Assembly (NCBI GenBank): GCA_020724465.1
Contig: DYGX01000008.1
Coordinates: 1 to 64,000, forward strand
Length of the DNA stretch: 64,000 nucleotides
Direction: 5' to 3'
DNA from: Thermoflexus sp.
GTDB lineage: Bacteria; Chloroflexota; Anaerolineae; Aggregatilineales; Aggregatilineaceae
A program made the position numbers and the translations under genes. How positions within the stretch are numbered: the first letter of the stretch is position 1; each line of letters opens with the position of its first letter. Under the pieces are notes generated by a model. That model saw only the letters and a program-made list of their open reading frames with translations, was not told the DNA's origin and did not search any database. Of this stretch, positions 1-64,000 are shown piece after piece.

Positions 1-123
1 GACCACAAAAGTATGCCAGATGAACCCTTCTTTTTTCTACTGTCGCCCCCTCAGCGCAGCTGCCGCCGGGGTGGAAGGCGCGGCAGCGCGCGCCCCCCAG
101 CCCCGGCCCCAGCCTGGTGAGCG

Positions 124-1383
124 TCAGTCGGTCGAGCGCTCGGCCAGCGGGGTGCAATCCAGCGTCTCGCTGCTGCGATCGGCCCCGGCCTCGCACGGAA
201 TCTCGTCGATCTCGATCTCGGCCAGCAGCTCGTAGAAACGGAACTCCGGATCGGTCAGGTTGGTGATGCGCACCGCATACATGGGCATCAACGCCTGATG
301 ATCTTCGGGCCGCATCGTGTAGGTGCCTTTGGGGCCTTCCCACGAGCCGATGTTCTCCAGCGCCGGGATGAGGTCTTCGGTCAGGGTCGAACCGCCCGAC
401 GCTTCCAGCCCCAGCACCAGCGCCTGCGCGTTGGCAAAGCCGCACTCGGTGAACAGGTCCGGCACGTCGTTGTAGACTTCCTTGTGCCGCTCGACCAGCC
501 AGTCGTTGACCTCGTTATCCGGCAGGGTGTAGTGGTAGACGATGAAACCGTCGCTGGGGATGATGGTCGCGTCGGCGAAGGCAAGCTGCAGGTCGTTCGA
601 GTTGAAGAACGCCAGCGCAGGCATCGCCTCGGTCACGCCCATCTCCTGGATCTGCTGCACCAGCGGGATCGTCGTTGCGCCGGCCCAGATGTAGATCACG
701 CCATCCGCGCCGGAGTCCAGAACTTCCTGCAGGTAGGGCGTGAAGTCGGTCGTGTCCAGGGGCGCGTAGATTGTGTCCTTGACCTTGGTCACGCCTTCCT
801 GTTCCAGGTAGTACTCAAAGGCTTCGGCTTCTTCGCGGCCAAAGGCATAGTCGGCTGCAAGCTGGATGTAGGTGTCGCCCACCGCTTCGGCCCAATAGGG
901 CGCCAGGACCTTCGCGTCGTGCCACGAGTTGCGGCAGGCGCGGAAAGTGGTCGGCTCGAACAGCTCGCCGGTCAGGTTCTTGGCGGCAGCCGGTCCGACC
1001 ATCAGCACGACATCGTATTCGGCGGCGATGCTGACCAGACCCTGCGCCACGAGCGAGCTGGGCGCGCCCGCCAGCACTTCGACGCCCTCGACTTCGAGCA
1101 GCTCGCGCGCCTGGGTGGCGGCCAGCTCTGCGTCGTTGGCGTAGTCACGCACGATCACCTCGATGGGGCGGCCCGCCACTTCCATCGTGCCGTCGGTGGC
1201 ATATTCCAGGCCCAGCATGAAGCCGTTGTGCAGCTCCACACCGTAGATCTGCAGGGCGCCGGTCAGGTCGGTGATCAGGCCGATCTTGAGCGGCTCGCCC
1301 TCTTGCGCCTGCGCCGGCCGGCCGAACAGCGGCAGCGCCAGCGCCAGGGCCAGAACAAGGGTCAAAACAGTCAGTTTACGCAT
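124..1383 (-). CDS. ABC transporter substrate-binding protein, LivK/Peripla_BP_6 type
   Basis: A 419-residue secreted solute-binding protein of the branched-chain amino-acid/amide family. Residues 1-26 form a signal peptide (basic MRK, then an Ala/Leu-rich core ending in PAQA). The mature chain opens with the family's IGLITDLTGA strand-loop. There is no lipobox cysteine, which is unusual for a Gram-positive-type binding protein but tolerated in the family. An AGGAG sits 8 nt before the ATG and fixes the start. No permease or ATPase partner lies to the right; partners could lie beyond the left edge of the window. It follows a row of acyl-CoA ligases and FabH-like enzymes after a 125-nt gap, so an organic or aromatic acid is as likely a ligand as an amino acid. 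The family is certain; the ligand is unknown. Confidence 0.85.
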   Translation of the reverse strand: MRKLTVLTLVLALALALPLFGRPAQAQEGEPLKIGLITDLTGALQIYGVELHNGFMLGLEYATDGTMEVAGRPIEVIVRDYANDAELAATQARELLEVEGVEVLAGAPSSLVAQGLVSIAAEYDVVLMVGPAAAKNLTGELFEPTTFRACRNSWHDAKVLAPYWAEAVGDTYIQLAADYAFGREEAEAFEYYLEQEGVTKVKDTIYAPLDTTDFTPYLQEVLDSGADGVIYIWAGATTIPLVQQIQEMGVTEAMPALAFFNSNDLQLAFADATIIPSDGFIVYHYTLPDNEVNDWLVERHKEVYNDVPDLFTECGFANAQALVLGLEASGGSTLTEDLIPALENIGSWEGPKGTYTMRPEDHQALMPMYAVRITNLTDPEFRFYELLAEIEIDEIPCEAGADRSSETLDCTPLAERSTD

Positions 1384-1508
1384 CGGTCAGGCTCCTTTTT
1401 TCTCTCATAACGATCTTAAATGAACCGGGAAACGGTGGTGGATGTGATCCGAACTCAGCCGCGCCTCCTTCCACTCGTTCGCCTCTCCAACTGTCTCGCC
1501 GGTCCCGC

Positions 1509-3047
<1,539 letters not shown>

Positions 3048-3048
3048 C

Positions 3049-4047
3049 TCAGCCCCCTTGCGCCGTCCACTCGAACGCGGCGGCGGCCATGGTGTAGCCC
3101 GCGCCGCTCGCGCAGAACACCACCAGCTCGCCCGGCTGCGGCCCGATCCCCTGCGTGATGGCGTCGTCGAGCGCCAGCGGCACGCACGCCGAGCCAGTGT
3201 AGCCCCATTTGTCCATCGTGGTATGCGTCCGCTCGCGCGGGAGGCCCAGCGCGTCCATCACAGACTCGATGGTGCGCAGATTGAGCTGCGTGAAGTAAAT
3301 CTTGTCGATCTCGCTCACCTGGCGCCCGATCTTGCGCATCAGATCGCGCACCAGCGGCGGCCAGTTGTCGTTGTTGGTCGTCGGCGGGAACCGCTTGCGG
3401 ATCTCCAGCACCTGACGGCGCGTGCCCGCGCCGCCGGTCGGTTCGACCGTCCCGCCGATGAAGACGCCCATATAATCGTGGAACGAGCCGTCCGCCTTGA
3501 TGTTGGCGCCCAGAAAGCCGGGCCGGTCCCCCGCGCCGAGCACCACCGCCCCCGCCCCGTCGCCGAACAGCGTCGCGGTCTTCTTGTGGTGCCAGTCGAT
3601 GTAGCGCGTCATGCCATAGGCGCCGACAACCAGCACGTGCGCGTAGGCCGGATCGGTCGCGATATAGCGGCTGGCGATATCCACGCCGACCACCCACGCC
3701 GCGCAGGCGCAGTTGACATCGAACGTCGCGGCCCTGGTCGCGCCGAGCTTATACTGCACCACCGACGCCGTGCCGGGCGAGATGTAATCCGGCGTGTCGG
3801 TCGCCACGATGATCAGATCAAGCGCCTCGGGCGGCACCCTGGCGCGCTCCAACGCCTGCCGCGCGGCGTTCACCGCCAGGTCGGACGTCACCTCGTCGTC
3901 GCCGATCAGCCGCCGCTCGCGGATGCCAACGTTCTCGATCAGCCACTGGTCCACCTCTTCGCCCAGGATCGCCTCGAGCTCGGCGTTGGTGCGAACCTTT
4001 TCGGGCAGGTAGCGCCCGGTGCTGATGATCTGCGCGAAACGTGCCAT
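3049..4047 (-). CDS. FabH-like (KAS III) condensing enzyme lacking the catalytic His and Asn
   Basis: A 332-residue thiolase-fold protein of the ketoacyl synthase III family. The nucleophile region FDVNCACAAW keeps the active cysteine (Cys115), and the FabH glycine motif FGDGAGAVV is present near 161-169. The histidine motif (PHQAN in FabH) reads FTQLN, so His is Thr253, and the GNTSAAS motif reads GYTGSA, so Asn is Tyr283. Decarboxylative FabH chemistry is therefore unlikely; acyl transfer, or a partner role in a heteromer as in PqsB, is possible. The chosen ATG gives the family's usual N-terminus; an in-frame extension upstream has no homology-like character. It starts 7 nt after the hydrolase stop and is one nucleotide from ligase 1. 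See also the second FabH-like gene at 7274-8296. Confidence 0.8.
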   Translation of the reverse strand: MARFAQIISTGRYLPEKVRTNAELEAILGEEVDQWLIENVGIRERRLIGDDEVTSDLAVNAARQALERARVPPEALDLIIVATDTPDYISPGTASVVQYKLGATRAATFDVNCACAAWVVGVDIASRYIATDPAYAHVLVVGAYGMTRYIDWHHKKTATLFGDGAGAVVLGAGDRPGFLGANIKADGSFHDYMGVFIGGTVEPTGGAGTRRQVLEIRKRFPPTTNNDNWPPLVRDLMRKIGRQVSEIDKIYFTQLNLRTIESVMDALGLPRERTHTTMDKWGYTGSACVPLALDDAITQGIGPQPGELVVFCASGAGYTMAAAAFEWTAQGG

Positions 4048-4054
4048 CGACCCG

Positions 4055-4840
4055 CTAGGCTCCCGCCCGTTCCAGGTGCTCGCGCAGCAGCGCGACCCAC
4101 TCGTCTGGCGCCTCAACGTTGGGCGAATGGCTGGCCGCCACGATTTCCACATAGCGGGCGCCGGGCAGGTGGTCGAGAATGCGCTGGCAGACCGGCTGCG
4201 TCGAGAGGTACTGGTCCTGCGCCCCGCGCACCACCAGGGTGGGGATGCCCGCCAGCTCGTGCAGCCGGTCGGCGACGACCCACGCCTGGAGCGCCGCCGG
4301 GCCGCGCAGGCTGGCTTCGTCGCGCTGCTTGAGGCTGGCCGCTTCCAGGCGCTGCCACGCCTCATCGACCGGGTGCAGCATCGCCACGCCGCGCAGCGCC
4401 ATCTTCAGCAAGTCCTTGTTCTCGACCATCTGGCGAATGCGTTCCATATCGGCCAGCTCCGCCGGCATATCGCCCGCCACCCAGCCGGGGTTGAGCAGCG
4501 TCAGGCTCTTGACGGCGGCGGGGCGGTCCAGCGCCATTTGCAGCGCGACGTTCGCTCCCAGCGAGTGGCCGACCAGGTGCGCCGCGTCGATGCCCAGCAG
4601 ATCGAGCAGGCCGCGCACGTCGCGCGCCAGCATCTCGACCGTCCAGTCGGCGGACGGCCCTTCGGTATCGCCGCGCCCGCGCAGGTCCGGCGCGATGAGA
4701 TGATACTCGTCGCCCAGGCGTGCCAGCGTTGGCTCCCACCACACGCTGCTGGACGTGTTGCCGTGGATCAGCACGACCGGCTCGCCCTGGCCCTGCTCCA
4801 GATAGTGCATCGTCAAGTCGCCCACCTGAGCGGTTGGCAT
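4055..4840 (-). CDS. alpha/beta-hydrolase fold protein
   Basis: A 261-residue alpha/beta hydrolase. The oxyanion-hole motif is HGNTSS (26-31), the nucleophile elbow GHSLG places Ser93, and a late histidine is in AASHSPN, with a likely acid in GAQDQ. The length suits a single catalytic domain with a small cap. It sits between ligase 2 (13-nt gap) and the first FabH-like gene (7-nt gap), so it is part of the same transcript. A role as thioesterase, esterase or lactonase acting on the product of the condensing enzymes is inferred from context. OleB-type beta-lactone decarboxylases belong to this fold, but nothing specific to OleB is visible. Confidence 0.82.
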   Translation of the reverse strand: MPTAQVGDLTMHYLEQGQGEPVVLIHGNTSSSVWWEPTLARLGDEYHLIAPDLRGRGDTEGPSADWTVEMLARDVRGLLDLLGIDAAHLVGHSLGANVALQMALDRPAAVKSLTLLNPGWVAGDMPAELADMERIRQMVENKDLLKMALRGVAMLHPVDEAWQRLEAASLKQRDEASLRGPAALQAWVVADRLHELAGIPTLVVRGAQDQYLSTQPVCQRILDHLPGARYVEIVAASHSPNVEAPDEWVALLREHLERAGA

Positions 4841-4853
4841 GTTCGCACTCTCC

Positions 4854-6404
4854 TCACGAACTGTCCCGCGATCCGTAACGCTCGATCAGGGCCTTCTTGT
4901 CGATTTTGCCTGCGCCGGTTTTCGGCAGCGCATCCACAAAAACAACCGACTTGGGCACCTTGTAATGCGCCAGATGCTCGCGCAGGAACGCGATCAGCCC
5001 GGCCTCGTCGAGCGGATGGCCCGGCTCGCGCACCACGATGGCGCGCCCCACCTCGCCCCACAGCGCGTCCGGCACGCCGATCAGCGCCGCTTCTTTGATC
5101 GCGGGGTGGCGGTACATCACGCTTTCCACTTCGGCGGGGTACACGTTCTCGCCGCCGGAGATGATCATATCCTTCAGCCGGCCCACAATCGTATAGTAGC
5201 CCTCTTCGTCGCGCACGGCGAGATCGCCGGTATACAGCCACCCATCGCGGATCGCCTGGGCGGTAGCTTCCGGGTTGTTCCAGTAGCCGGGTGTGACATG
5301 CGGCCCGCGAATCAGCAGCTCGCCCGGCTCGCCGGGATCGCACTCGGAGCCATCGGGCCGGACGACGCGCACGTCGACGTGCATCAGCGGGAAGCCGACC
5401 GCGCCCGGCTTGCGACGCACGTCCGCCTGCGGCAGCCAGAAGGTGTTGGGACCGGCCTCGGTCAGCCCGTAGCCGGTCTTGAAATCCACGCCTTTTTCCC
5501 AGAAGCGCTCGAAGACGGGCATCGGGCACGGCGCTCCCCCGTTGATCACCAGCTTGAGGCGCGAGAAATCCGCCTCGGCCCAGCGCGGGTGCTGCTGCAA
5601 GACGATCCACATCGTCGGCACGCCGAAGAACAGCGTCACCTCGCCGCTCTGCACCAGATCGAAGACCTGATCGGCGTCGAAACCGGCGCACAGGATGCTC
5701 GTCCCGCCGCAGTGAACGAGCGGCAGAGTGAAGACGTTCAGCCCGCCGGTGTGGAATAGCGGCGCGTTGAGGATCGCCACGTCGTTGAAGTCAAGCTGCC
5801 AGCTCATGACGGTGTTGACGCTGTTCCACGTCATGTTGCCGTGCGAGAGGATCGCGCCTTTGGGCAGGCCGGTCGTGCCGCCGGTGTAGCAGATCACCCA
5901 GGGCGAGTCCCAGTCCAGTTCGGGGCGCGGCGCGGTCAGCGTGTCCGGATAGGCGCTGCGTTCGGAGAAGGCGCGGTCGGTGTCGTCCGCGCGCTCGCCC
6001 AGCGCGACGAAATGGCGCACGCCTGGCACCCGATCGCGCAGCCGGTTGACCGGCTCCACGAACTCGCCGGAGTACATCAGCACAACCGGCGCGGCGTCGC
6101 GCAGCAGCCCTTCCAGCTCGCCAACCGCCAGCCGCCAGTTGAGGTTTTGCAGCACCGCGCCGATCTTGCCGCACGCCATCCACACGTCGAGATAGTCCAT
6201 GCTGTTGGTGGCATAGACCGCGACGCGATCGCCCGCCTCGACGCCCAGGGCGCGCAGATAGTTGGCGGTCTGGTTCGCCTGCGCGTTCCAGGCGGCGTAG
6301 GTCACGTCGCGCCCGGTGATCGTGTCGCGGATCGCGATCTTGTCCGGCGAGAGCTGCGCGCGGCGCTGCAAAAAGTCTGTGATGTAAATCGATTTCTGCT
6401 TCAT
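4854..6404 (-). CDS. AMP-dependent acyl-CoA synthetase/ligase (ligase 2)
   Basis: A 516-residue ANL-superfamily ligase, paralogous to ligase 1. The P-loop is TGGTTGLPKG, the hinge region VGRLKDMIISGGENVYP, and the C-terminal lysine is in KTGAGKIDKKAL. I chose the ATG giving MKQKSIYITDFL because it aligns with the start of ligase 1 (MYIGDTLGRR). An earlier in-frame ATG at 6479, one nucleotide after the SDR stop, would add 25 residues without family character but could be used by coupling. Two different ligases in one operon suggest two different acid substrates or a starter/extender pair. Substrate unknown. Confidence 0.86.
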   Translation of the reverse strand: MKQKSIYITDFLQRRAQLSPDKIAIRDTITGRDVTYAAWNAQANQTANYLRALGVEAGDRVAVYATNSMDYLDVWMACGKIGAVLQNLNWRLAVGELEGLLRDAAPVVLMYSGEFVEPVNRLRDRVPGVRHFVALGERADDTDRAFSERSAYPDTLTAPRPELDWDSPWVICYTGGTTGLPKGAILSHGNMTWNSVNTVMSWQLDFNDVAILNAPLFHTGGLNVFTLPLVHCGGTSILCAGFDADQVFDLVQSGEVTLFFGVPTMWIVLQQHPRWAEADFSRLKLVINGGAPCPMPVFERFWEKGVDFKTGYGLTEAGPNTFWLPQADVRRKPGAVGFPLMHVDVRVVRPDGSECDPGEPGELLIRGPHVTPGYWNNPEATAQAIRDGWLYTGDLAVRDEEGYYTIVGRLKDMIISGGENVYPAEVESVMYRHPAIKEAALIGVPDALWGEVGRAIVVREPGHPLDEAGLIAFLREHLAHYKVPKSVVFVDALPKTGAGKIDKKALIERYGSRDSS

Positions 6405-6480
6405 CACCCGCACAACGGCACACTCATAGTGGCGAAACAGGGGCAGACGGGCCGGCGCCACCTGCCCCTCTACTTTCATA

Positions 6481-7227
6481 TTACAGGACCAGCCCGCCGT
6501 CTACGCTGAGCACCACGCCGTTGACAAACGACGCCTCATCCGACGCCAGGAACAGATAGGCACTGGCGACGTCTTCCGGCGTGCCCAGGCGGCGCACCGG
6601 GGTGCGCTCGATGAAGGTTTCGAGCACTTTTTCCGGCACAGTCTTGAGCATATCGGTGGCGATGAAGCCGGGCGCGACGGCGTTCGCGGTGATGCCCTTC
6701 GGCCCCAGCTCGCGCGCCCAGACGCGCGTCATGCCGATCACGGCTGCTTTGGCCGCCACGTAGTTCGTCTGCCCGAAGTTGCCGTACAGCCCGACAATCG
6801 ACGAGGTGCTGATGATCCGCCCGTAACCGCGCTCGATCATCGGCCCGGCGACCGCCTGCGTCAGGTTGAAGACGCCCTTCAGGTTGACGTCGATCACGCG
6901 GTCGAAGTCTTCCTCGGTCAGCTTCACCAGCCGGGCATCGCGGGTGATCCCGGCGTTGTTGCCCAGGATGTCGATCTGCCCGTAGGCAGCCAGCACGCGC
7001 TCGACCAGCGCGGCGATCTGGTCGCGCCGGGTGACGTCGCACGGCACGGCGAGCGCCTCGCCCCCGGCGGCGGCGATCTCCCCGGCGACGGCGTCCGCCG
7101 CCGCCTCGGCCACGTCCACCACCACGGCCTTCGCGCCCTCCGCGGCAAAGCGCAGCGCGATCGCGCGCCCGATGCCCTGGCCTGCCCCGGTGATCACAGC
7201 CACACGGTTTTCCAGTCGCTTGCTCAT
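6481..7227 (-). CDS. SDR-family oxidoreductase, FabG-like 3-oxoacyl reductase
   Basis: A 248-residue classical short-chain dehydrogenase. It has the nucleotide-binding TGAGQGIG (14-21), NNAG, and the full catalytic set with Ser in STSSIVG and Tyr-Lys in YVAAK. The C-terminus (GVVLSVDGG) is typical of FabG. FabG-like enzymes reduce beta-ketoacyl thioesters with NADPH. Here it could reduce the product of the adjacent FabH-like enzymes, or supply 3-hydroxyacyl-CoA to the PHA synthase at 9332-10414. It lies 46 nt downstream of the second FabH-like gene in one transcript. Family firm; thioester carrier (CoA or ACP) unknown, and no ACP gene is present in the cluster. Confidence 0.88.
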   Translation of the reverse strand: MSKRLENRVAVITGAGQGIGRAIALRFAAEGAKAVVVDVAEAAADAVAGEIAAAGGEALAVPCDVTRRDQIAALVERVLAAYGQIDILGNNAGITRDARLVKLTEEDFDRVIDVNLKGVFNLTQAVAGPMIERGYGRIISTSSIVGLYGNFGQTNYVAAKAAVIGMTRVWARELGPKGITANAVAPGFIATDMLKTVPEKVLETFIERTPVRRLGTPEDVASAYLFLASDEASFVNGVVLSVDGGLVL

Positions 7228-7273
7228 GAGTCCCTCACTCCAGATGACACACGCACTCTCTCGCGCCGGGCGC

Positions 7274-8296
7274 TCAGCCCCAGCGGATCGCGCTGGCGCT
7301 CCAGGTGTAGCCCGTCCCGGCGCCCGCCAGCACGATCAGATCGCCCGGCTTGATCTTGCCCTGCCGCAGCCCCAGCGACAGAGCCAGCGCCTGATCGACG
7401 CTCTGGATATGCCCGTAATCTTCCAGATAGACGGATTGCTCGGGCGTCAGGCCGACCGCGCTCAGAATCTCCAGGTAAAACGAGCGCTTCATGTGAGTGA
7501 TGCCCAGGAAGCGCAGGTCTTCCAGCCGGTAGCCGCTCTCCTCGACTGCCTCGCGGATAACCTCGACGAAGCGGCTCAGCGACACCTCGCCCAGGCGCTC
7601 GGCCATATACTCGGCGTTGTGCACGTCCAGCCGCCCGTGCAGCGTGCCCATCTCGCCCGGCAGCAGCGCGACGCCCTCGGCAGCCGGCGTCATGACGACC
7701 GTGTCGGCCAGCGAGCCATCCGTCCGCACCGCCGATTCGAGCACGATGTTGTGCGGCTGCCCGCGCCGGAAGATCAGCGCGCCCGCCCCCGCGCCGAAGT
7801 TGAACATGAAGCGCGTGCGCATGTTGCTGAAGTCGATCAGGTCGTTCTCGCGGCTGGCACTGACCAGCAGCACGTTCTCCAGCCGCCGGTCAAGGCGCAT
7901 CATGTTGCGCGCCGCCTGGAACGCAATGGGCGCCCCGGCACACAGCGCGTACATCTCGAAGGCATAGGCGTTGGTCGCGCCGATCAGGTGCTGAATCTTG
8001 GACGCCGCCGACCAGACGATGTGATCCTTGTATTCGCTGCCGTGGTAGAGCACGAGGTCGAGGTCCGCCGCCGACAACCCGGCATCCGCCAGAGCGCGCT
8101 CGGCGGCGCGGGCGGCCATCGCCGTGATCGTGTCTTCCGGTCCGGCGACATGCACCTTGCGGATGCCCATCTTCTCCAGCACGACGAACTCCGGCAGGCC
8201 GCTGCGCGCGGCGATCTCCTGGCCGGTGAGCACCCGCTCAGGGAAGTAGAGGCCGAGGCCGGCGATGCCAACAGGGGGAAGCGCGGTTGATGCCAT
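7274..8296 (-). CDS. FabH-like (KAS III) condensing enzyme with Cys-His pair
   Basis: A 340-residue thiolase-fold protein, first gene of the biosynthetic unit. The nucleophile Cys119 is in YALCAGAP. The PHQAN-equivalent reads ITHMKRS, so a histidine (His268) is kept. The GNTSAAS-equivalent reads YGHIQSVD, so the usual Asn is His296. A Cys-His pair without Asn is known from PqsC, which works with the FabH-like partner PqsB. The present pairing with the residue-poor copy at 3049-4047 is reminiscent of that arrangement. A direct-repeat operator and -10-like box lie about 50 nt upstream. Product unknown. Confidence 0.82.
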   Translation of the reverse strand: MASTALPPVGIAGLGLYFPERVLTGQEIAARSGLPEFVVLEKMGIRKVHVAGPEDTITAMAARAAERALADAGLSAADLDLVLYHGSEYKDHIVWSAASKIQHLIGATNAYAFEMYALCAGAPIAFQAARNMMRLDRRLENVLLVSASRENDLIDFSNMRTRFMFNFGAGAGALIFRRGQPHNIVLESAVRTDGSLADTVVMTPAAEGVALLPGEMGTLHGRLDVHNAEYMAERLGEVSLSRFVEVIREAVEESGYRLEDLRFLGITHMKRSFYLEILSAVGLTPEQSVYLEDYGHIQSVDQALALSLGLRQGKIKPGDLIVLAGAGTGYTWSASAIRWG

Positions 8297-8344
8297 CCAT
8301 CCGAATCCAAACCATGGGAGCGAAAGAATCTCTACGCTGCTTCC

Positions 8345-8379
8345 AGCCTAGCGCCCGCCAGTTACGGGCGAGTTACGGG
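8345..8379 (-). promoter_or_regulatory. putative SARP operator: 11-bp-spaced direct repeat and -10-like box
   Basis: On the minus strand two identical copies of CCCGTAACT occur at 8379-8371 and 8368-8360, exactly 11 bp apart. Nine bases after the second heptamer CGTAACT comes TAGGCT (8350-8345), a weak -10. The layout matches the one at 11219-11251, and the heptamers of both sites fit YGYAACY. The element lies upstream of the FabH-like gene that opens the biosynthetic unit. Confidence 0.5.
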
Positions 8380-8426
8380 GAGCGAGAGACGGACTGGAGC
8401 GGTGAAGAACGAGAGGGGAACGACGC

Positions 8427-9236
8427 TCAAAGTCCCAGCGCCACGCCGAGCGCGGTCAGCAGCACCGTCAGCGCGCCCATCCCAAGCTCGAGAAAGCCGA
8501 TCGTCTGCGGGCGGGCGGGCCGCCGCCAGGGGGAGACGCCATAGGCGGCGCGCACAAACAGAGACGCGAGCGCAACGGTGGCCAACCACGGCACCCATCC
8601 GAGCGCGGCCAGCGGCGCGATCGCCACCAGCGCCAGGGCGTTCAGCGCCAGCACGGCGCCGCGCGCGGCGGGCTTGCCTTTTTCCAGGCGCAGGCGCTCG
8701 CGCACGTACACAATCGAGGGAACATCCCGCGCGGCCAGCACCGCCCACAACCCCAGCGCGGTCTGATAGGCCGCGCCACCCGCCAGCGCGATCGTCGCGA
8801 CCAGCGCCGCCAGGGTCAGCGCCCCGGCCAGCTCGCGCGCCAGCTCGCGGCCCCGGTTGCTCAGCAGGCTGATCACCTGCACCAGAGCCAGCGGCGCCGC
8901 CAGCAGCAGCGGGATCAGCGGCGCCAGTCCGCCGAGCGCCAGCGCCGGAAGCAGCCCGGCGAGCGCCAGGGCCAGATAGGCGAGCAAGACACGCTCGGCA
9001 GCCACCGTCCGGGCGTAGCGCCGCCCCCGCCGCCGGTCGGTGTAGGCCAGCTTGAGCGGGTGCTGCATCAGAAACGCGCCGAGCGCCGCCACCCCCCAGA
9101 AGAACCCGGCCCACGACGGCGCAACCAGCAGCCCCAGCGCCACCGGCTCCAGCAGAAAACCCCACCCACCGTGCTCCGGTGGCAGCGCGACAGCTTTCCA
9201 GCGAACCTGTGCAGGCGGTCCCAGCGTGAGGTCCAT
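8427..9236 (-). CDS. YwiC-like integral membrane protein
   Basis: A 269-residue, very hydrophobic protein with about eight to nine membrane segments. Near the N-terminus it carries PPEHGGWGFLLEP, the hallmark of the YwiC-like family, followed later by ARDVPSIVYVRERL, a polar segment typical of the family's central region. YwiC-like proteins have no established function; they resemble UbiA-type prenyltransferases in outline, but I see no clear aspartate-rich motif. An alternative ATG at 9260 would add eight residues; neither start has a convincing ribosome site. The gene follows phaC by 95 nt in the same direction. Confidence 0.7.
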   Translation of the reverse strand: MDLTLGPPAQVRWKAVALPPEHGGWGFLLEPVALGLLVAPSWAGFFWGVAALGAFLMQHPLKLAYTDRRRGRRYARTVAAERVLLAYLALALAGLLPALALGGLAPLIPLLLAAPLALVQVISLLSNRGRELARELAGALTLAALVATIALAGGAAYQTALGLWAVLAARDVPSIVYVRERLRLEKGKPAARGAVLALNALALVAIAPLAALGWVPWLATVALASLFVRAAYGVSPWRRPARPQTIGFLELGMGALTVLLTALGVALGL

Positions 9237-9331
9237 AGCGTTTTCGGGATCGGGCAACATAACAATGCAGGGAAGTATATCGAATCGCGGGCGCAGCGTC
9301 TTGATCAGGATCAATTCACCGCTGTTCGTCG

Positions 9332-10414
9332 CTACGCGTCGCTGCTTCCCGCTCGACTTGCCAGCCACGCGCCGAGCCGGGGCCAGAGCTGCGTGTGAGC
9401 GTCCGAGCCGACCACCATCCCGATATGCCCGCTCTCCAGCACGATCAACTGCCTGTCGGCGCTGGAAACGAGATCGTGCAACACGGCGACCGACTCCCAC
9501 GGCGCGATGTGGTCCCGCCGCGCGGCGATGGTCAGCGTCGGCGCGGTGATACGGGCCAGATCGATCCGCTCGCCGCCGATGGTGAAGATCCCATCTATCA
9601 AGGCGTTGCGCTGGTAGAGGTCTTTGATGTACTTGCGAAAGGCCTCGCCGGGGAACGGGGTTGGGTCGTTGGTCCAGAGCTGCATCGCGGCAAAGCGCCG
9701 CACGAAGGCGTCGTCGTCGCGCCGCTCCCAGTAGTCCAGCGCGCGCAGCACTTCGTCGGTGGGGCGCACCATATGAAACGTGAAGTTGAGCAGTTCGGCG
9801 GGGATGTTGCCCAGCGTATCAACCAGCAGATCGACATCCAGATATTCGGGCCGGGTCCAGACGCTGTAGATGCCGTCGTCGTGGTAGTTGATCGGCCCGG
9901 CCAGGTTCACCAGCGCGGCCACATCCGCCGGGCGCAGCACGCTGTAGACGGCGGCCATCATGCCCCCCATGCAGTACCCCAGCAGCGCGACGGCCCGCGC
10001 CCCGCTCTCGCGCTGCACCGCCTGGACGCAGCGCCCCAGCAGGCCGGTGATGTACTCGTCGAGGGTGCGGGCGCGGTCGGCGTCCGTCGCCACACCCCAA
10101 TCGAGCATGTAGACATCCAGCCCGCGCCGCAGCAGCGAGCCGACCAGCGACCGCTCGGGCGTCAGGTCCATGATGTAATAGTGGTTGATCAGCGAGGGGA
10201 CGCACAGCACCGGGACCGGATGCCGGGTTTCGGCTTGCGGGGCGTAATGCAGCAGGCGCAGACGGCCCTCGGTGTAGATCACGCGCGCGGGCGTCTGGCC
10301 GACCAGCGTGCGACCGTAGGCGCGGATCGCGTCTTTGGCGGCGGTGTAGCTGCGCCACACCTGAGCCATGCCCGCGCCCCACAGCCCGGCCCAGCGTTCC
10401 AACAGGTCATCCAT
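9332..10414 (-). CDS. phaC: class III poly(R)-hydroxyalkanoate synthase, PhaC subunit
   Basis: A 360-residue alpha/beta-hydrolase-fold polymerase that links 3-hydroxyacyl-CoA into polyhydroxyalkanoate. The lipase-box variant GYCMGG puts the nucleophile at Cys148, as in PHA synthases. The acid is in ARRDHIAPW and the base in ESGHIGMV. The length of about 360 and the lack of a long N-terminal domain are typical of class III enzymes, which need a PhaE partner. The start ATG overlaps the stop of the PhaE-like gene by 8 nt (ATGGATGA), so the two are translationally coupled. Confidence 0.9.
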   Translation of the reverse strand: MDDLLERWAGLWGAGMAQVWRSYTAAKDAIRAYGRTLVGQTPARVIYTEGRLRLLHYAPQAETRHPVPVLCVPSLINHYYIMDLTPERSLVGSLLRRGLDVYMLDWGVATDADRARTLDEYITGLLGRCVQAVQRESGARAVALLGYCMGGMMAAVYSVLRPADVAALVNLAGPINYHDDGIYSVWTRPEYLDVDLLVDTLGNIPAELLNFTFHMVRPTDEVLRALDYWERRDDDAFVRRFAAMQLWTNDPTPFPGEAFRKYIKDLYQRNALIDGIFTIGGERIDLARITAPTLTIAARRDHIAPWESVAVLHDLVSSADRQLIVLESGHIGMVVGSDAHTQLWPRLGAWLASRAGSSDA

Positions 10415-10709
10415 CGCCCACTTGCCGCTCCAGCCGGTCCAGGCGGGCGGCCAGCGCGTCCAGCCGGGCCTCAAGCTGCGCCAGCGCCGCCAGCTCGCGG
10501 GCGCGCTCCTGCCGGGCGGCGGCCAGGTTCCACGCGGCGGCCTGCAACGTGGCGCGGATGTGTTGCTGCGAGCGCAGCGACGCGCTGAGCTGCCGCCCGA
10601 CCCGCGTCAGGAACTCCGGCGAGCGCGAGACGTCGTTCCAGTAGGCCGCGACCTCGCGCTCCCACGCTTCGACGCTCTGGCGCAGCGCCCCCGCCAGCGG
10701 ATCATCCAC
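10407..10709 (-). CDS. small PhaE-like/phasin-like coiled-coil protein
   Basis: A 100-residue protein that is mostly amphipathic helix, with heptad-like Leu/Ala spacing in its last 50 residues (LAALAQLEARLDALAARL). It matches the C-terminal part expected of a PHA-synthase partner and is coupled to phaC. I chose a GTG start at 10709, giving MDDPLAGAL. It overlaps the upstream stop by 8 nt (GTGGATGA) in the same way phaC does, and has GAGGAG about 10 nt before it; an ATG at 10727 is the alternative. It is far shorter than classical PhaE (over 300 residues). Role inferred from position and shape. Confidence 0.65.
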   Translation of the reverse strand: MDDPLAGALRQSVEAWEREVAAYWNDVSRSPEFLTRVGRQLSASLRSQQHIRATLQAAAWNLAAARQERARELAALAQLEARLDALAARLDRLERQVGDG

Positions 10710-11181
10710 CGCGCAGCCGCTCCTCAAGATCGTCCACCTTGGCGCTCAGCACCTCCACCTGGGCCGTCAGGCGCTCGATGATGCTGATCAACTGCGCCTG
10801 CTGGTCCGGGCTGGTCTGTTGGGCCGACGCCGACCAACGCGCCAGGCTCTCGGCCATTGTCTCGCCCATGCGCCGCCCCTGCTCCAACATCAGCTCCATC
10901 GATTGCAGCATGATGTCGGTGTAGCGGGGAGCCATCTCGCCCCACAGCCGGGCCGTCTCGGCGAAGATCCGTTCCGGCGAGAGCGGTTCGTCCCCGGCGA
11001 ACGCCTGGCGAATCGTCTCGTTGACGTGTTCTTGCATGAAGGCCAGCGCATCGCTGAAGCGCGCGAAGTCGGCGGTGTGATCGCTCTGCACATGTTTGAT
11101 CACGCCGCGCCAGCGCGCGGGCTGCCCGTCGCTCTCCTCGCGGATGAAACGTAAGACAAACGACACCACGTCCTGGTTCAT
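10702..11181 (-). CDS. helical PHA-locus protein (phasin/PhaE-like)
   Basis: A 159-residue protein opening with MNQDVVSFVLRFIREE, then a conserved-looking segment ARWRGVIKHVQ, and ending in a predicted coiled coil (IIERLTAQVEVLSAKVDDLEE). The arrangement suggests a granule-associated or synthase-associated helical protein. The chosen ATG removes a 20-residue extension with no family character that would overlap the regulatory region. It is the first gene of the PHA unit and overlaps the next gene by 8 nt. I do not recognise a named family with certainty. Confidence 0.65.
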   Translation of the reverse strand: MNQDVVSFVLRFIREESDGQPARWRGVIKHVQSDHTADFARFSDALAFMQEHVNETIRQAFAGDEPLSPERIFAETARLWGEMAPRYTDIMLQSMELMLEQGRRMGETMAESLARWSASAQQTSPDQQAQLISIIERLTAQVEVLSAKVDDLEERLRGG

Positions 11182-11218
11182 GCTGCGCTCCGACACGTTC
11201 GACCTGCTTTCAACTCCT

Positions 11219-11251
11219 CTTATATCCCGCTCTGGTTGCACGCTGGTTGCA
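11219..11251 (-). promoter_or_regulatory. putative SARP operator: 11-bp-spaced direct repeat and -10 box
   Basis: On the minus strand TGCAACCAG occurs at 11251-11243 and again at 11240-11232, an exact 11-bp period. Nine bases after the second heptamer TGCAACC is TATAAG (11224-11219), a good -10. SARP regulators are known to bind heptamer direct repeats with 11- or 22-bp period close to the -10. The site lies just after the SARP gene and before the PHA unit. Confidence 0.6.
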
Positions 11252-11259
11252 GCGCTCCG

Positions 11260-12069
11260 CTAGCGCGGCAGCAGCGCCTCGGGCGGATCGCCCCGCGCGA
11301 TCGCCCGGTATAGCGCCGTCGTCGCGGACATCGGCTCCAGATCCAGCCCGTCGCGCAGCGTCTGGCGGCACTGCTCGTAGACGCGCAGCGCCAGCGGGCG
11401 ATTGCCGCGCAGCGCATGGCTGATCATCATGATCCGGTACGCTTCTTCCCAGTACCGGTCGAGCGACAGGACGGACTGGCAAAGCTGGATCGCCTCTTGC
11501 AGGCCGCCGCGCGGCACCAGCAGCGTGGCGAGCCGCATCGCGCCGGAGAGGTACAGCGTGTGCAGGCGCTCGCGCTCCAGGCTGGACCAGTCCTCATAGA
11601 GCGCGTCGGGCAGATAGTCGCCCTGGTAGAGATCGAGCGCGGCGCGGTACACCTCGATCGCGGCGTCCGGGTCGTCGGCTTCCAGCCGGGCGGCGCGCTT
11701 CAGCCCGTCGCGGAACTCGGCTGCGTCGATCACGATGTCGGCGTCCGGGTCCAGCCCGTAGGCCAGGCCGGAGCGGCTGATGTAGGTCGACAGCGAGCGC
11801 GCCGAACGATCTGGCTGGAGCGCGTCGTTGAGCGCGTTGAGCGCCACCTTAAAGTCACGGTCGGCGCGCTTCTCGTCCAGCGACGGCCACAGCTCGGCCA
11901 CGATCCGCTCTTTGGGCATCACCTGATGGCTGTCGTTCAGGCGGATGGTGATCAGGAACTGAAACAGGCGTTGGGCTTTCTCGCGCTTCCAGACGACCGG
12001 GGGCAGCGGTTCCCCGTCGATCCAGACGCGGAACAGACCGAGCGTCTGCACGCGCAGCGAGTCGCTCAT
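11260..12069 (-). CDS. SARP-family transcriptional activator (winged helix plus BTAD)
   Basis: A 269-residue regulator with the length of a small Streptomyces Antibiotic Regulatory Protein. Residues 1-100 are an OmpR-like winged helix (LRVQTLGLFRVWIDG at the start, then WKREKAQRLFQFL and VAELWPSLDE). Residues about 105-250 are a bacterial transcriptional activation domain of TPR-like helices (IVIDAAEFRDGLKR, DLYQGDYLPDALYEDW). No ATPase domain follows. SARPs usually activate neighbouring biosynthetic genes. The two repeat-type operators at 11219-11251 and 8345-8379 make the PHA and FabH/ligase units its likely targets. The ATG at 12069 gives the family N-terminus. Confidence 0.85.
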   Translation of the reverse strand: MSDSLRVQTLGLFRVWIDGEPLPPVVWKREKAQRLFQFLITIRLNDSHQVMPKERIVAELWPSLDEKRADRDFKVALNALNDALQPDRSARSLSTYISRSGLAYGLDPDADIVIDAAEFRDGLKRAARLEADDPDAAIEVYRAALDLYQGDYLPDALYEDWSSLERERLHTLYLSGAMRLATLLVPRGGLQEAIQLCQSVLSLDRYWEEAYRIMMISHALRGNRPLALRVYEQCRQTLRDGLDLEPMSATTALYRAIARGDPPEALLPR

Positions 12070-12160
12070 CGTTCGTAGAATTCCTTGCGGGCGTGTGCCG
12101 CCGGCGCGGTTCAATCGCTTTCTAGTGTATCACGCTCCGGCGAACGCGCCCGCGAGCGAG

Positions 12161-12207
12161 GCAAAGCGCAGCCATAAAGCGGCTAAAGACAGCCGAAAAG
12201 CAGCAGG
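12161..12207. repeat. decamer repeat array, copy 1
   Basis: Purine-rich units related to CAGCCAAAGA recur about every 10-11 bp (GCAGCCATAAA, GCGGCTAAAGA, CAGCCGAAAAG). The same unit occurs at 22309-22446, 38997-39090 and 47926-47960. This is the only copy not directly after a stop codon. It lies in the gap between the SDR gene and the SARP gene. Confidence 0.6.
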
Positions 12208-12264
12208 CGGTACCCGGCGGTCTCCGCTGCCCAACTCCTGCGCGTCCGACGCCGTTTTTCACAC

Positions 12265-12284
12265 GGGCCGAGCAAGCTCGGCCC
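12265..12284. repeat. REP-like palindrome followed by CTACA, copy 1
   Basis: A perfect 9-bp inverted repeat, GGGCCGAGC and GCTCGGCCC, separated by AA and followed by CCTACAT. The same design recurs at 41625-41645, 41750-41767 and 56364-56382 with compensating stem changes, so the fold and not the bases is kept. Confidence 0.65.
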
Positions 12285-12310
12285 CTACATGTGGCGCCGT
12301 CCTTCACCCT

Positions 12311-13027
12311 CTAGCTCCGCCCATAGACCGGGATCGCCGCGCCGTGGATCGCGCGCGCCGCGTCCGAGCACAGAAAGAGAAACACATCCGCGATCGCTTC
12401 GGGGGCGACCCACTTGCTAAAATCAGCATTGGGCCGCTCGGCGCGGTTCTCCGGCGTGTCGATCGTGCCGGGCAGCACGCAGTTGATGCGGATGCCCTCG
12501 TCGCGCAGTTCGGCGGCCATGCTCTCGGTCAGGCGGACGACGGCGCTCTTGCTGGCCGTGTAGGCGGCCACGTTCTTCGAGCCGCTCAGCGCGGCGCGCG
12601 CGGCGGTGTGCACGATCGCGCCCTGCCCCCGGCTGCGCATCGGCGGCACAACAGCCTGCGTCAGCACCAGCGCGGTCCGGGCGTTGAGGCTCAGCAGAAA
12701 ATCCCACACGTCCAGCGACATATCCCCCGCCGCCGGTCCGGAGCGAAAACCGCCGACGGTGTTCGCCACCGCGTCGATCTGCCCGAAGCGATCCAGCGCG
12801 GCGCCGACAAGCCCCTGCGCCGACTCCGGCTGCATCAGGTCCACTGCATGGACCAGGAAGCGATCCGGATCCGTTTCCAGTTCGGGGAAGATGCCCGGCA
12901 GGTCCTCGGTGGTGCGGTCGGCCAGCACCACCCGCGCCCCGGCCTCGTAAAAGGCGCGCGCCACGGCGCGGCCCAGGTTGCCCCCCGCGCCGGTGACCAG
13001 CGCAACGCGATCGGTGAAATCAAACAT
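12311..13027 (-). CDS. SDR-family oxidoreductase with Ala at the catalytic Ser position
   Basis: A 238-residue short-chain dehydrogenase. The cofactor motif is TGAGGNLG (13-20) and the Tyr-Lys pair is in YTASK. The residue 13 positions before the tyrosine, normally the catalytic serine, is alanine (in HTAARAALSG). Activity may be altered or a nearby serine (SGS) may substitute. It lies 11 nt downstream of an ABC permease gene on the same strand, probably co-transcribed. No substrate can be named. Confidence 0.82.
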   Translation of the reverse strand: MFDFTDRVALVTGAGGNLGRAVARAFYEAGARVVLADRTTEDLPGIFPELETDPDRFLVHAVDLMQPESAQGLVGAALDRFGQIDAVANTVGGFRSGPAAGDMSLDVWDFLLSLNARTALVLTQAVVPPMRSRGQGAIVHTAARAALSGSKNVAAYTASKSAVVRLTESMAAELRDEGIRINCVLPGTIDTPENRAERPNADFSKWVAPEAIADVFLFLCSDAARAIHGAAIPVYGRS

Positions 13028-13038
13028 CGTGGTTCTCC

Positions 13039-13965
13039 TCAGTCAGCATGTCTCTGGTGCCGGTCGAGATACATCTCCATCAGTTTGACGAGCATCGACA
13101 GCGAGATGGTCAGGACCAGATAGGTCAGCGCCACAATATTGTACGCCTGGAAGAAAGTGAAGGTGCTTGAGGCGTATGTCTGCCCGCGGCGCGTGATATC
13201 CTGCACGCCCAGGACGGACACCAGCGAGCTTTCCTTGAGCATAGCGATAAAGTCATTGCCCAGCGGGGGCAGCACGACGCGGATCGCCTGGGGCAGCACG
13301 ATCAGGCGCATCACCTGCCAGCGCGTCATGCCCAGGCTGCGGGCGGCTTCGTGCTGGCCGATGCCGACGCTGTCGATCCCGGCGCGGAAGATCTCGGAAA
13401 GAAAGGCGCTGTACGAGATCGCCAGCGCGATGATCGCGCGGTAGGTGTTGCCGAACTGGCGCGTTTCGAACTCTGCCATGCGCCGGCCCAGCGAGCGGAA
13501 CGTCAGGTCGAAGCTCAGTTCGTCGGTGATGATGAAGCTGATGGTCAGGTGCTGGAGCGTGCTCCCCAGTTCGTTGCCCAGGCGGATCATTTCGGGGATG
13601 AAGGCCAGCGCCATCCAGTAGACCAGTACCAGCGTCGGGATGCCGCGCACCGCCTCGACGTAGAACGTCGCCGTCTGATAGATGAGCGGGTTAGACGAGC
13701 GGCGCAGCAACGCGATCATCAACCCCAGCACCAGCGCCAGGCTGTACGCCACAACCGACACCCAGATTGTCGTCCAGATACCCTGCCGGACCGCATTCCA
13801 GATCACCGGGTAGGGGTGGTTGCCGCGCACCGACAGCACAAAGACGATGACCAGCAGCGTCATTGCCAGCAGCCACCAGGGCGCGCGCGCCAGGCGGCGG
13901 ATCAGGATGTTCTTTTTCTGCGGGTTCACGCGCGGCGTGACCGGGGTATCGAATACGACTGTCAT
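13039..13965 (-). CDS. polar amino-acid ABC transporter permease (HisM/GlnP type)
   Basis: A 308-residue inner-membrane permease. A first membrane helix lies near 30-50, and the transport domain follows with the family EAA loop (EAARSLGMTRWQVMRLIVLP) and an FIAMLKESSL segment typical of the His/Glu/Gln group. It may start 18 nt earlier at 13983; neither start has a strong ribosome site. No ATPase or binding protein is adjacent, so it is an orphan here. A long reading frame continues upstream of it, antisense to the MFS gene, but is not protein-like. Confidence 0.82.
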   Translation of the reverse strand: MTVVFDTPVTPRVNPQKKNILIRRLARAPWWLLAMTLLVIVFVLSVRGNHPYPVIWNAVRQGIWTTIWVSVVAYSLALVLGLMIALLRRSSNPLIYQTATFYVEAVRGIPTLVLVYWMALAFIPEMIRLGNELGSTLQHLTISFIITDELSFDLTFRSLGRRMAEFETRQFGNTYRAIIALAISYSAFLSEIFRAGIDSVGIGQHEAARSLGMTRWQVMRLIVLPQAIRVVLPPLGNDFIAMLKESSLVSVLGVQDITRRGQTYASSTFTFFQAYNIVALTYLVLTISLSMLVKLMEMYLDRHQRHAD

Positions 13966-14229
13966 GCGTACCAGCACTTCCATGCTTGGCGCGCGCCAGA
14001 CGGCGCGGCGCGCAGACTCAAATGCCAAAACCCAGGACAAGCGTGCCGTCGACAATCCGGCGGGGGAGTGGTCTAATAGGGCGGCGCCTGGCCCGGCGGC
14101 CAGATTATAGCCCCAAACCGGGCCGGAGTCGCGCCGGACTTTCCCTGGGGCGCCGGAAGGCCGGCGAGCCGTCCGGCCGGTCTGAAGGAGAAAGCCGCAG
14201 CCACCGATGTTCCGCATCACCCGCCGCCA

Positions 14230-15834
14230 GTGGGCCGTCACCTTCGGCCTGATGATGGGTCTCTTCCTCGCCGCGCTCGAAGGCACGGTCGTCAGCGATT
14301 GAGGCAGCCACCGAGAGATGGCTGGAACAACAGTCTCTTCCTCGCCGCGCTCGAAGGCACGGTCGTCAGCACCGCCATGCCGACTATCGTCGCCCAGCTT
14401 GGCGGTCTGGAAGTCTATAGCTGGGTTTTCTCGATCTACATGCTCGCCTCGACTACAACCATCCCCATCTTCGGGCGCCTGTGCGATCTCTACGGGCGCA
14501 AGCCGATCTATTACCTGGGCGTCACGCTGTTTCTGAGCGGGTCCGTCCTCAGCGGGCAGGCGCAGAACATGACCCAGCTTATCCTGTTCCGGGCGCTGCA
14601 AGGCACCGGCGCCGGGGCGTTGATGCCCGTTACCTTCACGATCATCGGAGACATTTTCACGCTGGAACAGCGCGCGCGGATGCAGGGCTTTTTCTCCAGC
14701 GTGTGGGGTGTATCGAGCGTGATTGGGCCGCTGGTGGGCGGGTTCCTGGTCGATCACGTGTCGTGGCGCTGGGTCTTCTACCTCAACCTGCCGTTCGGGC
14801 TGCTGGCCGTCGGGCTGCTGGCGTTCGTCCTGCGCGAGCCGCTGGAGCAGCGCGAGCCGGGTACGGTCGATTACCGGGGCGCGGCGCTGCTGGTCGCCGC
14901 CGTCCTCAGCCTGCTCTACGCTCTGCTGCAGGGCGGCCAGGCATATCCCTGGACCGATCCGCGCGTCGTCGGGCTGCTGGTCCTCGCGCTGGGGGCGCTG
15001 ATCGCGTTTGTGGTGGTCGAGCGCCGGGCCGCGCACCCGCTGATTCCGCTCGATATATTCGGCGACCGCCTGTTCGCCGTGGCGATGGTGCACGAGTTCC
15101 TGGCCGGCTTCGCGGCATTCGGCGTAATCGCCTATATTCCGCTGTTTGTCCAGGGCGCGCTGGGCACCAGCGCGACGCGCGCCGGGGCAACACTCACCCC
15201 GATGAGTCTGGTTTGGGGTTTGGGCAGCATCCTGGCCGGTCAGCTCTTGCTCCGTCACGGCCCGCGTCGGCTGGTCACCGCCGGCACGCTGAGTCTGCTG
15301 GGGGGAGCCGGGCTGCTGGCGCTGCTCGACGAGAACAGCAGCCAGCTCATCGCCGCGGGCGCGCTGGCGCTGCTCGGCCTGGGGATGGGGCTGATCCTGA
15401 CCAGCTTTCTCATCTCGGTCCAGAACCGGGTTCCCCGGAGCCGGATGGGCGTGGCGACATCCAGTCTGCAGTTTATCAGCCAGATCGGCGGCACGGTGGG
15501 CGTCAGCATGCTCGGCGCGGTGATGGCCGCGCGCCTGAGCCGGGGGCTGGCGGCGCTGCCCGGCAGCGCGGGACTCGATCCCGTCGCGCTGCTGGACCGG
15601 TCCGGCTCGGTTGCACTGCCGCCTGAGGTCGATGCTGCCTTCCAGACCCTGCTGGCGGAATCGCTGCACCCCGCCTTCCTGCTGGCGTTCGGCGTGGTGG
15701 CCCTGGCGCTGGGAGTCGCGCTGCTCACGCCGCGCGGCACGCTGGCGCAGTGGGAGCGCGATGAGCAGCCGCACGAAGCCGCGCCGGAGCCGGTGCTCGA
15801 AATCTCCGTCACCGACGAGAGCGTGTGCTCATGA
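14230..15834 (+). CDS. MFS transporter, DHA2 (EmrB/QacA-like) family, 5' end disrupted
   Basis: A drug/proton antiporter of the 14-helix DHA2 group. Recognisable parts are LEGTVVSTAMPTI in helix 1, the A-loop GRLCDLYGRKPIY, and motif C-like GPLVGGFLVD. The natural start appears to be ATG at 14207, preceded by GAAGGAG, reading MFRITRRQWAVTFG. That frame stops at 14300 because a 74-bp segment, including a second copy of 38 bp, interrupts codons 18-30 and shifts the frame. The frame given here starts at 14230, and its first 36 residues are out-of-frame and not native. The gene is either a recent pseudogene, or expressed from an internal start, or affected by an assembly error. Confidence 0.75.
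   Translation: MGRHLRPDDGSLPRRARRHGRQRLRQPPRDGWNNSLFLAALEGTVVSTAMPTIVAQLGGLEVYSWVFSIYMLASTTTIPIFGRLCDLYGRKPIYYLGVTLFLSGSVLSGQAQNMTQLILFRALQGTGAGALMPVTFTIIGDIFTLEQRARMQGFFSSVWGVSSVIGPLVGGFLVDHVSWRWVFYLNLPFGLLAVGLLAFVLREPLEQREPGTVDYRGAALLVAAVLSLLYALLQGGQAYPWTDPRVVGLLVLALGALIAFVVVERRAAHPLIPLDIFGDRLFAVAMVHEFLAGFAAFGVIAYIPLFVQGALGTSATRAGATLTPMSLVWGLGSILAGQLLLRHGPRRLVTAGTLSLLGGAGLLALLDENSSQLIAAGALALLGLGMGLILTSFLISVQNRVPRSRMGVATSSLQFISQIGGTVGVSMLGAVMAARLSRGLAALPGSAGLDPVALLDRSGSVALPPEVDAAFQTLLAESLHPAFLLAFGVVALALGVALLTPRGTLAQWERDEQPHEAAPEPVLEISVTDESVCS
14259..14370 (+). repeat. 38-bp direct duplication inside the MFS gene
   Basis: The 38 bases at 14259-14296 (starting GTCTCTTCCTCG) are repeated exactly at 14333-14370, separated by 36 unrelated bases. 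The period is 74 bp, which is not a multiple of three. The first copy continues the natural MFS start and runs into TGA; the second continues into the intact remainder. Confidence 0.95.
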
Positions 15835-15977
15835 CCCGGCGTGCGCGCCGCGCGACGCTGTCGACCGCCGGAGCGGTGGCTGACTGAGCGCAGCTAGAGG
15901 CGGTTATGGATTTTGCAGGCCAGATCGCGGGGGAAAACCCCCATCACCGGCGCTTCCTCTCAAGTCCATAACACGCT

Positions 15978-17183
15978 CTATTCGCTCTGCCGGCCCTGCC
16001 AGCGGCGCCACGCCAGCGCGATCCCCCCGGCAACCAGCGCCAGCAACACGACCCGCACCAGCATCAGGATCGGGTCGGTATCCGCCAGCAGCAGGACCAC
16101 CAGCGCCAGGCCAAACGCCGCCAGCAGATAGGCCAGCAGACGCTCGCGCTCGCTTTGCAGCAGCAGGACGCGCGTCTGAATCGTCTGCATCATCAGCTCG
16201 ATCCGGCGCAAAGTCGCTTCCACCGTCCGGGCTTCGGCTTCGACTTGCTCGACCTGCACGGCGACCTGCGCCACCCGCGCTTCCCAGATCGCCGGAGCAG
16301 CATCCCACAGGCCGGACTGCATCAGCGCCAGCCGGTACTCGCCCGCCAGCCGGTTGAGGGTTGTGGCGGTGGCGCGCGTCATGTCCAGATCGTGCAGCGT
16401 GTGATGGTAGGCCGTCTCCAGCGCGACGATCTCCTGGTTGAGCGGCTCCAACGAGCGCAGGCGGTTGCGCCCGTTGGGCAGCGTCCACGCCTGGACGGTC
16501 TGCGCCACGCGATCCAGGGCGGCGGGCGACGCGCGCCCCACCTGGGCGACGTGATCCTGATAGCGCGCCAGGCTGTACCCGGCCTGCACCGGATACCAGT
16601 CCAGGCGCGGCATGACGGCGCTGAGGAACTGGCGGGCGCGGGCTTCGCTGCGCGCGTCGGGGTAGAGCAGCACGTGGGTGTCAGCCTCGCCCGGCGCCAG
16701 CAACCCAAATTCCAGGCGCATCGACTGCGGGAACGCGTCGCCGAGCTCGTCGGGCAGGCGCGAGGCGATCCCACACCAGTAGCGCATCGTCGCCAGCCAG
16801 GTGGGTGTCGTTGGCATCTCCCCCAGCGTCTCTTCGAGCATCCGCCAGACGCTGTGCTCGTGGTCGCCGGGGCGCCCCAGCACCACGCGCAGCAGAAGCA
16901 TATTGCGCAGCGCGTAGGCCTGCAGCCAGGCCGCCGCGTTGGTGTGCCCGCGCAGCTCGGCGGGTTCCATCAACGGCTGGAGCACCAGAGGCGTGCGGTT
17001 GACCGGCGCCAGCGGGGGCAGATCGGGCGCCGGCATCGACAGCCAGCCCGCCACCGAAGCCAGCATCCGCTGCGCGTCTTCCACGAACACCTGGTAACGA
17101 TCCTCACGCCGGCTAGACGGCTCGCCCGGCGCTTCGTGCAGATAGTAATAGGTCGCCTGGATATTCGGCTCCCGGATGATCAT
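15978..17183 (-). CDS. hypothetical protein with C-terminal membrane anchor
   Basis: A 401-residue protein I do not recognise. Residues 1-300 are soluble and mixed, with a Trp/Tyr-rich middle (LDWYPVQAGYSLARY). Residues about 280-345 look like a coiled coil (VAVQVEQVEAEARTVEATL). Two adjacent hydrophobic helices (about 350-390) precede a short basic tail, so the bulk is probably cytosolic and tail-anchored. The gene is alone, divergent from the glycosyltransferase pair across a 156-nt gap that carries -10-like TATAAT on its own strand at 17270-17265. Confidence 0.7.
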   Translation of the reverse strand: MIIREPNIQATYYYLHEAPGEPSSRREDRYQVFVEDAQRMLASVAGWLSMPAPDLPPLAPVNRTPLVLQPLMEPAELRGHTNAAAWLQAYALRNMLLLRVVLGRPGDHEHSVWRMLEETLGEMPTTPTWLATMRYWCGIASRLPDELGDAFPQSMRLEFGLLAPGEADTHVLLYPDARSEARARQFLSAVMPRLDWYPVQAGYSLARYQDHVAQVGRASPAALDRVAQTVQAWTLPNGRNRLRSLEPLNQEIVALETAYHHTLHDLDMTRATATTLNRLAGEYRLALMQSGLWDAAPAIWEARVAQVAVQVEQVEAEARTVEATLRRIELMMQTIQTRVLLLQSERERLLAYLLAAFGLALVVLLLADTDPILMLVRVVLLALVAGGIALAWRRWQGRQSE

Positions 17184-17275
17184 GCTCGGCCTTTCGGGTT
17201 CGGTTCAGGACAACCGGCCAGCAAAACGCGCAAGACGAAACCATCGACGAGATGGTACAGTTTGATTATACAAGG

Positions 17276-17304
17276 TTGACGCGCCTGTCGAGGGTCACTA
17301 CAAT
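17276..17304 (+). promoter_or_regulatory. sigma-70-type promoter for the glycosyltransferase pair
   Basis: TTGACG (17276-17281), 17-bp spacer, TACAAT (17299-17304). The predicted transcript starts near 17311, about 30 nt before the ATG at 17340. Confidence 0.65.
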
Positions 17305-17339
17305 CGCGGCGTTGATTTTACCGCACACCGGAGCGCGGC

Positions 17340-18932
17340 ATGAACGACCGAGCGGGGCGCTGGCTGATCGCGATCTGCCTGGCGGCCCTCGTTGTGCGCG
17401 CCGGGCTGGCGCTGTTCGCCGAGCATCCCGGCGTGGCCGATCCCAATCACTACTACAACCTGGGGCGCCAGCTCGTCGCGGGGCGCGGCTTCGAGACCGA
17501 TTACCTCTGGCACTATTACAACCCGCCCGAAACGATCACCCATCCCGACGACTTCTGGATGCCGCTGGCGGGGGTGCTGGCCGCAGGCGGCATGGCGCTC
17601 TTCGGCGAATCGGTGCAGGGCGCGCTGGTGCCTTTCATCGTCCTGGGGTCGCTGCTGCCGCTGGCCGTCTACGCCGCCGCGCGGCAGTTCGGCTGCGCGC
17701 CGGAGTGCGCGCTCTACGCGGCGGGCTTCGGCGCGGCCCTGCCGGAATATGTGATGAATTCGGTGCGCACGGACACGCTGATCCCGAACGCGCTGTTCGT
17801 GACGCTGGCGATCACGCTGCTGGTCGCCGGGTTGCGCCGCGGCAGATGGCTCGCGTTCGCGAGCAGCGGGCTGTTTGCCGGGCTGGCGTACCTGACACGC
17901 GGCGACAACCTGCTATTGATCCCGATGCTGCTGGTCACGCTGGCGGTTTACTGGCTGGCGGCGCGCTTCAGCGCGCATGCGTTCCCGCGGCAGCGCCTGG
18001 CGGGGGCGCTGCTGGCGCTATTGGTGGCGGGCACAATTGCAGCGCCGTGGCTGGCGCGCAACGTGGCGGAAACAGGAACGGCGCTGACCCCGAATCTCAA
18101 CCGGGTATTCTTTCTCACGGATTTCCGCGATCATTATGCGTATGGGCGCGATCTGACCTGGGACACGCTGCGCGCCAGCCAGACCTGGGGGCAGATTGTC
18201 GGCAAGCGTCTGTTTGAGATGGCCGCCAGCGTCAAACTGACGTTTACCACGCTGGACACCGTCCTGCCGGTCGCGATCGGCGGCGGATTGCTTCTGCTGC
18301 TGGCGCGCCGCGATGCCGATCGGCTGCTGGTCCTGGCCCCCACCCTGATCCTGCTCGGCGGTATGTTCGTCTTTTACAGCGTGCTCACGCCCTACGGCAG
18401 CCAGGGGGGCAGCTTCAAGAAGGGCTATCTGTCGCTGGTGCCGCTGCTGCTGCCGGTGGGCGCGTATGCCTTCGAGCAGGCGATCCCGCGCCTCGCCTAC
18501 CGGCGCGCCGCCGTCCTGCTGACACTTGGACTTATGACGGCGAACGCGGTTGAGCTGACTCGCGCCGACATCCGCTTCAACACCACCTACCTGCGCGAGA
18601 TGGAAAAAGTGCGCGACACGGCGCTCGCCCTGCCCGATACCAACGGCGACGGCGAGATCATCCTGATGGCGCAGGACCCGTTTATGCTCTACTTCCTGGG
18701 GCTGCGCTCGGTCATGATCCCGATGGAAGACCGCGACACCGTGCTCGAAGTGGCGCGGCGCTACGGGGCCGACTATTTGATGATGCCCCCCGCGCGCCCC
18801 TCGCTCGACCCGCTCTACACCGGCGACGATGCCGACCCGCGCTTTGTTCGCGCCGCCGAGATCCCCGGCACGCCGGTTGTGCTCTACCGCTTCGTGCACG
18901 ACGCGCCCGCGTCCGGGACGGCCTCGCCATGA
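17340..18932 (+). CDS. GT39/ArnT-like membrane glycosyltransferase
   Basis: A 530-residue polytopic protein of the PMT/ArnT superfamily (GT-C fold), which transfers sugars from polyprenyl-phosphate donors on the outer face of the membrane. After the first helix comes GVADPNHYYNLGRQL, whose acidic residue matches the catalytic Asp of the first extracytoplasmic loop. About ten further helices follow and a soluble C-terminal domain from about residue 400. The next gene, of the same family, overlaps by ATGA, so both are co-translated. Acceptor unknown. Confidence 0.8.
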   Translation: MNDRAGRWLIAICLAALVVRAGLALFAEHPGVADPNHYYNLGRQLVAGRGFETDYLWHYYNPPETITHPDDFWMPLAGVLAAGGMALFGESVQGALVPFIVLGSLLPLAVYAAARQFGCAPECALYAAGFGAALPEYVMNSVRTDTLIPNALFVTLAITLLVAGLRRGRWLAFASSGLFAGLAYLTRGDNLLLIPMLLVTLAVYWLAARFSAHAFPRQRLAGALLALLVAGTIAAPWLARNVAETGTALTPNLNRVFFLTDFRDHYAYGRDLTWDTLRASQTWGQIVGKRLFEMAASVKLTFTTLDTVLPVAIGGGLLLLLARRDADRLLVLAPTLILLGGMFVFYSVLTPYGSQGGSFKKGYLSLVPLLLPVGAYAFEQAIPRLAYRRAAVLLTLGLMTANAVELTRADIRFNTTYLREMEKVRDTALALPDTNGDGEIILMAQDPFMLYFLGLRSVMIPMEDRDTVLEVARRYGADYLMMPPARPSLDPLYTGDDADPRFVRAAEIPGTPVVLYRFVHDAPASGTASP

Positions 18933-20254
18933 CTTCCGGCACGCTTCCCACGCGCCGGGCGCTCGTCGCCCTGCTGGTTCTCGCGCTGGCGCTGCGGCTG
19001 GCGTACGCGCTCGGCCTGGACCCGCTCGCCCCCTATGAGGATCAGGGCGGGGACATGGGCTGGTATCTGGACGTCGGCTACCGTTTTTCGCGCGGGGAAG
19101 TGGACGTGGTGGTGCCGAGCGGGCCGGTGTACCTGCTGTTTGTCGGCTTCTGGCAGCATCTTCTGGGGCGCGGCGCCGGGGCCGTGATCGCCATCCGCAT
19201 CGCGCAGGCGCTGCTGAGCACCGCCACGGTCTATTTCGCGTTTCGCATGGCGCGGCGGCTGATCGACGACGCGCGCGCAGGGCTGATCGCGGCGGGCGTG
19301 CTGGCGATCTCGCCCGTCTTCGTGCTGGAACAGGCGCAGATCCTGACCGAGACGCTCTATCTCTTCCTAGTGATGGGTGGGCTGGCGCTGTTTCAGGCCA
19401 TCGCGGGGCGCGTGCGGGACGGCGAGCCGATCCCTGCCGGGGCCGCCGCCGGAGCGGGCGCGATCTTCGGGCTGGCGACGCTGACCCGCGCGGTCTTTTT
19501 GCTGTATCCGGTCGCGCTGGCGATCTTCCTGGGATGGCTTGGCGGGCGGCGCGCGGCGCGGCTGGCGGCAACCCTGCTGGCGGTCTACGCCGCGGTGGTG
19601 CTCAGTTGGACCGCCTACAACTGGATACGCTTCAAGGAAGTGGTGATCGGCGCGCAGGGGATTACCTCGTTCGCCTACATGGGCGCGCGCGGTTGGGGCG
19701 GCCCCCAGGAACTTGACGCCCGGCTGCTCGAAGACGTGCCCGGGCATGCGGAGCAGGACCCCTCGCTCAACAACCGCGATCCGGCGTTGATCGAGGGCAC
19801 GCTGCGCACCATCCAGGCCGATCCGCTCGGCTACGCCTGGCGGCGTGTCTCGGAACTGGGCAGCGCGTACCTGCAGCCGCACGGGACTGTGCTGTTCCCC
19901 GGCGAGAGCATCAAGGCCCTGGCGCGGGCCTGGCTGCAAGACGATCGCTCGCCGGGCGGGCTGCTGCGCCTGGCGCGCGGGGATTGGTTCGGGGCCAAGC
20001 TGGCGCTCTATCTCTTCCACTATGCCGCGCTGATGCTCGGCCTGGCGGGCATCTGGCTGACGCGCCATCGCTGGCCGCTGATGCTGCCGCTGGCCGGATT
20101 GATCGCCTATCTGACGCTCGTGCACCTGGTGCTGATGGTCACGCCGCGCTATCTCTTCCCGCTGGAGCCGATCTTCGTGATCTTCGCGGCGTGCGCGCTG
20201 AGGCTGCTCTGGGCGCGGCGGGACGCTCAGCGCACCGCACGCAGCGCGGGATAG
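18929..20254 (+). CDS. GT39/ArnT-like membrane glycosyltransferase
   Basis: A 441-residue paralogue of the preceding gene, also GT-C type: a first helix, then EDQGGDMGWYLDVGYRF with acidic residues in the expected loop, and SPVFVLEQAQILTETLY, a typical PMT_2 segment. The start overlaps the upstream stop by 4 nt (ATGA). Its 3' end overlaps the convergent xylulokinase gene by 28 bp. The pair may act on cell-surface glycan or lipid-linked sugars. Confidence 0.8.
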   Translation: MTSGTLPTRRALVALLVLALALRLAYALGLDPLAPYEDQGGDMGWYLDVGYRFSRGEVDVVVPSGPVYLLFVGFWQHLLGRGAGAVIAIRIAQALLSTATVYFAFRMARRLIDDARAGLIAAGVLAISPVFVLEQAQILTETLYLFLVMGGLALFQAIAGRVRDGEPIPAGAAAGAGAIFGLATLTRAVFLLYPVALAIFLGWLGGRRAARLAATLLAVYAAVVLSWTAYNWIRFKEVVIGAQGITSFAYMGARGWGGPQELDARLLEDVPGHAEQDPSLNNRDPALIEGTLRTIQADPLGYAWRRVSELGSAYLQPHGTVLFPGESIKALARAWLQDDRSPGGLLRLARGDWFGAKLALYLFHYAALMLGLAGIWLTRHRWPLMLPLAGLIAYLTLVHLVLMVTPRYLFPLEPIFVIFAACALRLLWARRDAQRTARSAG

Positions 20255-21729
20255 AGCGCCTGAAACGTGGCGTGTAGCTCGGCATAGGTGGCCTGCGCGC
20301 CGAACTCCGGCATCTCCGTCGGGCCATAGCGCACCACCCGCGCCACTGCCTCGGACAGGTCGAAGAACAGGTGCGCGCCCAGCCCGCCGAGCATCGCCGC
20401 GCCGACCGCCGTGTGCTCGGTGCCCTCGATCGTCTGGAGGGAAACGCCCAGCACGTTCGCCAGGATATGCCGCCACAGCGCCCCCTGTGACCCGCCCCCG
20501 CCGATCAGGAAATGATCGGGGACGGGTCCGGCAGCCTGAAGCGCCTGCAAGCAATCGCGGAAGGCATAGGCCACGCCTTCCAGCACCGCGCGCGTCATGT
20601 GGGCCTGGGTGTGGCGCGTCGTCAGCCCGACGAAGGCGCCCGTCGCGCCGGGGTCCATGTGGGGCGTGCGCTCGCCTTCGAGATAGGGCAGGAAGAACAG
20701 CCCCTCGGACCCGACCGGGACCTGGCTGGCCCGCGCCAGGAGATCGGGATAGGCCAGCGGGTTCTCCGGGTCGATCACGTCGCGCCACCAGCGCAGCGCG
20801 ATCCCGCCGTTGAGGATAGCGCCCATCGTGTACCAGCGGTTCGGGACGGCGTGGCAGAACGTGTTGAGCCGCAGGTCCGGGTCGACCTGGGGACGGCTGG
20901 AGACAACCGTGATCTGCCCGCCGGTGCCGAGCGTGATCGAGCCGCGCCCCGCTTCGACCACCCCCGCGCCCAGCAGCAGGGCCGCCTGATCGCCTGCCCC
21001 GGCCACTACCGGGATCTCCGCCCGCAGGCCGAGCGCGTCCGCCGCCGCCGGGCGCAGCGTGCCGACCACCGCCGCCGACTCCGATACCGGGGGCAGAATC
21101 TCCGTCGGAACGCCGCACGCGCCCGCCAGCGTCTCGGACCAGCGCCGCTCGCGGATGTCGTAGAGCCAGGTCGCGGAGGCGTCCGACGGGTCGGCGCTGA
21201 CCACCCCGGCCAGGCGCAGGACGACGTAGTCCTTGGGCTGAATGACCGCACGCGCCCGGTCGAGGGTCTCCGGCTCGACCTCGCGCAGCCAGGCCAGCGA
21301 CGCCCCGGCGAACCCCGGCGAGAGCCGGTTGCCGGCCAGCCGCACGATCTCGTCGTGCGACAGGCGGCTCTGCACGATCTCGCACAGATTCGCGCTGCGG
21401 CGGTCCATCCAGATGATCGCGGGCCGCAGCGGGGCCAGGTCCGCGCCGAGCACCACCGCCCCGTGCATCTGGCCGGTGACGCCGATGCCGCGCACCCGCC
21501 CGGCCATGACATTGGCGGCGCGCAGCGCGTCGCGCACGGCAGCAACCGCTGCGTTCCACCACGCCTGCGGGTCTTGCTCAATCCACTGCGGGCGGGGCGT
21601 CAGCAAGCCGTACCCCTGCTGGCCCACGCCGCGCACCTGCCCGTTCGCGTCGAGCACGACGCACTTGGCGCTTTGCGTTCCGATGTCAATGCCCAACACC
21701 ACGTCGCTGCGCTCTGCACTCAGCCGCAT
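20227..21729 (-). CDS. xylB: xylulokinase (FGGY family)
   Basis: A 500-residue sugar kinase, usual length for xylulokinase, phosphorylating D-xylulose to xylulose 5-phosphate. The phosphate-binding loop is GIDIGTQSAK, and TGQMHG near residue 85 is the xylulokinase signature. The second domain has GAGDQAALLLGAGVV and GGGSQGALWRHILA. AAGGAG lies 8 nt before the ATG. No xylose isomerase or transporter is adjacent. Other FGGY kinases are possible but the TGQMHG motif favours xylulose. Confidence 0.85.
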   Translation of the reverse strand: MRLSAERSDVVLGIDIGTQSAKCVVLDANGQVRGVGQQGYGLLTPRPQWIEQDPQAWWNAAVAAVRDALRAANVMAGRVRGIGVTGQMHGAVVLGADLAPLRPAIIWMDRRSANLCEIVQSRLSHDEIVRLAGNRLSPGFAGASLAWLREVEPETLDRARAVIQPKDYVVLRLAGVVSADPSDASATWLYDIRERRWSETLAGACGVPTEILPPVSESAAVVGTLRPAAADALGLRAEIPVVAGAGDQAALLLGAGVVEAGRGSITLGTGGQITVVSSRPQVDPDLRLNTFCHAVPNRWYTMGAILNGGIALRWWRDVIDPENPLAYPDLLARASQVPVGSEGLFFLPYLEGERTPHMDPGATGAFVGLTTRHTQAHMTRAVLEGVAYAFRDCLQALQAAGPVPDHFLIGGGGSQGALWRHILANVLGVSLQTIEGTEHTAVGAAMLGGLGAHLFFDLSEAVARVVRYGPTEMPEFGAQATYAELHATFQALYPALRAVR

Positions 21730-21873
21730 GAAAACCGCTCCTTCTCGGCCAGAGCCACGCGGGAAAACCAGCTACCGCGCTGCTGCCTTAGTATAGGTCG
21801 TGTGCGGATTCCTCGCACGCCGCAGCGCGGGCGGTCCGGCGCGATTCTTGCGCGTTTTTTTGCTTCACCGGGC

Positions 21874-21902
21874 TTGTGAAGCCGCCGGAAGGGGCGTATA
21901 AT
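21874..21902 (+). promoter_or_regulatory. sigma-70-type promoter for the FmdB-like gene
   Basis: TTGTGA (21874-21879), 17-bp spacer, perfect TATAAT (21897-21902). The -35 overlaps the right arm of a small hairpin (GCTTCAC/GTGAAGC, 21862-21882). GAGGTGAG precedes the ATG at 21934. Confidence 0.7.
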
Positions 21903-21933
21903 TGGGGTTTGGAATAGTGTCCGAGGTGAGTGT

Positions 21934-22230
21934 ATGCCAGTCTATACGTACGAGTGCGAAGAGTGCGGCGTCCGCTTTGACGCACGTCAGCGTTTCTCGG
22001 ATGCCCCCATCACCGTCTGCCCGGAGTGCGGCGGCCACACCCACCGCGTCCCGCAGCCGGTCGGCATCGTGTTCAAAGGTTCGGGCTGGTACAGCACCGA
22101 CAGCCGCGGGCGGAATAACCTGGCGGTGCCACCCGCTAAGTCGGACGCGGACACAAACGGCAGCAAGAGCAGCAAGGGCAGCGCGCCGGCCAGCACTGAA
22201 GGCGGCACGTCGGCAGCCACGCCGGACTGA
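21934..22230 (+). CDS. FmdB-family zinc-ribbon protein
   Basis: A 98-residue small protein. Residues 1-40 are the FmdB/CxxC_CxxC_SSSS ribbon, starting MPVYTYECEECGVRF and with a second pair in CPECGG, so four cysteines can bind one zinc. Then comes the family motif FKGSGWYSTD. The last 40 residues are Ser/Gly/Ala-rich and disordered. The family was first described as regulatory in formamide/amide metabolism; the general role is unknown. It has its own promoter and terminator-like hairpin. Confidence 0.88.
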   Translation: MPVYTYECEECGVRFDARQRFSDAPITVCPECGGHTHRVPQPVGIVFKGSGWYSTDSRGRNNLAVPPAKSDADTNGSKSSKGSAPASTEGGTSAATPD

Positions 22231-22276
22231 TCCGGCGACTGCCCCCGCCATCTGGCGGGTCCGCACAATTTCAACG

Positions 22277-22306
22277 AAAAGGCGCTCTGGGCAGGAACGC
22301 TTTTTT
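22277..22306 (+). terminator. possible rho-independent terminator after the FmdB-like gene
   Basis: AAAAGGCG and CGCTTTTT can pair over 8 bp (one G-T wobble) around a 13-nt loop, running into a T-tract at 22301-22306. It lies 46 nt after the stop codon. Confidence 0.5.
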
Positions 22307-22308
22307 GT

Positions 22309-22446
22309 TAGCGAAGCGCAGCAACGAACAGCGAACTACAGCAAAAGACAGCTAAGAACAACCTCTCACCCGGCTGCTTTTAGCTGTCTTTTGCTGCTCT
22401 TTGCTGCTGCTTGCCGTCTTTGGCTGCTTTTCGCTGCTCTTCGCTT
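22309..22446. repeat. decamer repeat array, copy 2, in inverted arrangement
   Basis: The left half (22309-22352) is purine-rich decamers (CAGCAACGAA, CAGCGAACTA, CAGCAAAAGA, CAGCTAAGAA). The right half (22371-22446) is the reverse complement type (CTGCTTTTAG, CTGTCTTTTG, CTGCTCTTTG and so on). The halves can fold on each other. The right half ends exactly at the stop codon of the minus-strand gene at 22445. Confidence 0.75.
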
Positions 22447-22744
22447 AAATCTGAAACCCCGCGTTGGCCCGGACAATCTTCTGCTGGTAATGATCGACGT
22501 AGGTCAGCAGCTTCTCGTACAACTGCTTCCAGGTTTCGCTTTGCAGCAGGTCGCGCATTGTGTCCAGGTCTTCGGTGATGCCTTCCATCAGAATCTGCGG
22601 GCAATCCCCATAGACCGCGAACCACGCTTCCGTCGGCTTGAGGCCCAGACGGGTGATCCCCGGCGCGAACTCGCGCACAATAAACTCGAAATATTCCTGA
22701 TCCCGACCGGGCTTGATGTCCCAGCTCAACAGCAGTTTGAACAT
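22445..22744 (-). CDS. conserved hypothetical small protein, possible dimeric alpha/beta barrel
   Basis: A 99-residue protein beginning MFKLLLSWDIKPGRDQEYFEF, a strand followed by an amphipathic helix, then a second strand-helix set (ILMEGITEDLDTMRDLL). This resembles the ferredoxin-like dimeric barrels (ABM/EthD type) in length and pattern, but no active-site motif is visible. Function unknown. Its stop codon is followed at once by the decamer array. Confidence 0.65.
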   Translation of the reverse strand: MFKLLLSWDIKPGRDQEYFEFIVREFAPGITRLGLKPTEAWFAVYGDCPQILMEGITEDLDTMRDLLQSETWKQLYEKLLTYVDHYQQKIVRANAGFQI

Positions 22745-22811
22745 GGCGCGTTTTGGTTTCTCCCCTCAGGGGTTCACGCGTCTGGAGCCAAGCGGCAGCG
22801 CGCCCGCTGGC

Positions 22812-23450
22812 TCAGTGCTCGTAATCCAGCACGATGACCTGCGTTTGGTCGGGCAGCCCGCCCTGCGACAGGCGTAGGAACGGCAGCGGCTCGATCGAGT
22901 TGACGCCCATTTCCTTCAGAAAGCGGTCCACCGAGTCAAGCTGGACGCCGGTCAGGTGCGGGGTCTGGTAGTGCATCGGGATGACGATCGCCGGCTCCAG
23001 CAGGCTGACGATCTCCGCCGCCTGCCCGGAGTTCAGGCTGCTGCCCCCACCCACCGGCACCAGCGCCACATCGACATGGCCGAGCTGGTCGATCAGCGCC
23101 TGAGGCGGCACATGGTCCAGGTCCCCCAGATGCGCGACCGTGATCGAGTTGAAGTCGAAGACGTACACGACGTTCAGACGCGGGTCGGGCGTGTCCGGGT
23201 TATAAGCCGCCACGCCGATGACAAACACGCCGCCGATCTCGTACTCGCCGGGCCCGTCGATCACATACTTATACTCGCGCAGCGAGTCGAGCGCGTCGTG
23301 GCCCGGTGCGTGGTGGCTAATGGTTGCGATATCCGTCTTCAAACGGGGTACTTCATACCCCAAGTGCTCGCCAAAGGGATCGGTCACCACCGTCGCGTAG
23401 CCGCGCTCGGTGATACGAAAGCAACTATGCCCATACCACATGATTTCCAT
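22812..23450 (-). CDS. metallo-beta-lactamase-fold hydrolase (UlaG/UPF0173-like)
   Basis: A 212-residue single-domain MBL-fold protein. The start MEIMWYGHSCF is typical of the UlaG-like group. The metal motif is SHHAPGHD near residue 45-52, followed by GPGEYEIGG, AHLGDLDH and PMHYQTP in the right order for metal ligands. The ATG at 23450 has an AGGT-type ribosome site; a longer frame upstream overlaps the promoter at 23538-23565. Members act on lactones, phosphodiesters or RNA, so the substrate is open. Confidence 0.78.
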   Translation of the reverse strand: MEIMWYGHSCFRITERGYATVVTDPFGEHLGYEVPRLKTDIATISHHAPGHDALDSLREYKYVIDGPGEYEIGGVFVIGVAAYNPDTPDPRLNVVYVFDFNSITVAHLGDLDHVPPQALIDQLGHVDVALVPVGGGSSLNSGQAAEIVSLLEPAIVIPMHYQTPHLTGVQLDSVDRFLKEMGVNSIEPLPFLRLSQGGLPDQTQVIVLDYEH

Positions 23451-23537
23451 GACGATTACCTGTATCCGCGCAGCACGGCGATTTCGCTGTTCAACACCCC
23501 ACTGGCAAACCGGAGCGGTGCCCACCAAAGCTCACTG

Positions 23538-23565
23538 ATTATACCGTATGGGACCCCTCTCGCAA
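23538..23565 (-). promoter_or_regulatory. sigma-70-type promoter for the MBL-fold gene
   Basis: On the minus strand TTGCGA (23565-23560), 16-bp spacer, perfect TATAAT (23543-23538), about 80 nt before the chosen start. It lies in an AT-richer divergent region shared with the HtrA-like gene. Confidence 0.5.
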
Positions 23566-23698
23566 CCACTGTTGGCGGCGCGCTTTCTATGCTATTTCTT
23601 ATTCAATGGAAACAGATTATTTACAAATCGCGGCTTAAGATCGAGAGCGGTATGCAGAAATAACACGCTACGATGTGTGTAGTAGAGGGATGAGACGT

Positions 23699-24832
23699 AT
23701 GAAGAAGCAACTACTCGCGCCTCTGATGGGCGCACTGGCGATCGTGCTGGCGATCACGCTGGCCATGGGTGCGCTGGGGATTGGCTGGGTGGCGGCGCAG
23801 GGCGGCAATAACACCACGACCACGCTTGAGCCACTGCCCGCAGGCGCAGCCTACACCGCCTCGGACAGCGAGCTGCAGCTCGCCCGGGTCTACAACGAGG
23901 TTATCCGTTCGGTGGTGACTATCACCACCGCAACGCGCATGGGCGGGGGAACCGGCAGCGGGTTCGTGATCGACACCGACGGTCACATCGTGACCAACAA
24001 CCACGTGGTGGAAGGCGCGGCGATCATCCAGGTCACGTTCTCGGATGACACCATCGTCGAGGCGGAACTGGTCGGCACCGACCCCGACGCCGACCTGGCC
24101 GTTATCCGGGTCGATCCATCCGTCACCGAGCTTCGACCGGTAACGTTCGCCGACTCGCGCCAGGTCTTCATCGGGCAGAGCGTCATGGCGATCGGCAGTC
24201 CGTTCGGCGAGCAGCAGGCGTTCACCCTGACTACCGGCGTCGTCAGCGGGATCGACCGGAGCCTGCTAACCCAATCGCGCTATAGCATTCCGGAGCTGAT
24301 CCAGACGGATGCTGCGATCAACCCCGGCAACAGCGGCGGCCCGCTGTTCGACATGGCGGGGAACGTGATCGGCGTCAACACAGCGATCCTCAGCCGTTCG
24401 GGAACCGGATCGGGTGTCGGGTTCGCGATCCCGTCGAACACGGTCCGCCGTATCGTGCCCTACCTGATCGAGTTTGGCCGCTACGAGCATAGCTGGCTGG
24501 GCATCTCGGGCATGACCCTCATGCCGGCGCAACGCAGCTTCATGGAGCTGCCCGACTCGTTCCGGGGTGTCATGGTCACGCTGGTTTCGCGGCAGGGGCC
24601 GGCGGCACAGGCGGGCCTGCGCGGGACGAACCGCGCCATCAACACGCCGCTGGGTACGCTGCCGATCGGCGGGGACATCATCACCGCGATCAACGGCGAG
24701 CCAATCGCCCGCATGGACCAGTTGATCAGCTATCTGGAAGACAAAACCCTGCCCGGCGATACCATCACCCTGACCGTGTGGCGCAACGGGCAGACCTTCG
24801 ACGTCGACGTGACGCTGGCTGCGCGTCCGTGA
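23699..24832 (+). CDS. HtrA/DegP-like trypsin-fold serine protease with PDZ domain
   Basis: A 377-residue envelope protease. A signal-anchor helix covers residues about 8-35. The catalytic triad is visible: His102 in NNHVVEG, Asp132 in DADLAVIRV and Ser212 in NPGNSGGPLF. A PDZ domain (about 270-370) ends the protein, with the carboxylate loop HSWLGISG at its start. It degrades or refolds misfolded exported proteins. The ATG at 23699 has GAGGG 9 nt upstream; two earlier in-frame ATGs add up to eight residues. It is divergent from the MBL-fold gene. Confidence 0.9.
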   Translation: MKKQLLAPLMGALAIVLAITLAMGALGIGWVAAQGGNNTTTTLEPLPAGAAYTASDSELQLARVYNEVIRSVVTITTATRMGGGTGSGFVIDTDGHIVTNNHVVEGAAIIQVTFSDDTIVEAELVGTDPDADLAVIRVDPSVTELRPVTFADSRQVFIGQSVMAIGSPFGEQQAFTLTTGVVSGIDRSLLTQSRYSIPELIQTDAAINPGNSGGPLFDMAGNVIGVNTAILSRSGTGSGVGFAIPSNTVRRIVPYLIEFGRYEHSWLGISGMTLMPAQRSFMELPDSFRGVMVTLVSRQGPAAQAGLRGTNRAINTPLGTLPIGGDIITAINGEPIARMDQLISYLEDKTLPGDTITLTVWRNGQTFDVDVTLAARP

Positions 24833-24921
24833 CGGGGCCGTTCTGAGCAGCCTGGGGATGATGCGCGCCGCCCGGAGCAGGTGCTCCAGGCGGCCGCGTT
24901 TCTGCCAGCAGAGCGCTTCGA

Positions 24922-25557
24922 TCAGTTCCGCTCAGGCGCCGCCGCAAGCTCCGGAAGATCCAGAGTCAGGCCGTAATCTGCCAGGCGGTTCCGTGTCGCC
25001 AGCACGCCCAGCAACACCAGCAGACCCGGCCCCACCGCCGCCAGCGGGATCGGCAGGCGCAGGGTCCACGTGACGATCAGCGCCGCGACCCCGGCCACAA
25101 TCAGCGTGAAGACCGGCGCCGAGAGCGCCAGCAGGAAGGCGCTGCGCCACGCGCCCGGCGCCCGGCAGCCACGCTGGATCAGCAGGATCGGCAGGGCGTA
25201 CAACTGCAGGACGAACCAGATCAGCACGGCCAGATCGAGGGCCAGCGCCACCCGCGACGACACCCGCCCGGCATAGGGCCTGATGACATACAGGGCGATG
25301 GCCGAGCCGTTGACAACCGCCCACACATAGCTCGCGGCGAGGCGGCGGCGGACGGCCTGCATCACCACGCGCGGGCGCGGTACCGCTCCCTGCGCCAGCG
25401 ACAGGGCGACGATTGCCAGCCCCAGTGTGGCCGGTGGAAAGAGGATCACGGTCGCGCTCAGCGCCAGCCAGACGACCGTCGCGGCGACCAGCGCCAGCCC
25501 GTGTCGGGCCAGCACACCGACCGCCTGCACCAGCACCTGCCCGGCTTCGAGCATCAC
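24922..25557 (-). CDS. hypothetical integral membrane protein
   Basis: A 211-residue protein with five or six hydrophobic segments and few charged loops. A short amphipathic stretch (RVVMQAVRRRLAASY) lies between helices 2 and 3. It resembles DUF624-type membrane proteins in outline only. It is the last gene of the sugar-acid/sulfonate operon, 10 nt after the LarA-like gene, so a transport or export role for that pathway is possible but nothing in the sequence proves it. Confidence 0.65.
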   Translation of the reverse strand: MMLEAGQVLVQAVGVLARHGLALVAATVVWLALSATVILFPPATLGLAIVALSLAQGAVPRPRVVMQAVRRRLAASYVWAVVNGSAIALYVIRPYAGRVSSRVALALDLAVLIWFVLQLYALPILLIQRGCRAPGAWRSAFLLALSAPVFTLIVAGVAALIVTWTLRLPIPLAAVGPGLLVLLGVLATRNRLADYGLTLDLPELAAAPERN

Positions 25558-25567
25558 CCGCCCACTT

Positions 25568-26833
25568 TCATGCCGGGGGGCGCAGGACGGGCACGGTCGC
25601 GTTGGCGAACGTCAACACGCCGATGCGCGCGTCCGGCGGCAGCGCGTCCGCCAGCGCCCATACCGTCGCGGCCAGGTCGGACACCGGCTCAAGCAACAGG
25701 CCGCGCACGAAATCCGGCGCCATTTCGGATTTGAACAGCACGCGCAGGCGTATCGCATCCCGTGCGATCTGGAAGGCTTTATGCGGCCCCAGGCGGAACG
25801 GCTCGCGCGCGAAGCGTTCCAGCACCGCCTGGTGCGAGGTTACCCCCGCGATCCACTCTTCATACGCGGCGCTGCCGGTTCCCTCGTCGCACGCCGCCAC
25901 CAGGATCACCGTGCCGCCGGTGCGCGTCACGCGGGCCGCGTGCGCCAGGCCCTTCTGCGCCTGGTAGAGGTTGATGTCCTTGGGATAGCCACCGGGCGAG
26001 GCGATCACCAGGTCGAACGGCGCGGGCACCTCGACCTCGACCAGCGCGCGCAGCAGCGGAATCCCGGCGCGCATCACGGCCACCGGCTCCCCGGCCAGGG
26101 CGTGCACAATCTCTTTGCGGCGGTTGAGAATCGCGTTGAGCGCCAGATGGATTCCCATCAGGCGCCCGATCCCCTCGACATCCTGGCGCAGCGGGTTGCC
26201 GTCATAGACCCCAGGCTGCGCGGCGGGGCTGGTCAGCATGGCGTGGTTGGTCGCGATCGTCTCGCGGCCCGCCAGCCCGATCGCCGCCCCTTTGGCGCCG
26301 CCTGTGAAGCCCATGAACTGGTGAGGCTCCAGGTTGCCCACCACGATGCGCAGGTCTGCCTCGGCGAAGATCCGGTTGGTCCAGACCGGCGTGCCGCGCG
26401 CCGTGCGTCCCTGATAGACCAGATTGTCCGGGGCATCGCAGTTGTGGCTGAACACGCGGTAGTGCGACAGGATATCGTGCGGCAGCACCAGCGGGAACTC
26501 GTCGCGGCGCATGGGGGTATGCGTGCCGGTCGCGATCAGGAGCGTGATGGTCTGCGCCGCCACCCCCAGGCTCGCCAGCCATTCCAGCAGCGGATACAGC
26601 ATCGCGTGAGCGACGGGGCGGGTCTTGTCCGGAATGGCGATCGCGACGCGGCGCACGCCCTGAAACATCTCCGGCGAGACGTCGCCAACGGGGGACTCCA
26701 ACGCCTGCGCCACAAGGGTATGCGGGTCGCGCGCGCCGGGCACATCCGCCGGGTTCAGCACGGTCACGTTGCGGCTGTCCGGCAAGGTGAAGCTCAGTTG
26801 GGTTTTGCCGTAGGGAACGCGATACTCAGCCAA
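25568..26833 (-). CDS. LarA-like nickel-pincer racemase (DUF2088 family)
   Basis: A 421-residue protein of the lactate racemase superfamily, which inverts 2-hydroxyacids through a nickel-pincer nucleotide. Recognisable parts are ATGTHTPMRRDE (first His), FSHNCDAPDNLV (second His), FTGGAKGAAIGLAG with the lysine expected to carry the cofactor, and a TNHAML segment. I chose a TTG start: GGAGAG lies 6 nt before it and the protein then begins with the family's usual short N-terminus; the upstream extension is not protein-like. No larB, larC or larE cofactor genes are adjacent. In this operon it may racemise sulfolactate or another 2-hydroxyacid. Confidence 0.82.
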   Translation of the reverse strand: MAEYRVPYGKTQLSFTLPDSRNVTVLNPADVPGARDPHTLVAQALESPVGDVSPEMFQGVRRVAIAIPDKTRPVAHAMLYPLLEWLASLGVAAQTITLLIATGTHTPMRRDEFPLVLPHDILSHYRVFSHNCDAPDNLVYQGRTARGTPVWTNRIFAEADLRIVVGNLEPHQFMGFTGGAKGAAIGLAGRETIATNHAMLTSPAAQPGVYDGNPLRQDVEGIGRLMGIHLALNAILNRRKEIVHALAGEPVAVMRAGIPLLRALVEVEVPAPFDLVIASPGGYPKDINLYQAQKGLAHAARVTRTGGTVILVAACDEGTGSAAYEEWIAGVTSHQAVLERFAREPFRLGPHKAFQIARDAIRLRVLFKSEMAPDFVRGLLLEPVSDLAATVWALADALPPDARIGVLTFANATVPVLRPPA

Positions 26834-26954
26834 GGGGCGCTCTCCGGCACAAGCATGCTGCGCGATTAACAAGCATACCGCAAGGCGCACGGGCGGGCGA
26901 GACGGGCCGCGCCCGGCGCCCGAAGCGCGAACGCGGCTCGCCATCGCGACGTGC

Positions 26955-28130
26955 TCAAATGCTGATCCCGACGCGGTGGATGGCGAAGCTGTTGTCGTCG
27001 CGCAGCGCCTCGGACTTGGTCAGCCGCCCGCTGGCAACCGCGACGACCTCGTCGAAGATCATCCGGCCCGCTTCTTCCAGGGTCAGCTCGCCGCGCAGCA
27101 CGCCAGACACATCCAGCTCCACCGTATCGCGCATCAGCTCGAACGAGCGCGCGTTGCCGGTCACTTTGATGGTCGGCATGATCGGGTGCGACGCGGTGTG
27201 TCCGCCGCCGGTGGAGAAGACCAGCACCTGGCAGCCCGCCGCCGCCATGCTGCTGATCGACTCCGCGCCGTGCCCCGGCCCGTACATCACGTACAACCCC
27301 GGCTCGGTGCTGGCGGGGCGCTCGGCGATCTCCAGATAGCCGACCACCGGCGCGCTGCCGCCCTTCTTGACGGCGCCCATCGACTTCTCTTCGATGGTGG
27401 TCAGCCCGCCGACCATGTTGTCGCCGGTCGGCTGCGAGCCGCGGATGTCCTCGCCGCTCGCCAGGGCGCGCTGCTCCATGTGCTGCACCCCCGCGATGAT
27501 CTGCTGCGCGATCTCCGGCGTGGCAGCGCGGCTGGTCAGCCATTCCTCGCAGCCCATCCACTCGGTGCATTCCGCCAGAATAGCGCGCCCGCCCTCGGCG
27601 ATGATCCGATCGGCGCAGATGCCTGTCGCCGGGTTGCTGGCCAGGCCCGAAGTCGTGTCCGACGTGCCGCACTCCGTCCCGAACAGCAGGCGGGACAGCG
27701 GGACCGGCTCGCGCCGCAGGTCGCTCAGGGCGCGGGCGAAGTCCGCCGCGTAGCGCACGCCCTGCTCCAGCGCCGCGATCATCCCGCCGGACTCGCGGAT
27801 GTTGACCACCGCGACGGGCTTGCCGCTGGCCTGCTGGATGTCGTGCGCGATGTCTTCGGCGGTCGCGCCTTCCTCGCGGAAGTGATCGATGACCACCACC
27901 GCGCCCACGTTGGGGTTGATGCCGGTGTTCGACAGGAACAGCCGCGTCATCCGCAGGTCCGGCCGGACCTGGCAGCGCCCCAGCGGGTGGGTGATCGCCA
28001 CCGCGCCGTGCACCAGCCCGGCGACTTTGTCGCAGACCTTGTTGGCGTAGACGGTGCCGGACAGGATCAGCACATGGTTGCGCGCGCCTGCCGAGCCATC
28101 CGGCCGCACATAGCCCCAGAATTCGGTCAT
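26955..28130 (-). CDS. UxaA/SuyB-type lyase, large subunit
   Basis: A 391-residue enzyme of the altronate-dehydratase/sulfolactate-sulfo-lyase family. It keeps the N-terminal FWGYVRPDG...RNHVL pattern, the block GTECGTSDTTSG, and the C-terminal block NMVGGLTTIEEKSMG. The usual hexuronate motif HQ-x-GC is changed (HPLGRCQV). The length and the separate small subunit match SuyB (sulfolactate to pyruvate and sulfite) as well as split altronate/galactarate dehydratases. The start overlaps the small-subunit stop by ATGA. Which reaction it performs is inferred from the operon, not from a diagnostic residue. Confidence 0.78.
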   Translation of the reverse strand: MTEFWGYVRPDGSAGARNHVLILSGTVYANKVCDKVAGLVHGAVAITHPLGRCQVRPDLRMTRLFLSNTGINPNVGAVVVIDHFREEGATAEDIAHDIQQASGKPVAVVNIRESGGMIAALEQGVRYAADFARALSDLRREPVPLSRLLFGTECGTSDTTSGLASNPATGICADRIIAEGGRAILAECTEWMGCEEWLTSRAATPEIAQQIIAGVQHMEQRALASGEDIRGSQPTGDNMVGGLTTIEEKSMGAVKKGGSAPVVGYLEIAERPASTEPGLYVMYGPGHGAESISSMAAAGCQVLVFSTGGGHTASHPIMPTIKVTGNARSFELMRDTVELDVSGVLRGELTLEEAGRMIFDEVVAVASGRLTKSEALRDDNSFAIHRVGISI

Positions 28131-28450
28131 GGCTGCTCTGCTCCTTTCTGCGCCTGGGCGGCGGCCCGGTCGCCGCGCCCACGGTTGCTCTCGACGTTGT
28201 GCACGTGGACGTGATCGCCGGGCAAGATGTCTTGCGTCGCGGTCCCGATGCTGAGGCCGTACTTGATCACCTGCTCGCCGCGCGCGATCGGGCGCAGCGC
28301 GATCTTGTGGCCGTAGGCGATGTCGGCGCGGGCGACAACCGTCACGTCCGTCACGCGGCCCTCGGTGCCCACCGTCTCCCCGGCGCGGATCGCCTCGCCG
28401 ACGGCAGTCCCGACGTTGTCCTCTTTTTCGACGACAAACACTTTTTTCAT
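28127..28450 (-). CDS. SAF-domain small subunit of UxaA/SuyAB-type lyase
   Basis: A 107-residue protein made of one SAF domain: MKKVFVVEKEDNVGTAV, then IAYGHKIALRPI and GDHVHVHNVESNRG, the typical small-subunit ending of altronate dehydratase and of SuyA. It pairs with the large subunit, with which it overlaps by 4 nt. AAGGGAAG precedes the ATG. In SuyAB the two subunits together split (2R)-3-sulfolactate. Confidence 0.82.
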   Translation of the reverse strand: MKKVFVVEKEDNVGTAVGEAIRAGETVGTEGRVTDVTVVARADIAYGHKIALRPIARGEQVIKYGLSIGTATQDILPGDHVHVHNVESNRGRGDRAAAQAQKGAEQP

Positions 28451-28488
28451 GGCACTTCCCTTCACCTCTTCGGGCAGCCAGCGCCCGG

Positions 28489-29907
28489 CTAGGCAAACTG
28501 CGGCAGGTATTCCGCAAACGAGCACAGAAAATCGTCCAGGATGGCGCGCGCCGTATCGAGGTCGTCCACCATCGGGTCGAGCAGCATGGCCTGGAGCGCG
28601 AGCTGCCGGTCGCCGGTCGCCGCCGCCTCGACCACCAGCGCGCTGAGCGCCAGCTCGCGCCGGCACAGCTCCGCGATCCCTTCCGGCAGCGGCGGCATGC
28701 CCAGCCCCTGCACGCCCGCGCCCGAAATCACCCCCGGCACCTCGACGATGGCGTCGTGCGGCAGGTTGGGGATCAGCCCGCCGGTGTTGGGCACGTTCAA
28801 CTGCTGGACATAGAGGTTATCGTTATAGTGGATCGCCTCAATAATCTCCGCGACCGGCTCCTCAAGGATGTTGAACTGCCACAGATCGCGCAGCTTCTCG
28901 ACCGGCATCTCACCGGACAGGATCGAGCGGGCCAGCTCCCAGCGTTGGGCGCGGCGGCGGCGATTGCCTTCCCAGCTTTGCAGCTTGAGGCCGTACTTCT
29001 CCCACGGCCTGGTGCGCGGATCGACCACGAAAGGCAGGAACTCGCACAGGTGGCTGTCACCCGGCGTGGGCATCAGCCCGAACGTCTCGAACATGGCGCG
29101 CGTCAGCGGCTCGAAGTCCGCCCGATAGCCGCCCAGCCACCGCTCGCGCAGCAGCGGATAGAGGTCTTCGCCCGTCGCGCGGTCGCGGATGTCGAGCGCC
29201 CACGAGAAGTGATTGATCCCGGCGGCTTTGATGTCCAGATGTTGCAGACCGGCGCGGGCCACCGGGATAAAGTTCGGCAGGTTGTCGGCGTCGGTGTGCA
29301 CGTGGAAGCCCGGCGGCACGGGGATGTTCCAGCGGTCGGCCAGCACCGCGGCGGCCATCGCGTAGCCCCACAGCAGCTGGTGGCACAGCCCCAGCACCTT
29401 GATCGAGGTGTAGCGGTGCACGCCCAGCGTCAGCCGGATCAACGGGTTGACCAGGTTGAGATACCACGCGTCCGGGCAGAGCTGCTCCATATCGCGCGCG
29501 ATGGCGAGGATCAGCGGCAGGTTGCGAAAGGTATGCGCGATCGAGCCGGGGCCGCCGTTTTCGGCGTAGGGCTGGCGAACGCCGTGTTTGAGCGGGATCT
29601 GCCAGTCCATCTCCCACACCGTCTCGCGCGGGCCGACCTGCACCGAGACCACGACGAAATCGGCCCCGGCCAGCACGTCGCGGCGCTCGGTCGAGCTGGT
29701 GATTGCCATCCCCGCGTCCCAGGCGGCGTTGAGCTTGTGCGCCAGCGCCGTCATGGTCTCCAGCGCCGGCTCGTTGATGTCCACCAGCGCCAGCTCGGCG
29801 CCGCGCAGCCGGGGCGAGCGGATGAGCGTCGCCATCGCGCCCAGGCCAAAGATGGCGCTCCCCGCGCCGAGGATCACGATTTTGGGTGGATCAGGTGGTT
29901 TGGACAT
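28489..29907 (-). CDS. glycoside hydrolase family 4 enzyme (NAD- and metal-dependent)
   Basis: A 472-residue GH4 protein. It has the NAD loop ILGAGSAIFG (12-21), NGGPGSIAHTFRN (117-129), NLVNPLIRLT (151-160) and the metal-binding Cys175-His176. GH4 enzymes use NAD and a divalent metal to oxidise C3 of a glycoside before elimination. The subclass motif around the metal Cys reads CHQL, which does not match the CHEV, CHSV, CHGF or CNVP types I know, so the sugar is unassigned. Position in the operon suggests a gateway glycosidase. Confidence 0.85.
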   Translation of the reverse strand: MSKPPDPPKIVILGAGSAIFGLGAMATLIRSPRLRGAELALVDINEPALETMTALAHKLNAAWDAGMAITSSTERRDVLAGADFVVVSVQVGPRETVWEMDWQIPLKHGVRQPYAENGGPGSIAHTFRNLPLILAIARDMEQLCPDAWYLNLVNPLIRLTLGVHRYTSIKVLGLCHQLLWGYAMAAAVLADRWNIPVPPGFHVHTDADNLPNFIPVARAGLQHLDIKAAGINHFSWALDIRDRATGEDLYPLLRERWLGGYRADFEPLTRAMFETFGLMPTPGDSHLCEFLPFVVDPRTRPWEKYGLKLQSWEGNRRRRAQRWELARSILSGEMPVEKLRDLWQFNILEEPVAEIIEAIHYNDNLYVQQLNVPNTGGLIPNLPHDAIVEVPGVISGAGVQGLGMPPLPEGIAELCRRELALSALVVEAAATGDRQLALQAMLLDPMVDDLDTARAILDDFLCSFAEYLPQFA

Positions 29908-29936
29908 GGCGGGCCGCACTCCATCTGGTGCGCGTG

Positions 29937-30602
29937 CTAGTCCCCGTAGGGAGTCTGGTCCCAAAAGCTCGCGAAGCGCGCCAGCCCCATGTCGGTGTAG
30001 GGATGGGCCAGCGCGTCCTGGAAGACCGCAAACCCGGCGGTCACGATGTCCGCCCCGGCGACCGCGGCATCCGCGATCTGGCGCCCGTTGCGCACCGCGG
30101 CGACCAGTACCTCGGTCGGGAAACCGTAGTTGTCGCGGATGGTGACGATCTCCTCGATCAGGCGGAGCGTCTCCTCGGCGTTGGCTTCCTTCCAGCCGAT
30201 GAAGGGCGAGACATACGTTGCGCCCATGCGCATCGCCTGGAGCGCCTGCACCGCCGAGAAAACCAGCGTCAGGTTGACGCGCACGCCGTGCTCGGCCAGC
30301 AAGGGAATGGCGCGGAAGCCCGGCTCGGTGGCGGGCAGTTTGATCAGGAAGTTGGGCGAAAGCGCCGCCAGCCGCAGGCCCTCGTCCACCATCGCCCGGT
30401 AATCGGTGTGGTGGGGGTTGACCTCGACCGAGACGGTGCGCTCGGTCCCCTCGACCAGCCGCGCGATCTCGCGCAGCACGGCCAGAAACGGCTTGCCCGA
30501 CGCCTGCACGTGGCGCGGGTTGGTCGTCACGCCCTCGAAGCCCCACACGTCAAATGCATGCGCGATCTCGCTCACAATCGCGCTGTCCAGAAAGAATTTC
30601 AT
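29937..30602 (-). CDS. transaldolase-like protein, candidate sulfofructose transaldolase
   Basis: A 221-residue class I aldolase of the small TalC/fructose-6-phosphate aldolase group. The Schiff-base lysine is in NFLIKLPAT. The ordinary TalC motifs TTNPSL, EVIST and SIRHP are replaced by TTNPRHV, VEVNPHH and VRNGRQI, and GWKEANAEET follows the sheet. From memory these changes are shared with the sulfo-transaldolase SqvA/SftT; this was not aligned. The neighbours (isomerase, aldehyde dehydrogenase) fit that pathway. Confidence 0.8.
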   Translation of the reverse strand: MKFFLDSAIVSEIAHAFDVWGFEGVTTNPRHVQASGKPFLAVLREIARLVEGTERTVSVEVNPHHTDYRAMVDEGLRLAALSPNFLIKLPATEPGFRAIPLLAEHGVRVNLTLVFSAVQALQAMRMGATYVSPFIGWKEANAEETLRLIEEIVTIRDNYGFPTEVLVAAVRNGRQIADAAVAGADIVTAGFAVFQDALAHPYTDMGLARFASFWDQTPYGD

Positions 30603-30652
30603 GGCTCGTCATCCTCGATCTCGGTCTCAGGCGTCGGGCGACACACGCCAGG

Positions 30653-32089
30653 CTAGAGCAGCCCGCCGCTCAGGTTGAGCACCATCAGCTTCATCTCGGT
30701 CATTTCTTCGATGGCGTAGCGCGGGCCTTCGCGCCCCACGCCCGACCCCTTGACCCCGCCGTAGGGCATCTGATCCACGCGGAAGGTCGAGACATCGTTG
30801 ATTTGCAGCCCGCCGACCTCGATCTCTTCGAACGCCTGCATGATGCGGTTGACGTTCTGCGTGAACAGGCCGGACTGCAAGCCGTAGTCGGTGTCGTTGG
30901 CCAGCCGGATCGCGTCGTCGAACGTGTCGTAGGGCGTGACCGTGATCACCGGGGCGAAGATTTCTTCGCGGTTGACGCGCATGGCGGGGGTTGTGTTACC
31001 GAGAACGGTGGGCTGGAACAGACGCCCGTCGCACGTGCCGCCCAACAAGACCTGCGCGCCCTGCTCGATGGCCTCGCGCACGCGCGCCATCGCCTCGTCT
31101 GCCGCGCCCTGGTCAATCATGGGGCCGACGTCGGTAGCCGGGTCGCGCGGGTCGCCCGTCTTGAGCTGGCTGATGCGGTCAAGCAACAGCTCCAACGCCT
31201 GGTTGTAGATGGGGCGGTGGAGCAGCACGCGCTGCACCGCGATGCAGTTCTGCCCGGCGTTGGTGAAGCCGCCCACCGCGATCCGGCCGGCGGCGTATTC
31301 GAGGTTGGCGTCCTCATGCACGATCGCCGCCGCGTTGCCGCCCAGTTCCAGCCCGACCCGCTTGCGCCCCGCGATGTTCTTGAGGTGCCAGCCGACCTCG
31401 CTGCTGCCGGTGAAGGTGAAGAAGCGAATGCGCGGGTCCGCCACCAGCTTTTCGGCTTTGGCGCCCCGGCAGACCACCACGCTCAGCGCCTCGGGCGGGT
31501 AGCCCGCCTCGAGCGTCATCTCGGCCAGCAGCAGCGCAGAGAGCGGCGTAGCCGAGGCGGGCTTGAGGATAAACGAGTTCCCGGCGGCGATGGCGGGCGC
31601 AAGCTTGTGGCAGGCCAGGTTGAGCGGGTAGTTGAAGGGCGCGATGCCCAACACCGGGCCAAGCGGCAGCCGCTGCACAAAGCCCTGGCGACGCTCGCCC
31701 GCTTCGGTCCAGTCCAGGGAGATGATCTCGCCGTGGATGCGCTTGGCTTCCTCGGCGGATACGCGCACCGTCTCCATGGCGCGCGCCACCTCGCCCGCGG
31801 CGACCTTGCGCGCCTTGCCCCCTTCCAGAATCAGCGTCTCGATCAACTCCTCGCGGCGCTGCACCATCTGATCGAGCAGGTTCATCAGAATGCGCGCGCG
31901 TTGATGCGTCGGCAGCTTGCGCGTGATCTGGAAGCCGCGCTGTGCCGCGACGATGGCGTCTTCCAGGTCCTGGTCGCCGGCCTGGCAGACACGCCCAATC
32001 ACCTCATTCGTGTACGGGAAGCGCACGTCCAGCACGTCGTCGCTGGTGCGCCACTCCCCACCGATCAAAAACGGACGCGGATCGGTCAT
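30653..32089 (-). CDS. aldehyde dehydrogenase (NAD(P)-dependent)
   Basis: A 478-residue ALDH-superfamily enzyme of normal length. The general base is in LELGGN, the catalytic cysteine in NAGQNCIAVQ, and the cofactor loop FTGSSEVG is present. It resembles lactaldehyde/succinate-semialdehyde dehydrogenases. In the proposed pathway it would oxidise sulfolactaldehyde to sulfolactate; in a deoxy-sugar pathway it would oxidise lactaldehyde. AAGGA lies 7 nt before the ATG. Substrate inferred only. Confidence 0.87.
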   Translation of the reverse strand: MTDPRPFLIGGEWRTSDDVLDVRFPYTNEVIGRVCQAGDQDLEDAIVAAQRGFQITRKLPTHQRARILMNLLDQMVQRREELIETLILEGGKARKVAAGEVARAMETVRVSAEEAKRIHGEIISLDWTEAGERRQGFVQRLPLGPVLGIAPFNYPLNLACHKLAPAIAAGNSFILKPASATPLSALLLAEMTLEAGYPPEALSVVVCRGAKAEKLVADPRIRFFTFTGSSEVGWHLKNIAGRKRVGLELGGNAAAIVHEDANLEYAAGRIAVGGFTNAGQNCIAVQRVLLHRPIYNQALELLLDRISQLKTGDPRDPATDVGPMIDQGAADEAMARVREAIEQGAQVLLGGTCDGRLFQPTVLGNTTPAMRVNREEIFAPVITVTPYDTFDDAIRLANDTDYGLQSGLFTQNVNRIMQAFEEIEVGGLQINDVSTFRVDQMPYGGVKGSGVGREGPRYAIEEMTEMKLMVLNLSGGLL

Positions 32090-32131
32090 GGTCGTTCCTT
32101 TCCACTCCCTTCCACACGTTCCACACCGCGC

Positions 32132-33487
32132 TCACAGGCGCAGCACGGGGATATCCACCAGCCGGGCGAAGGCCAGCAGCGCGTCGACGTGATCGCCGTA
32201 GGCCAGGGCCATGTGATGCTCCAGCCCTTCGCCCAGCAGCGTATCGAGCACGGCCCGCGCCGGGCGGTCGAAACGCAGCACGCCCGAGGTCCCGGTGAAG
32301 CTCATCGGCGCGGCGAGCATCTCGCCCGCGCCCACCACCAGACGAAAGGCACCGGTCGCCTCGCTGATCCGCGCCAGCGTGACGCGTCCTGGCTTCAGCG
32401 GGAACTCCATCAGCAGCGGCTTGACGCGGTTGGGGTGCGCGGCGGCGCGCGGCGCGACCGCCGGATCGGCCATCGAGAGCGGGGCCTTGCCGCAGTGCCA
32501 GACCACCACGGTTTCATCGTCCAGATCGAAATCGACCAAGTCGGTGTCGAAGGCCGGGCCGCCGCTGATCGCCTGGAGAAGAAGCTGCGTCAGCGTGCCG
32601 TTGACGTCCGCCTCGCAGCTTGCCGGGATGTGGTCGTCGGCCAGCAGTGCCAGCGCGCCGCACGCCGCGCCGCCCAGCTCGGTGAAGAAGTGCGGCCAGC
32701 AGCGCACCGCCAGCGCGGTGAAGCCCTCGCGGGCGACCAGATCGCGCAGCGCGACATAGGCGCTCAGCGTGCTCCGCGTGGCCACCGGATCGACGGCGTC
32801 CAGATTCGCCAGCCGGGTCCGCAGATCGTCCGCCACTGCGTCGACCGCCGCCGGATCGGCAGCCCGCGCCTGCTCGAACAGCGCATCCAGTTCAAGCTGG
32901 ATCAGACGCACGCCGAATGTCTCGCGCAGCGCTTCGGCATGCGGACTGCACGTCTCGAACCCGTCCGGATGCACGCCGATCCGCCCGATGCGCGCGCCCC
33001 GTAGCACCCGGCGCGCCCGTCCAGCGCGGGCCAGCGCCGCCAGCCGGTCCAGCGCCGCCGGGTCGCCGGGCGGGGCGTAGATCGCCTCGTAGACACGGCC
33101 CGCCCGCTTCAGCGCGTGTCCGCTGAGCGTGATGCCGCACAGCGCGTTGGAGCGCAGGCGCTCGCCGGTGCGCGGCTCCGGGGGTGCCCACAGTGCCAGC
33201 GGCGCATCGATGCCGCCCGCCAGAGCTGCGCTGAGCGTGCTGTCGACAAAAGTCGCGTGGAACACCAGCAGCGCGTCGAGCGGCTCGCCGGACAGCGCGC
33301 TGACGGCTGCCTGCGCGTCAGCCTGCGTGGTGATCAGCGTCTCGCTGCCCGCCACGGCAAACCCGGCGTCTTCCAGCGCGGCACGCATCCGGCGCGCAGC
33401 CTCAGCCGCCAGGGGGATGTCGAACGTCGTGCGGGCGATGGGCGCGAAGCCCACGCGCAGCGTTGTAACATGTGGCGAATGGCTCAC
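32132..33487 (-). CDS. L-fucose/arabinose-isomerase-like protein, candidate sulfoquinovose isomerase
   Basis: A 451-residue ketose-aldose isomerase-like protein. The N-terminus reads LRVGFAPIARTTFD. Late motifs are RCWPHF, PASCEADVNGT and VVWHCGKAP, supplying Glu, Asp and His for a divalent metal as in FucI/AraA. I chose a GTG start because it overlaps the ROK stop by 4 nt (GTGA) with GAGG upstream; a much longer in-frame extension lies inside the ROK gene and is not real. The sulfo-transaldolase pathway uses an isomerase of this superfamily. Alternatives are fucose or arabinose isomerisation. Confidence 0.78.
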   Translation of the reverse strand: MSHSPHVTTLRVGFAPIARTTFDIPLAAEAARRMRAALEDAGFAVAGSETLITTQADAQAAVSALSGEPLDALLVFHATFVDSTLSAALAGGIDAPLALWAPPEPRTGERLRSNALCGITLSGHALKRAGRVYEAIYAPPGDPAALDRLAALARAGRARRVLRGARIGRIGVHPDGFETCSPHAEALRETFGVRLIQLELDALFEQARAADPAAVDAVADDLRTRLANLDAVDPVATRSTLSAYVALRDLVAREGFTALAVRCWPHFFTELGGAACGALALLADDHIPASCEADVNGTLTQLLLQAISGGPAFDTDLVDFDLDDETVVVWHCGKAPLSMADPAVAPRAAAHPNRVKPLLMEFPLKPGRVTLARISEATGAFRLVVGAGEMLAAPMSFTGTSGVLRFDRPARAVLDTLLGEGLEHHMALAYGDHVDALLAFARLVDIPVLRL

Positions 33488-34728
33488 AGAGTTCCCTCGT
33501 TCACCTCGTAGAAGAATGCATCGAGCGCCAGCGCCGCCGCGCCCACGATACCGGCATCGTCGCCAAAGGTGGGCGGGATCAGGCGCACCCGCTCGCCCAG
33601 GCCGGCGAAAGCATGGCGGCGCAGCGTCTCCCGCACCGCGCCAAACAGAACATCCGCGCCCTCGGCGAACAGGCCGCCGAGGATGATCAGCTCCGGGCTG
33701 AGCGTGTTGACCAGGTTCGCCAGCCCCAACCCCATATAGCGCGCCCGCTCGTTCAGCAGCTCGAGCGTGGCCGGGTCGCCTTCGCGCGCCGCGTCGAAGA
33801 TGCGCTGCATCGGCGGGCGATCCGCAGCGGCCAGGTGCCGCGCCAGCGTCCCCTGCGGATCGCGTGCCGCCAGCATCGCCGCGCGCCGGGCAAACGCCGC
33901 TTCGGAAACCAGCGTTTCCAGGCAACCGGTGCTGCCGCAGCGGCACGGCTCGCCGCCGTCCGCCAGCAGCGTGACGTGCCCGATCTCGCCCGCGCCGGCG
34001 CCACCGCGATACACCCGGCCATCGACCACGAATCCCGCGCCCACGCCCACCCGCGCGTAAACAAACGCCAGCACGCCGACACCCTGACCCGCGCCAAAGA
34101 GCGCCTCGGCCAGCGCCATGCCGCGCACGTTGTTGTCGACGCACACCGGCAGGCGCAATCGCTCCGCCAGCCGATCCCGCAGGGGCACGTCGCGCCAGCC
34201 GAGATTGGGCGCCAGGATGTTAACCCCGCTGGCCGGGTCGACCAGGCCAGACGCGCCCACCCCCACGCCGAGCAGCGCCGCGCGGCCCGCGCCGTCCTGC
34301 GCGATTGCGTCTTCCACCAGCGCGACGATGGCATCCAGTACCTGATCGGCGGGCTGTTCGGGGGCATGCTCCAGCACGCGGGTGTGCAGCGGGCAGCCAA
34401 GCAGATCGCACACCGCGACGCGCACCTGCCCCACGCCAATATGCACGCCGATCACGCGGCGGGCACCGGGCACCAGCCGCAACGCCGTGCGCGGGCGCCC
34501 CACGCCGCGCTCCCTCGCTGGCAGCGCGGTAAGATCCGCCTCGGCGACAACACCCTGCGCCAGCAGCGCGGCGACCAGATTGGTGACGGTGGTCGAGGAA
34601 AGACCGGTATGCTCGGCGATCTGCACGCGCGAGACGGGGCCATAGCGCAGCAGCGTGCGCAGCACGGCCCGGCGGTTGTGCGCCTTGAGCGCGCTGCCAG
34701 TGTGCCCGGTGTGCGGTCGGGGATCCAT
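33484..34728 (-). CDS. ROK-family transcriptional repressor
   Basis: A 414-residue NagC/XylR-type regulator. A winged helix-turn-helix (residues about 15-75, LRYGPVSRVQIAEHTGLSS) is followed by a ROK sugar-kinase-like domain. The zinc cluster reads GEIGHV...CRCGSTGCLE. It opens the operon and overlaps the isomerase gene by 4 nt. An inverted repeat lies 16-44 nt upstream of the start and touches the promoter, so the protein probably represses its own operon until the sugar or sugar derivative binds. Confidence 0.88.
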   Translation of the reverse strand: MDPRPHTGHTGSALKAHNRRAVLRTLLRYGPVSRVQIAEHTGLSSTTVTNLVAALLAQGVVAEADLTALPARERGVGRPRTALRLVPGARRVIGVHIGVGQVRVAVCDLLGCPLHTRVLEHAPEQPADQVLDAIVALVEDAIAQDGAGRAALLGVGVGASGLVDPASGVNILAPNLGWRDVPLRDRLAERLRLPVCVDNNVRGMALAEALFGAGQGVGVLAFVYARVGVGAGFVVDGRVYRGGAGAGEIGHVTLLADGGEPCRCGSTGCLETLVSEAAFARRAAMLAARDPQGTLARHLAAADRPPMQRIFDAAREGDPATLELLNERARYMGLGLANLVNTLSPELIILGGLFAEGADVLFGAVRETLRRHAFAGLGERVRLIPPTFGDDAGIVGAAALALDAFFYEVNEGTL

Positions 34729-34743
34729 GCGGCGCCTGCTCCG

Positions 34744-34772
34744 AATTAATTTCTTCGACGGAAAAATTAATT
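34744..34772. promoter_or_regulatory. palindromic operator upstream of the ROK gene
   Basis: AATTAATTT (34744-34752) and its exact inverse AAATTAATT (34764-34772), 11 bp apart. The half-sites resemble those of XylR/NagC-type repressors. The site starts at the predicted transcription start. Confidence 0.7.
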
Positions 34773-34778
34773 AGCCCC

Positions 34779-34807
34779 ACTATACGCCCGTTTGGCGGGC
34801 ACGTCAA
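34779..34807 (-). promoter_or_regulatory. sigma-70-type promoter of the ROK-led operon
   Basis: On the minus strand TTGACG (34807-34802), 17-bp spacer, TATAGT (34784-34779). Transcription would begin near 34772, at the edge of the inverted repeat. Confidence 0.7.
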
Positions 34808-34876
34808 GCGAGGCAAAGCGCAACAGGGCAGCCCGGCGGGCCGCCCTGCTCTGCGTGCCGTCTTGTCGCGCGGCGC

Positions 34877-37000
34877 CTAGACCAGCCGCTCGCGGATCGC
34901 CGCGCTGGCGTAGTCCAGCACGGAGACGACGATGGCGATCGCCAGCACCGCCACGCCTGCCTGGTTGTAGCGCAGCAGGTTGATCTGCTGTTGCAGCAGA
35001 AAGCCGATCCCGCCGCCGCCCACGAAGCCGATGATGGTCGACATGCGCACGTTGATGTCCCACCGGTACATGGTGAAGGCGATGTAGGGCGGCACGATCT
35101 GCGGCCAGACGGCGTAGACGATGGTTTGCAGCCGGTTGGCGCCGGTCGACTGGATCGCTTCGATCGGCCCGGCGTCGATGTTCTCGACCTGCTCCGAATA
35201 GAGCTTGCCGAGCGCGGCGATGGAATGCAGCGTCAGGGCCAGCACCCCCGCAAACGGCCCGACGCCCACCCAGATCACGAACACGATGCCCATGATCAGC
35301 GGCTCGATGGAGCGCAGCGCGTTGAGGATGGTGCGCGTGGTGTTATAGATCGCCATGCCGAGCGGGAACGAGGTATGCGCCCCGGCCAGCCCGCCGGCCA
35401 GCCCGCCCAAAACCGCGCCCATCAGCGCCGCCTGCGCGATGTAGACGCGGATGCTGATCGGACCCAGGTCCATCATGCGGGCCGACGGCGGACGCTCGTC
35501 CACGATGGCGCGCAGCAGGTCCAGCACATACGCCGCCACCAGGAAGGTGATCACCGCCCCAACGATGAACAGCGCAGAGCGAACCGCCTGCTCGGCGCTG
35601 ACGTCTTCGCGGCGACGCCGGCGCAGCGCCACCGAGGGCCGGTCGAACACGCGCTCGTAGATCAGGACCAGCGTCTGCCCGCCCATCAGCGCCGCGACGA
35701 TCGCCGTCAGCAGGCCGAGCAGCACCGCCTGCGTGCCGATCAGCGCCGTGAATGCGAGCAGAATCGCCCCGCCAAGCGCGCCGAGCACCGCGCCGAGGAT
35801 GTTGCTGAGCGGGGCCTGGATGCCGCGCAGCGCCGTTGCCGACCACGTCGCACCGATGGACGCGAGCACCAGCGCGCCGCCCAGCGCCGCGAACCACTCG
35901 ATGGTGAAGTCGACAAGCTGGCCAAGCGTCCCCAGGAAGTGACCGAGGTAGCGCGTCAGGCTGCCGGTGAGCTGCCCGCCGATCCAGACGAACAGCCCGC
36001 CCAGCGCCCCCAAGACCATCACCACCACGAGCAGCAGCAGAATGTTCATGACCAGCCCGCGCACACGGTTGCCGGTTCCGTTGAGCGTCAGCCGGTCTGA
36101 CATGCGCGCCACAGCGCCAAAGGCGGCAATCGCCACCACCGGGCCAAGCAGCCCCAGCCACAGCCCCTCGCCCCAGCCGACGGTCATCCGTCCCAGCGGG
36201 CCAAGCAGCAGATAGCCGAGCAGACCGCCTACCGGCAGCAGCACAAACCCGACCAGCACATTCCCCAGCGGCAGGTGAATCTGGCGCATCAGGTTGCGCG
36301 CGGCCAGGAAGCTGATCGCAATCGAGATCGGCACGGCGAGCGTGGTCGCCATCAGCGCCAGGAAGATCGTCTCGATCATCTTCTCGATGACCGTGTTGGT
36401 CGTCTGGCTCAGGCGCGGCCAGCCGGCCGGCGAGATGGTCTGAATCTCCAGCGGCAGCGTCTGATTGCTGATCCCGCGCCCGCGCGGCACCTTGACTTGC
36501 ACGTTGAAATAGCCGCTGTTGTCCACGTCGAAGACCGTCTCTTCGGACACCGTGCCATCTTTGCGCACCAGCTTGAAGGGCAGCGTCTGGTCGTTGTCGC
36601 GCCGGATACGGATGCTGGCAATCGCGTTGGCGGGCAGGTGGAAGCCTTCGACGGTGACGATGTCGTCCGGGTCCGCGCAGCTTGGCGAGAAAACGACATA
36701 CGCGTCGCCGTCGAGGTCATCGCGGCGCGTGGCGTCCGCCTCGCCTTCGGGGCAGCCAATGCCAAACGGCGCCTGGTAGATTTTCTGCGTGCGATCGCGC
36801 GCGAAAAGGTCCGGCGAGAGCAGCTCGCGCAGCGCGCGCGTCACCGACGCCTGCCGCGTCGAATCCTGGACTTCGTCCAGGCTGATGTCGGTCACGTTCC
36901 AGCCGTAAGCGTAGATCACCACACCGGCAGTGATGGCGAGCACAACCAGCAGGCGGCGCAGCGCCGAACGGGACGATGGGGGGGTGGAATTCTCGTTCAT
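34877..37000 (-). CDS. PhnE-type ABC transporter permease with large insertions
   Basis: A 707-residue membrane protein. The C-terminal 200 residues are a normal phosphonate-type permease (AIQSTGANRLQTIVYAVWPQ, then FVGGGGIGFLL). The N-terminus has one helix, then about 170 soluble residues outside the membrane (with cysteines in FGIGCPEG and SPSCADP). The middle holds about ten extra helices and a basic loop (VALRRRRREDVS). Ordinary PhnE has about 270 residues. GAGGGG 9 nt before the ATG fixes the start, 13 nt after the ATPase stop. Function as a transport permease is firm; the role of the extra domains is unknown. Confidence 0.82.
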   Translation of the reverse strand: MNENSTPPSSRSALRRLLVVLAITAGVVIYAYGWNVTDISLDEVQDSTRQASVTRALRELLSPDLFARDRTQKIYQAPFGIGCPEGEADATRRDDLDGDAYVVFSPSCADPDDIVTVEGFHLPANAIASIRIRRDNDQTLPFKLVRKDGTVSEETVFDVDNSGYFNVQVKVPRGRGISNQTLPLEIQTISPAGWPRLSQTTNTVIEKMIETIFLALMATTLAVPISIAISFLAARNLMRQIHLPLGNVLVGFVLLPVGGLLGYLLLGPLGRMTVGWGEGLWLGLLGPVVAIAAFGAVARMSDRLTLNGTGNRVRGLVMNILLLLVVVMVLGALGGLFVWIGGQLTGSLTRYLGHFLGTLGQLVDFTIEWFAALGGALVLASIGATWSATALRGIQAPLSNILGAVLGALGGAILLAFTALIGTQAVLLGLLTAIVAALMGGQTLVLIYERVFDRPSVALRRRRREDVSAEQAVRSALFIVGAVITFLVAAYVLDLLRAIVDERPPSARMMDLGPISIRVYIAQAALMGAVLGGLAGGLAGAHTSFPLGMAIYNTTRTILNALRSIEPLIMGIVFVIWVGVGPFAGVLALTLHSIAALGKLYSEQVENIDAGPIEAIQSTGANRLQTIVYAVWPQIVPPYIAFTMYRWDINVRMSTIIGFVGGGGIGFLLQQQINLLRYNQAGVAVLAIAIVVSVLDYASAAIRERLV

Positions 37001-37013
37001 CTTCGCCATCCCC

Positions 37014-37772
37014 TCACGCAATCTCAACACGCACGGCGTCTTCGCCGTAAATATCCTTGAAGCGCTTGTCGTCGATCTCGGCCGGATCGCCGTCGAACTC
37101 CATGCGCCCGTCTTTGAGCGCGATGATCCGGTCGGCGTAGGTGCGGGCCAGGCTCAGAAAGTGCAGGCTGCACAGAATGGTGATGCCGTCCTCGCGGTTA
37201 AGCTGCTCCAGGTACTTCATCACCGAATGCGAGGTGGCGGGGTCCAGGCTGGCGACCGGCTCGTCAGCCAGCATCAGCTCCGGCTCTTGCATCAGGGCGC
37301 GGGCGATCCCGACGCGCTGCTGCTGCCCGCCCGAAAGCTGGTCGGCGCGGATGTACGCTTTCTCGCGGATGCCGACGCGCTCCAGCTTTTCCAGCGCCTT
37401 GAGCTTGTCCTCGCGCGAGAAGTGGTTGATCAGGCTCCACATCGGATTGGTATATCCCAGACGCCCGGCCAGCACGTTGGTGATGACCGGGGCGCGCCGC
37501 ACAAGGTTGAACTGCTGGAAGATCATGCCGATGCGGCGCCGGATCAGGCGCAGTTCTTCGTCGGTCGCGGCGGTGATATCGATGCCATTCCAGATGATGC
37601 GCCCATCAGTTGGCTCGATCAGACGGTTGATGCAGCGCAGCAGCGTCGATTTGCCCGACCCGCTCAGACCGATGATGACCAGAAACTGGCCGTCAGGCAC
37701 TTCAAAACTGACATCTTTGAGCGCGTGCACGCCGTTGTCGTAGATTTTGGTGAGGTGTTCGATTTTCAGCAT
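37014..37772 (-). CDS. phnC: PhnC-type ABC transporter ATP-binding protein
   Basis: A 252-residue ATPase: Walker A in GLSGSGKST, Q-loop region, signature LSGGQQQR, and Walker B LMLADEPVASLD. The C-terminal EIDDKRFKDIYGEDA is typical of PhnC. It energises uptake of phosphonate or a related oxyanion with the permease and binding protein on either side. No C-P lyase genes are present in the window, so the cargo could be a phosphonate, phosphite or other anion. Confidence 0.86.
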   Translation of the reverse strand: MLKIEHLTKIYDNGVHALKDVSFEVPDGQFLVIIGLSGSGKSTLLRCINRLIEPTDGRIIWNGIDITAATDEELRLIRRRIGMIFQQFNLVRRAPVITNVLAGRLGYTNPMWSLINHFSREDKLKALEKLERVGIREKAYIRADQLSGGQQQRVGIARALMQEPELMLADEPVASLDPATSHSVMKYLEQLNREDGITILCSLHFLSLARTYADRIIALKDGRMEFDGDPAEIDDKRFKDIYGEDAVRVEIA

Positions 37773-37853
37773 TCACTACTCCGCAGGTACGAATCGGGCA
37801 GAGGAGTCGCCCCGCTCTGCCCGTCGTTCACCCTATCCTTTCCGAAAAACTGC

Positions 37854-38888
37854 CTAGCCGCCCAGGATGTCCTCTTCCGAGCGACCCAGGAACTCGATCT
37901 GCTTGCGCACCGGGTCGTACGCCTGATCGTCGATGGGTTCGATGCCGGTCCAGTTATAGGCTTCGCCCAAGGCGGACGCGTTCCAGCGCTCGGTATCCTG
38001 CGACAGCTCCTGCAGGGCCTGGACGATCAGCTCGCGCAGCTCGGGCGGGAACTGGGGGCCAAAGCTCAGGGTGTCGTTCGGGATGGGGGTGGTCAGCGCC
38101 AGGATGCGAACCTTCTCGACAATGTCGGGGGCGGTCTGCGCGGCGGTCTGGCGGGCGTCCATCACGCGCACATCGCCGACATACAGATGCCCCTGCTCGT
38201 TCACGTAGCTCTCATCAACCGTCAGATCGTAAGGTTCGGGCAGGTCCTTGTAGCTCCATGGGGCATGGCCTTCGGGCATCAGCGGCGGGCTGAAGTAGAC
38301 TGTTCCGAAGTCCACTTCGCCGTTATAGACGGCCAGTACAGTCTGGTTGTGGCCGCCGGTCTGGACTTCCGCGCCAGGCGTGATGCCGGCCTCGTTGAAT
38401 TCCACCGCCGGGACGATATAGCCCGAGGTCGAGCCGGGGTCGCCATAGCCCCAGGTCTTGCCGTTCAGGTCGCCAAAGGTGTAGATGTCGCTGTCGCGGC
38501 GGACAATGTACTCAGCCCAATAGACTGGCCAGCCAAAGCGCACGGCTGCTGCTGCCACTTCCACGCCGCAGCGGTTGTTGGCGATGACATACCCCGCCGC
38601 CGGGATGAAGCCCATGGTACGGTCGGGCGCGGCGCACATCGCCTCGATTGTCGCGGCGTACGAGGTCGGCACAAAGACCTCAAACGTCAGTCCGGTAGCC
38701 TCGTTGAGCGCCTCGGCCAACACCTGGCCGCCTTCGATAATCGTCTGCGCTTCGCCCGACGGCACAAAGTAGACCTCAATCGGGTTCTCCGGGCTGCCCA
38801 GATCCCCCTGAGCAGTCGCATTCGGCGCGGCAGGCAGCGCCGCCAGCGCCATCGCCACCATCACCAACAGAGCGAAGAATTTCTTCAT
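37854..38888 (-). CDS. phnD: PhnD-type periplasmic binding protein
   Basis: A 344-residue secreted binding protein. Residues 1-27 are a signal peptide ending NATAQ. Then come IEVYFVPSGEAQ and TGLTFEVFVPTSYAATIEAM, the standard PhnD opening. It binds the anion outside the membrane and hands it to the PhnE-type permease. GAGGAGAAGG precedes the ATG. First gene of the three-gene transporter operon. Confidence 0.85.
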   Translation of the reverse strand: MKKFFALLVMVAMALAALPAAPNATAQGDLGSPENPIEVYFVPSGEAQTIIEGGQVLAEALNEATGLTFEVFVPTSYAATIEAMCAAPDRTMGFIPAAGYVIANNRCGVEVAAAAVRFGWPVYWAEYIVRRDSDIYTFGDLNGKTWGYGDPGSTSGYIVPAVEFNEAGITPGAEVQTGGHNQTVLAVYNGEVDFGTVYFSPPLMPEGHAPWSYKDLPEPYDLTVDESYVNEQGHLYVGDVRVMDARQTAAQTAPDIVEKVRILALTTPIPNDTLSFGPQFPPELRELIVQALQELSQDTERWNASALGEAYNWTGIEPIDDQAYDPVRKQIEFLGRSEEDILGG

Positions 38889-38996
38889 TGCTGAGCCTTC
38901 TCCTCATCAAAACTAAAACAGGGCAGGACTAAAGCGACATGCGAGCGTAGACCACTGCTCACAGTGTAGCCGAGGCCCAACGGTCGCGCAACCACA

Positions 38997-39090
38997 AGCG
39001 GCGAAGAACAGCCAAGAACAGCCAAAAGCAGCCAAGAACAGCAAACAACAGCCAGAAGCCGCTTTTTGCTGCCTTTAGCTGCCTTTCGCC
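38997..39090. repeat. decamer repeat array, copy 3
   Basis: Six purine-rich units near CAGCCAAGAA follow each other at 10-bp steps (38997-39058), then about two and a half units of the reverse complement (TTTTTGCTGC, CTTTAGCTGC). The right part runs over the stop codon of the P-loop gene at 39075. The array fills the gap between that gene and phnD. Confidence 0.8.
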
Positions 39091-39821
39091 ATCTTCCGCT
39101 GCCACAGCGTGTCGAGCGTGGCTTCCAGCCGGGCCTCGAAAGCCGGGCCGAGCGTGGTGGTCAGATCGTCGTGGTTGTCGAACACCGCGTAGGGCACGCG
39201 CCGGTCGCGGATGGTGATCGTCTCGGCGTCTGCGGCGGCCAGCTCGTGAAAATCCACCTCGCGGTAGAGCCGCTCCAGCTTCCAGTCGGGCAGGCCGTGC
39301 TCCAGGATACTGTCCGGGCGGTCGGGGTTAAAGCGGCGCCGGTTTTTGCGCAGCGATTCCTCATATGGCACATCGATGTACAGGATCGCGCCCTGGTCCA
39401 GAATGGCGTCGCTGAGGTAGGGATAGGCCGCGCGGTAGCCGCCGTGCTCCGTCCCGCGCGAGAACTCGACCAGGACGGTGTGCGTCGCGTGCAGATCGGG
39501 ATTGTCGCGCAGCAGCTTGGCGTACTCCTGCCCCAGCCGCACAATCAGCACATGCCATAGCTCCGGATAGCGGAAGAAGCCGTCGTCGTCGGTGTGCAGG
39601 CGCGGCAGGTTGAAGCGCCGCTGCAAGATATCGTCTTCCTCGAACCAGGTCCACAACATGGGGAAGTCGTCCACTTCCTTCAGCTCGCCGATGTGATAGC
39701 GCTCGCGGCGCACGTCCGCGTGCAGCGCCTTCAGATAGGCAATCAGCTCGCTCTTGCCGGCGGCGGGCCGCCCGTTGAGAATCAGGATCGGGAAAATATC
39801 AGCACTGGGTTGGGTGTTCAC
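39075..39821 (-). CDS. uncharacterised P-loop kinase-like protein coupled to pncB
   Basis: A 248-residue protein. Walker A is [10 protein letters not shown] near residue 16-25. Later parts include [29 protein letters not shown] and a lid-like basic stretch [15 protein letters not shown], which together look like a nucleoside- or nucleotide-kinase. The GTG start overlaps the stop of nicotinate phosphoribosyltransferase by 4 nt, implying a role in NAD metabolism or nucleotide salvage. I cannot assign a named family. Confidence 0.75.
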
Positions 39822-41374
39822 GCTGGATCTGCCCCCAGGAAGGACCGGATCAGGTCCTGCTTGATCTGCCACAGCTTTTCGGTCAGCGAGACGTGGTAGA
39901 TGTGCGGGTTGATCAGGCGCGTGACGCCGGGGTCGAGCCGGGCCACATCTTCTTCGCGCCGGGCGCGCATCTCCTCGATGGACGGCAGATCGTAGGCCAG
40001 CTTGCCCTCGCGCAGCACCTCGACCAGCAGCGGCTCGATATCCGAGATCTCGTCGCGCCTCAGCGTGCGGCACTTGGTGTGATCCGAGGGATGGCGCAGC
40101 ACCAAGTGCTCTTCCTGGCGCGGGTCCTCGCTGTCGGTGCTCAGCAGGTCGGCGGTCGCCCGCCCGCGCCGGTCGTAGACCCGCCAGACGCGCTTGTGCC
40201 CCGGATTGGGTGTCTTGTCGGCGGACTCGGAGATCTTGATGGCCGGGATCCACCGGTCGTTGTCGCACACGGCGACGAGCTTGTACACGCCGCCCAGCGC
40301 CGGCTCCCCCCAGGATGTGATCAGCCGCGTGCCGACGCCGTAGGCCAGGCGCCCGATCAGGCGATCCGGGTCCACGCCCCAGCGCGGCGCTTCTTCGCGG
40401 ATCTGGGTGAGGATCTGCCAGATCACCAGCTCGTCGAGGTTGTTCGATAGCACGATCGTCGTGTTCGGGAAGCCAGCCTCATCCAGCATCTTGGCCGCCT
40501 GGATGCTGAGATACGCCAGGTCGCCCGAATCCAGCCGGATGCCCACCGGCTCGTAGCCCTTGCGCCGCAGCTCTTCGAAGACGGTGATCGCGTTGGGGAT
40601 GCCGCTTTCCAGCGTGTCGATAGTATCGACCAGCAGCAGCGTGTCGCTGGGATAGACATCGGCGTAGGCGCGGAAGGCTTCCAGCTCGCCCATCCCCAGC
40701 GCCATGAAGACCTGCACCATGCTGTGCGCGTGCGTGCCTTTGGGCGGAAAGCCGAGCACGCGCGAAATGCCAACGTTCGACGTGTAATCCGCCCCGCCGA
40801 TCAGCGCGGCGCGCGCGCCCGCGTTGGCGCCGGTGGACTGCCCGCGCCGCACGCCGAACTCCAGCAAAAGCTGCCCGCGCCCGATCTGGCGCATCCGGGC
40901 GGCTTTGGTCGCGATCAGAGTCTGGTAGTTGATGATGTTGAGCAGCGCGGTTTCCAGCACCTGCGCCATGACCATCGGCCCCTGGATCACGGTCAGGGGC
41001 ACGTTGGGGTGCACGACGCGCCCTTCGGGGATGGCGTGCATGGTGATGCCGTTGAAATCGCCGTTGGCCCGCAGCCACGCCAGGAAATCGTCCCCAAACA
41101 GGCGCTGGCCGCTGCGCCCGGTCTGCCCGCGCAGATACTCGATATCGTCGGTCGTGAAGTGCGCCTCGCGCATCCAGTCGAGCAGCCACTCCAGCCCGGC
41201 GCTGATGCAGTAGCCCGCCTTGTGCGCGCCGTAATCCGGATAGTCACGGAAGAAGTGATCAAACTGGACGTACTTCTCATGCAGCCCATAGCGATAGTAC
41301 AACTGCGCCATGGTGAGCTGGTAGAAGTCCGTGAAGAGAATCCCTTCGGCAATACGTTGTTCGGCCTGGATCAC
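39818..41374 (-). CDS. pncB: nicotinate phosphoribosyltransferase
   Basis: A 518-residue NAPRTase, joining nicotinate and PRPP in NAD salvage. Diagnostic parts are [12 protein letters not shown] at the N-terminus, EFGVRRGQ with the phosphorylated-enzyme region, TSNVGIS, and [13 protein letters not shown]. The C-terminus carries the extended domain of the longer bacterial type. The next gene overlaps by GTGA. Upstream is the repeat-rich gap 41375-41947. Confidence 0.9.
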
Positions 41375-41487
41375 GGTTCAAGTCCTCTCGTTTTTCCAGA
41401 TGCTGCATCCCATTATCGCGCATCTGCGGCGGTTTGGCATCACCCCGGCGGACCAGGGTCAACCGCGCGGGGGTGAGGACATCGTTC

Positions 41488-41613
41488 CCCTCACCCCAAA
41501 CCCCCTCTCCCTCTGGGATTGCATCGCGGGGAGAGGGGCTTTGAGGCGTCGTGTGCTCCCTCTCTCTCCAGTCTATACAGCGTGCGAGGAAGAAGAGGCC
41601 GGGGGTTGAGGGG
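41488..41613. repeat. MITE-like intergenic element, copy 1
   Basis: About 126 bp bounded by CCCCTCACCCCAAACC on the left and GGGGGTTGAGGGG on the right, an imperfect terminal inverted repeat. Inside are CTCTCCCTCT and GGGGAGAGGGGCTTTGAGG, which can also pair. The left flank CATCGTT is shared with copy 3 (62981-63084). No coding capacity. Confidence 0.75.
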
Positions 41614-41624
41614 AGGTTATCAAC

Positions 41625-41645
41625 GGACGCAGCAAGCTCCGCCCT
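41625..41645. repeat. REP-like palindrome, copy 2 (imperfect)
   Basis: GGACGCAGC-AA-GCTCCGCCC followed by TTACAT, an imperfect version of the palindrome at 12265-12284. Confidence 0.5.
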
Positions 41646-41749
41646 TACATGGTGTCTGGGGGCAGGGTTCGGGTGGCAGGCATCCCACGCCACGCGTCGG
41701 GGCCGGGCTTGCGCGGCCCGTTTGCATCCCGCCAGCCACCCACAAGACG

Positions 41750-41767
41750 GGCGCGGCAAGCCGCGCC
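41750..41767. repeat. REP-like palindrome, copy 3
   Basis: GGCGCGGC-AA-GCCGCGCC, a perfect 8-bp inverted repeat with an AA loop, followed by TAT. Same design as the other copies with different stem bases. Confidence 0.55.
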
Positions 41768-41947
41768 TATTGCCGGCGCCGAATCGCCGCGCCGGACGCT
41801 TTGGCCGATAATGAAGGCGGCTGCGCGTACCCACGCGCCGGAACCAACGCCTCCCGGCGCGCGTCTTTGGTGGTAACGGTGGATTTGATACGACTATTTT
41901 AATCCCGGCTTGAGCATAGCTCGGCGCGGGGCCAGGGAGAGAAGCCC

Positions 41948-44900
41948 GTGAACCGGAACTGGATCCGCATCCTCAGCGGCAGTCTGCTCGTCATGACGGC
42001 GTTGCTGGCCCGATCGGGCGCGTCGCGCGCCCAGGACAGCCCCGCCGATCTGCCCCCCCATGTGATCGATATCTTCCCCTTTCCGGGCGAGGAAGTGCCC
42101 GGCGACCAGCCCGTCACCGTGACCTTCGACCAGCCAATGGACCGGGCCAGCGTCGAGGCGGCCTGGGAAACCGACCTCGACGTGCCGGGCGAGTTCGACT
42201 GGTCAGCGGATGATCGGAGCGTGCGGTTTATTCCGCAGGGCGGCTGGCCGCGCGCCTCGCGCATTGCGATCACCATCGGCACGGGCGCGCGGGCGGCGAA
42301 CGGCCTGGCGCTGGAAGAGCCGCACCCGTTCTTTGTGCAAACGGTTGGTTGGCTGGAAGTCGGGACCGTCGTCCCCGCGCCGGGCGCCGAAGGCGTCGCC
42401 GCCGACGCGACCATCACCATCTCGTTCAACCGGCCCGTCGTGCCGCTGGTGGCCACCGATCAACTGGCCGGCCTGCCCGACCCGCTGCGGCTGGATCCGC
42501 CGGTCGAGGGACGCGGCGAGTGGGTCAACACCTCGATCTACGTCTTTACGCCGGGCAAGCCGCTCGCAGGCGGCACCACCTACACCGCGCGCGTCCCCGC
42601 CGGGCTGACCGATGTCACCGGCGCGGCGCTCCAAGACGAGTACACCTGGCAGTTCAGAACGCTGGCGCCGGAAGTGCTGCATGTCTCGCCCTACCAGGGC
42701 GAGAGCGGCGTGCTGCTCGACCGGCCGGTGGCGATCACGTTCAGCCAGCCGATGGACCGCGCCAGCACCGAAGCTGCCTTCCGCCTGAGCACCGGCGGCG
42801 AGCCGGTCGCCGGGCGCTTCTCGTGGACCGACGACGCGACCACGCTGACCTTCACGCCCGCCGACCGTCTCAAGCAGGAAGCGCGCTACGTCATCGAGCT
42901 GGCGCCCACGGCGCGCGCCGCGTCGGGCGAGGCCGGGTTGCGCGAAGGGCTGACGTACACCTTCGGCACCGTGCCCTACCCGCGCATCGAATCAACCACC
43001 CCGGCGAACGGCGAGCGCGACGTCTACCCCGGCGGCGGTGTCAGTTTCCACTTCTCCACATCGATGGACACCGATAGCTTCGAGGGTAAGGTCGAGATCC
43101 TCGATCCGCCCGGCGTCACGTGGGAACCGGTGGTCTACGGCGACCGCGATCTGTTCCTGGACTTCGCCACCCGGCCCGAGACGACCTACACCATTGTCTT
43201 CCGGGCGGGCGCGCAAGACATCTACGGCAACGCGATCTCGACCGACTACACGCTCACCTTCCGCACCGGCATCATCGAGCCGTGGGCCAGCCTGCCCTAC
43301 ACCGGCGGGCGGCTGGCGCTGACCAGCGCCTACCGCGATACCCGCCTGGCGATGCCCGTGCAGGGGCAGCCCGAAGTCGAGTTCGCGCTCTACCGCGTCC
43401 CGACCGACCGGATCGGCGCGCTGCTGAGCGGCTACCTGGACGACACCAGCCCGCTGGGGCGCGACGAGTTCCGTGTGCGGCGCTGGAGCGAGACGCTCGA
43501 CGCCGGGCCGCTGTTCTCCGGCGCGGACGAGGTGTTGCTGGCGGGCAAGGACGGCGGGCGCTTGCCGAGCGGGGTGTACATTCTCCGTGCGCAAATGCGC
43601 AAGCGCGACTATCCGCAGTGGATGGGGCTGGGCGTGGTCAGCGCCAACCTGACGCTCAAGCGCGCGCCGGACGAAGTCACCGTGTGGGTGACGGACCTCA
43701 ACAGCGGCGAGCCGCTCGGCGGGGTAGGCGTCACGCTTTATGCGCAGGACGGGCGCACACTGGGCACCGGCGCGACCGACCCTGACGGCGTGCTGCGCCT
43801 GCCGGCCACCAGCCCCGCCGACTACGAGACCCTGGTCTACGCCGTGGCCGAGAGCGAGGGCGTGTACGGCGTGTGGTCCGCCTGGGGCGGCAGCCGCCCC
43901 GAAGACCTGGCCGGCTATCTGTACACCGACCGCCCGATCTACCGCCCCGGCGAGACGCTTTACTTCCGCGGCGCGGTGCGTCACAAGGAAGATATGACCT
44001 ACAGCCTGCCGCGCGGCGAAACGGTCGACGTGCGCGTGCTGGCGGGCTATAGCGCGGCGCTGCTGTTCGAAGGCGCGCTGCCGCTCAGCCCGTTCGGCAC
44101 GTTCAACGGCGAGATCAACCTGCCGGATGACGTCGAACTGGGCGAAGGCTGGATCGAGGTCAGCTACCAGGGCAAATACATCGCGCAGATCAGGTTCACG
44201 CTGGCCGAGTTCCGCGTGCCGGAGTACAAGGTCGACGTGACGCCGGACGCCGGCGTGCTGATCCAGGGCGAGCCGCTCAGCGCGTCGATCGCGGCCTCGT
44301 ACTACTTCGGCGGGCCGGTCAGCACTGCCCCGCTCACATGGCGCATCTGGGGCGAGCCGGCCTGGTTCGACTACACCGGCCCCGGTCGCTACACCTTCAC
44401 CGACGACACGCAGACGTTCTATGGCCGCGTTGATCTGGCCAGCGCCTCGACGCAAACCGACGCCGCCGGGCGCGTGGTCGCCGAGACGGGCAACACGCGC
44501 GCTCCGGCCATCCACCCGATGGCGATCACGGTCGAAGGCGAAGTGGTGGACGAGTCCGGGCAGTACATCGCCGGGCGCAGCACCGTGCTGGCGCACCCCG
44601 CCGCGGTCTACGTTGGCCAGCGCACCGATCGCTACTTCGGGCAGGCCGGGCGCCCGCTCACCGTCGATCTGATCGCGGTCACGCCGGACAGCGCACCGGT
44701 CGCGGGCCAGCGCATCGACGTGACGGTGATCGAACTGCGCTGGGAGCGCGTGCCCACTGGCCAGGGGTTCGGGCAATACGACTGGAAAATGACCGAGATC
44801 GAGGTGGCAACCGACCGCGTGACCACCGGCGAGGACGGCACCGCGCAGGTCACCTTCACTCCGCCGCAGGCCGGGATGTATCGCGTCCGGGCGGTGGTGC

Positions 44901-47836
44901 GCGACGACCGCGAGCGCGTCAACAGCAGCACGCTGCGCCTGTGGGTGATGGGCGACACGCCGGTGTGGTGGGGCCGCCCCAGCAACACGATCGACCTGGT
45001 GGCGGATAAGGACGGCTACCGCCCCGGCGATACGGCCCAGGTGCTGGCGCCGATCCCGTTCAGCGGCACAAGCTACGCGCTGATCACGGTTGAGCGGGCG
45101 GGCATCCAGTCGCTGGAAGTGCGCCGCGTCGACGGCTCGACCCTGCTGATCGAGCTGCCGATCACCGAGCAGCACGCGCCCAACGTCACCCTGTCGGTCA
45201 CCCTGGTCAAAGGCGTGGACGCCGAGAACCCGCACCCGGCCCACCGCACCGGGTCGATCAACCTGGCCGTCGAGCCGGTTCACAAGCGGCTGGAAGTGAC
45301 CGTCACGCCGTCGGCGGCGCTGGCCCAGCCAGGCGACACCGTGACGCTGGATGTGCAGACAATCGGGCCGGACGGCGAGCCGGTCGAAGCGGAAGTCGGC
45401 ATCGGCGTGACCGATCAGGCGATCCTGGCGCTGATGCCGCCCAACAGCGTCTCGCCCGAAGCGGGCTTCTACGGTCCACAGCCCAACCGGGTCTATACCA
45501 CCGTCGCGCTGCAGGCGCTGCTCGACGCGCAGGTGGATGAAATTCTCAAACAGCAGGCCGAGCGCACACTCGCCGCGCAGCCGGCGCTGGCGCCCATGCC
45601 GACCGCCACCGCCGAGATGGCAGCGATGGAAAGTGACGCCATGGCCGCCGAGGCCCTGCAGGGCGGCGCGCCCGCCGAGGTCAGCGTGCGCCAGGACTTC
45701 CGGCAAACGCCGCTGTGGGCGCCGCGCGTGGTGACTGACTCCGGGGGACGCGCCTCGGTCGCGCTGACGCTGCCCGACAACCTGACGACGTGGCACATCG
45801 ACGCCCGCGCCCTGACCGCCGACACCGAGGTCGGCGACGCGGCGGCCAGCGTCATGAGCACGCTCCCGCTGCTGACGCGCCCGGTCACGCCGCGCTTCTT
45901 CGTGGTGGGCGACCGCGTCACGCTCGCCAGCGTGATCAACAACAACACCGCGCGCACGCAGACGGTCGAGGCCACGCTCGAAGCGGATGGCGTGACGGTC
46001 GAGAGCGCCGTCACGCAGACCGTCGCCATCCCGTCCGGCGAGCGGGCGCGCGTCGAGTGGGACGTGACCGTCCTCGACGTGCCCGCCGTGGACCTGACCT
46101 TCTACGCCATCGGGCAGGACGGCGCGCAGGATGCCGTCAAGCCGACCCTGGCTACCGGGCCGGGCGGCACCATCCCCGTCTACCGCTACACCGCGCCGGA
46201 CACGGTCGGGACGGGCGGCGTGCTGCGCGAAGCGGGCGCCCGCACCGAGGCGATCAGCCTGCCGCCGCGCGTCGACGCGAGCCGGGGCGAGCTGACGATC
46301 AAGGTCGAACCGTCACTGGCTGCGACCACCATCGACGCGCTCGACTACCTGCGCAACTTCGAGCACCAGTGCATCGAGCAGACCGTCAGCCGCTTCCTGC
46401 CGAACGTCATGACCTGGCGCGCCCTGCGCGATCTCGGCGTCGAGGACGCGGCGCTTGAAGCGCACCTGAAAACCGCGCTGACCGAGGCGCTGGACCGGCT
46501 CGAAAAGGCGCAGAACCCGGACGGCGGGTGGGGCTGGTTCAGCACCATGCAGAGCGACCCGCACGTCACCGCCTACGCCGCGCTGGGGCTGATCGAGGCG
46601 CGCGCCGCCGGGTTCGACATCGAGCGCAGCATGATCGACCGTGCGCTGAACTTCGTCCGGTCGGACTTCGTGCGCCCCGGCATCGACACACCCGCCTGGC
46701 GGCTCAACCGGCAGGCGTTCTACAGCTATGTGCTGGGGCGCGGCGGCGCGAGCATCACCGGCGAGATCAACGCGCTCCACGCGCAGCGGCTGGAGATGGA
46801 CTTCTGGGCGCGCGCCTTTCTGCTGATGGCCTATCTGGAGATCGATCCGTCCGCCCCGGCGGTCGCCGATCTGATCAGCGACCTGCAAACCGGCGCGATC
46901 CTCTCCGCCACCGGCGCGCACTGGGAAGAAGCCGGGCGCGACTGGTGGAACTGGTCGACCGACACGCGCACGACCGCCATCGCGCTGAGCGCGCTGACCC
47001 GCGCCGCGCCGGAGCTGGACATCCTGCCCAACGTGGTGCGCTGGCTGATGGTCGCGCGCGAGGGCGATCACTGGGCGACGACGCAGGAAACGGCCTGGTC
47101 CGTCATGGCGCTGACCGACTGGATGGTCGCCACCGGCGAGCTTCAGGCGAATTACGACTACGCGGTCGTGCTCAACGGCGGCGCGCTGGCCGAGGGTGCG
47201 ATCACGCCGGCGGACGTGCGCGACAGCGTGACGCTGCGCGTGGCCGTGGGCGACCTGCTGCGCGACGAGATCAACCGCCTGACCCTGTCGCGCGGCGCGG
47301 GCGAGGGCGTGCTGTACTACGCCGCCCATCTCAAGCTGCGCCTGCCCGCCGCCGAAGCGAAGCCGGTCAGCCGGGGGATCAGCGTGCAGCGCGAGTATTT
47401 CACCCGCGCGCGCCCCGGCGAGCCGGTCACATCCGCCCCGGCAGGCGAGGTGATCACCGTGCGGGTGACGATCACGGCGCACCAGGACATCACCTACTTT
47501 GTGCTGGAAGACCCCATCCCCGCCGGAACCGAGCCGGTCGACACCTCGCTGCTGACAACCAGCGGCGCGCTCCAACCGCCGGATCTGCGCCCGACCTACG
47601 ACCCGGCGTGGTGGTGGGGCTGGTGGTACTTCGACCACACCGAGATGCGCGACGAGCAGGTGAACCTCTATGCGGACTGGCTGCCGCGCGGGACATACGT
47701 CTACACCTATCAGGTCCGTGCCACCGTGCCGGGCGAGTTCCAGACGCTGCCCAGTCACGCCTACGCCTTCTACTTCCCCGAGGTCTTCGGGCGCAGCGCG
47801 GGCACGCTGTTCACCGTCCGCCCCGAGGGGCAGTAG
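41948..47836 (+). CDS. bacterial alpha-2-macroglobulin with intact thioester motif
   Basis: A 1962-residue secreted protease-trapping protein. Residues 1-28 are a signal peptide without a lipobox. Next are three or four Ig-like repeats, each with a PVTVTFDQPMDR-type strand, then macroglobulin domains. A low-complexity Ala/Met/Pro stretch (about 1208-1250) is the likely bait region. The A2M domain follows (SVRQDFRQTPLWAPR). The thioester motif CIEQ places Cys1475 and Gln1478, followed by alpha/alpha-toroid repeats (GGWGWFSTMQSDPHVTAY). No penicillin-binding protein gene (pbpC) is adjacent, unlike the usual enterobacterial context. A hairpin terminator follows the stop. Confidence 0.9.
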   Translation: MNRNWIRILSGSLLVMTALLARSGASRAQDSPADLPPHVIDIFPFPGEEVPGDQPVTVTFDQPMDRASVEAAWETDLDVPGEFDWSADDRSVRFIPQGGWPRASRIAITIGTGARAANGLALEEPHPFFVQTVGWLEVGTVVPAPGAEGVAADATITISFNRPVVPLVATDQLAGLPDPLRLDPPVEGRGEWVNTSIYVFTPGKPLAGGTTYTARVPAGLTDVTGAALQDEYTWQFRTLAPEVLHVSPYQGESGVLLDRPVAITFSQPMDRASTEAAFRLSTGGEPVAGRFSWTDDATTLTFTPADRLKQEARYVIELAPTARAASGEAGLREGLTYTFGTVPYPRIESTTPANGERDVYPGGGVSFHFSTSMDTDSFEGKVEILDPPGVTWEPVVYGDRDLFLDFATRPETTYTIVFRAGAQDIYGNAISTDYTLTFRTGIIEPWASLPYTGGRLALTSAYRDTRLAMPVQGQPEVEFALYRVPTDRIGALLSGYLDDTSPLGRDEFRVRRWSETLDAGPLFSGADEVLLAGKDGGRLPSGVYILRAQMRKRDYPQWMGLGVVSANLTLKRAPDEVTVWVTDLNSGEPLGGVGVTLYAQDGRTLGTGATDPDGVLRLPATSPADYETLVYAVAESEGVYGVWSAWGGSRPEDLAGYLYTDRPIYRPGETLYFRGAVRHKEDMTYSLPRGETVDVRVLAGYSAALLFEGALPLSPFGTFNGEINLPDDVELGEGWIEVSYQGKYIAQIRFTLAEFRVPEYKVDVTPDAGVLIQGEPLSASIAASYYFGGPVSTAPLTWRIWGEPAWFDYTGPGRYTFTDDTQTFYGRVDLASASTQTDAAGRVVAETGNTRAPAIHPMAITVEGEVVDESGQYIAGRSTVLAHPAAVYVGQRTDRYFGQAGRPLTVDLIAVTPDSAPVAGQRIDVTVIELRWERVPTGQGFGQYDWKMTEIEVATDRVTTGEDGTAQVTFTPPQAGMYRVRAVVRDDRERVNSSTLRLWVMGDTPVWWGRPSNTIDLVADKDGYRPGDTAQVLAPIPFSGTSYALITVERAGIQSLEVRRVDGSTLLIELPITEQHAPNVTLSVTLVKGVDAENPHPAHRTGSINLAVEPVHKRLEVTVTPSAALAQPGDTVTLDVQTIGPDGEPVEAEVGIGVTDQAILALMPPNSVSPEAGFYGPQPNRVYTTVALQALLDAQVDEILKQQAERTLAAQPALAPMPTATAEMAAMESDAMAAEALQGGAPAEVSVRQDFRQTPLWAPRVVTDSGGRASVALTLPDNLTTWHIDARALTADTEVGDAAASVMSTLPLLTRPVTPRFFVVGDRVTLASVINNNTARTQTVEATLEADGVTVESAVTQTVAIPSGERARVEWDVTVLDVPAVDLTFYAIGQDGAQDAVKPTLATGPGGTIPVYRYTAPDTVGTGGVLREAGARTEAISLPPRVDASRGELTIKVEPSLAATTIDALDYLRNFEHQCIEQTVSRFLPNVMTWRALRDLGVEDAALEAHLKTALTEALDRLEKAQNPDGGWGWFSTMQSDPHVTAYAALGLIEARAAGFDIERSMIDRALNFVRSDFVRPGIDTPAWRLNRQAFYSYVLGRGGASITGEINALHAQRLEMDFWARAFLLMAYLEIDPSAPAVADLISDLQTGAILSATGAHWEEAGRDWWNWSTDTRTTAIALSALTRAAPELDILPNVVRWLMVAREGDHWATTQETAWSVMALTDWMVATGELQANYDYAVVLNGGALAEGAITPADVRDSVTLRVAVGDLLRDEINRLTLSRGAGEGVLYYAAHLKLRLPAAEAKPVSRGISVQREYFTRARPGEPVTSAPAGEVITVRVTITAHQDITYFVLEDPIPAGTEPVDTSLLTTSGALQPPDLRPTYDPAWWWGWWYFDHTEMRDEQVNLYADWLPRGTYVYTYQVRATVPGEFQTLPSHAYAFYFPEVFGRSAGTLFTVRPEGQ

Positions 47837-47860
47837 ACCCGTCTCACATCCCGCAGACAA

Positions 47861-47891
47861 CAGCGCCCCGGTCATGTCGGCCGGGGCGCTG
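47861..47891 (+). terminator. hairpin after the alpha-2-macroglobulin gene
   Basis: CAGCGCCCCGG (47861-47871) and CCGGGGCGCTG (47881-47891) form a perfect 11-bp stem with a 9-nt loop, 25 nt after the stop codon. No long T-tract follows. Confidence 0.6.
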
Positions 47892-47925
47892 CATCCTTGC
47901 GTTTCACCGCTTTTGAGCCGCGTTA

Positions 47926-47960
47926 TCGCTGCTCTCGGCTGCTTTTAGCTGCTTTTGGCT
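47926..47960. repeat. decamer repeat array, copy 4
   Basis: About three and a half units of the pyrimidine type (GCTGCTCTCG, GCTGCTTTTA, GCTGCTTTTG). On the minus strand the array begins immediately after the stop codon of nifJ. Confidence 0.7.
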
Positions 47961-51545
<3,585 letters not shown>

Positions 51546-51911
51546 TCATTTCCTCCCATGACTTCTTAGGCAAATCGACCTCAGGCAAAAAGACTTCAGG
51601 AGGGTGCGGCCTGCGATCGGAAATGCGAGCAACAGACTGGTTTGCGACACGACAAAACACCGCGTCCATCGAGCTTCATGGACCGTTCGGGCGGGTTGTT
51701 CGAACCTGCTTGAAATGGGAGCAACCGCCACAGACGGAAACCACATCTGTTCCAATCTACGCCACCAGTCTAGACGCTTTGCCGAAGGCTCAACAGTGTG
51801 GAATGTCGCCATATCATAGAAGAGTGTCACTTTTAAAGCGCCGCTGTTCCGGCGCCGCGCGCGCTCATCCGCGCTATAATCCAGGTGCATGGCTCGGATA
51901 AGGATGGTGTT
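51546..51911. other. divergent intergenic region between nifJ and the HAD gene
   Basis: A 366-bp gap. It contains the nifJ ribosome site and, near the right end, TATAAT (51875-51880) about 30 nt before the HAD start, without a clear -35. No protein-like frame and no repeat was recognised. Confidence 0.5.
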
Positions 51912-52625
51912 ATGCGGCCGGAGTGGCTGGTTCTGTTCGACATCGACGGCACCCTGCTCAACTCGGCAGGGTGCGGGCGCGCGGCGACGCGGCTGGCGCT
52001 GCAAGAGGTCTTCGGCACCGTCGGCGTCATCGACGCGGTCGCCTTCGCCGGCAAGACCGACTGGCAACTTGTCATCGAGGCGCTGGAGCCGGCGGGCATC
52101 CCGCGGGCGCACATCGAGGCGCAGCTCGACGCCTACAACGCCGCTGTGACGCGCCACCTGAGCGCGCTGATCGGCTCGTTTCCGGTACGCGCCTGCCCCG
52201 GCACGCACGCCCTGATCGCGCAGCTCAAGGCGCGCGGCGACACCCTGATCGGGCTGGTCACCGGCAACATGACTGGCCTGGTCCCGATCAAGCTGCGCCA
52301 CGCCGGCTTCGACCCGGCCGATTTTCGCGTCGGCGCTTTCGGCTCGGATGGCTGGGAGCGCCCTATGCTCCCGCCGCTGGCCCTGGCGCGGGCCGAAACC
52401 CTGGCCGGTGTGACCTTCGCGCCCCAACGGGTGGTGATCGTCGGCGATACGCCGGGCGACATCGCCTGCGCGCAGAGCATCCACGCGCGCACGCTGGCCG
52501 TGGCAACCGGCCCGTTCACCGTCGAGCAGTTGCGCGCCTGCGGCCCGACCTACGTCTTTGAGACACTGGCCGACACCGAAGCCGTGCTGGGCGCGATCTA
52601 TCTGGATGGCGCCGCCGCACGCTGA
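51912..52625 (+). CDS. HAD-superfamily hydrolase (phosphoglycolate phosphatase-like)
   Basis: A 237-residue haloacid-dehalogenase-fold phosphatase. Motif I is FDIDGTLLNSAG with the nucleophile and acid aspartates, motif II is VTGNMTG, and motif IV is IVGDTPGDIAC. A helical cap (C1 type) lies between motifs I and II. AAGGA is 8 nt before the ATG. Substrate not assigned; Gph-like or pyrophosphatase activity is typical. Confidence 0.85.
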   Translation: MRPEWLVLFDIDGTLLNSAGCGRAATRLALQEVFGTVGVIDAVAFAGKTDWQLVIEALEPAGIPRAHIEAQLDAYNAAVTRHLSALIGSFPVRACPGTHALIAQLKARGDTLIGLVTGNMTGLVPIKLRHAGFDPADFRVGAFGSDGWERPMLPPLALARAETLAGVTFAPQRVVIVGDTPGDIACAQSIHARTLAVATGPFTVEQLRACGPTYVFETLADTEAVLGAIYLDGAAAR

Positions 52626-52770
52626 CGGGCTGCGATCCGTTGCCGCTGCCCGGAGAACGTGTTACTTTCAGGGTAGCGAGGCGCCTGCCCCTGGCTCGCG
52701 CCGAGCCTGAAACAGTCAACCCGTCACAGCAATCGACGAGCGAGTCGAGAGGTATCACGATCGAGGGACG

Positions 52771-53325
52771 ATGATTCAGTATCTGGCGCTGCTTGCTGCT
52801 CCCCTCTTGAACCTGCGCATCATCCGCCGCATCCGCCGCAATCACGGGCTGGAACACGCGACGATTCATCTGCTGAGCCGCAAGATCAAGAACCTCAACA
52901 TGGCGGGCCGCTCGACAGCCAGCGGCTTCTATCTCTACGGCAACGTCAGCACCGAAGAGGTCGAGCAGGCGGCAAACGAAGCGCTCCGCCGCATGCGCGC
53001 CGGCGAGCATGGGCTGGCGATCCACCCCAACTGCGGGACCGGGCTGGTTACGGCCGGGATCATGACCAGCATGGCGACCCTGGCCGGGACCGCCGGCATG
53101 AAGCGCGGCGTGGTCGACCGCCTTTCGCGCCTGCCCAGCGTGATCCTGCTCTCCACCCTGGCGCTGATCGCCGCGCAGCCGTTGGGGCTGGCGCTCCAGT
53201 ATTACTTCACCACCCTGGGCGACCCCGGCGACTTGCAGATTGTCAACGTCCGCCGCTACGAGTTCACCGTGCCGATCGCCGGGCAGCGGCTGACGGTCCA
53301 CTTCGTCAAGACCAGCGCGGGATAA
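52771..53325 (+). CDS. DUF6391-type membrane-associated protein
   Basis: A 184-residue protein with two hydrophobic segments (about 1-15 and 138-160) and the motif NHGLEHATIH near residue 30, followed by GRSTASGFYLYGN and HPNCGTGLV. I place it in DUF6391 from the HALEHATIH-like motif. Function unknown. It lies 6 nt upstream of holA and is probably co-transcribed with it. Confidence 0.7.
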   Translation: MIQYLALLAAPLLNLRIIRRIRRNHGLEHATIHLLSRKIKNLNMAGRSTASGFYLYGNVSTEEVEQAANEALRRMRAGEHGLAIHPNCGTGLVTAGIMTSMATLAGTAGMKRGVVDRLSRLPSVILLSTLALIAAQPLGLALQYYFTTLGDPGDLQIVNVRRYEFTVPIAGQRLTVHFVKTSAG

Positions 53326-53331
53326 CCGGGC

Positions 53332-54321
53332 ATGGCGCCGCGCACCCCGACCTTCTACGTGCTGCACGGCAGCGACGAATACACCCTGCGCGCCCAGGTC
53401 CAGACCATGCGCGCGCAGATGGGGGACCCGGCCACCGCCGAACTAAACACCACCGTGCTGGACGGCAGGAATACCACTGCCGCCGAGGTGCTGTCCGCGG
53501 CCCAGGCCATGCCCTTCCTCAGCGACAAGCGGCTGGTGATCGTCGAGGGGATGCTGAGCTGGCTGGCGCGCAAGGGCGCCGGCAGGGCGGGCAAGGACGA
53601 GCTGGATGACCTGGCGGCAGGTCTGGCCGAACTGCCGCCGCACGCACGGGTCGTCTTCGTGGAGACGGAAACGCTCGGCGAGCGCAACCCGGTTCTGGTC
53701 GCGGCCAAAACCGCCCCCGGCGGCTATCACAAGCTCTTCGGACCCCCGCCCAGCGTCGCCGGGTGGATCCGCCGCCAGGCTCGCGAGGTCTACGGCGTCG
53801 AGATCGAGCCACCCGCTGCCGAGGCGCTGGCTGCCGTGATCGACAGCGACCTGCGCGCCGCCGATAGCGAGCTGGCGAAGCTGGCCGCCTACGTCAACGG
53901 CGAGCGCCCCATCACCGAAGACGACGTCCGGCTGCTGACGCCCTACGTGGCCGAGGCGGACGTCTTCGAGATGGTAGACGCCATCGGGCGGCGCGACGGG
54001 GAAACGGCCCTGCGTCTGATCCACCGCCTGCTGGCCGACGACGATCCGCTGCGGCTGTTTGGGATGATCGTGCGCCAGTTTCGCCTGCTGATCCTGGCAC
54101 GCGAACACCTCAACGCGGGCGGCGCGCCGGGAAGCCTCGGCCAGGCGATCGGCGTGCATCCGTTTGTCGCCAGGAAGCTGACCGAGCAGGTGCGCGCCTT
54201 CTCCATGGAGCAGCTTGAGGCGATCTATCGCTATCTGCTCGAAACCGACCTGGCGATCAAAACCGGCAAGGTGGGCGATGTGCTGGCGCTCGACCTGCTG
54301 ATCGCCGGCATCGCCGCCTGA
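53332..54321 (+). CDS. holA: DNA polymerase III subunit delta
   Basis: A 329-residue clamp-loader delta subunit. The N-terminus reads FYVLHGSDEYTLRAQV, typical of HolA. The central part has AMPFLSDKRLVIVEG and a Rossmann-like domain without a working Walker A. The C-terminal collar region contains LFGMIVRQFRLLI and ends in ALDLLIAGIAA. It opens the beta clamp during loading. Length and motifs are normal. Confidence 0.88.
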   Translation: MAPRTPTFYVLHGSDEYTLRAQVQTMRAQMGDPATAELNTTVLDGRNTTAAEVLSAAQAMPFLSDKRLVIVEGMLSWLARKGAGRAGKDELDDLAAGLAELPPHARVVFVETETLGERNPVLVAAKTAPGGYHKLFGPPPSVAGWIRRQAREVYGVEIEPPAAEALAAVIDSDLRAADSELAKLAAYVNGERPITEDDVRLLTPYVAEADVFEMVDAIGRRDGETALRLIHRLLADDDPLRLFGMIVRQFRLLILAREHLNAGGAPGSLGQAIGVHPFVARKLTEQVRAFSMEQLEAIYRYLLETDLAIKTGKVGDVLALDLLIAGIAA

Positions 54322-54444
54322 TCCCTGCGCGGGCCTGCCCCCAAAAATCGGGGGCGTTGCGCGCCCCACCCTGGAACCCAGCCACGTCAGATGCGTACAT
54401 CTATATGAAGCCAAACATCATCGTGATAGGACGCGGGATGAGCC

Positions 54445-54831
54445 ATGAACGAGCCAGCAGGACAGCTCGATCTGTCGAAAATCCAGTTGTTTGAAGTATC
54501 CGGACGGGTGAACGAGAACAGCGTGCGCCCCCTGATTGCGGCGATTGAGGGTGCCATCCGCGAGGGGCGCTCGCAGTTGATCTTAGACCTGGGCGGTGTG
54601 GAGTACATGAACAGCGCCGGTCTGCGCGCGCTGGTGCAGGCGTACAAAGAGGTGCAGGGACACAGCGGCGCCCTGCAGATCACCAACCCTTCGCCGCGCA
54701 TCCGCGAGTTGTTCGCGCTGGTGGGCCTGGACACGATCTTCGGTATCGGGCCGGACACCTACCCCGACTATCGCGCGCTGTTCGCCGATACACGGCTGGC
54801 GCTCCAGCGCGAGATCTGCCACTGCGGCTGA
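54445..54831 (+). CDS. STAS-domain anti-sigma-factor antagonist
   Basis: A 128-residue SpoIIAA-like STAS protein. The phosphorylatable serine is in GVEYMNSAGLRAL. It starts with a sulfonate-free strand pattern (LFEVSGRVNENSVRPLI) and ends in FALVGLDTIFGI, as in other anti-anti-sigma factors. No anti-sigma kinase is adjacent. It probably acts in a partner-switching regulatory chain. Confidence 0.85.
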   Translation: MNEPAGQLDLSKIQLFEVSGRVNENSVRPLIAAIEGAIREGRSQLILDLGGVEYMNSAGLRALVQAYKEVQGHSGALQITNPSPRIRELFALVGLDTIFGIGPDTYPDYRALFADTRLALQREICHCG

Positions 54832-54971
54832 ACGCCGGCACAGTGCGGGCCGGGGCCGGCGGGCGCGCCGAACGCGCCCGCGCCGCTGCGGCACGCCCCG
54901 GCCCGGCGCCCATGTGGTACAATCGCGGGTGAAACAAGACTTTTCAGCCTCACCCAAAAGGAGTTACCGGT

Positions 54972-56156
<1,185 letters not shown>

Positions 56157-56187
56157 GGGGCCAGATCGCTGAAATAGCTGACTTAAT

Positions 56188-56304
56188 CCCCTCACCCCAA
56201 ACCCCTCTCCCTCTTGCGACTGCGTCGCGGGGCGAGGGGCTTTTTGGCGCTGCGCGCTCGCCTTCTCCCCGTGTGCGGGCTGAGGGGGCCGGGGGTTGAG
56301 GGGG
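56188..56304. repeat. MITE-like intergenic element, copy 2
   Basis: About 117 bp bounded by CCCCTCACCCCAAACCC and GGGGGTTGAGGGG, with the internal sequence CTCTTGCGACTGCGTCGCGG also found in copy 3. Confidence 0.75.
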
Positions 56305-56363
56305 TATCCTGACCGTCTGCCTACAGACGCACCGATGCCAGTACCGGCATCGACGGTGTCAGC

Positions 56364-56382
56364 GGGCGCAGCAGCTGCGCCC
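56364..56382. repeat. REP-like palindrome followed by CTACC, copy 4
   Basis: GGGCGCAGC and GCTGCGCCC around a single A, a perfect 9-bp stem, followed by CCTACC. It lies 60 bp after MITE-like copy 2. Confidence 0.6.
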
Positions 56383-56421
56383 CTACCAGGACCGGCGTTT
56401 CCGTAAAGTCCAGACCATGCT

Positions 56422-56832
56422 CTAGTCCCCGCCTGCCCGCACCAGGAACGCCGAGCGGCGCAACCAGGCGGCTCCCACCAGCACCCCAAACCAGTTGGCC
56501 ATCAGGTCGAGCGGGGTTGCGCCCCGCGCGACCGCTGCAAGCTGCGTCAGCTCAAGCACTGCGCCCAACACAAACGCGCTCCCGGCTGCCAGGCCCAGCG
56601 CCCGGCCAGGGGCCACATGAAAGCCCAGCGCGTGCGCCAGCAGCGCGATCAGCACCCCGAAAAGCACGACATGCCCCAGCGCGTCGGTCACGTCCGTCCC
56701 GCCGAAGGCCCGCGAGATATCCTCGACCGGCGTCCCTTCGCCGGGTGCCAGCATCAAAAACCCCATCAGCGCCAGCCAGACCAAGACGGCCAGCCAGGCC
56801 ACTACGGCGCTGTGTGCCATCCGTTCCATCAT
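56422..56832 (-). CDS. VanZ-like membrane protein
   Basis: A 136-residue protein with four membrane helices and the VanZ-family segment DALGHVVLFGVLIALL. A later segment (LDLMANWFGVLVG) matches the family's conserved N-x-x-G-x-x-x-G pattern. GGAG lies 8 nt before the ATG at 56832. VanZ proteins give mild teicoplanin resistance in some hosts; the general function is unknown. Confidence 0.75.
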   Translation of the reverse strand: MMERMAHSAVVAWLAVLVWLALMGFLMLAPGEGTPVEDISRAFGGTDVTDALGHVVLFGVLIALLAHALGFHVAPGRALGLAAGSAFVLGAVLELTQLAAVARGATPLDLMANWFGVLVGAAWLRRSAFLVRAGGD

Positions 56833-56967
56833 GCTCTCCGCTCCGGCCACTGCCAGCCGCCCATTCTACCACACGCGCGGCGTGATGCAGGTGATGGGCG
56901 CGGCAGCAAGAAAGCGAGCAGCATTCCGGCTGCCCGCTTGGCGACAGGGTCTCAGGGGGTTGCCGCA

Positions 56968-57534
56968 TCAGCGTAGCTTGCGCAGCTCCGCCGCCAGCGG
57001 CCCGCTGACCGGGTTGGAGTCGGCATACTGAAGCGGGAAGGGAGCGCTGACTTCCAGCACGGCGTCCGCCAGGCGCGCCTGCGGCCCGGCTTTGCCGGTC
57101 GCCGTCCACAGCACCTCAACGTCCAGGTCGAAGGCTATCCCGGCCTCCTCGTCATAGACGGGCAGCGTCGTGTTGAGCGTGGCCCGGTTCAGGCCGCTGT
57201 GGATGGAGAAATCGCTGGCCGGGATCGTCACCGGCCCCATGGTGTGAAACTCGTAATAGAACAGGAAATCGCCGGGGTCGGCACAGGTGCTGCGGACGTG
57301 GTAGATCAATTCGACGGTGATTTCGGGCACGCGCGGGCCGGGCGGGTTGTGGGTTTCCATTTGGGTGACCGTCACCACCGCGTATGTCTCGCGGCAGCCG
57401 GACGGGTTGGCACGGAACTCGGCAAAGGCGCGGTAGCCCTTATCGGGGCCGGCCTGGACGGTGGGAACGACCAACAGCAGCGCCAGCGCGACGAGCAGCG
57501 GCGCCCACTTGATGCGAACGCGTTCGGGTTTCAT
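56968..57534 (-). CDS. secreted hypothetical protein
   Basis: A 188-residue protein with a clear signal peptide (residues 1-28, ending VPTVQA). The mature part is beta-rich with two cysteines (SGCRETY and TCADPGD) that could form a disulfide. No family recognised. The ATG at 57534 has AAGGG 8 nt upstream; a GTG nine bases earlier is an alternative. Confidence 0.65.
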   Translation of the reverse strand: MKPERVRIKWAPLLVALALLLVVPTVQAGPDKGYRAFAEFRANPSGCRETYAVVTVTQMETHNPPGPRVPEITVELIYHVRSTCADPGDFLFYYEFHTMGPVTIPASDFSIHSGLNRATLNTTLPVYDEEAGIAFDLDVEVLWTATGKAGPQARLADAVLEVSAPFPLQYADSNPVSGPLAAELRKLR

Positions 57535-57706
57535 GGGGATCACCCTTCTTTCGATCCTATTGCCGGCGGGGAGAACCGGAGGGGCGGCAGCGGGTAGCCG
57601 GTCAAAACGGGCGGGGCACCTTCATTATACGACAGAACGCATCCCCCGGCTGGACGACTCGACGCGGCGCGGGCGATTACCCTGGTGTAGTGTGCCAGAC
57701 ATCCTG

Positions 57707-57876
57707 TATAATGGCTTGGCGTGGCTTGCCACTGAGGTTAAGCCACACATCGTTCGAGTGACAACCAAAGACTCAACACGACAAGTCAGCACCAGGCGCG
57801 CCCGACTTCCGGGCGTGTTCGTTGAAGCCCGCCGGCCTTTTCACAGGCGCGATACGGCGGCCATAAGGTGGGAACC
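57707..57876 (+). promoter_or_regulatory. -10 box and structured leader of the KimA-like gene
   Basis: A perfect TATAAT (57707-57712) lies about 165 nt before the start codon, with only a weak -35. The leader carries a 7-bp hairpin right after the predicted start (GTGGCTT/AAGCCAC, 57721-57746) and a second GC-rich hairpin near 57797-57818. I do not see the ydaO-type c-di-AMP aptamer consensus. Confidence 0.4.
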
Positions 57877-59847
57877 ATGTCTACCTCGACCAATTCACGG
57901 GAAAAATTCTCGGTACGCAAGCTGCTCTTTGGCGAGCCGCTGCGCACCGAAGCTCTGCCACACCAGACGGTCAACAAGCGGATCGGTCTGGCGATTTTCG
58001 CGTCCGACGCGCTCTCGTCGACGGCCTACGCGACGGAAGAAATCCTGATCATCCTGGCGCTGGCTGGCACTGGCGCAGCCACGCTCGGCCTCTCCATTCC
58101 GATCGCCATTGCCATCTCGATCCTGCTGATCATCGTGACCATTTCGTATCGCCAGACGATCTACGCCTATCCCAACGGGGGCGGGGCCTACATCGTCGCG
58201 CGCGACAACCTGGGCGAGCTACCGGCCCAGATCGCCGGCGCGTCGCTGCTGACCGACTACATCCTGACGGTCGCGGTGAGCGTTTCGTCCGGCGTGGCGC
58301 AGATCGTATCCGGCTTCCCCGAGCTGCTGCCGTATCGCGTCGAGCTGGCGATCCTGGTGATCGCCATTATCACGATCGTGAACCTGCGCGGGGTGCGCGA
58401 GAGCGGCCGGATCTTCGCCGTCCCAACCTACTTCTTCGTCGGGACAATGCTTCTCACGCTGGCGGTCGGGTTTGTGCGCTACCTCTTGGGTGACCTGCCA
58501 ACGGTCGTTAACGTCGAAGCCGTGCACTCGGGTACGCAGACCGTCACACTCTTCCTGATCCTGCGCGCATTCTCCAGTGGATCGGCGGCGCTGACGGGGA
58601 TCGAGGCGATCTCGAACGGCATCACGGCCTTTAAAGAGCCGCGCAGCCACAACGCCGCGGTGACATTGGTGTGGATGAGCACCTTGCTGGTGATCATGTT
58701 CCTGGGCATCACCTTCATGGCACACCAGATCGGAGCGCTGCCCAGCGAGACCGAAACGGTCATCTCGCAGATCGGGCGCACCGTCTACGGAGAGGGCAGC
58801 CCGCTCTACCTGGCAGTCCTGGCCGGGACGGCGCTGATCCTGCTGATGGCCGCCAACACCAGCTACGCGGACTTCCCGCGCCTGGCCGCGCTGGCCGCCA
58901 GCGACGGCTTCCTGCCGCGCCAGCTCACCTATCGTGGGGGCCGTCTCGTCTTCTCGTGGGGGATCGTCGGGCTGGCGGCGTTCGCGTCGCTGCTGGTGAT
59001 CGTGATGAACGCGCGCACCACGGCGCTGATCCCGCTCTATGCCATCGGCGTGTTCCTGAGTTTTACCATCTCGCAGACCGGGATGGTGGTGCATATGCGC
59101 CGCATCGGGAAGCTCAAGCCCGGCGAATCGGTGCAGGGGCACGACACGGTGCTGCACTACGACGCTCACTGGCGTACCAAGATGTTCATCAGCGGCTTTG
59201 GGGCCGTCTGCACCGGCATTGTGGCGCTGGTCTTCGCGGTGACCAAGTTCACCAGCGGGGCCTGGGTCGTCGTCGTGCTGATCCCGTCGCTGGTCTACAT
59301 TTTCTCCCGCATCCACGACCATTACCGCGACGTGGCGCGCGCGCTGAGCTTGCAGGGTGTCCCGGTGGACATCGAGAAGCGCCCGATCCAGACCATCATC
59401 CTGGTGGACGACGTGCACGCCGAGACGGTGCGCCTGGTCAACTTCGCCAAGTCGCTCGATCACCCCTGGCACGCGGTGCATGTGGCGACCAACCCGGACA
59501 AGATCGAAATCGTGCGCGAGAAGTGGCGCAAGCGCATCGGTGAAGGCGAGCTGGTGATCCTGCCCTCGCCCTATCGCCTGCTGGCCGAGCCGATCCGGCA
59601 TTATATCGAGCAGATCCAGGAACAGCAGCCGGGCGGCTTCGTACACGTCATCATGGGACACCTGGCGATGGACACCTACTGGGAGCAGATCCTGCACCAG
59701 AACACGGCGGTCATCTTCAACCTGGCGCTGAGCCGGATGGATAACGTCGTCGTCACCAGCGTTCCCTACCAGATCCACCGCGACGAGCTCCGGCGCGCGC
59801 ACCACGTCAAGAACGGCGCGCACAACGGCACCGTGGCCCAGCGCTGA
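57877..59847 (+). CDS. KimA-like potassium importer (APC superfamily)
   Basis: A 656-residue transporter with 12 membrane helices and a soluble C-terminal domain (about 490-656). It shows clear KimA features: FASDALSSTAYATEEI (equivalent of KimA Asp36/Tyr43), SYRQTIYAYPNGGGAY, LLTDYILTVAVSVSSG (equivalent of Asp117/Tyr118) and RAFSSGSAALTGIEAISN. KimA is a high-affinity K+/H+ symporter in Bacillus. I prefer the ATG at 57877 over a GTG nine bases earlier. A long structured leader precedes it and a 15-bp hairpin follows it. Confidence 0.82.
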   Translation: MSTSTNSREKFSVRKLLFGEPLRTEALPHQTVNKRIGLAIFASDALSSTAYATEEILIILALAGTGAATLGLSIPIAIAISILLIIVTISYRQTIYAYPNGGGAYIVARDNLGELPAQIAGASLLTDYILTVAVSVSSGVAQIVSGFPELLPYRVELAILVIAIITIVNLRGVRESGRIFAVPTYFFVGTMLLTLAVGFVRYLLGDLPTVVNVEAVHSGTQTVTLFLILRAFSSGSAALTGIEAISNGITAFKEPRSHNAAVTLVWMSTLLVIMFLGITFMAHQIGALPSETETVISQIGRTVYGEGSPLYLAVLAGTALILLMAANTSYADFPRLAALAASDGFLPRQLTYRGGRLVFSWGIVGLAAFASLLVIVMNARTTALIPLYAIGVFLSFTISQTGMVVHMRRIGKLKPGESVQGHDTVLHYDAHWRTKMFISGFGAVCTGIVALVFAVTKFTSGAWVVVVLIPSLVYIFSRIHDHYRDVARALSLQGVPVDIEKRPIQTIILVDDVHAETVRLVNFAKSLDHPWHAVHVATNPDKIEIVREKWRKRIGEGELVILPSPYRLLAEPIRHYIEQIQEQQPGGFVHVIMGHLAMDTYWEQILHQNTAVIFNLALSRMDNVVVTSVPYQIHRDELRRAHHVKNGAHNGTVAQR

Positions 59848-59874
59848 GCGCGGCGCCCAGCCAGCGGACAACAC

Positions 59875-59910
59875 ACGCGCCCCCGGAGACGAACTTCTCC
59901 GGGGGCGCGT
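59875..59910. terminator. 15-bp perfect hairpin between convergent genes
   Basis: ACGCGCCCCCGGAGA (59875-59889) pairs fully with TCTCCGGGGGCGCGT (59896-59910) around a 6-nt loop. It lies 28 nt after the KimA-like stop and could stop transcription from both sides, though there is no T-tract. Confidence 0.65.
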
Positions 59911-60075
59911 CACTACCGCGCCGCTTGCCCATCCCCCACCGACGCGATAGACCAGCGGTGGATAGAAAACCTCGCCAGCACAGGGCCAGCGAGGTTCGTC
60001 AAGCGCGTCACGCCGCGCGCAGCGAGCGGCACCGGGGCAGGGAGTGCGCGCCGCGCTGGGTGCCGCGCCAGACGA

Positions 60076-60903
60076 CTAGTAGTAAGCGGGCGGGTCGCTG
60101 GCCGGGAAGGATTCCTCGGACGCCTGTTCGACGCGGTCGGTGTCCAACACGTCGGCCGGGCTTGCGCCGCCGCTAAAGACGGCTTTGAGGCGTTCCAGGG
60201 ACGCGCGGACCTGCTTCTCCGGCGCGGATCCGAATAGCCGCGCCACCGCCGCGCCCACCGCGCCCCCCGCCGGCGCGTACTCGAAGACCACCTCGACCAG
60301 CGTCGCGCTGCCATCGGGCGTGGGGCGGAAGCGCACCGTCCCCGCGTGCTCGACGACCGAGCCTTCGACCGTGCGCCAGGCGATCAGCTCGTTGGGCTGG
60401 TCGTTGATCACCTCGGCGTCCCACTGCACGCTGGTGCCCGCCGGTCCCTCAACCGTCCAGTGCGAGCGATTGCCCTCGTAAACTTCGACCGATTTGATGT
60501 GGGGCATGAATTGCGGCAGGTTGGTGAAGTTGCGCCAGAAATGGTACAGCTCGCCCGCGCTGCGCTCGATCAGGATGCTGTCTTCAACGCGGATGCCCTG
60601 CTCGTGCGGGACGGCAGCCGCCCCGGTCGGGCTGACCAGCGCCCGGTTCTTGCCCAGCAGGCGCATCAGCAGCGACGACCCGGTCACGCCGCGTACGAGC
60701 AGGCTGCCCGCCGCCATCGCCAGACCCAGGCCAACCCGGCCCCGCTTCGCCACGGCAGCCAGCGCCAGCGCCGCGCCGCCCAGAATCGAGGCGATCCGCT
60801 CGCCCTTGCCCATGTTGATCCGCGTGGTGGGGCCTTCCTCACGCGGGTGAGCCACGCCGCTCTCATGCACTGTCGTGTCGTTGGCGCGTTCATCAACTAC
60901 CAT
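60076..60903 (-). CDS. SRPBCC-domain protein with N-terminal DUF2892-like region
   Basis: A 275-residue protein. After a charged N-terminus come two short hydrophobic helices with GKGERIASILGG, like DUF2892. Residues about 100-245 are an SRPBCC/polyketide-cyclase domain (IRVEDSILIERSAGELYHFW, then LPQFMPHIKSVEV). The end EESFPASDPPAYY is a recurrent tail in such proteins. AGGAGA lies 7 nt before the ATG. Lipid or hydrophobic-ligand binding is the family theme. Confidence 0.8.
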   Translation of the reverse strand: MVVDERANDTTVHESGVAHPREEGPTTRINMGKGERIASILGGAALALAAVAKRGRVGLGLAMAAGSLLVRGVTGSSLLMRLLGKNRALVSPTGAAAVPHEQGIRVEDSILIERSAGELYHFWRNFTNLPQFMPHIKSVEVYEGNRSHWTVEGPAGTSVQWDAEVINDQPNELIAWRTVEGSVVEHAGTVRFRPTPDGSATLVEVVFEYAPAGGAVGAAVARLFGSAPEKQVRASLERLKAVFSGGASPADVLDTDRVEQASEESFPASDPPAYY

Positions 60904-61312
60904 CGAAATGTCTCCTTGTGTGCCTCAACCAGTGGATGGATGTCTCACCGTCGATCCCCGTCCCCGTGCGGCGGACTGGCCGCAGGCCGGGACGGGACGC
61001 TGTGGCCCGCCATGAGCGGCAAACGCGCGGCCCACAGCGGCGAGCCACAGCGTCGGTTCCAGTACGAGTCAGACTGCTGACGTTCTTCCACCAACCAACG
61101 TGTTCCATAGGTTTCCGATACAACACAGCCTGATAGTAATCTTAGGGGCAAGCGCGCGCCGTGTTATGGGCCACCTGGCGCATTTTGGTGTGGGCAGGTT
61201 GGCGCAAATTCGGCCGCACCGGCCTGTCGCACCTTGACAAATCGCCGGCGCAGACGAGAATCAAATCGCGCTGCGGGCCGCAGCCTGCTAATCGTGGGGA
61301 CAAAGATCGCAG
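60904..61312. other. divergent intergenic region with a candidate rightward promoter
   Basis: A 409-bp gap between the SRPBCC gene and the glycosyltransferase. TTGACA (61234-61239), 16-bp spacer and GAGAAT (61256-61261) form a possible promoter about 50 nt before the ATG at 61313. No gene, RNA or repeat was recognised in the rest. Confidence 0.45.
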
Positions 61313-62959
61313 ATGAGTTTCCCATCTATTGCTCGCCAGAAGACATCCGCACGCCTGTATACCGGCGTGCGCTGGCGCAAAGCCGCGCTGATCTTGAGCT
61401 TCGTCAGCCTGGTCATTGTCGCGTCGCTGCCGCTGGCGCCCTCGCTGCGCCCGATCGGGCGCGACAACGGCATCCAGTCGTACACCGCCGAAGTTGTGTT
61501 TGAGGGCGGCACGCTCTACGAGGACGCCTGGGATAACAAGCTGCCGGGCGTGTACCTGATCAACGTGCTGGCGTTCCACCTGTTCGGCACGGACTCGTGG
61601 GCGATCTGGACGATCGATGTGATCTTCCTGAGCGTGACCGCTGTTCTGTTCTACACGCTGATGACGCTGGCGCGCTTTCCGCGCTGGCTGGCACCCGCAG
61701 CCACGTACCTGTTTGTGCTCCTGGCGCGCCACCCGATTATGCTCCACGACGTCAATTTCACGGAGAGCTACGCCCTGCTGCCGCAGGTGCTGGTTTTCCT
61801 GGCGGGCTATCGCTTCCTGCGGCGGCCCGGCGCCCGGTGGGCGTTTCTGATCGGCCTGAGCGCCAGCCTGGCGTTTTTGCTCAAGCAAACGACCATCGGC
61901 GGGACGCTGGCCTTCATCCCCGCGCTGGTGCTGGTCGGGCATCCCGCCGTGCGCGCGCCGCAGCGCTGGAAATGGCTGGGGGCGATCGTCGCCGGGGGGG
62001 TGACGGGCCTGGGACTGATGGCGCTTTACCTGGCTGCCAATGGCATTCTGAGCGAGACCATCCAGGCATCGATGGTCTCGCCGATGGCCTTCCACCGTTG
62101 GGTGAGCGCGCACTCGATTTCCGTGGCGGACACGGTGTTTCGCACGCTGACCCGCAGCGTGGCGCCGGTGATCTTGCTGCTGCTCTCCGGGTTGGTTGTG
62201 CCGGGCGTGCTGGCGATTGTCTCGCAGCGGTGGGGCCGGGCTTTCGGCGCGCTCCCGCGCGATCGGGTGGCGCTCGGCGGCTGGGCGGCGCTGACCGTGC
62301 TGGCCGACCTGGCGCTCGTCAACGTGACCAACCGCGCCTATGCCCATTACTACGTCACGCTCGTCCCGGCCCTGACCGTCATCTCTGCGATCGGGTTGCA
62401 CCGGCTGGTCGACGCACCGCGCACGCCGCTGCGCCTGCGCAAGCGCCGCCTGCTGGCGCTGGGCGTGATCGCGCTCAATCTGATCGCCTTCGGAGCGGGC
62501 GTGCTGGTAGAAATGGCGCTGACCCGCACCGGCAGCCTGTTCGGCCCGACGCAGGAGCACCCGATCGTGCGCTATGTCGAGCAGCACACCCGGCCGGACG
62601 AGACGGTGTTCGTCTGGGGCGCGTCGAGCGACATCAACTTCGAGGCCCAGCGGCACAGCCCGACGCAGTATCACTACGGCTATCCGGTCATCGTTCCGGA
62701 CGACACAGCCCCCGCGCTGATCGCGGAGCTGGTGCGCGATCTGGAAACCAACCGGCCCGCGTTGATCGTGGATACCACCGTCGAAGACGGGAATCGCATC
62801 CCGCCGCTTGATCCGGAAACGCGCGCGCTGTGGCAGGCCGAGGACGGCCGCACCGACACGACCGATCTGACTCCGCTGTTCGAGTTCGTCAGCACCCACT
62901 GCGCGGTGGAACATCAGGCCGGCCAGGTCACGGTCTACCGCTGCACCTACGACGATTAA
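61313..62959 (+). CDS. GT39/PMT_2-like membrane glycosyltransferase
   Basis: A 548-residue polytopic protein with about ten helices. After helix 1 is RPIGRDNGIQSYTAEVVFEG, whose acidic residue suits the GT-C catalytic loop, followed by LYEDAWDNKLPGVYLIN, a pattern common in PMT_2 proteins. A soluble domain (about 420-548) ends the chain, starting PDETVFVWGASSD. It is separate from the pair at 17340-20254. Donor and acceptor unknown. Confidence 0.78.
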   Translation: MSFPSIARQKTSARLYTGVRWRKAALILSFVSLVIVASLPLAPSLRPIGRDNGIQSYTAEVVFEGGTLYEDAWDNKLPGVYLINVLAFHLFGTDSWAIWTIDVIFLSVTAVLFYTLMTLARFPRWLAPAATYLFVLLARHPIMLHDVNFTESYALLPQVLVFLAGYRFLRRPGARWAFLIGLSASLAFLLKQTTIGGTLAFIPALVLVGHPAVRAPQRWKWLGAIVAGGVTGLGLMALYLAANGILSETIQASMVSPMAFHRWVSAHSISVADTVFRTLTRSVAPVILLLLSGLVVPGVLAIVSQRWGRAFGALPRDRVALGGWAALTVLADLALVNVTNRAYAHYYVTLVPALTVISAIGLHRLVDAPRTPLRLRKRRLLALGVIALNLIAFGAGVLVEMALTRTGSLFGPTQEHPIVRYVEQHTRPDETVFVWGASSDINFEAQRHSPTQYHYGYPVIVPDDTAPALIAELVRDLETNRPALIVDTTVEDGNRIPPLDPETRALWQAEDGRTDTTDLTPLFEFVSTHCAVEHQAGQVTVYRCTYDD

Positions 62960-62980
62960 CGGTTGGAGCGGGGCATCGTT

Positions 62981-63084
62981 CCCCTCACCCCAAACTCTCT
63001 CTCTTGCGACTGCGTCGCGGGGAGCGGGCTTTGAGGCGCCGCGCGCTCCCCTTCTCCCCGCGCGCGAGGCCGGGGGTTGAGGGG
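62981..63084. repeat. MITE-like intergenic element, copy 3
   Basis: About 104 bp with the same ends (CCCCTCACCCCAAAC and GGGGGTTGAGGGG) and the same left flank CATCGTT as copy 1; somewhat shortened inside. Confidence 0.75.
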
Positions 63085-63110
63085 ATGTTCTGCCCACCTG
63101 CACACCGGTG

Positions 63111-64000
63111 TCAACGAGCCGCGGCGGGCCGGAACACCCGCAGACGGGTACCGCTGCCCTGGTGCGACTCAATCGTCAGCGTCGCGCCGATCTCCTCAGA
63201 ACGCTCGCGCATAATCTCCAGCCCCAGGCTCGTGGCCTGGACGTGGCCGGGATCAAACCCTGCGCCGTTGTCCTCAATCGTCAGCGTGATCCCGCTCGCG
63301 TCGTTCACCAGCCGGATCGAGGCCTGGGACGCTTCGGCGTGTTTGGCGATGTTGTTAAGCGCTTCCTGCGTGATGCGGTAAAGCGCCAGCTTGATATCCG
63401 GCTGGAGATTGAACTCGCCCTCTACGTCCACGTTGATCGCCATCCGCTTGCGGCTGCGGATTGCCTCGGCAAGCTGGCGCAGCAAGGTCGGCAGCTCGAC
63501 TTCCAGCAGCGAGGTCGGGCGCAGCTCGAGCAAGAGCACGCGCATTTCGGCCATTGCGCCGCGCGTCAGGTGATGCAGTTCGGCAAGCTGCGCGAGCGCC
63601 TTTTCCGGGCTGCGCTGCCACTGGCGCGGCAGAGCTTCGGCGATCATGCTCGCGGAAAAGAGCGTCTGGCTGACGGCGTCGTGCAGGTCGCGCGCCAGAC
63701 GCTCGCGCTCCTGCGTGGCGACCAACGCCCGCTCGCGCTCCAACACATGCGCATTGTGGATCGCGATCGCGGCCTGCCCGGCAAACGCTTCCAGGCGATC
63801 CGCGTGCGCCTCGGTGAAGAAGTCGGGCTGCCAGCTCCCCAGTCCGATGAAGCCGATCACCTGGCCCTCGTACTGAATCGGCGCGCCGAGATACGCCCGC
63901 CAATAGGGATCATGGCTCAGGCGGAAGTGCGTTTCGGTCTGGATATCATCCACAATCAAGGGCTGGCGCGTCACCATCATGGTGTGCAGATGACGCGCCG
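63111..64000 (-). CDS. GAF-domain histidine kinase, NarL-partner type (5' end beyond window)
   Basis: The C-terminal 290 or so residues of a sensor kinase; the frame stays open to the window edge, so the start is outside. A GAF domain (AYLGAPIQYEGQVIGFIGLG) is followed by a HisKA_3 dimerisation helix with the phospho-acceptor His in ERERLARDLHDAVSQ. A HATPase_c domain follows with N-box EALNNIAKHAEAS and G1 box IEDNGAGFDP. Such kinases pair with LuxR/NarL-type response regulators. The regulator gene is not in the window. Confidence 0.88.
   Translation of the reverse strand, partial: ARHLHTMMVTRQPLIVDDIQTETHFRLSHDPYWRAYLGAPIQYEGQVIGFIGLGSWQPDFFTEAHADRLEAFAGQAAIAIHNAHVLERERALVATQERERLARDLHDAVSQTLFSASMIAEALPRQWQRSPEKALAQLAELHHLTRGAMAEMRVLLLELRPTSLLEVELPTLLRQLAEAIRSRKRMAINVDVEGEFNLQPDIKLALYRITQEALNNIAKHAEASQASIRLVNDASGITLTIEDNGAGFDPGHVQATSLGLEIMRERSEEIGATLTIESHQGSGTRLRVFRPAAAR

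Follow-up and report, generated by a model that had tools for sequence, protein, structure and literature searches.

A stand-alone SARP-type regulator and its candidate three-operon polyhydroxyalkanoate/acyl-CoA regulon in a family of Anaerolineae

Our analysis of 64,000 nucleotides of the Thermoflexus sp. genome (the window) makes it quite probable that a small, stand-alone SARP-type regulator activates a regulon of three operons for polyhydroxyalkanoate (PHA) and acyl-CoA metabolism, each preceded by a pair of heptamers (sites A, B and C); we infer binding, activation and the PHA product. The first-pass annotation had proposed that the SARP governs a PHA unit and a FabH/ligase unit as one regulon. 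This remains the preferred interpretation, since the sites, the SARP gene and the target genes are gained and lost together and the module recurs beside related regulators in distant bacteria, and it was incomplete, as a third member, a HIT-protein and thiolase operon, lies outside the window. The features of the window are collected in Table 1.

Table 1. Predicted promoter sites and genes of the SARP locus in the window.
Feature	Coordinates	Strand	Remarks
Stand-alone SARP-type regulator	11260..12069	(-)	269 aa; N-terminal winged-helix DNA-binding part and BTAD
Site A operator (predicted)	11234..11251	(-)	TGCAACC-AGCG-TGCAACC
Site A, first heptamer TGCAACC	11251-11245	(-)
Site A, AGCG	11244-11241	(-)
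Site A, second heptamer TGCAACC	11240-11234	(-)
Site A, 9-nt spacer	11233-11225	(-)
-10-like hexamer TATAAG	11219..11224	(-)	9 bp after site A
159-aa protein	10702..11181	(-)	conserved N-terminal domain of ~55 aa, probable phasin/PhaE-like tail
~100-aa protein	10407..10709	(-)	probable PHA-synthase partner or phasin, judged from position
PhaC-like PHA synthase, class III-like	9332..10414	(-)	TIGR01836, PhaC_N, box GYCMG
262-aa protein after PhaC	8452..9237	(-)	membership of unit A uncertain
Site B operator (predicted)	8360..8377	(-)	CGTAACT-CGCC-CGTAACT
Site B, first heptamer CGTAACT	8377-8371	(-)
Site B, CGCC	8370-8367	(-)
Site B, second heptamer CGTAACT	8366-8360	(-)
Site B, 9-nt spacer	8359-8351	(-)
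-10-like hexamer TAGGCT	8345..8350	(-)	9 bp after site B
FabH-like 3-oxoacyl synthase, PRK06840 type	7274..8296	(-)	NF005308, 420.9 bits (cut-off 315)
FabG/PhaB-like short-chain reductase	6481..7227	(-)	NF004198, 305.9 bits (above cut-off 296)
Acyl-CoA ligase (AMP-binding)	4854..6479	(-)	NF004837, 497 bits (cut-off 476)

Site A is found in the interval from the stop codon of the SARP gene to the start codon of the 159-aa gene (ATG, 11181), and 48 bp separate the end of the -10-like hexamer of site B from the FabH start codon (ATG, 8296). Both heptamer pairs and their period had been read correctly in the first pass, only the end of site A having been placed at 11232, 2 bp too far, and the distance from each second heptamer to its hexamer proved exact. 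The promoters at these sites have no recognisable -35. Since the -35 motifs of ECF sigma factors resemble an AAC core, the repeats could be taken for -35-type elements recognised by an alternative, ECF-like sigma factor, as an AAC-containing motif precedes a -10-like element and TTGACA is absent. We regard this as extremely unlikely: there are two copies with an exact 11-bp period, lying 9 bp (second) and 20 bp (first) from the -10, neither of which is the usual -35 spacing; the hexamers agree with the housekeeping TAnnnT; and the linked gene encodes a SARP.

The repeats are not explained by chance, which was ruled out by Markov windows, by a reversed-pattern control and by conservation against flanks. 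The window contains two YGYAACY-N4-YGYAACY pairs, both exact repeats, against 0.013 expected (mean of 300 first-order Markov windows, none of which gave two). The genome-wide rarity that had been named as a test was also borne out, with only 4 bare pairs in 4.42 Mb (2 for the pattern read backwards), namely sites A and B, the third conserved promoter (site C) and one pair in apparent coding sequence, without a -10 at the proper distance. A site profile ranks A, B and C highest in SARP-positive genomes, and the well-assembled SARP-positive relatives carry these three and hardly any other sites like them. Two further candidate members (G003:C19 and G000:C27) were rejected, as both pairs look intragenic, and so were weaker profile matches, which are near chance level.

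Conservation in the family was the other test named beforehand, and orthologous loci do keep the repeats, with heptamers 85-100% identical and flanks at about 30%, the random level. Seven further family genomes retain site A and nine retain site B; in 8 genomes of the family the SARP gene is followed immediately by site A. In the orthologous promoters of site A the heptamer identity is 0.85 versus 0.26-0.30 in the flanks, while for site B all 14 heptamer positions are identical in the ten family genomes (10/10) with a FabH ortholog, including five relatives whose FabH is on another contig or far from the SARP gene. The 9-bp spacing between heptamer and -10 is unchanged in all orthologous sites. 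We do not count G015, which has no site A, as evidence to the contrary; its SARP frame runs into downstream sequence and its PhaC is divided between two frames, signs of a disrupted or poorly assembled locus, which was therefore left out of the site A count. Such a pattern in the aligned sequences supports the view that sites A and B are promoter modules under strong selection.

A composite pattern searched over 18 genomes gave 22 matches versus 2 for the reversed control and revealed site C, a promoter of the same design upstream of the HIT-protein/acetyl-CoA acetyltransferase (thiolase) operon. It contains TGTAACC, and its second half is CGTAACT. PhaC occurs in 10 of the 18 family genomes, which are the nine with a SARP ortholog plus G001, and in none of the other 8 (0/8); FabH and the 159-aa gene track this PhaC/SARP distribution, gaps aside. 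G001 could be taken as a case of sites without SARP, but its contig stops inside PhaC, short of the expected SARP start, and we therefore attribute the lack to an assembly gap. In G014, a complete, SARP-less genome congeneric with SARP-positive relatives, site C is broken (CGTAAACT), and the site is missing from G008, G010, G011 and nine genomes of other families. In G005, site C is intact and SARP, PhaC and FabH orthologs were not found in an assembly that is 77% complete.

The assignment of the regulator as SARP-type was upheld by fold and domain. The reading frame has 289 codons between stops and encodes 269 aa, without an ATPase or TPR part. The protein matches BTAD (PF03704, 82.3 bits, E 6e-23) in Pfam, and its AF2 model (pLDDT 91.7) matches the SARP part of AfsR (8hvr/8k60) over the full length with a TM of 0.79-0.80; EmbR was also matched, and AfsR is the sole PDB sequence match. 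Trans_reg_C of Pfam was undetected in it and just weak in the large relative L198, and the OmpR-type winged helix is supported by the full-length structural match to the AfsR SARP and EmbR. The 8 loci read in the family show no heptamer pair upstream of the SARP gene that could suggest autoregulation. That a SARP should occur beyond actinobacteria, which the first-pass annotation had considered noteworthy, is not so: there are 8 strong BTAD genes in the Thermoflexus sp. genome, and six non-actinobacterial control genomes also give BTAD matches.

Outside the family, SARP relatives with 43-52% identity are found in other Chloroflexota and in Paenibacillus. Most are regulators of ~1,100 aa whose C-terminus is the SARP part, with ATPase/TPR matches in the two scanned, and because of these fusions we consider the window protein the stand-alone form of a regulator that is larger elsewhere. 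Each of the 8 large-SARP relatives from named genomes (two of them Paenibacillus) has a repeat pair just 3' of its regulator gene, with the same 9-bp gap; in a wider sample of the phylum, 12 of 29 SARP relatives have the pair and 17 of 29 have none in the 400 bp downstream, and the targets of the latter may be elsewhere in their genomes. The composite pattern occurs 12 times in seven large-SARP genomes versus 0 for the control, and a second site is linked to FabH in L198 and to thiolase in L202 and L203. The idea that BTAD genes in general have such a pair behind them was rejected, as paralogs have no downstream pair, counting only loci that contain the BTAD stop codon (several end earlier). 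Taken together, we lean slightly towards an old cross-phylum SARP lineage (Chloroflexota, Bacillota), apart from the antibiotic SARPs, that would regulate an acyl-CoA/FabH/thiolase module through a fixed YGYAACY-N4-YGYAACY-N9-TAnnnT, and that in one Anaerolineae family would have become stand-alone, lost its ATPase sensor and been rewired to PHA synthesis.

Because the heptamer versions of sites A and B differ, we can only infer what binds them, and two other assignments were weighed. CGTAACT is fixed both in site B and as the second heptamer of site C, and TGCAACC is typical of site A; the SARP might then act on site A and a related regulator on B and C, co-conservation reflecting shared physiology. 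We judge such a division quite improbable, as site C mixes types, TGTAACC being intermediate between A and B; the pairs directly downstream of SARP genes across lineages use TGCAACC, TGTAACC, TGTAACT and CGCAACC; the FabH- and thiolase-linked sites of L198, L202 and L203 are of the type beside the SARP in the respective genome; and no second co-occurring regulator was met, though no systematic search was made. It is also improbable that all three sites belong to another winged-helix activator (OmpR/PhoB-type or another BTAD protein), with the SARP a coincidental neighbour. The 7-4-7 layout is indeed not unique to SARPs, being found also in boxes of OmpR/PhoB-type response regulators (Pho boxes), and the differing heptamers, the number of BTAD genes and the site C retained in G005 would fit this explanation. 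However, across many lineages of two phyla the pair adjoins this SARP or a relative of it, the other BTAD genes of the Thermoflexus sp. genome have no bare pair nearby, assessable paralogs in relatives have no downstream pair, and in G014 the absence of the SARP is combined with decay of site C. The helix residues FKVxLNAL are kept throughout the site-bearing SARP group and missing from paralogs.

With the SARP as the activator, two protomers would bind head-to-tail to the two YGYAACY heptamers 11 bp apart and, positioned 9 bp before the -10, would help the housekeeping RNA polymerase to start, in the manner of AfsR at its 22-bp box. Site A would drive the 159-aa phasin/PhaE-like protein, the 101-aa protein and PhaC; site B the FabH-like synthase, the FabG/PhaB-like reductase and the acyl-CoA ligase; and site C the HIT protein and the acetyl-CoA acetyltransferase. 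The three units together may provide monomer supply and polymerisation for PHA, a product that the gene names suggest. PhaC has a lipase-like box with a cysteine nucleophile (GYCMG at residue 146), and its TIGR01836 score of 321.6 bits is below the curated class III cut-off of 365.3, for which reason we call it class III-like only. Two proteins precede it, candidates for a PhaE partner; neither these (159 and ~100 aa) nor the 262-aa protein match a family in Pfam or NCBIfam, and the N-terminus of the 159-aa protein shares 36-49% identity with small ORFs downstream of large SARPs. For acetoacetyl-CoA reductase (TIGR01829) the FabG/PhaB-like reductase scores 251, short of the cut-off. The 269-aa protein and the C-terminal SARP part of the ~1,100-aa ATPase/TPR regulators probably descend from one ancestor, the direction of domain change being conjectural, and in Paenibacillus and other Chloroflexota these large relatives may govern a FabH/ligase/thiolase module.

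To our knowledge, SARPs have been studied nearly exclusively as antibiotic switches of Streptomyces. SARPs beyond Actinobacteria are already common; what is new is the mapped operator, the regulon and the cross-phylum conservation. Genomes of two non-actinobacterial phyla allow regulator, operator and targets to be read jointly, which argues for the study of SARP promoter geometry beyond Actinobacteria, and the targets resemble storage and acyl-CoA metabolism, so that the regulon constitutes a testable prediction. The literature searched (subscription journals fell mostly outside) has no earlier report that links SARPs with PHA, Chloroflexota or Paenibacillus, nor an earlier regulator proposed for polyester storage in Anaerolineae, a role for which the window SARP is now a candidate. 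Furthermore, since one lineage includes both stand-alone and ATPase-fused proteins, the influence of the sensor part on a SARP can be studied by natural comparison.

Among known systems, AfsR of Streptomyces coelicolor shares the winged helix and BTAD fold along the entire chain (TM 0.80). Its target has two 11-bp repeats, the upstream one at -40 to -30 (PMC10936776), and at the afsS promoter (22-bp afs box) these direct repeats also lie directly upstream of the -10 with a poor or absent -35. In contrast, the SARP part of AfsR is N-terminal in an ATPase/TPR protein, whereas it stands alone in the window protein and is C-terminal in the large relatives; the base-contacting T88 and R92 align with V and A in the window protein (alignment-based); and acyl-CoA/PHA genes are the predicted targets in the window. 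Small SARPs (ActII-ORF4, RedD, DnrI) resemble the window protein in size (about 270-300 aa), in having DBD and BTAD only, in the gene lying beside a target operon and in heptamers with 4-bp spacers, but they are actinobacterial, act in secondary metabolism and use other heptamers, while the window protein belongs to Chloroflexota and probably to storage metabolism. In the literature, heptamers with 4-bp spacers lie 8 bp before the -10 (PMC7040171). SARP-LAL regulators (PimR, SanG, FilR), whose heptamer is CGGCAAG (PMC5930380), join a SARP to large ATP-binding modules as the large relatives do, although their SARP is N-terminal, the opposite order. Finally, PhaR of Ralstonia eutropha also regulates PHA genes, but as a repressor that binds PHA granules (PMC11332829), and it is a regulator of a different type from the window SARP.

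Both sites in the window, as read from the sequence, are exact 7-bp repeats with an 11-bp period (YGYAACY-N4-YGYAACY), and in each a TA-starting hexamer lies exactly 9 bp past the second heptamer. The first-pass annotation had described these pairs properly except for the end of site A, which is at 11234 and not at 11232. Two pairs in 64 kb compare with 0.013 expected from 300 simulated windows, none of which carried two. The rarity that the annotation had counted on also extends to the whole genome, which holds only four bare pairs, three of them conserved promoters and one seemingly intragenic.

Features of the putative regulon
Feature	Content or context	Coordinates	Strand
SARP-type gene	269 aa; upstream of units A and B	12069-11260	minus
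Unit A (behind site A)	159-aa and 101-aa proteins, a PhaC-like synthase and, less certainly, a 262-aa protein		minus
Unit B (behind site B)	FabH-like synthase, FabG/PhaB-like reductase, acyl-CoA ligase		minus
Site C	third promoter, in the window genome (G000)	G000:C4:165226-165194	minus

Site C was revealed by searching the family for the composite pattern (pair, N9 and -10-like hexamer), which gave 22 matches vs 2 for the reversed control. It reads TGTAACC-N4-CGTAACT-N9-TATsGT and lies 5' of a HIT protein gene, followed by an acetyl-CoA acetyltransferase. In most family genomes a second, TACAAT-type promoter is closer to the HIT gene, so site C probably adds regulated expression on top of a basal one; this promoter type also occurs upstream of the HIT gene in several genomes of other families (family and outside loci together: L136-L158).

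The family comparison covered 18 genomes. Site A lies between the SARP and 159-aa genes in G002, G003, G004, G006, G009, G013 and G016 as well as in the window genome, and site B precedes FabH in 10 of 10 genomes with this FabH, all 14 heptamer bases being identical, also where FabH and SARP sit on different contigs. No such repeats were found upstream of FabH orthologs of other families. As the annotation anticipated for orthologous loci, the repeats are retained: pairwise identity of the heptamers is 0.85, 1.00 and 0.98 for sites A, B and C, that of the -10 is 0.62-0.87 and that of the 40-bp flanks only 0.26-0.33. When a sequence profile built from 26 sites was run over the family genomes, A, B and C came out best in every well-assembled genome that has the SARP, and the match after them usually trailed clearly (E of 2e-5, 8e-5 and 0.015 in the window genome, next match 0.885), site A of G009 scoring near noise; because the profile was trained on these sites, their own scores are no evidence, and it is the absence of further sites that counts.

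All 9 genomes that have a SARP ortholog also have PhaC, as does G001, where the contig terminates within PhaC; the other 8 lack it. The FabH and 159-aa genes share this distribution, gaps aside, these counts not being independent since the genomes are related. G014 is 100% complete and shares its genus with G006, G015 and G016, which are SARP-positive. It is without orthologs of SARP, PhaC and FabH; its site C (L138, upstream of G014:C13:27553-28053) carries a one-base insertion within the second heptamer, possibly a relic of operator decay following regulator loss. The exception is G005 (assembly 77% complete), where site C is intact yet SARP was not found.

Eight relatives with 43-52% identity to the window SARP come from named genomes (two Thermoflexales, three other Chloroflexota bins, an Ardenticatenaceae bin, Paenibacillus apiarius and P. 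profundus). In them the SARP part forms the C-terminal end of much longer proteins, roughly 1,100-1,300 aa (a contig end truncates one), and both large relatives that were scanned gave ATPase and/or TPR matches; the stand-alone form would be the derived one. All eight have the repeat pair with the 9-bp gap directly 3' of the regulator gene, that of L198 with one mismatch and within a three-heptamer array. In several large-SARP loci (L196 at 5815, L218, L219, L222, L225-L228) the regulator stop TAA falls inside the first heptamer (TG-TAA-CY), so that the operator overlaps the regulator's own gene end. The next small gene in L196, L197, L198 and L201 (4 of 8) is 36-49% identical to the first 55 aa of the 159-aa protein. 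Neither Pfam nor NCBIfam matches this conserved ~55-aa domain (SFVLRF...GVIRHVQ...F...) in the 159-aa protein (10702-11181). In several lineages it is encoded behind the site next to the SARP gene, either by itself or with a longer tail attached.

The composite pattern occurs 1-3 times per genome, with 12 matches in seven large-SARP genomes vs 0 for the control. Extra sites lie 5' of the L198 FabH, which shares 57% identity with the window FabH, of thiolase in both Paenibacillus (L202 thiolase 47% identical to that of G000) and, named by sequence reading rather than family search, of a transporter-type substrate-binding protein in one Thermoflexales bin and of an open frame resembling a lipase in both Paenibacillus. 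This 451-aa frame, behind a third repeat/-10 module (L246, L257), looks from its sequence like a lipase-type hydrolase that is secreted, a hint that the regulon may serve the use of lipids or polyesters. In a wider phylum sample, 12 of 29 SARP relatives have a pair scoring 15-17, and shuffled sequence reached 15 in 5 of 1,680 trials and 16 never; on the protein tree, relatives with the site tend to group together (8 changes vs a shuffled mean of about 19). The recognition-helix motif FKVxLNAL is common to site-bearing proteins and close relatives without a downstream site, and absent from the more distant BTAD proteins compared. L220 (G071:C121:70353-71957) has tandem SARP-type genes, a 1,078-aa frame then a 294-aa frame, where the SARP part may have been duplicated or split.

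The layout of the DNA sites, their conservation and rarity and the fold of the protein are established here; we infer that the SARP binds these sites and activates transcription, a single regulator serving them all. Most likely, a SARP pair would sit side by side on the two heptamers and let the housekeeping polymerase use a -35-less promoter. The PhaC-like synthase with its GYCMG box, the thiolase and the reductase suggest PHA as the product.

SARPs with heptamer operators are already known as a kind. One regulon outside the actinobacteria, as first proposed, is the likeliest reading, but that location alone is nothing unusual, BTAD proteins being common outside Actinobacteria. Judging by the literature searched, what is new is the predicted operator, the proposed PHA/acyl-CoA regulon of three operons and its conservation across two phyla, together with the relation of the stand-alone form to larger regulators with a C-terminal SARP part. 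BTAD is the sole Pfam domain detected in the window SARP, and AfsR its only PDB sequence match. The predicted structure (pLDDT 91.7) matches, over the whole chain, the AfsR SARP domain of promoter complexes 8hvr and 8k60 (TM 0.79-0.80) and also EmbR. The AfsR target is a 22-bp box of two 11-bp repeats centred at -29.5, contacted by the SARP dimer jointly with sigma region 4 (PMC10936776). In several SARPs the repeat is located 8 bp upstream of the -10 (PMC7040171), close to the 9-bp gap of the present sites.
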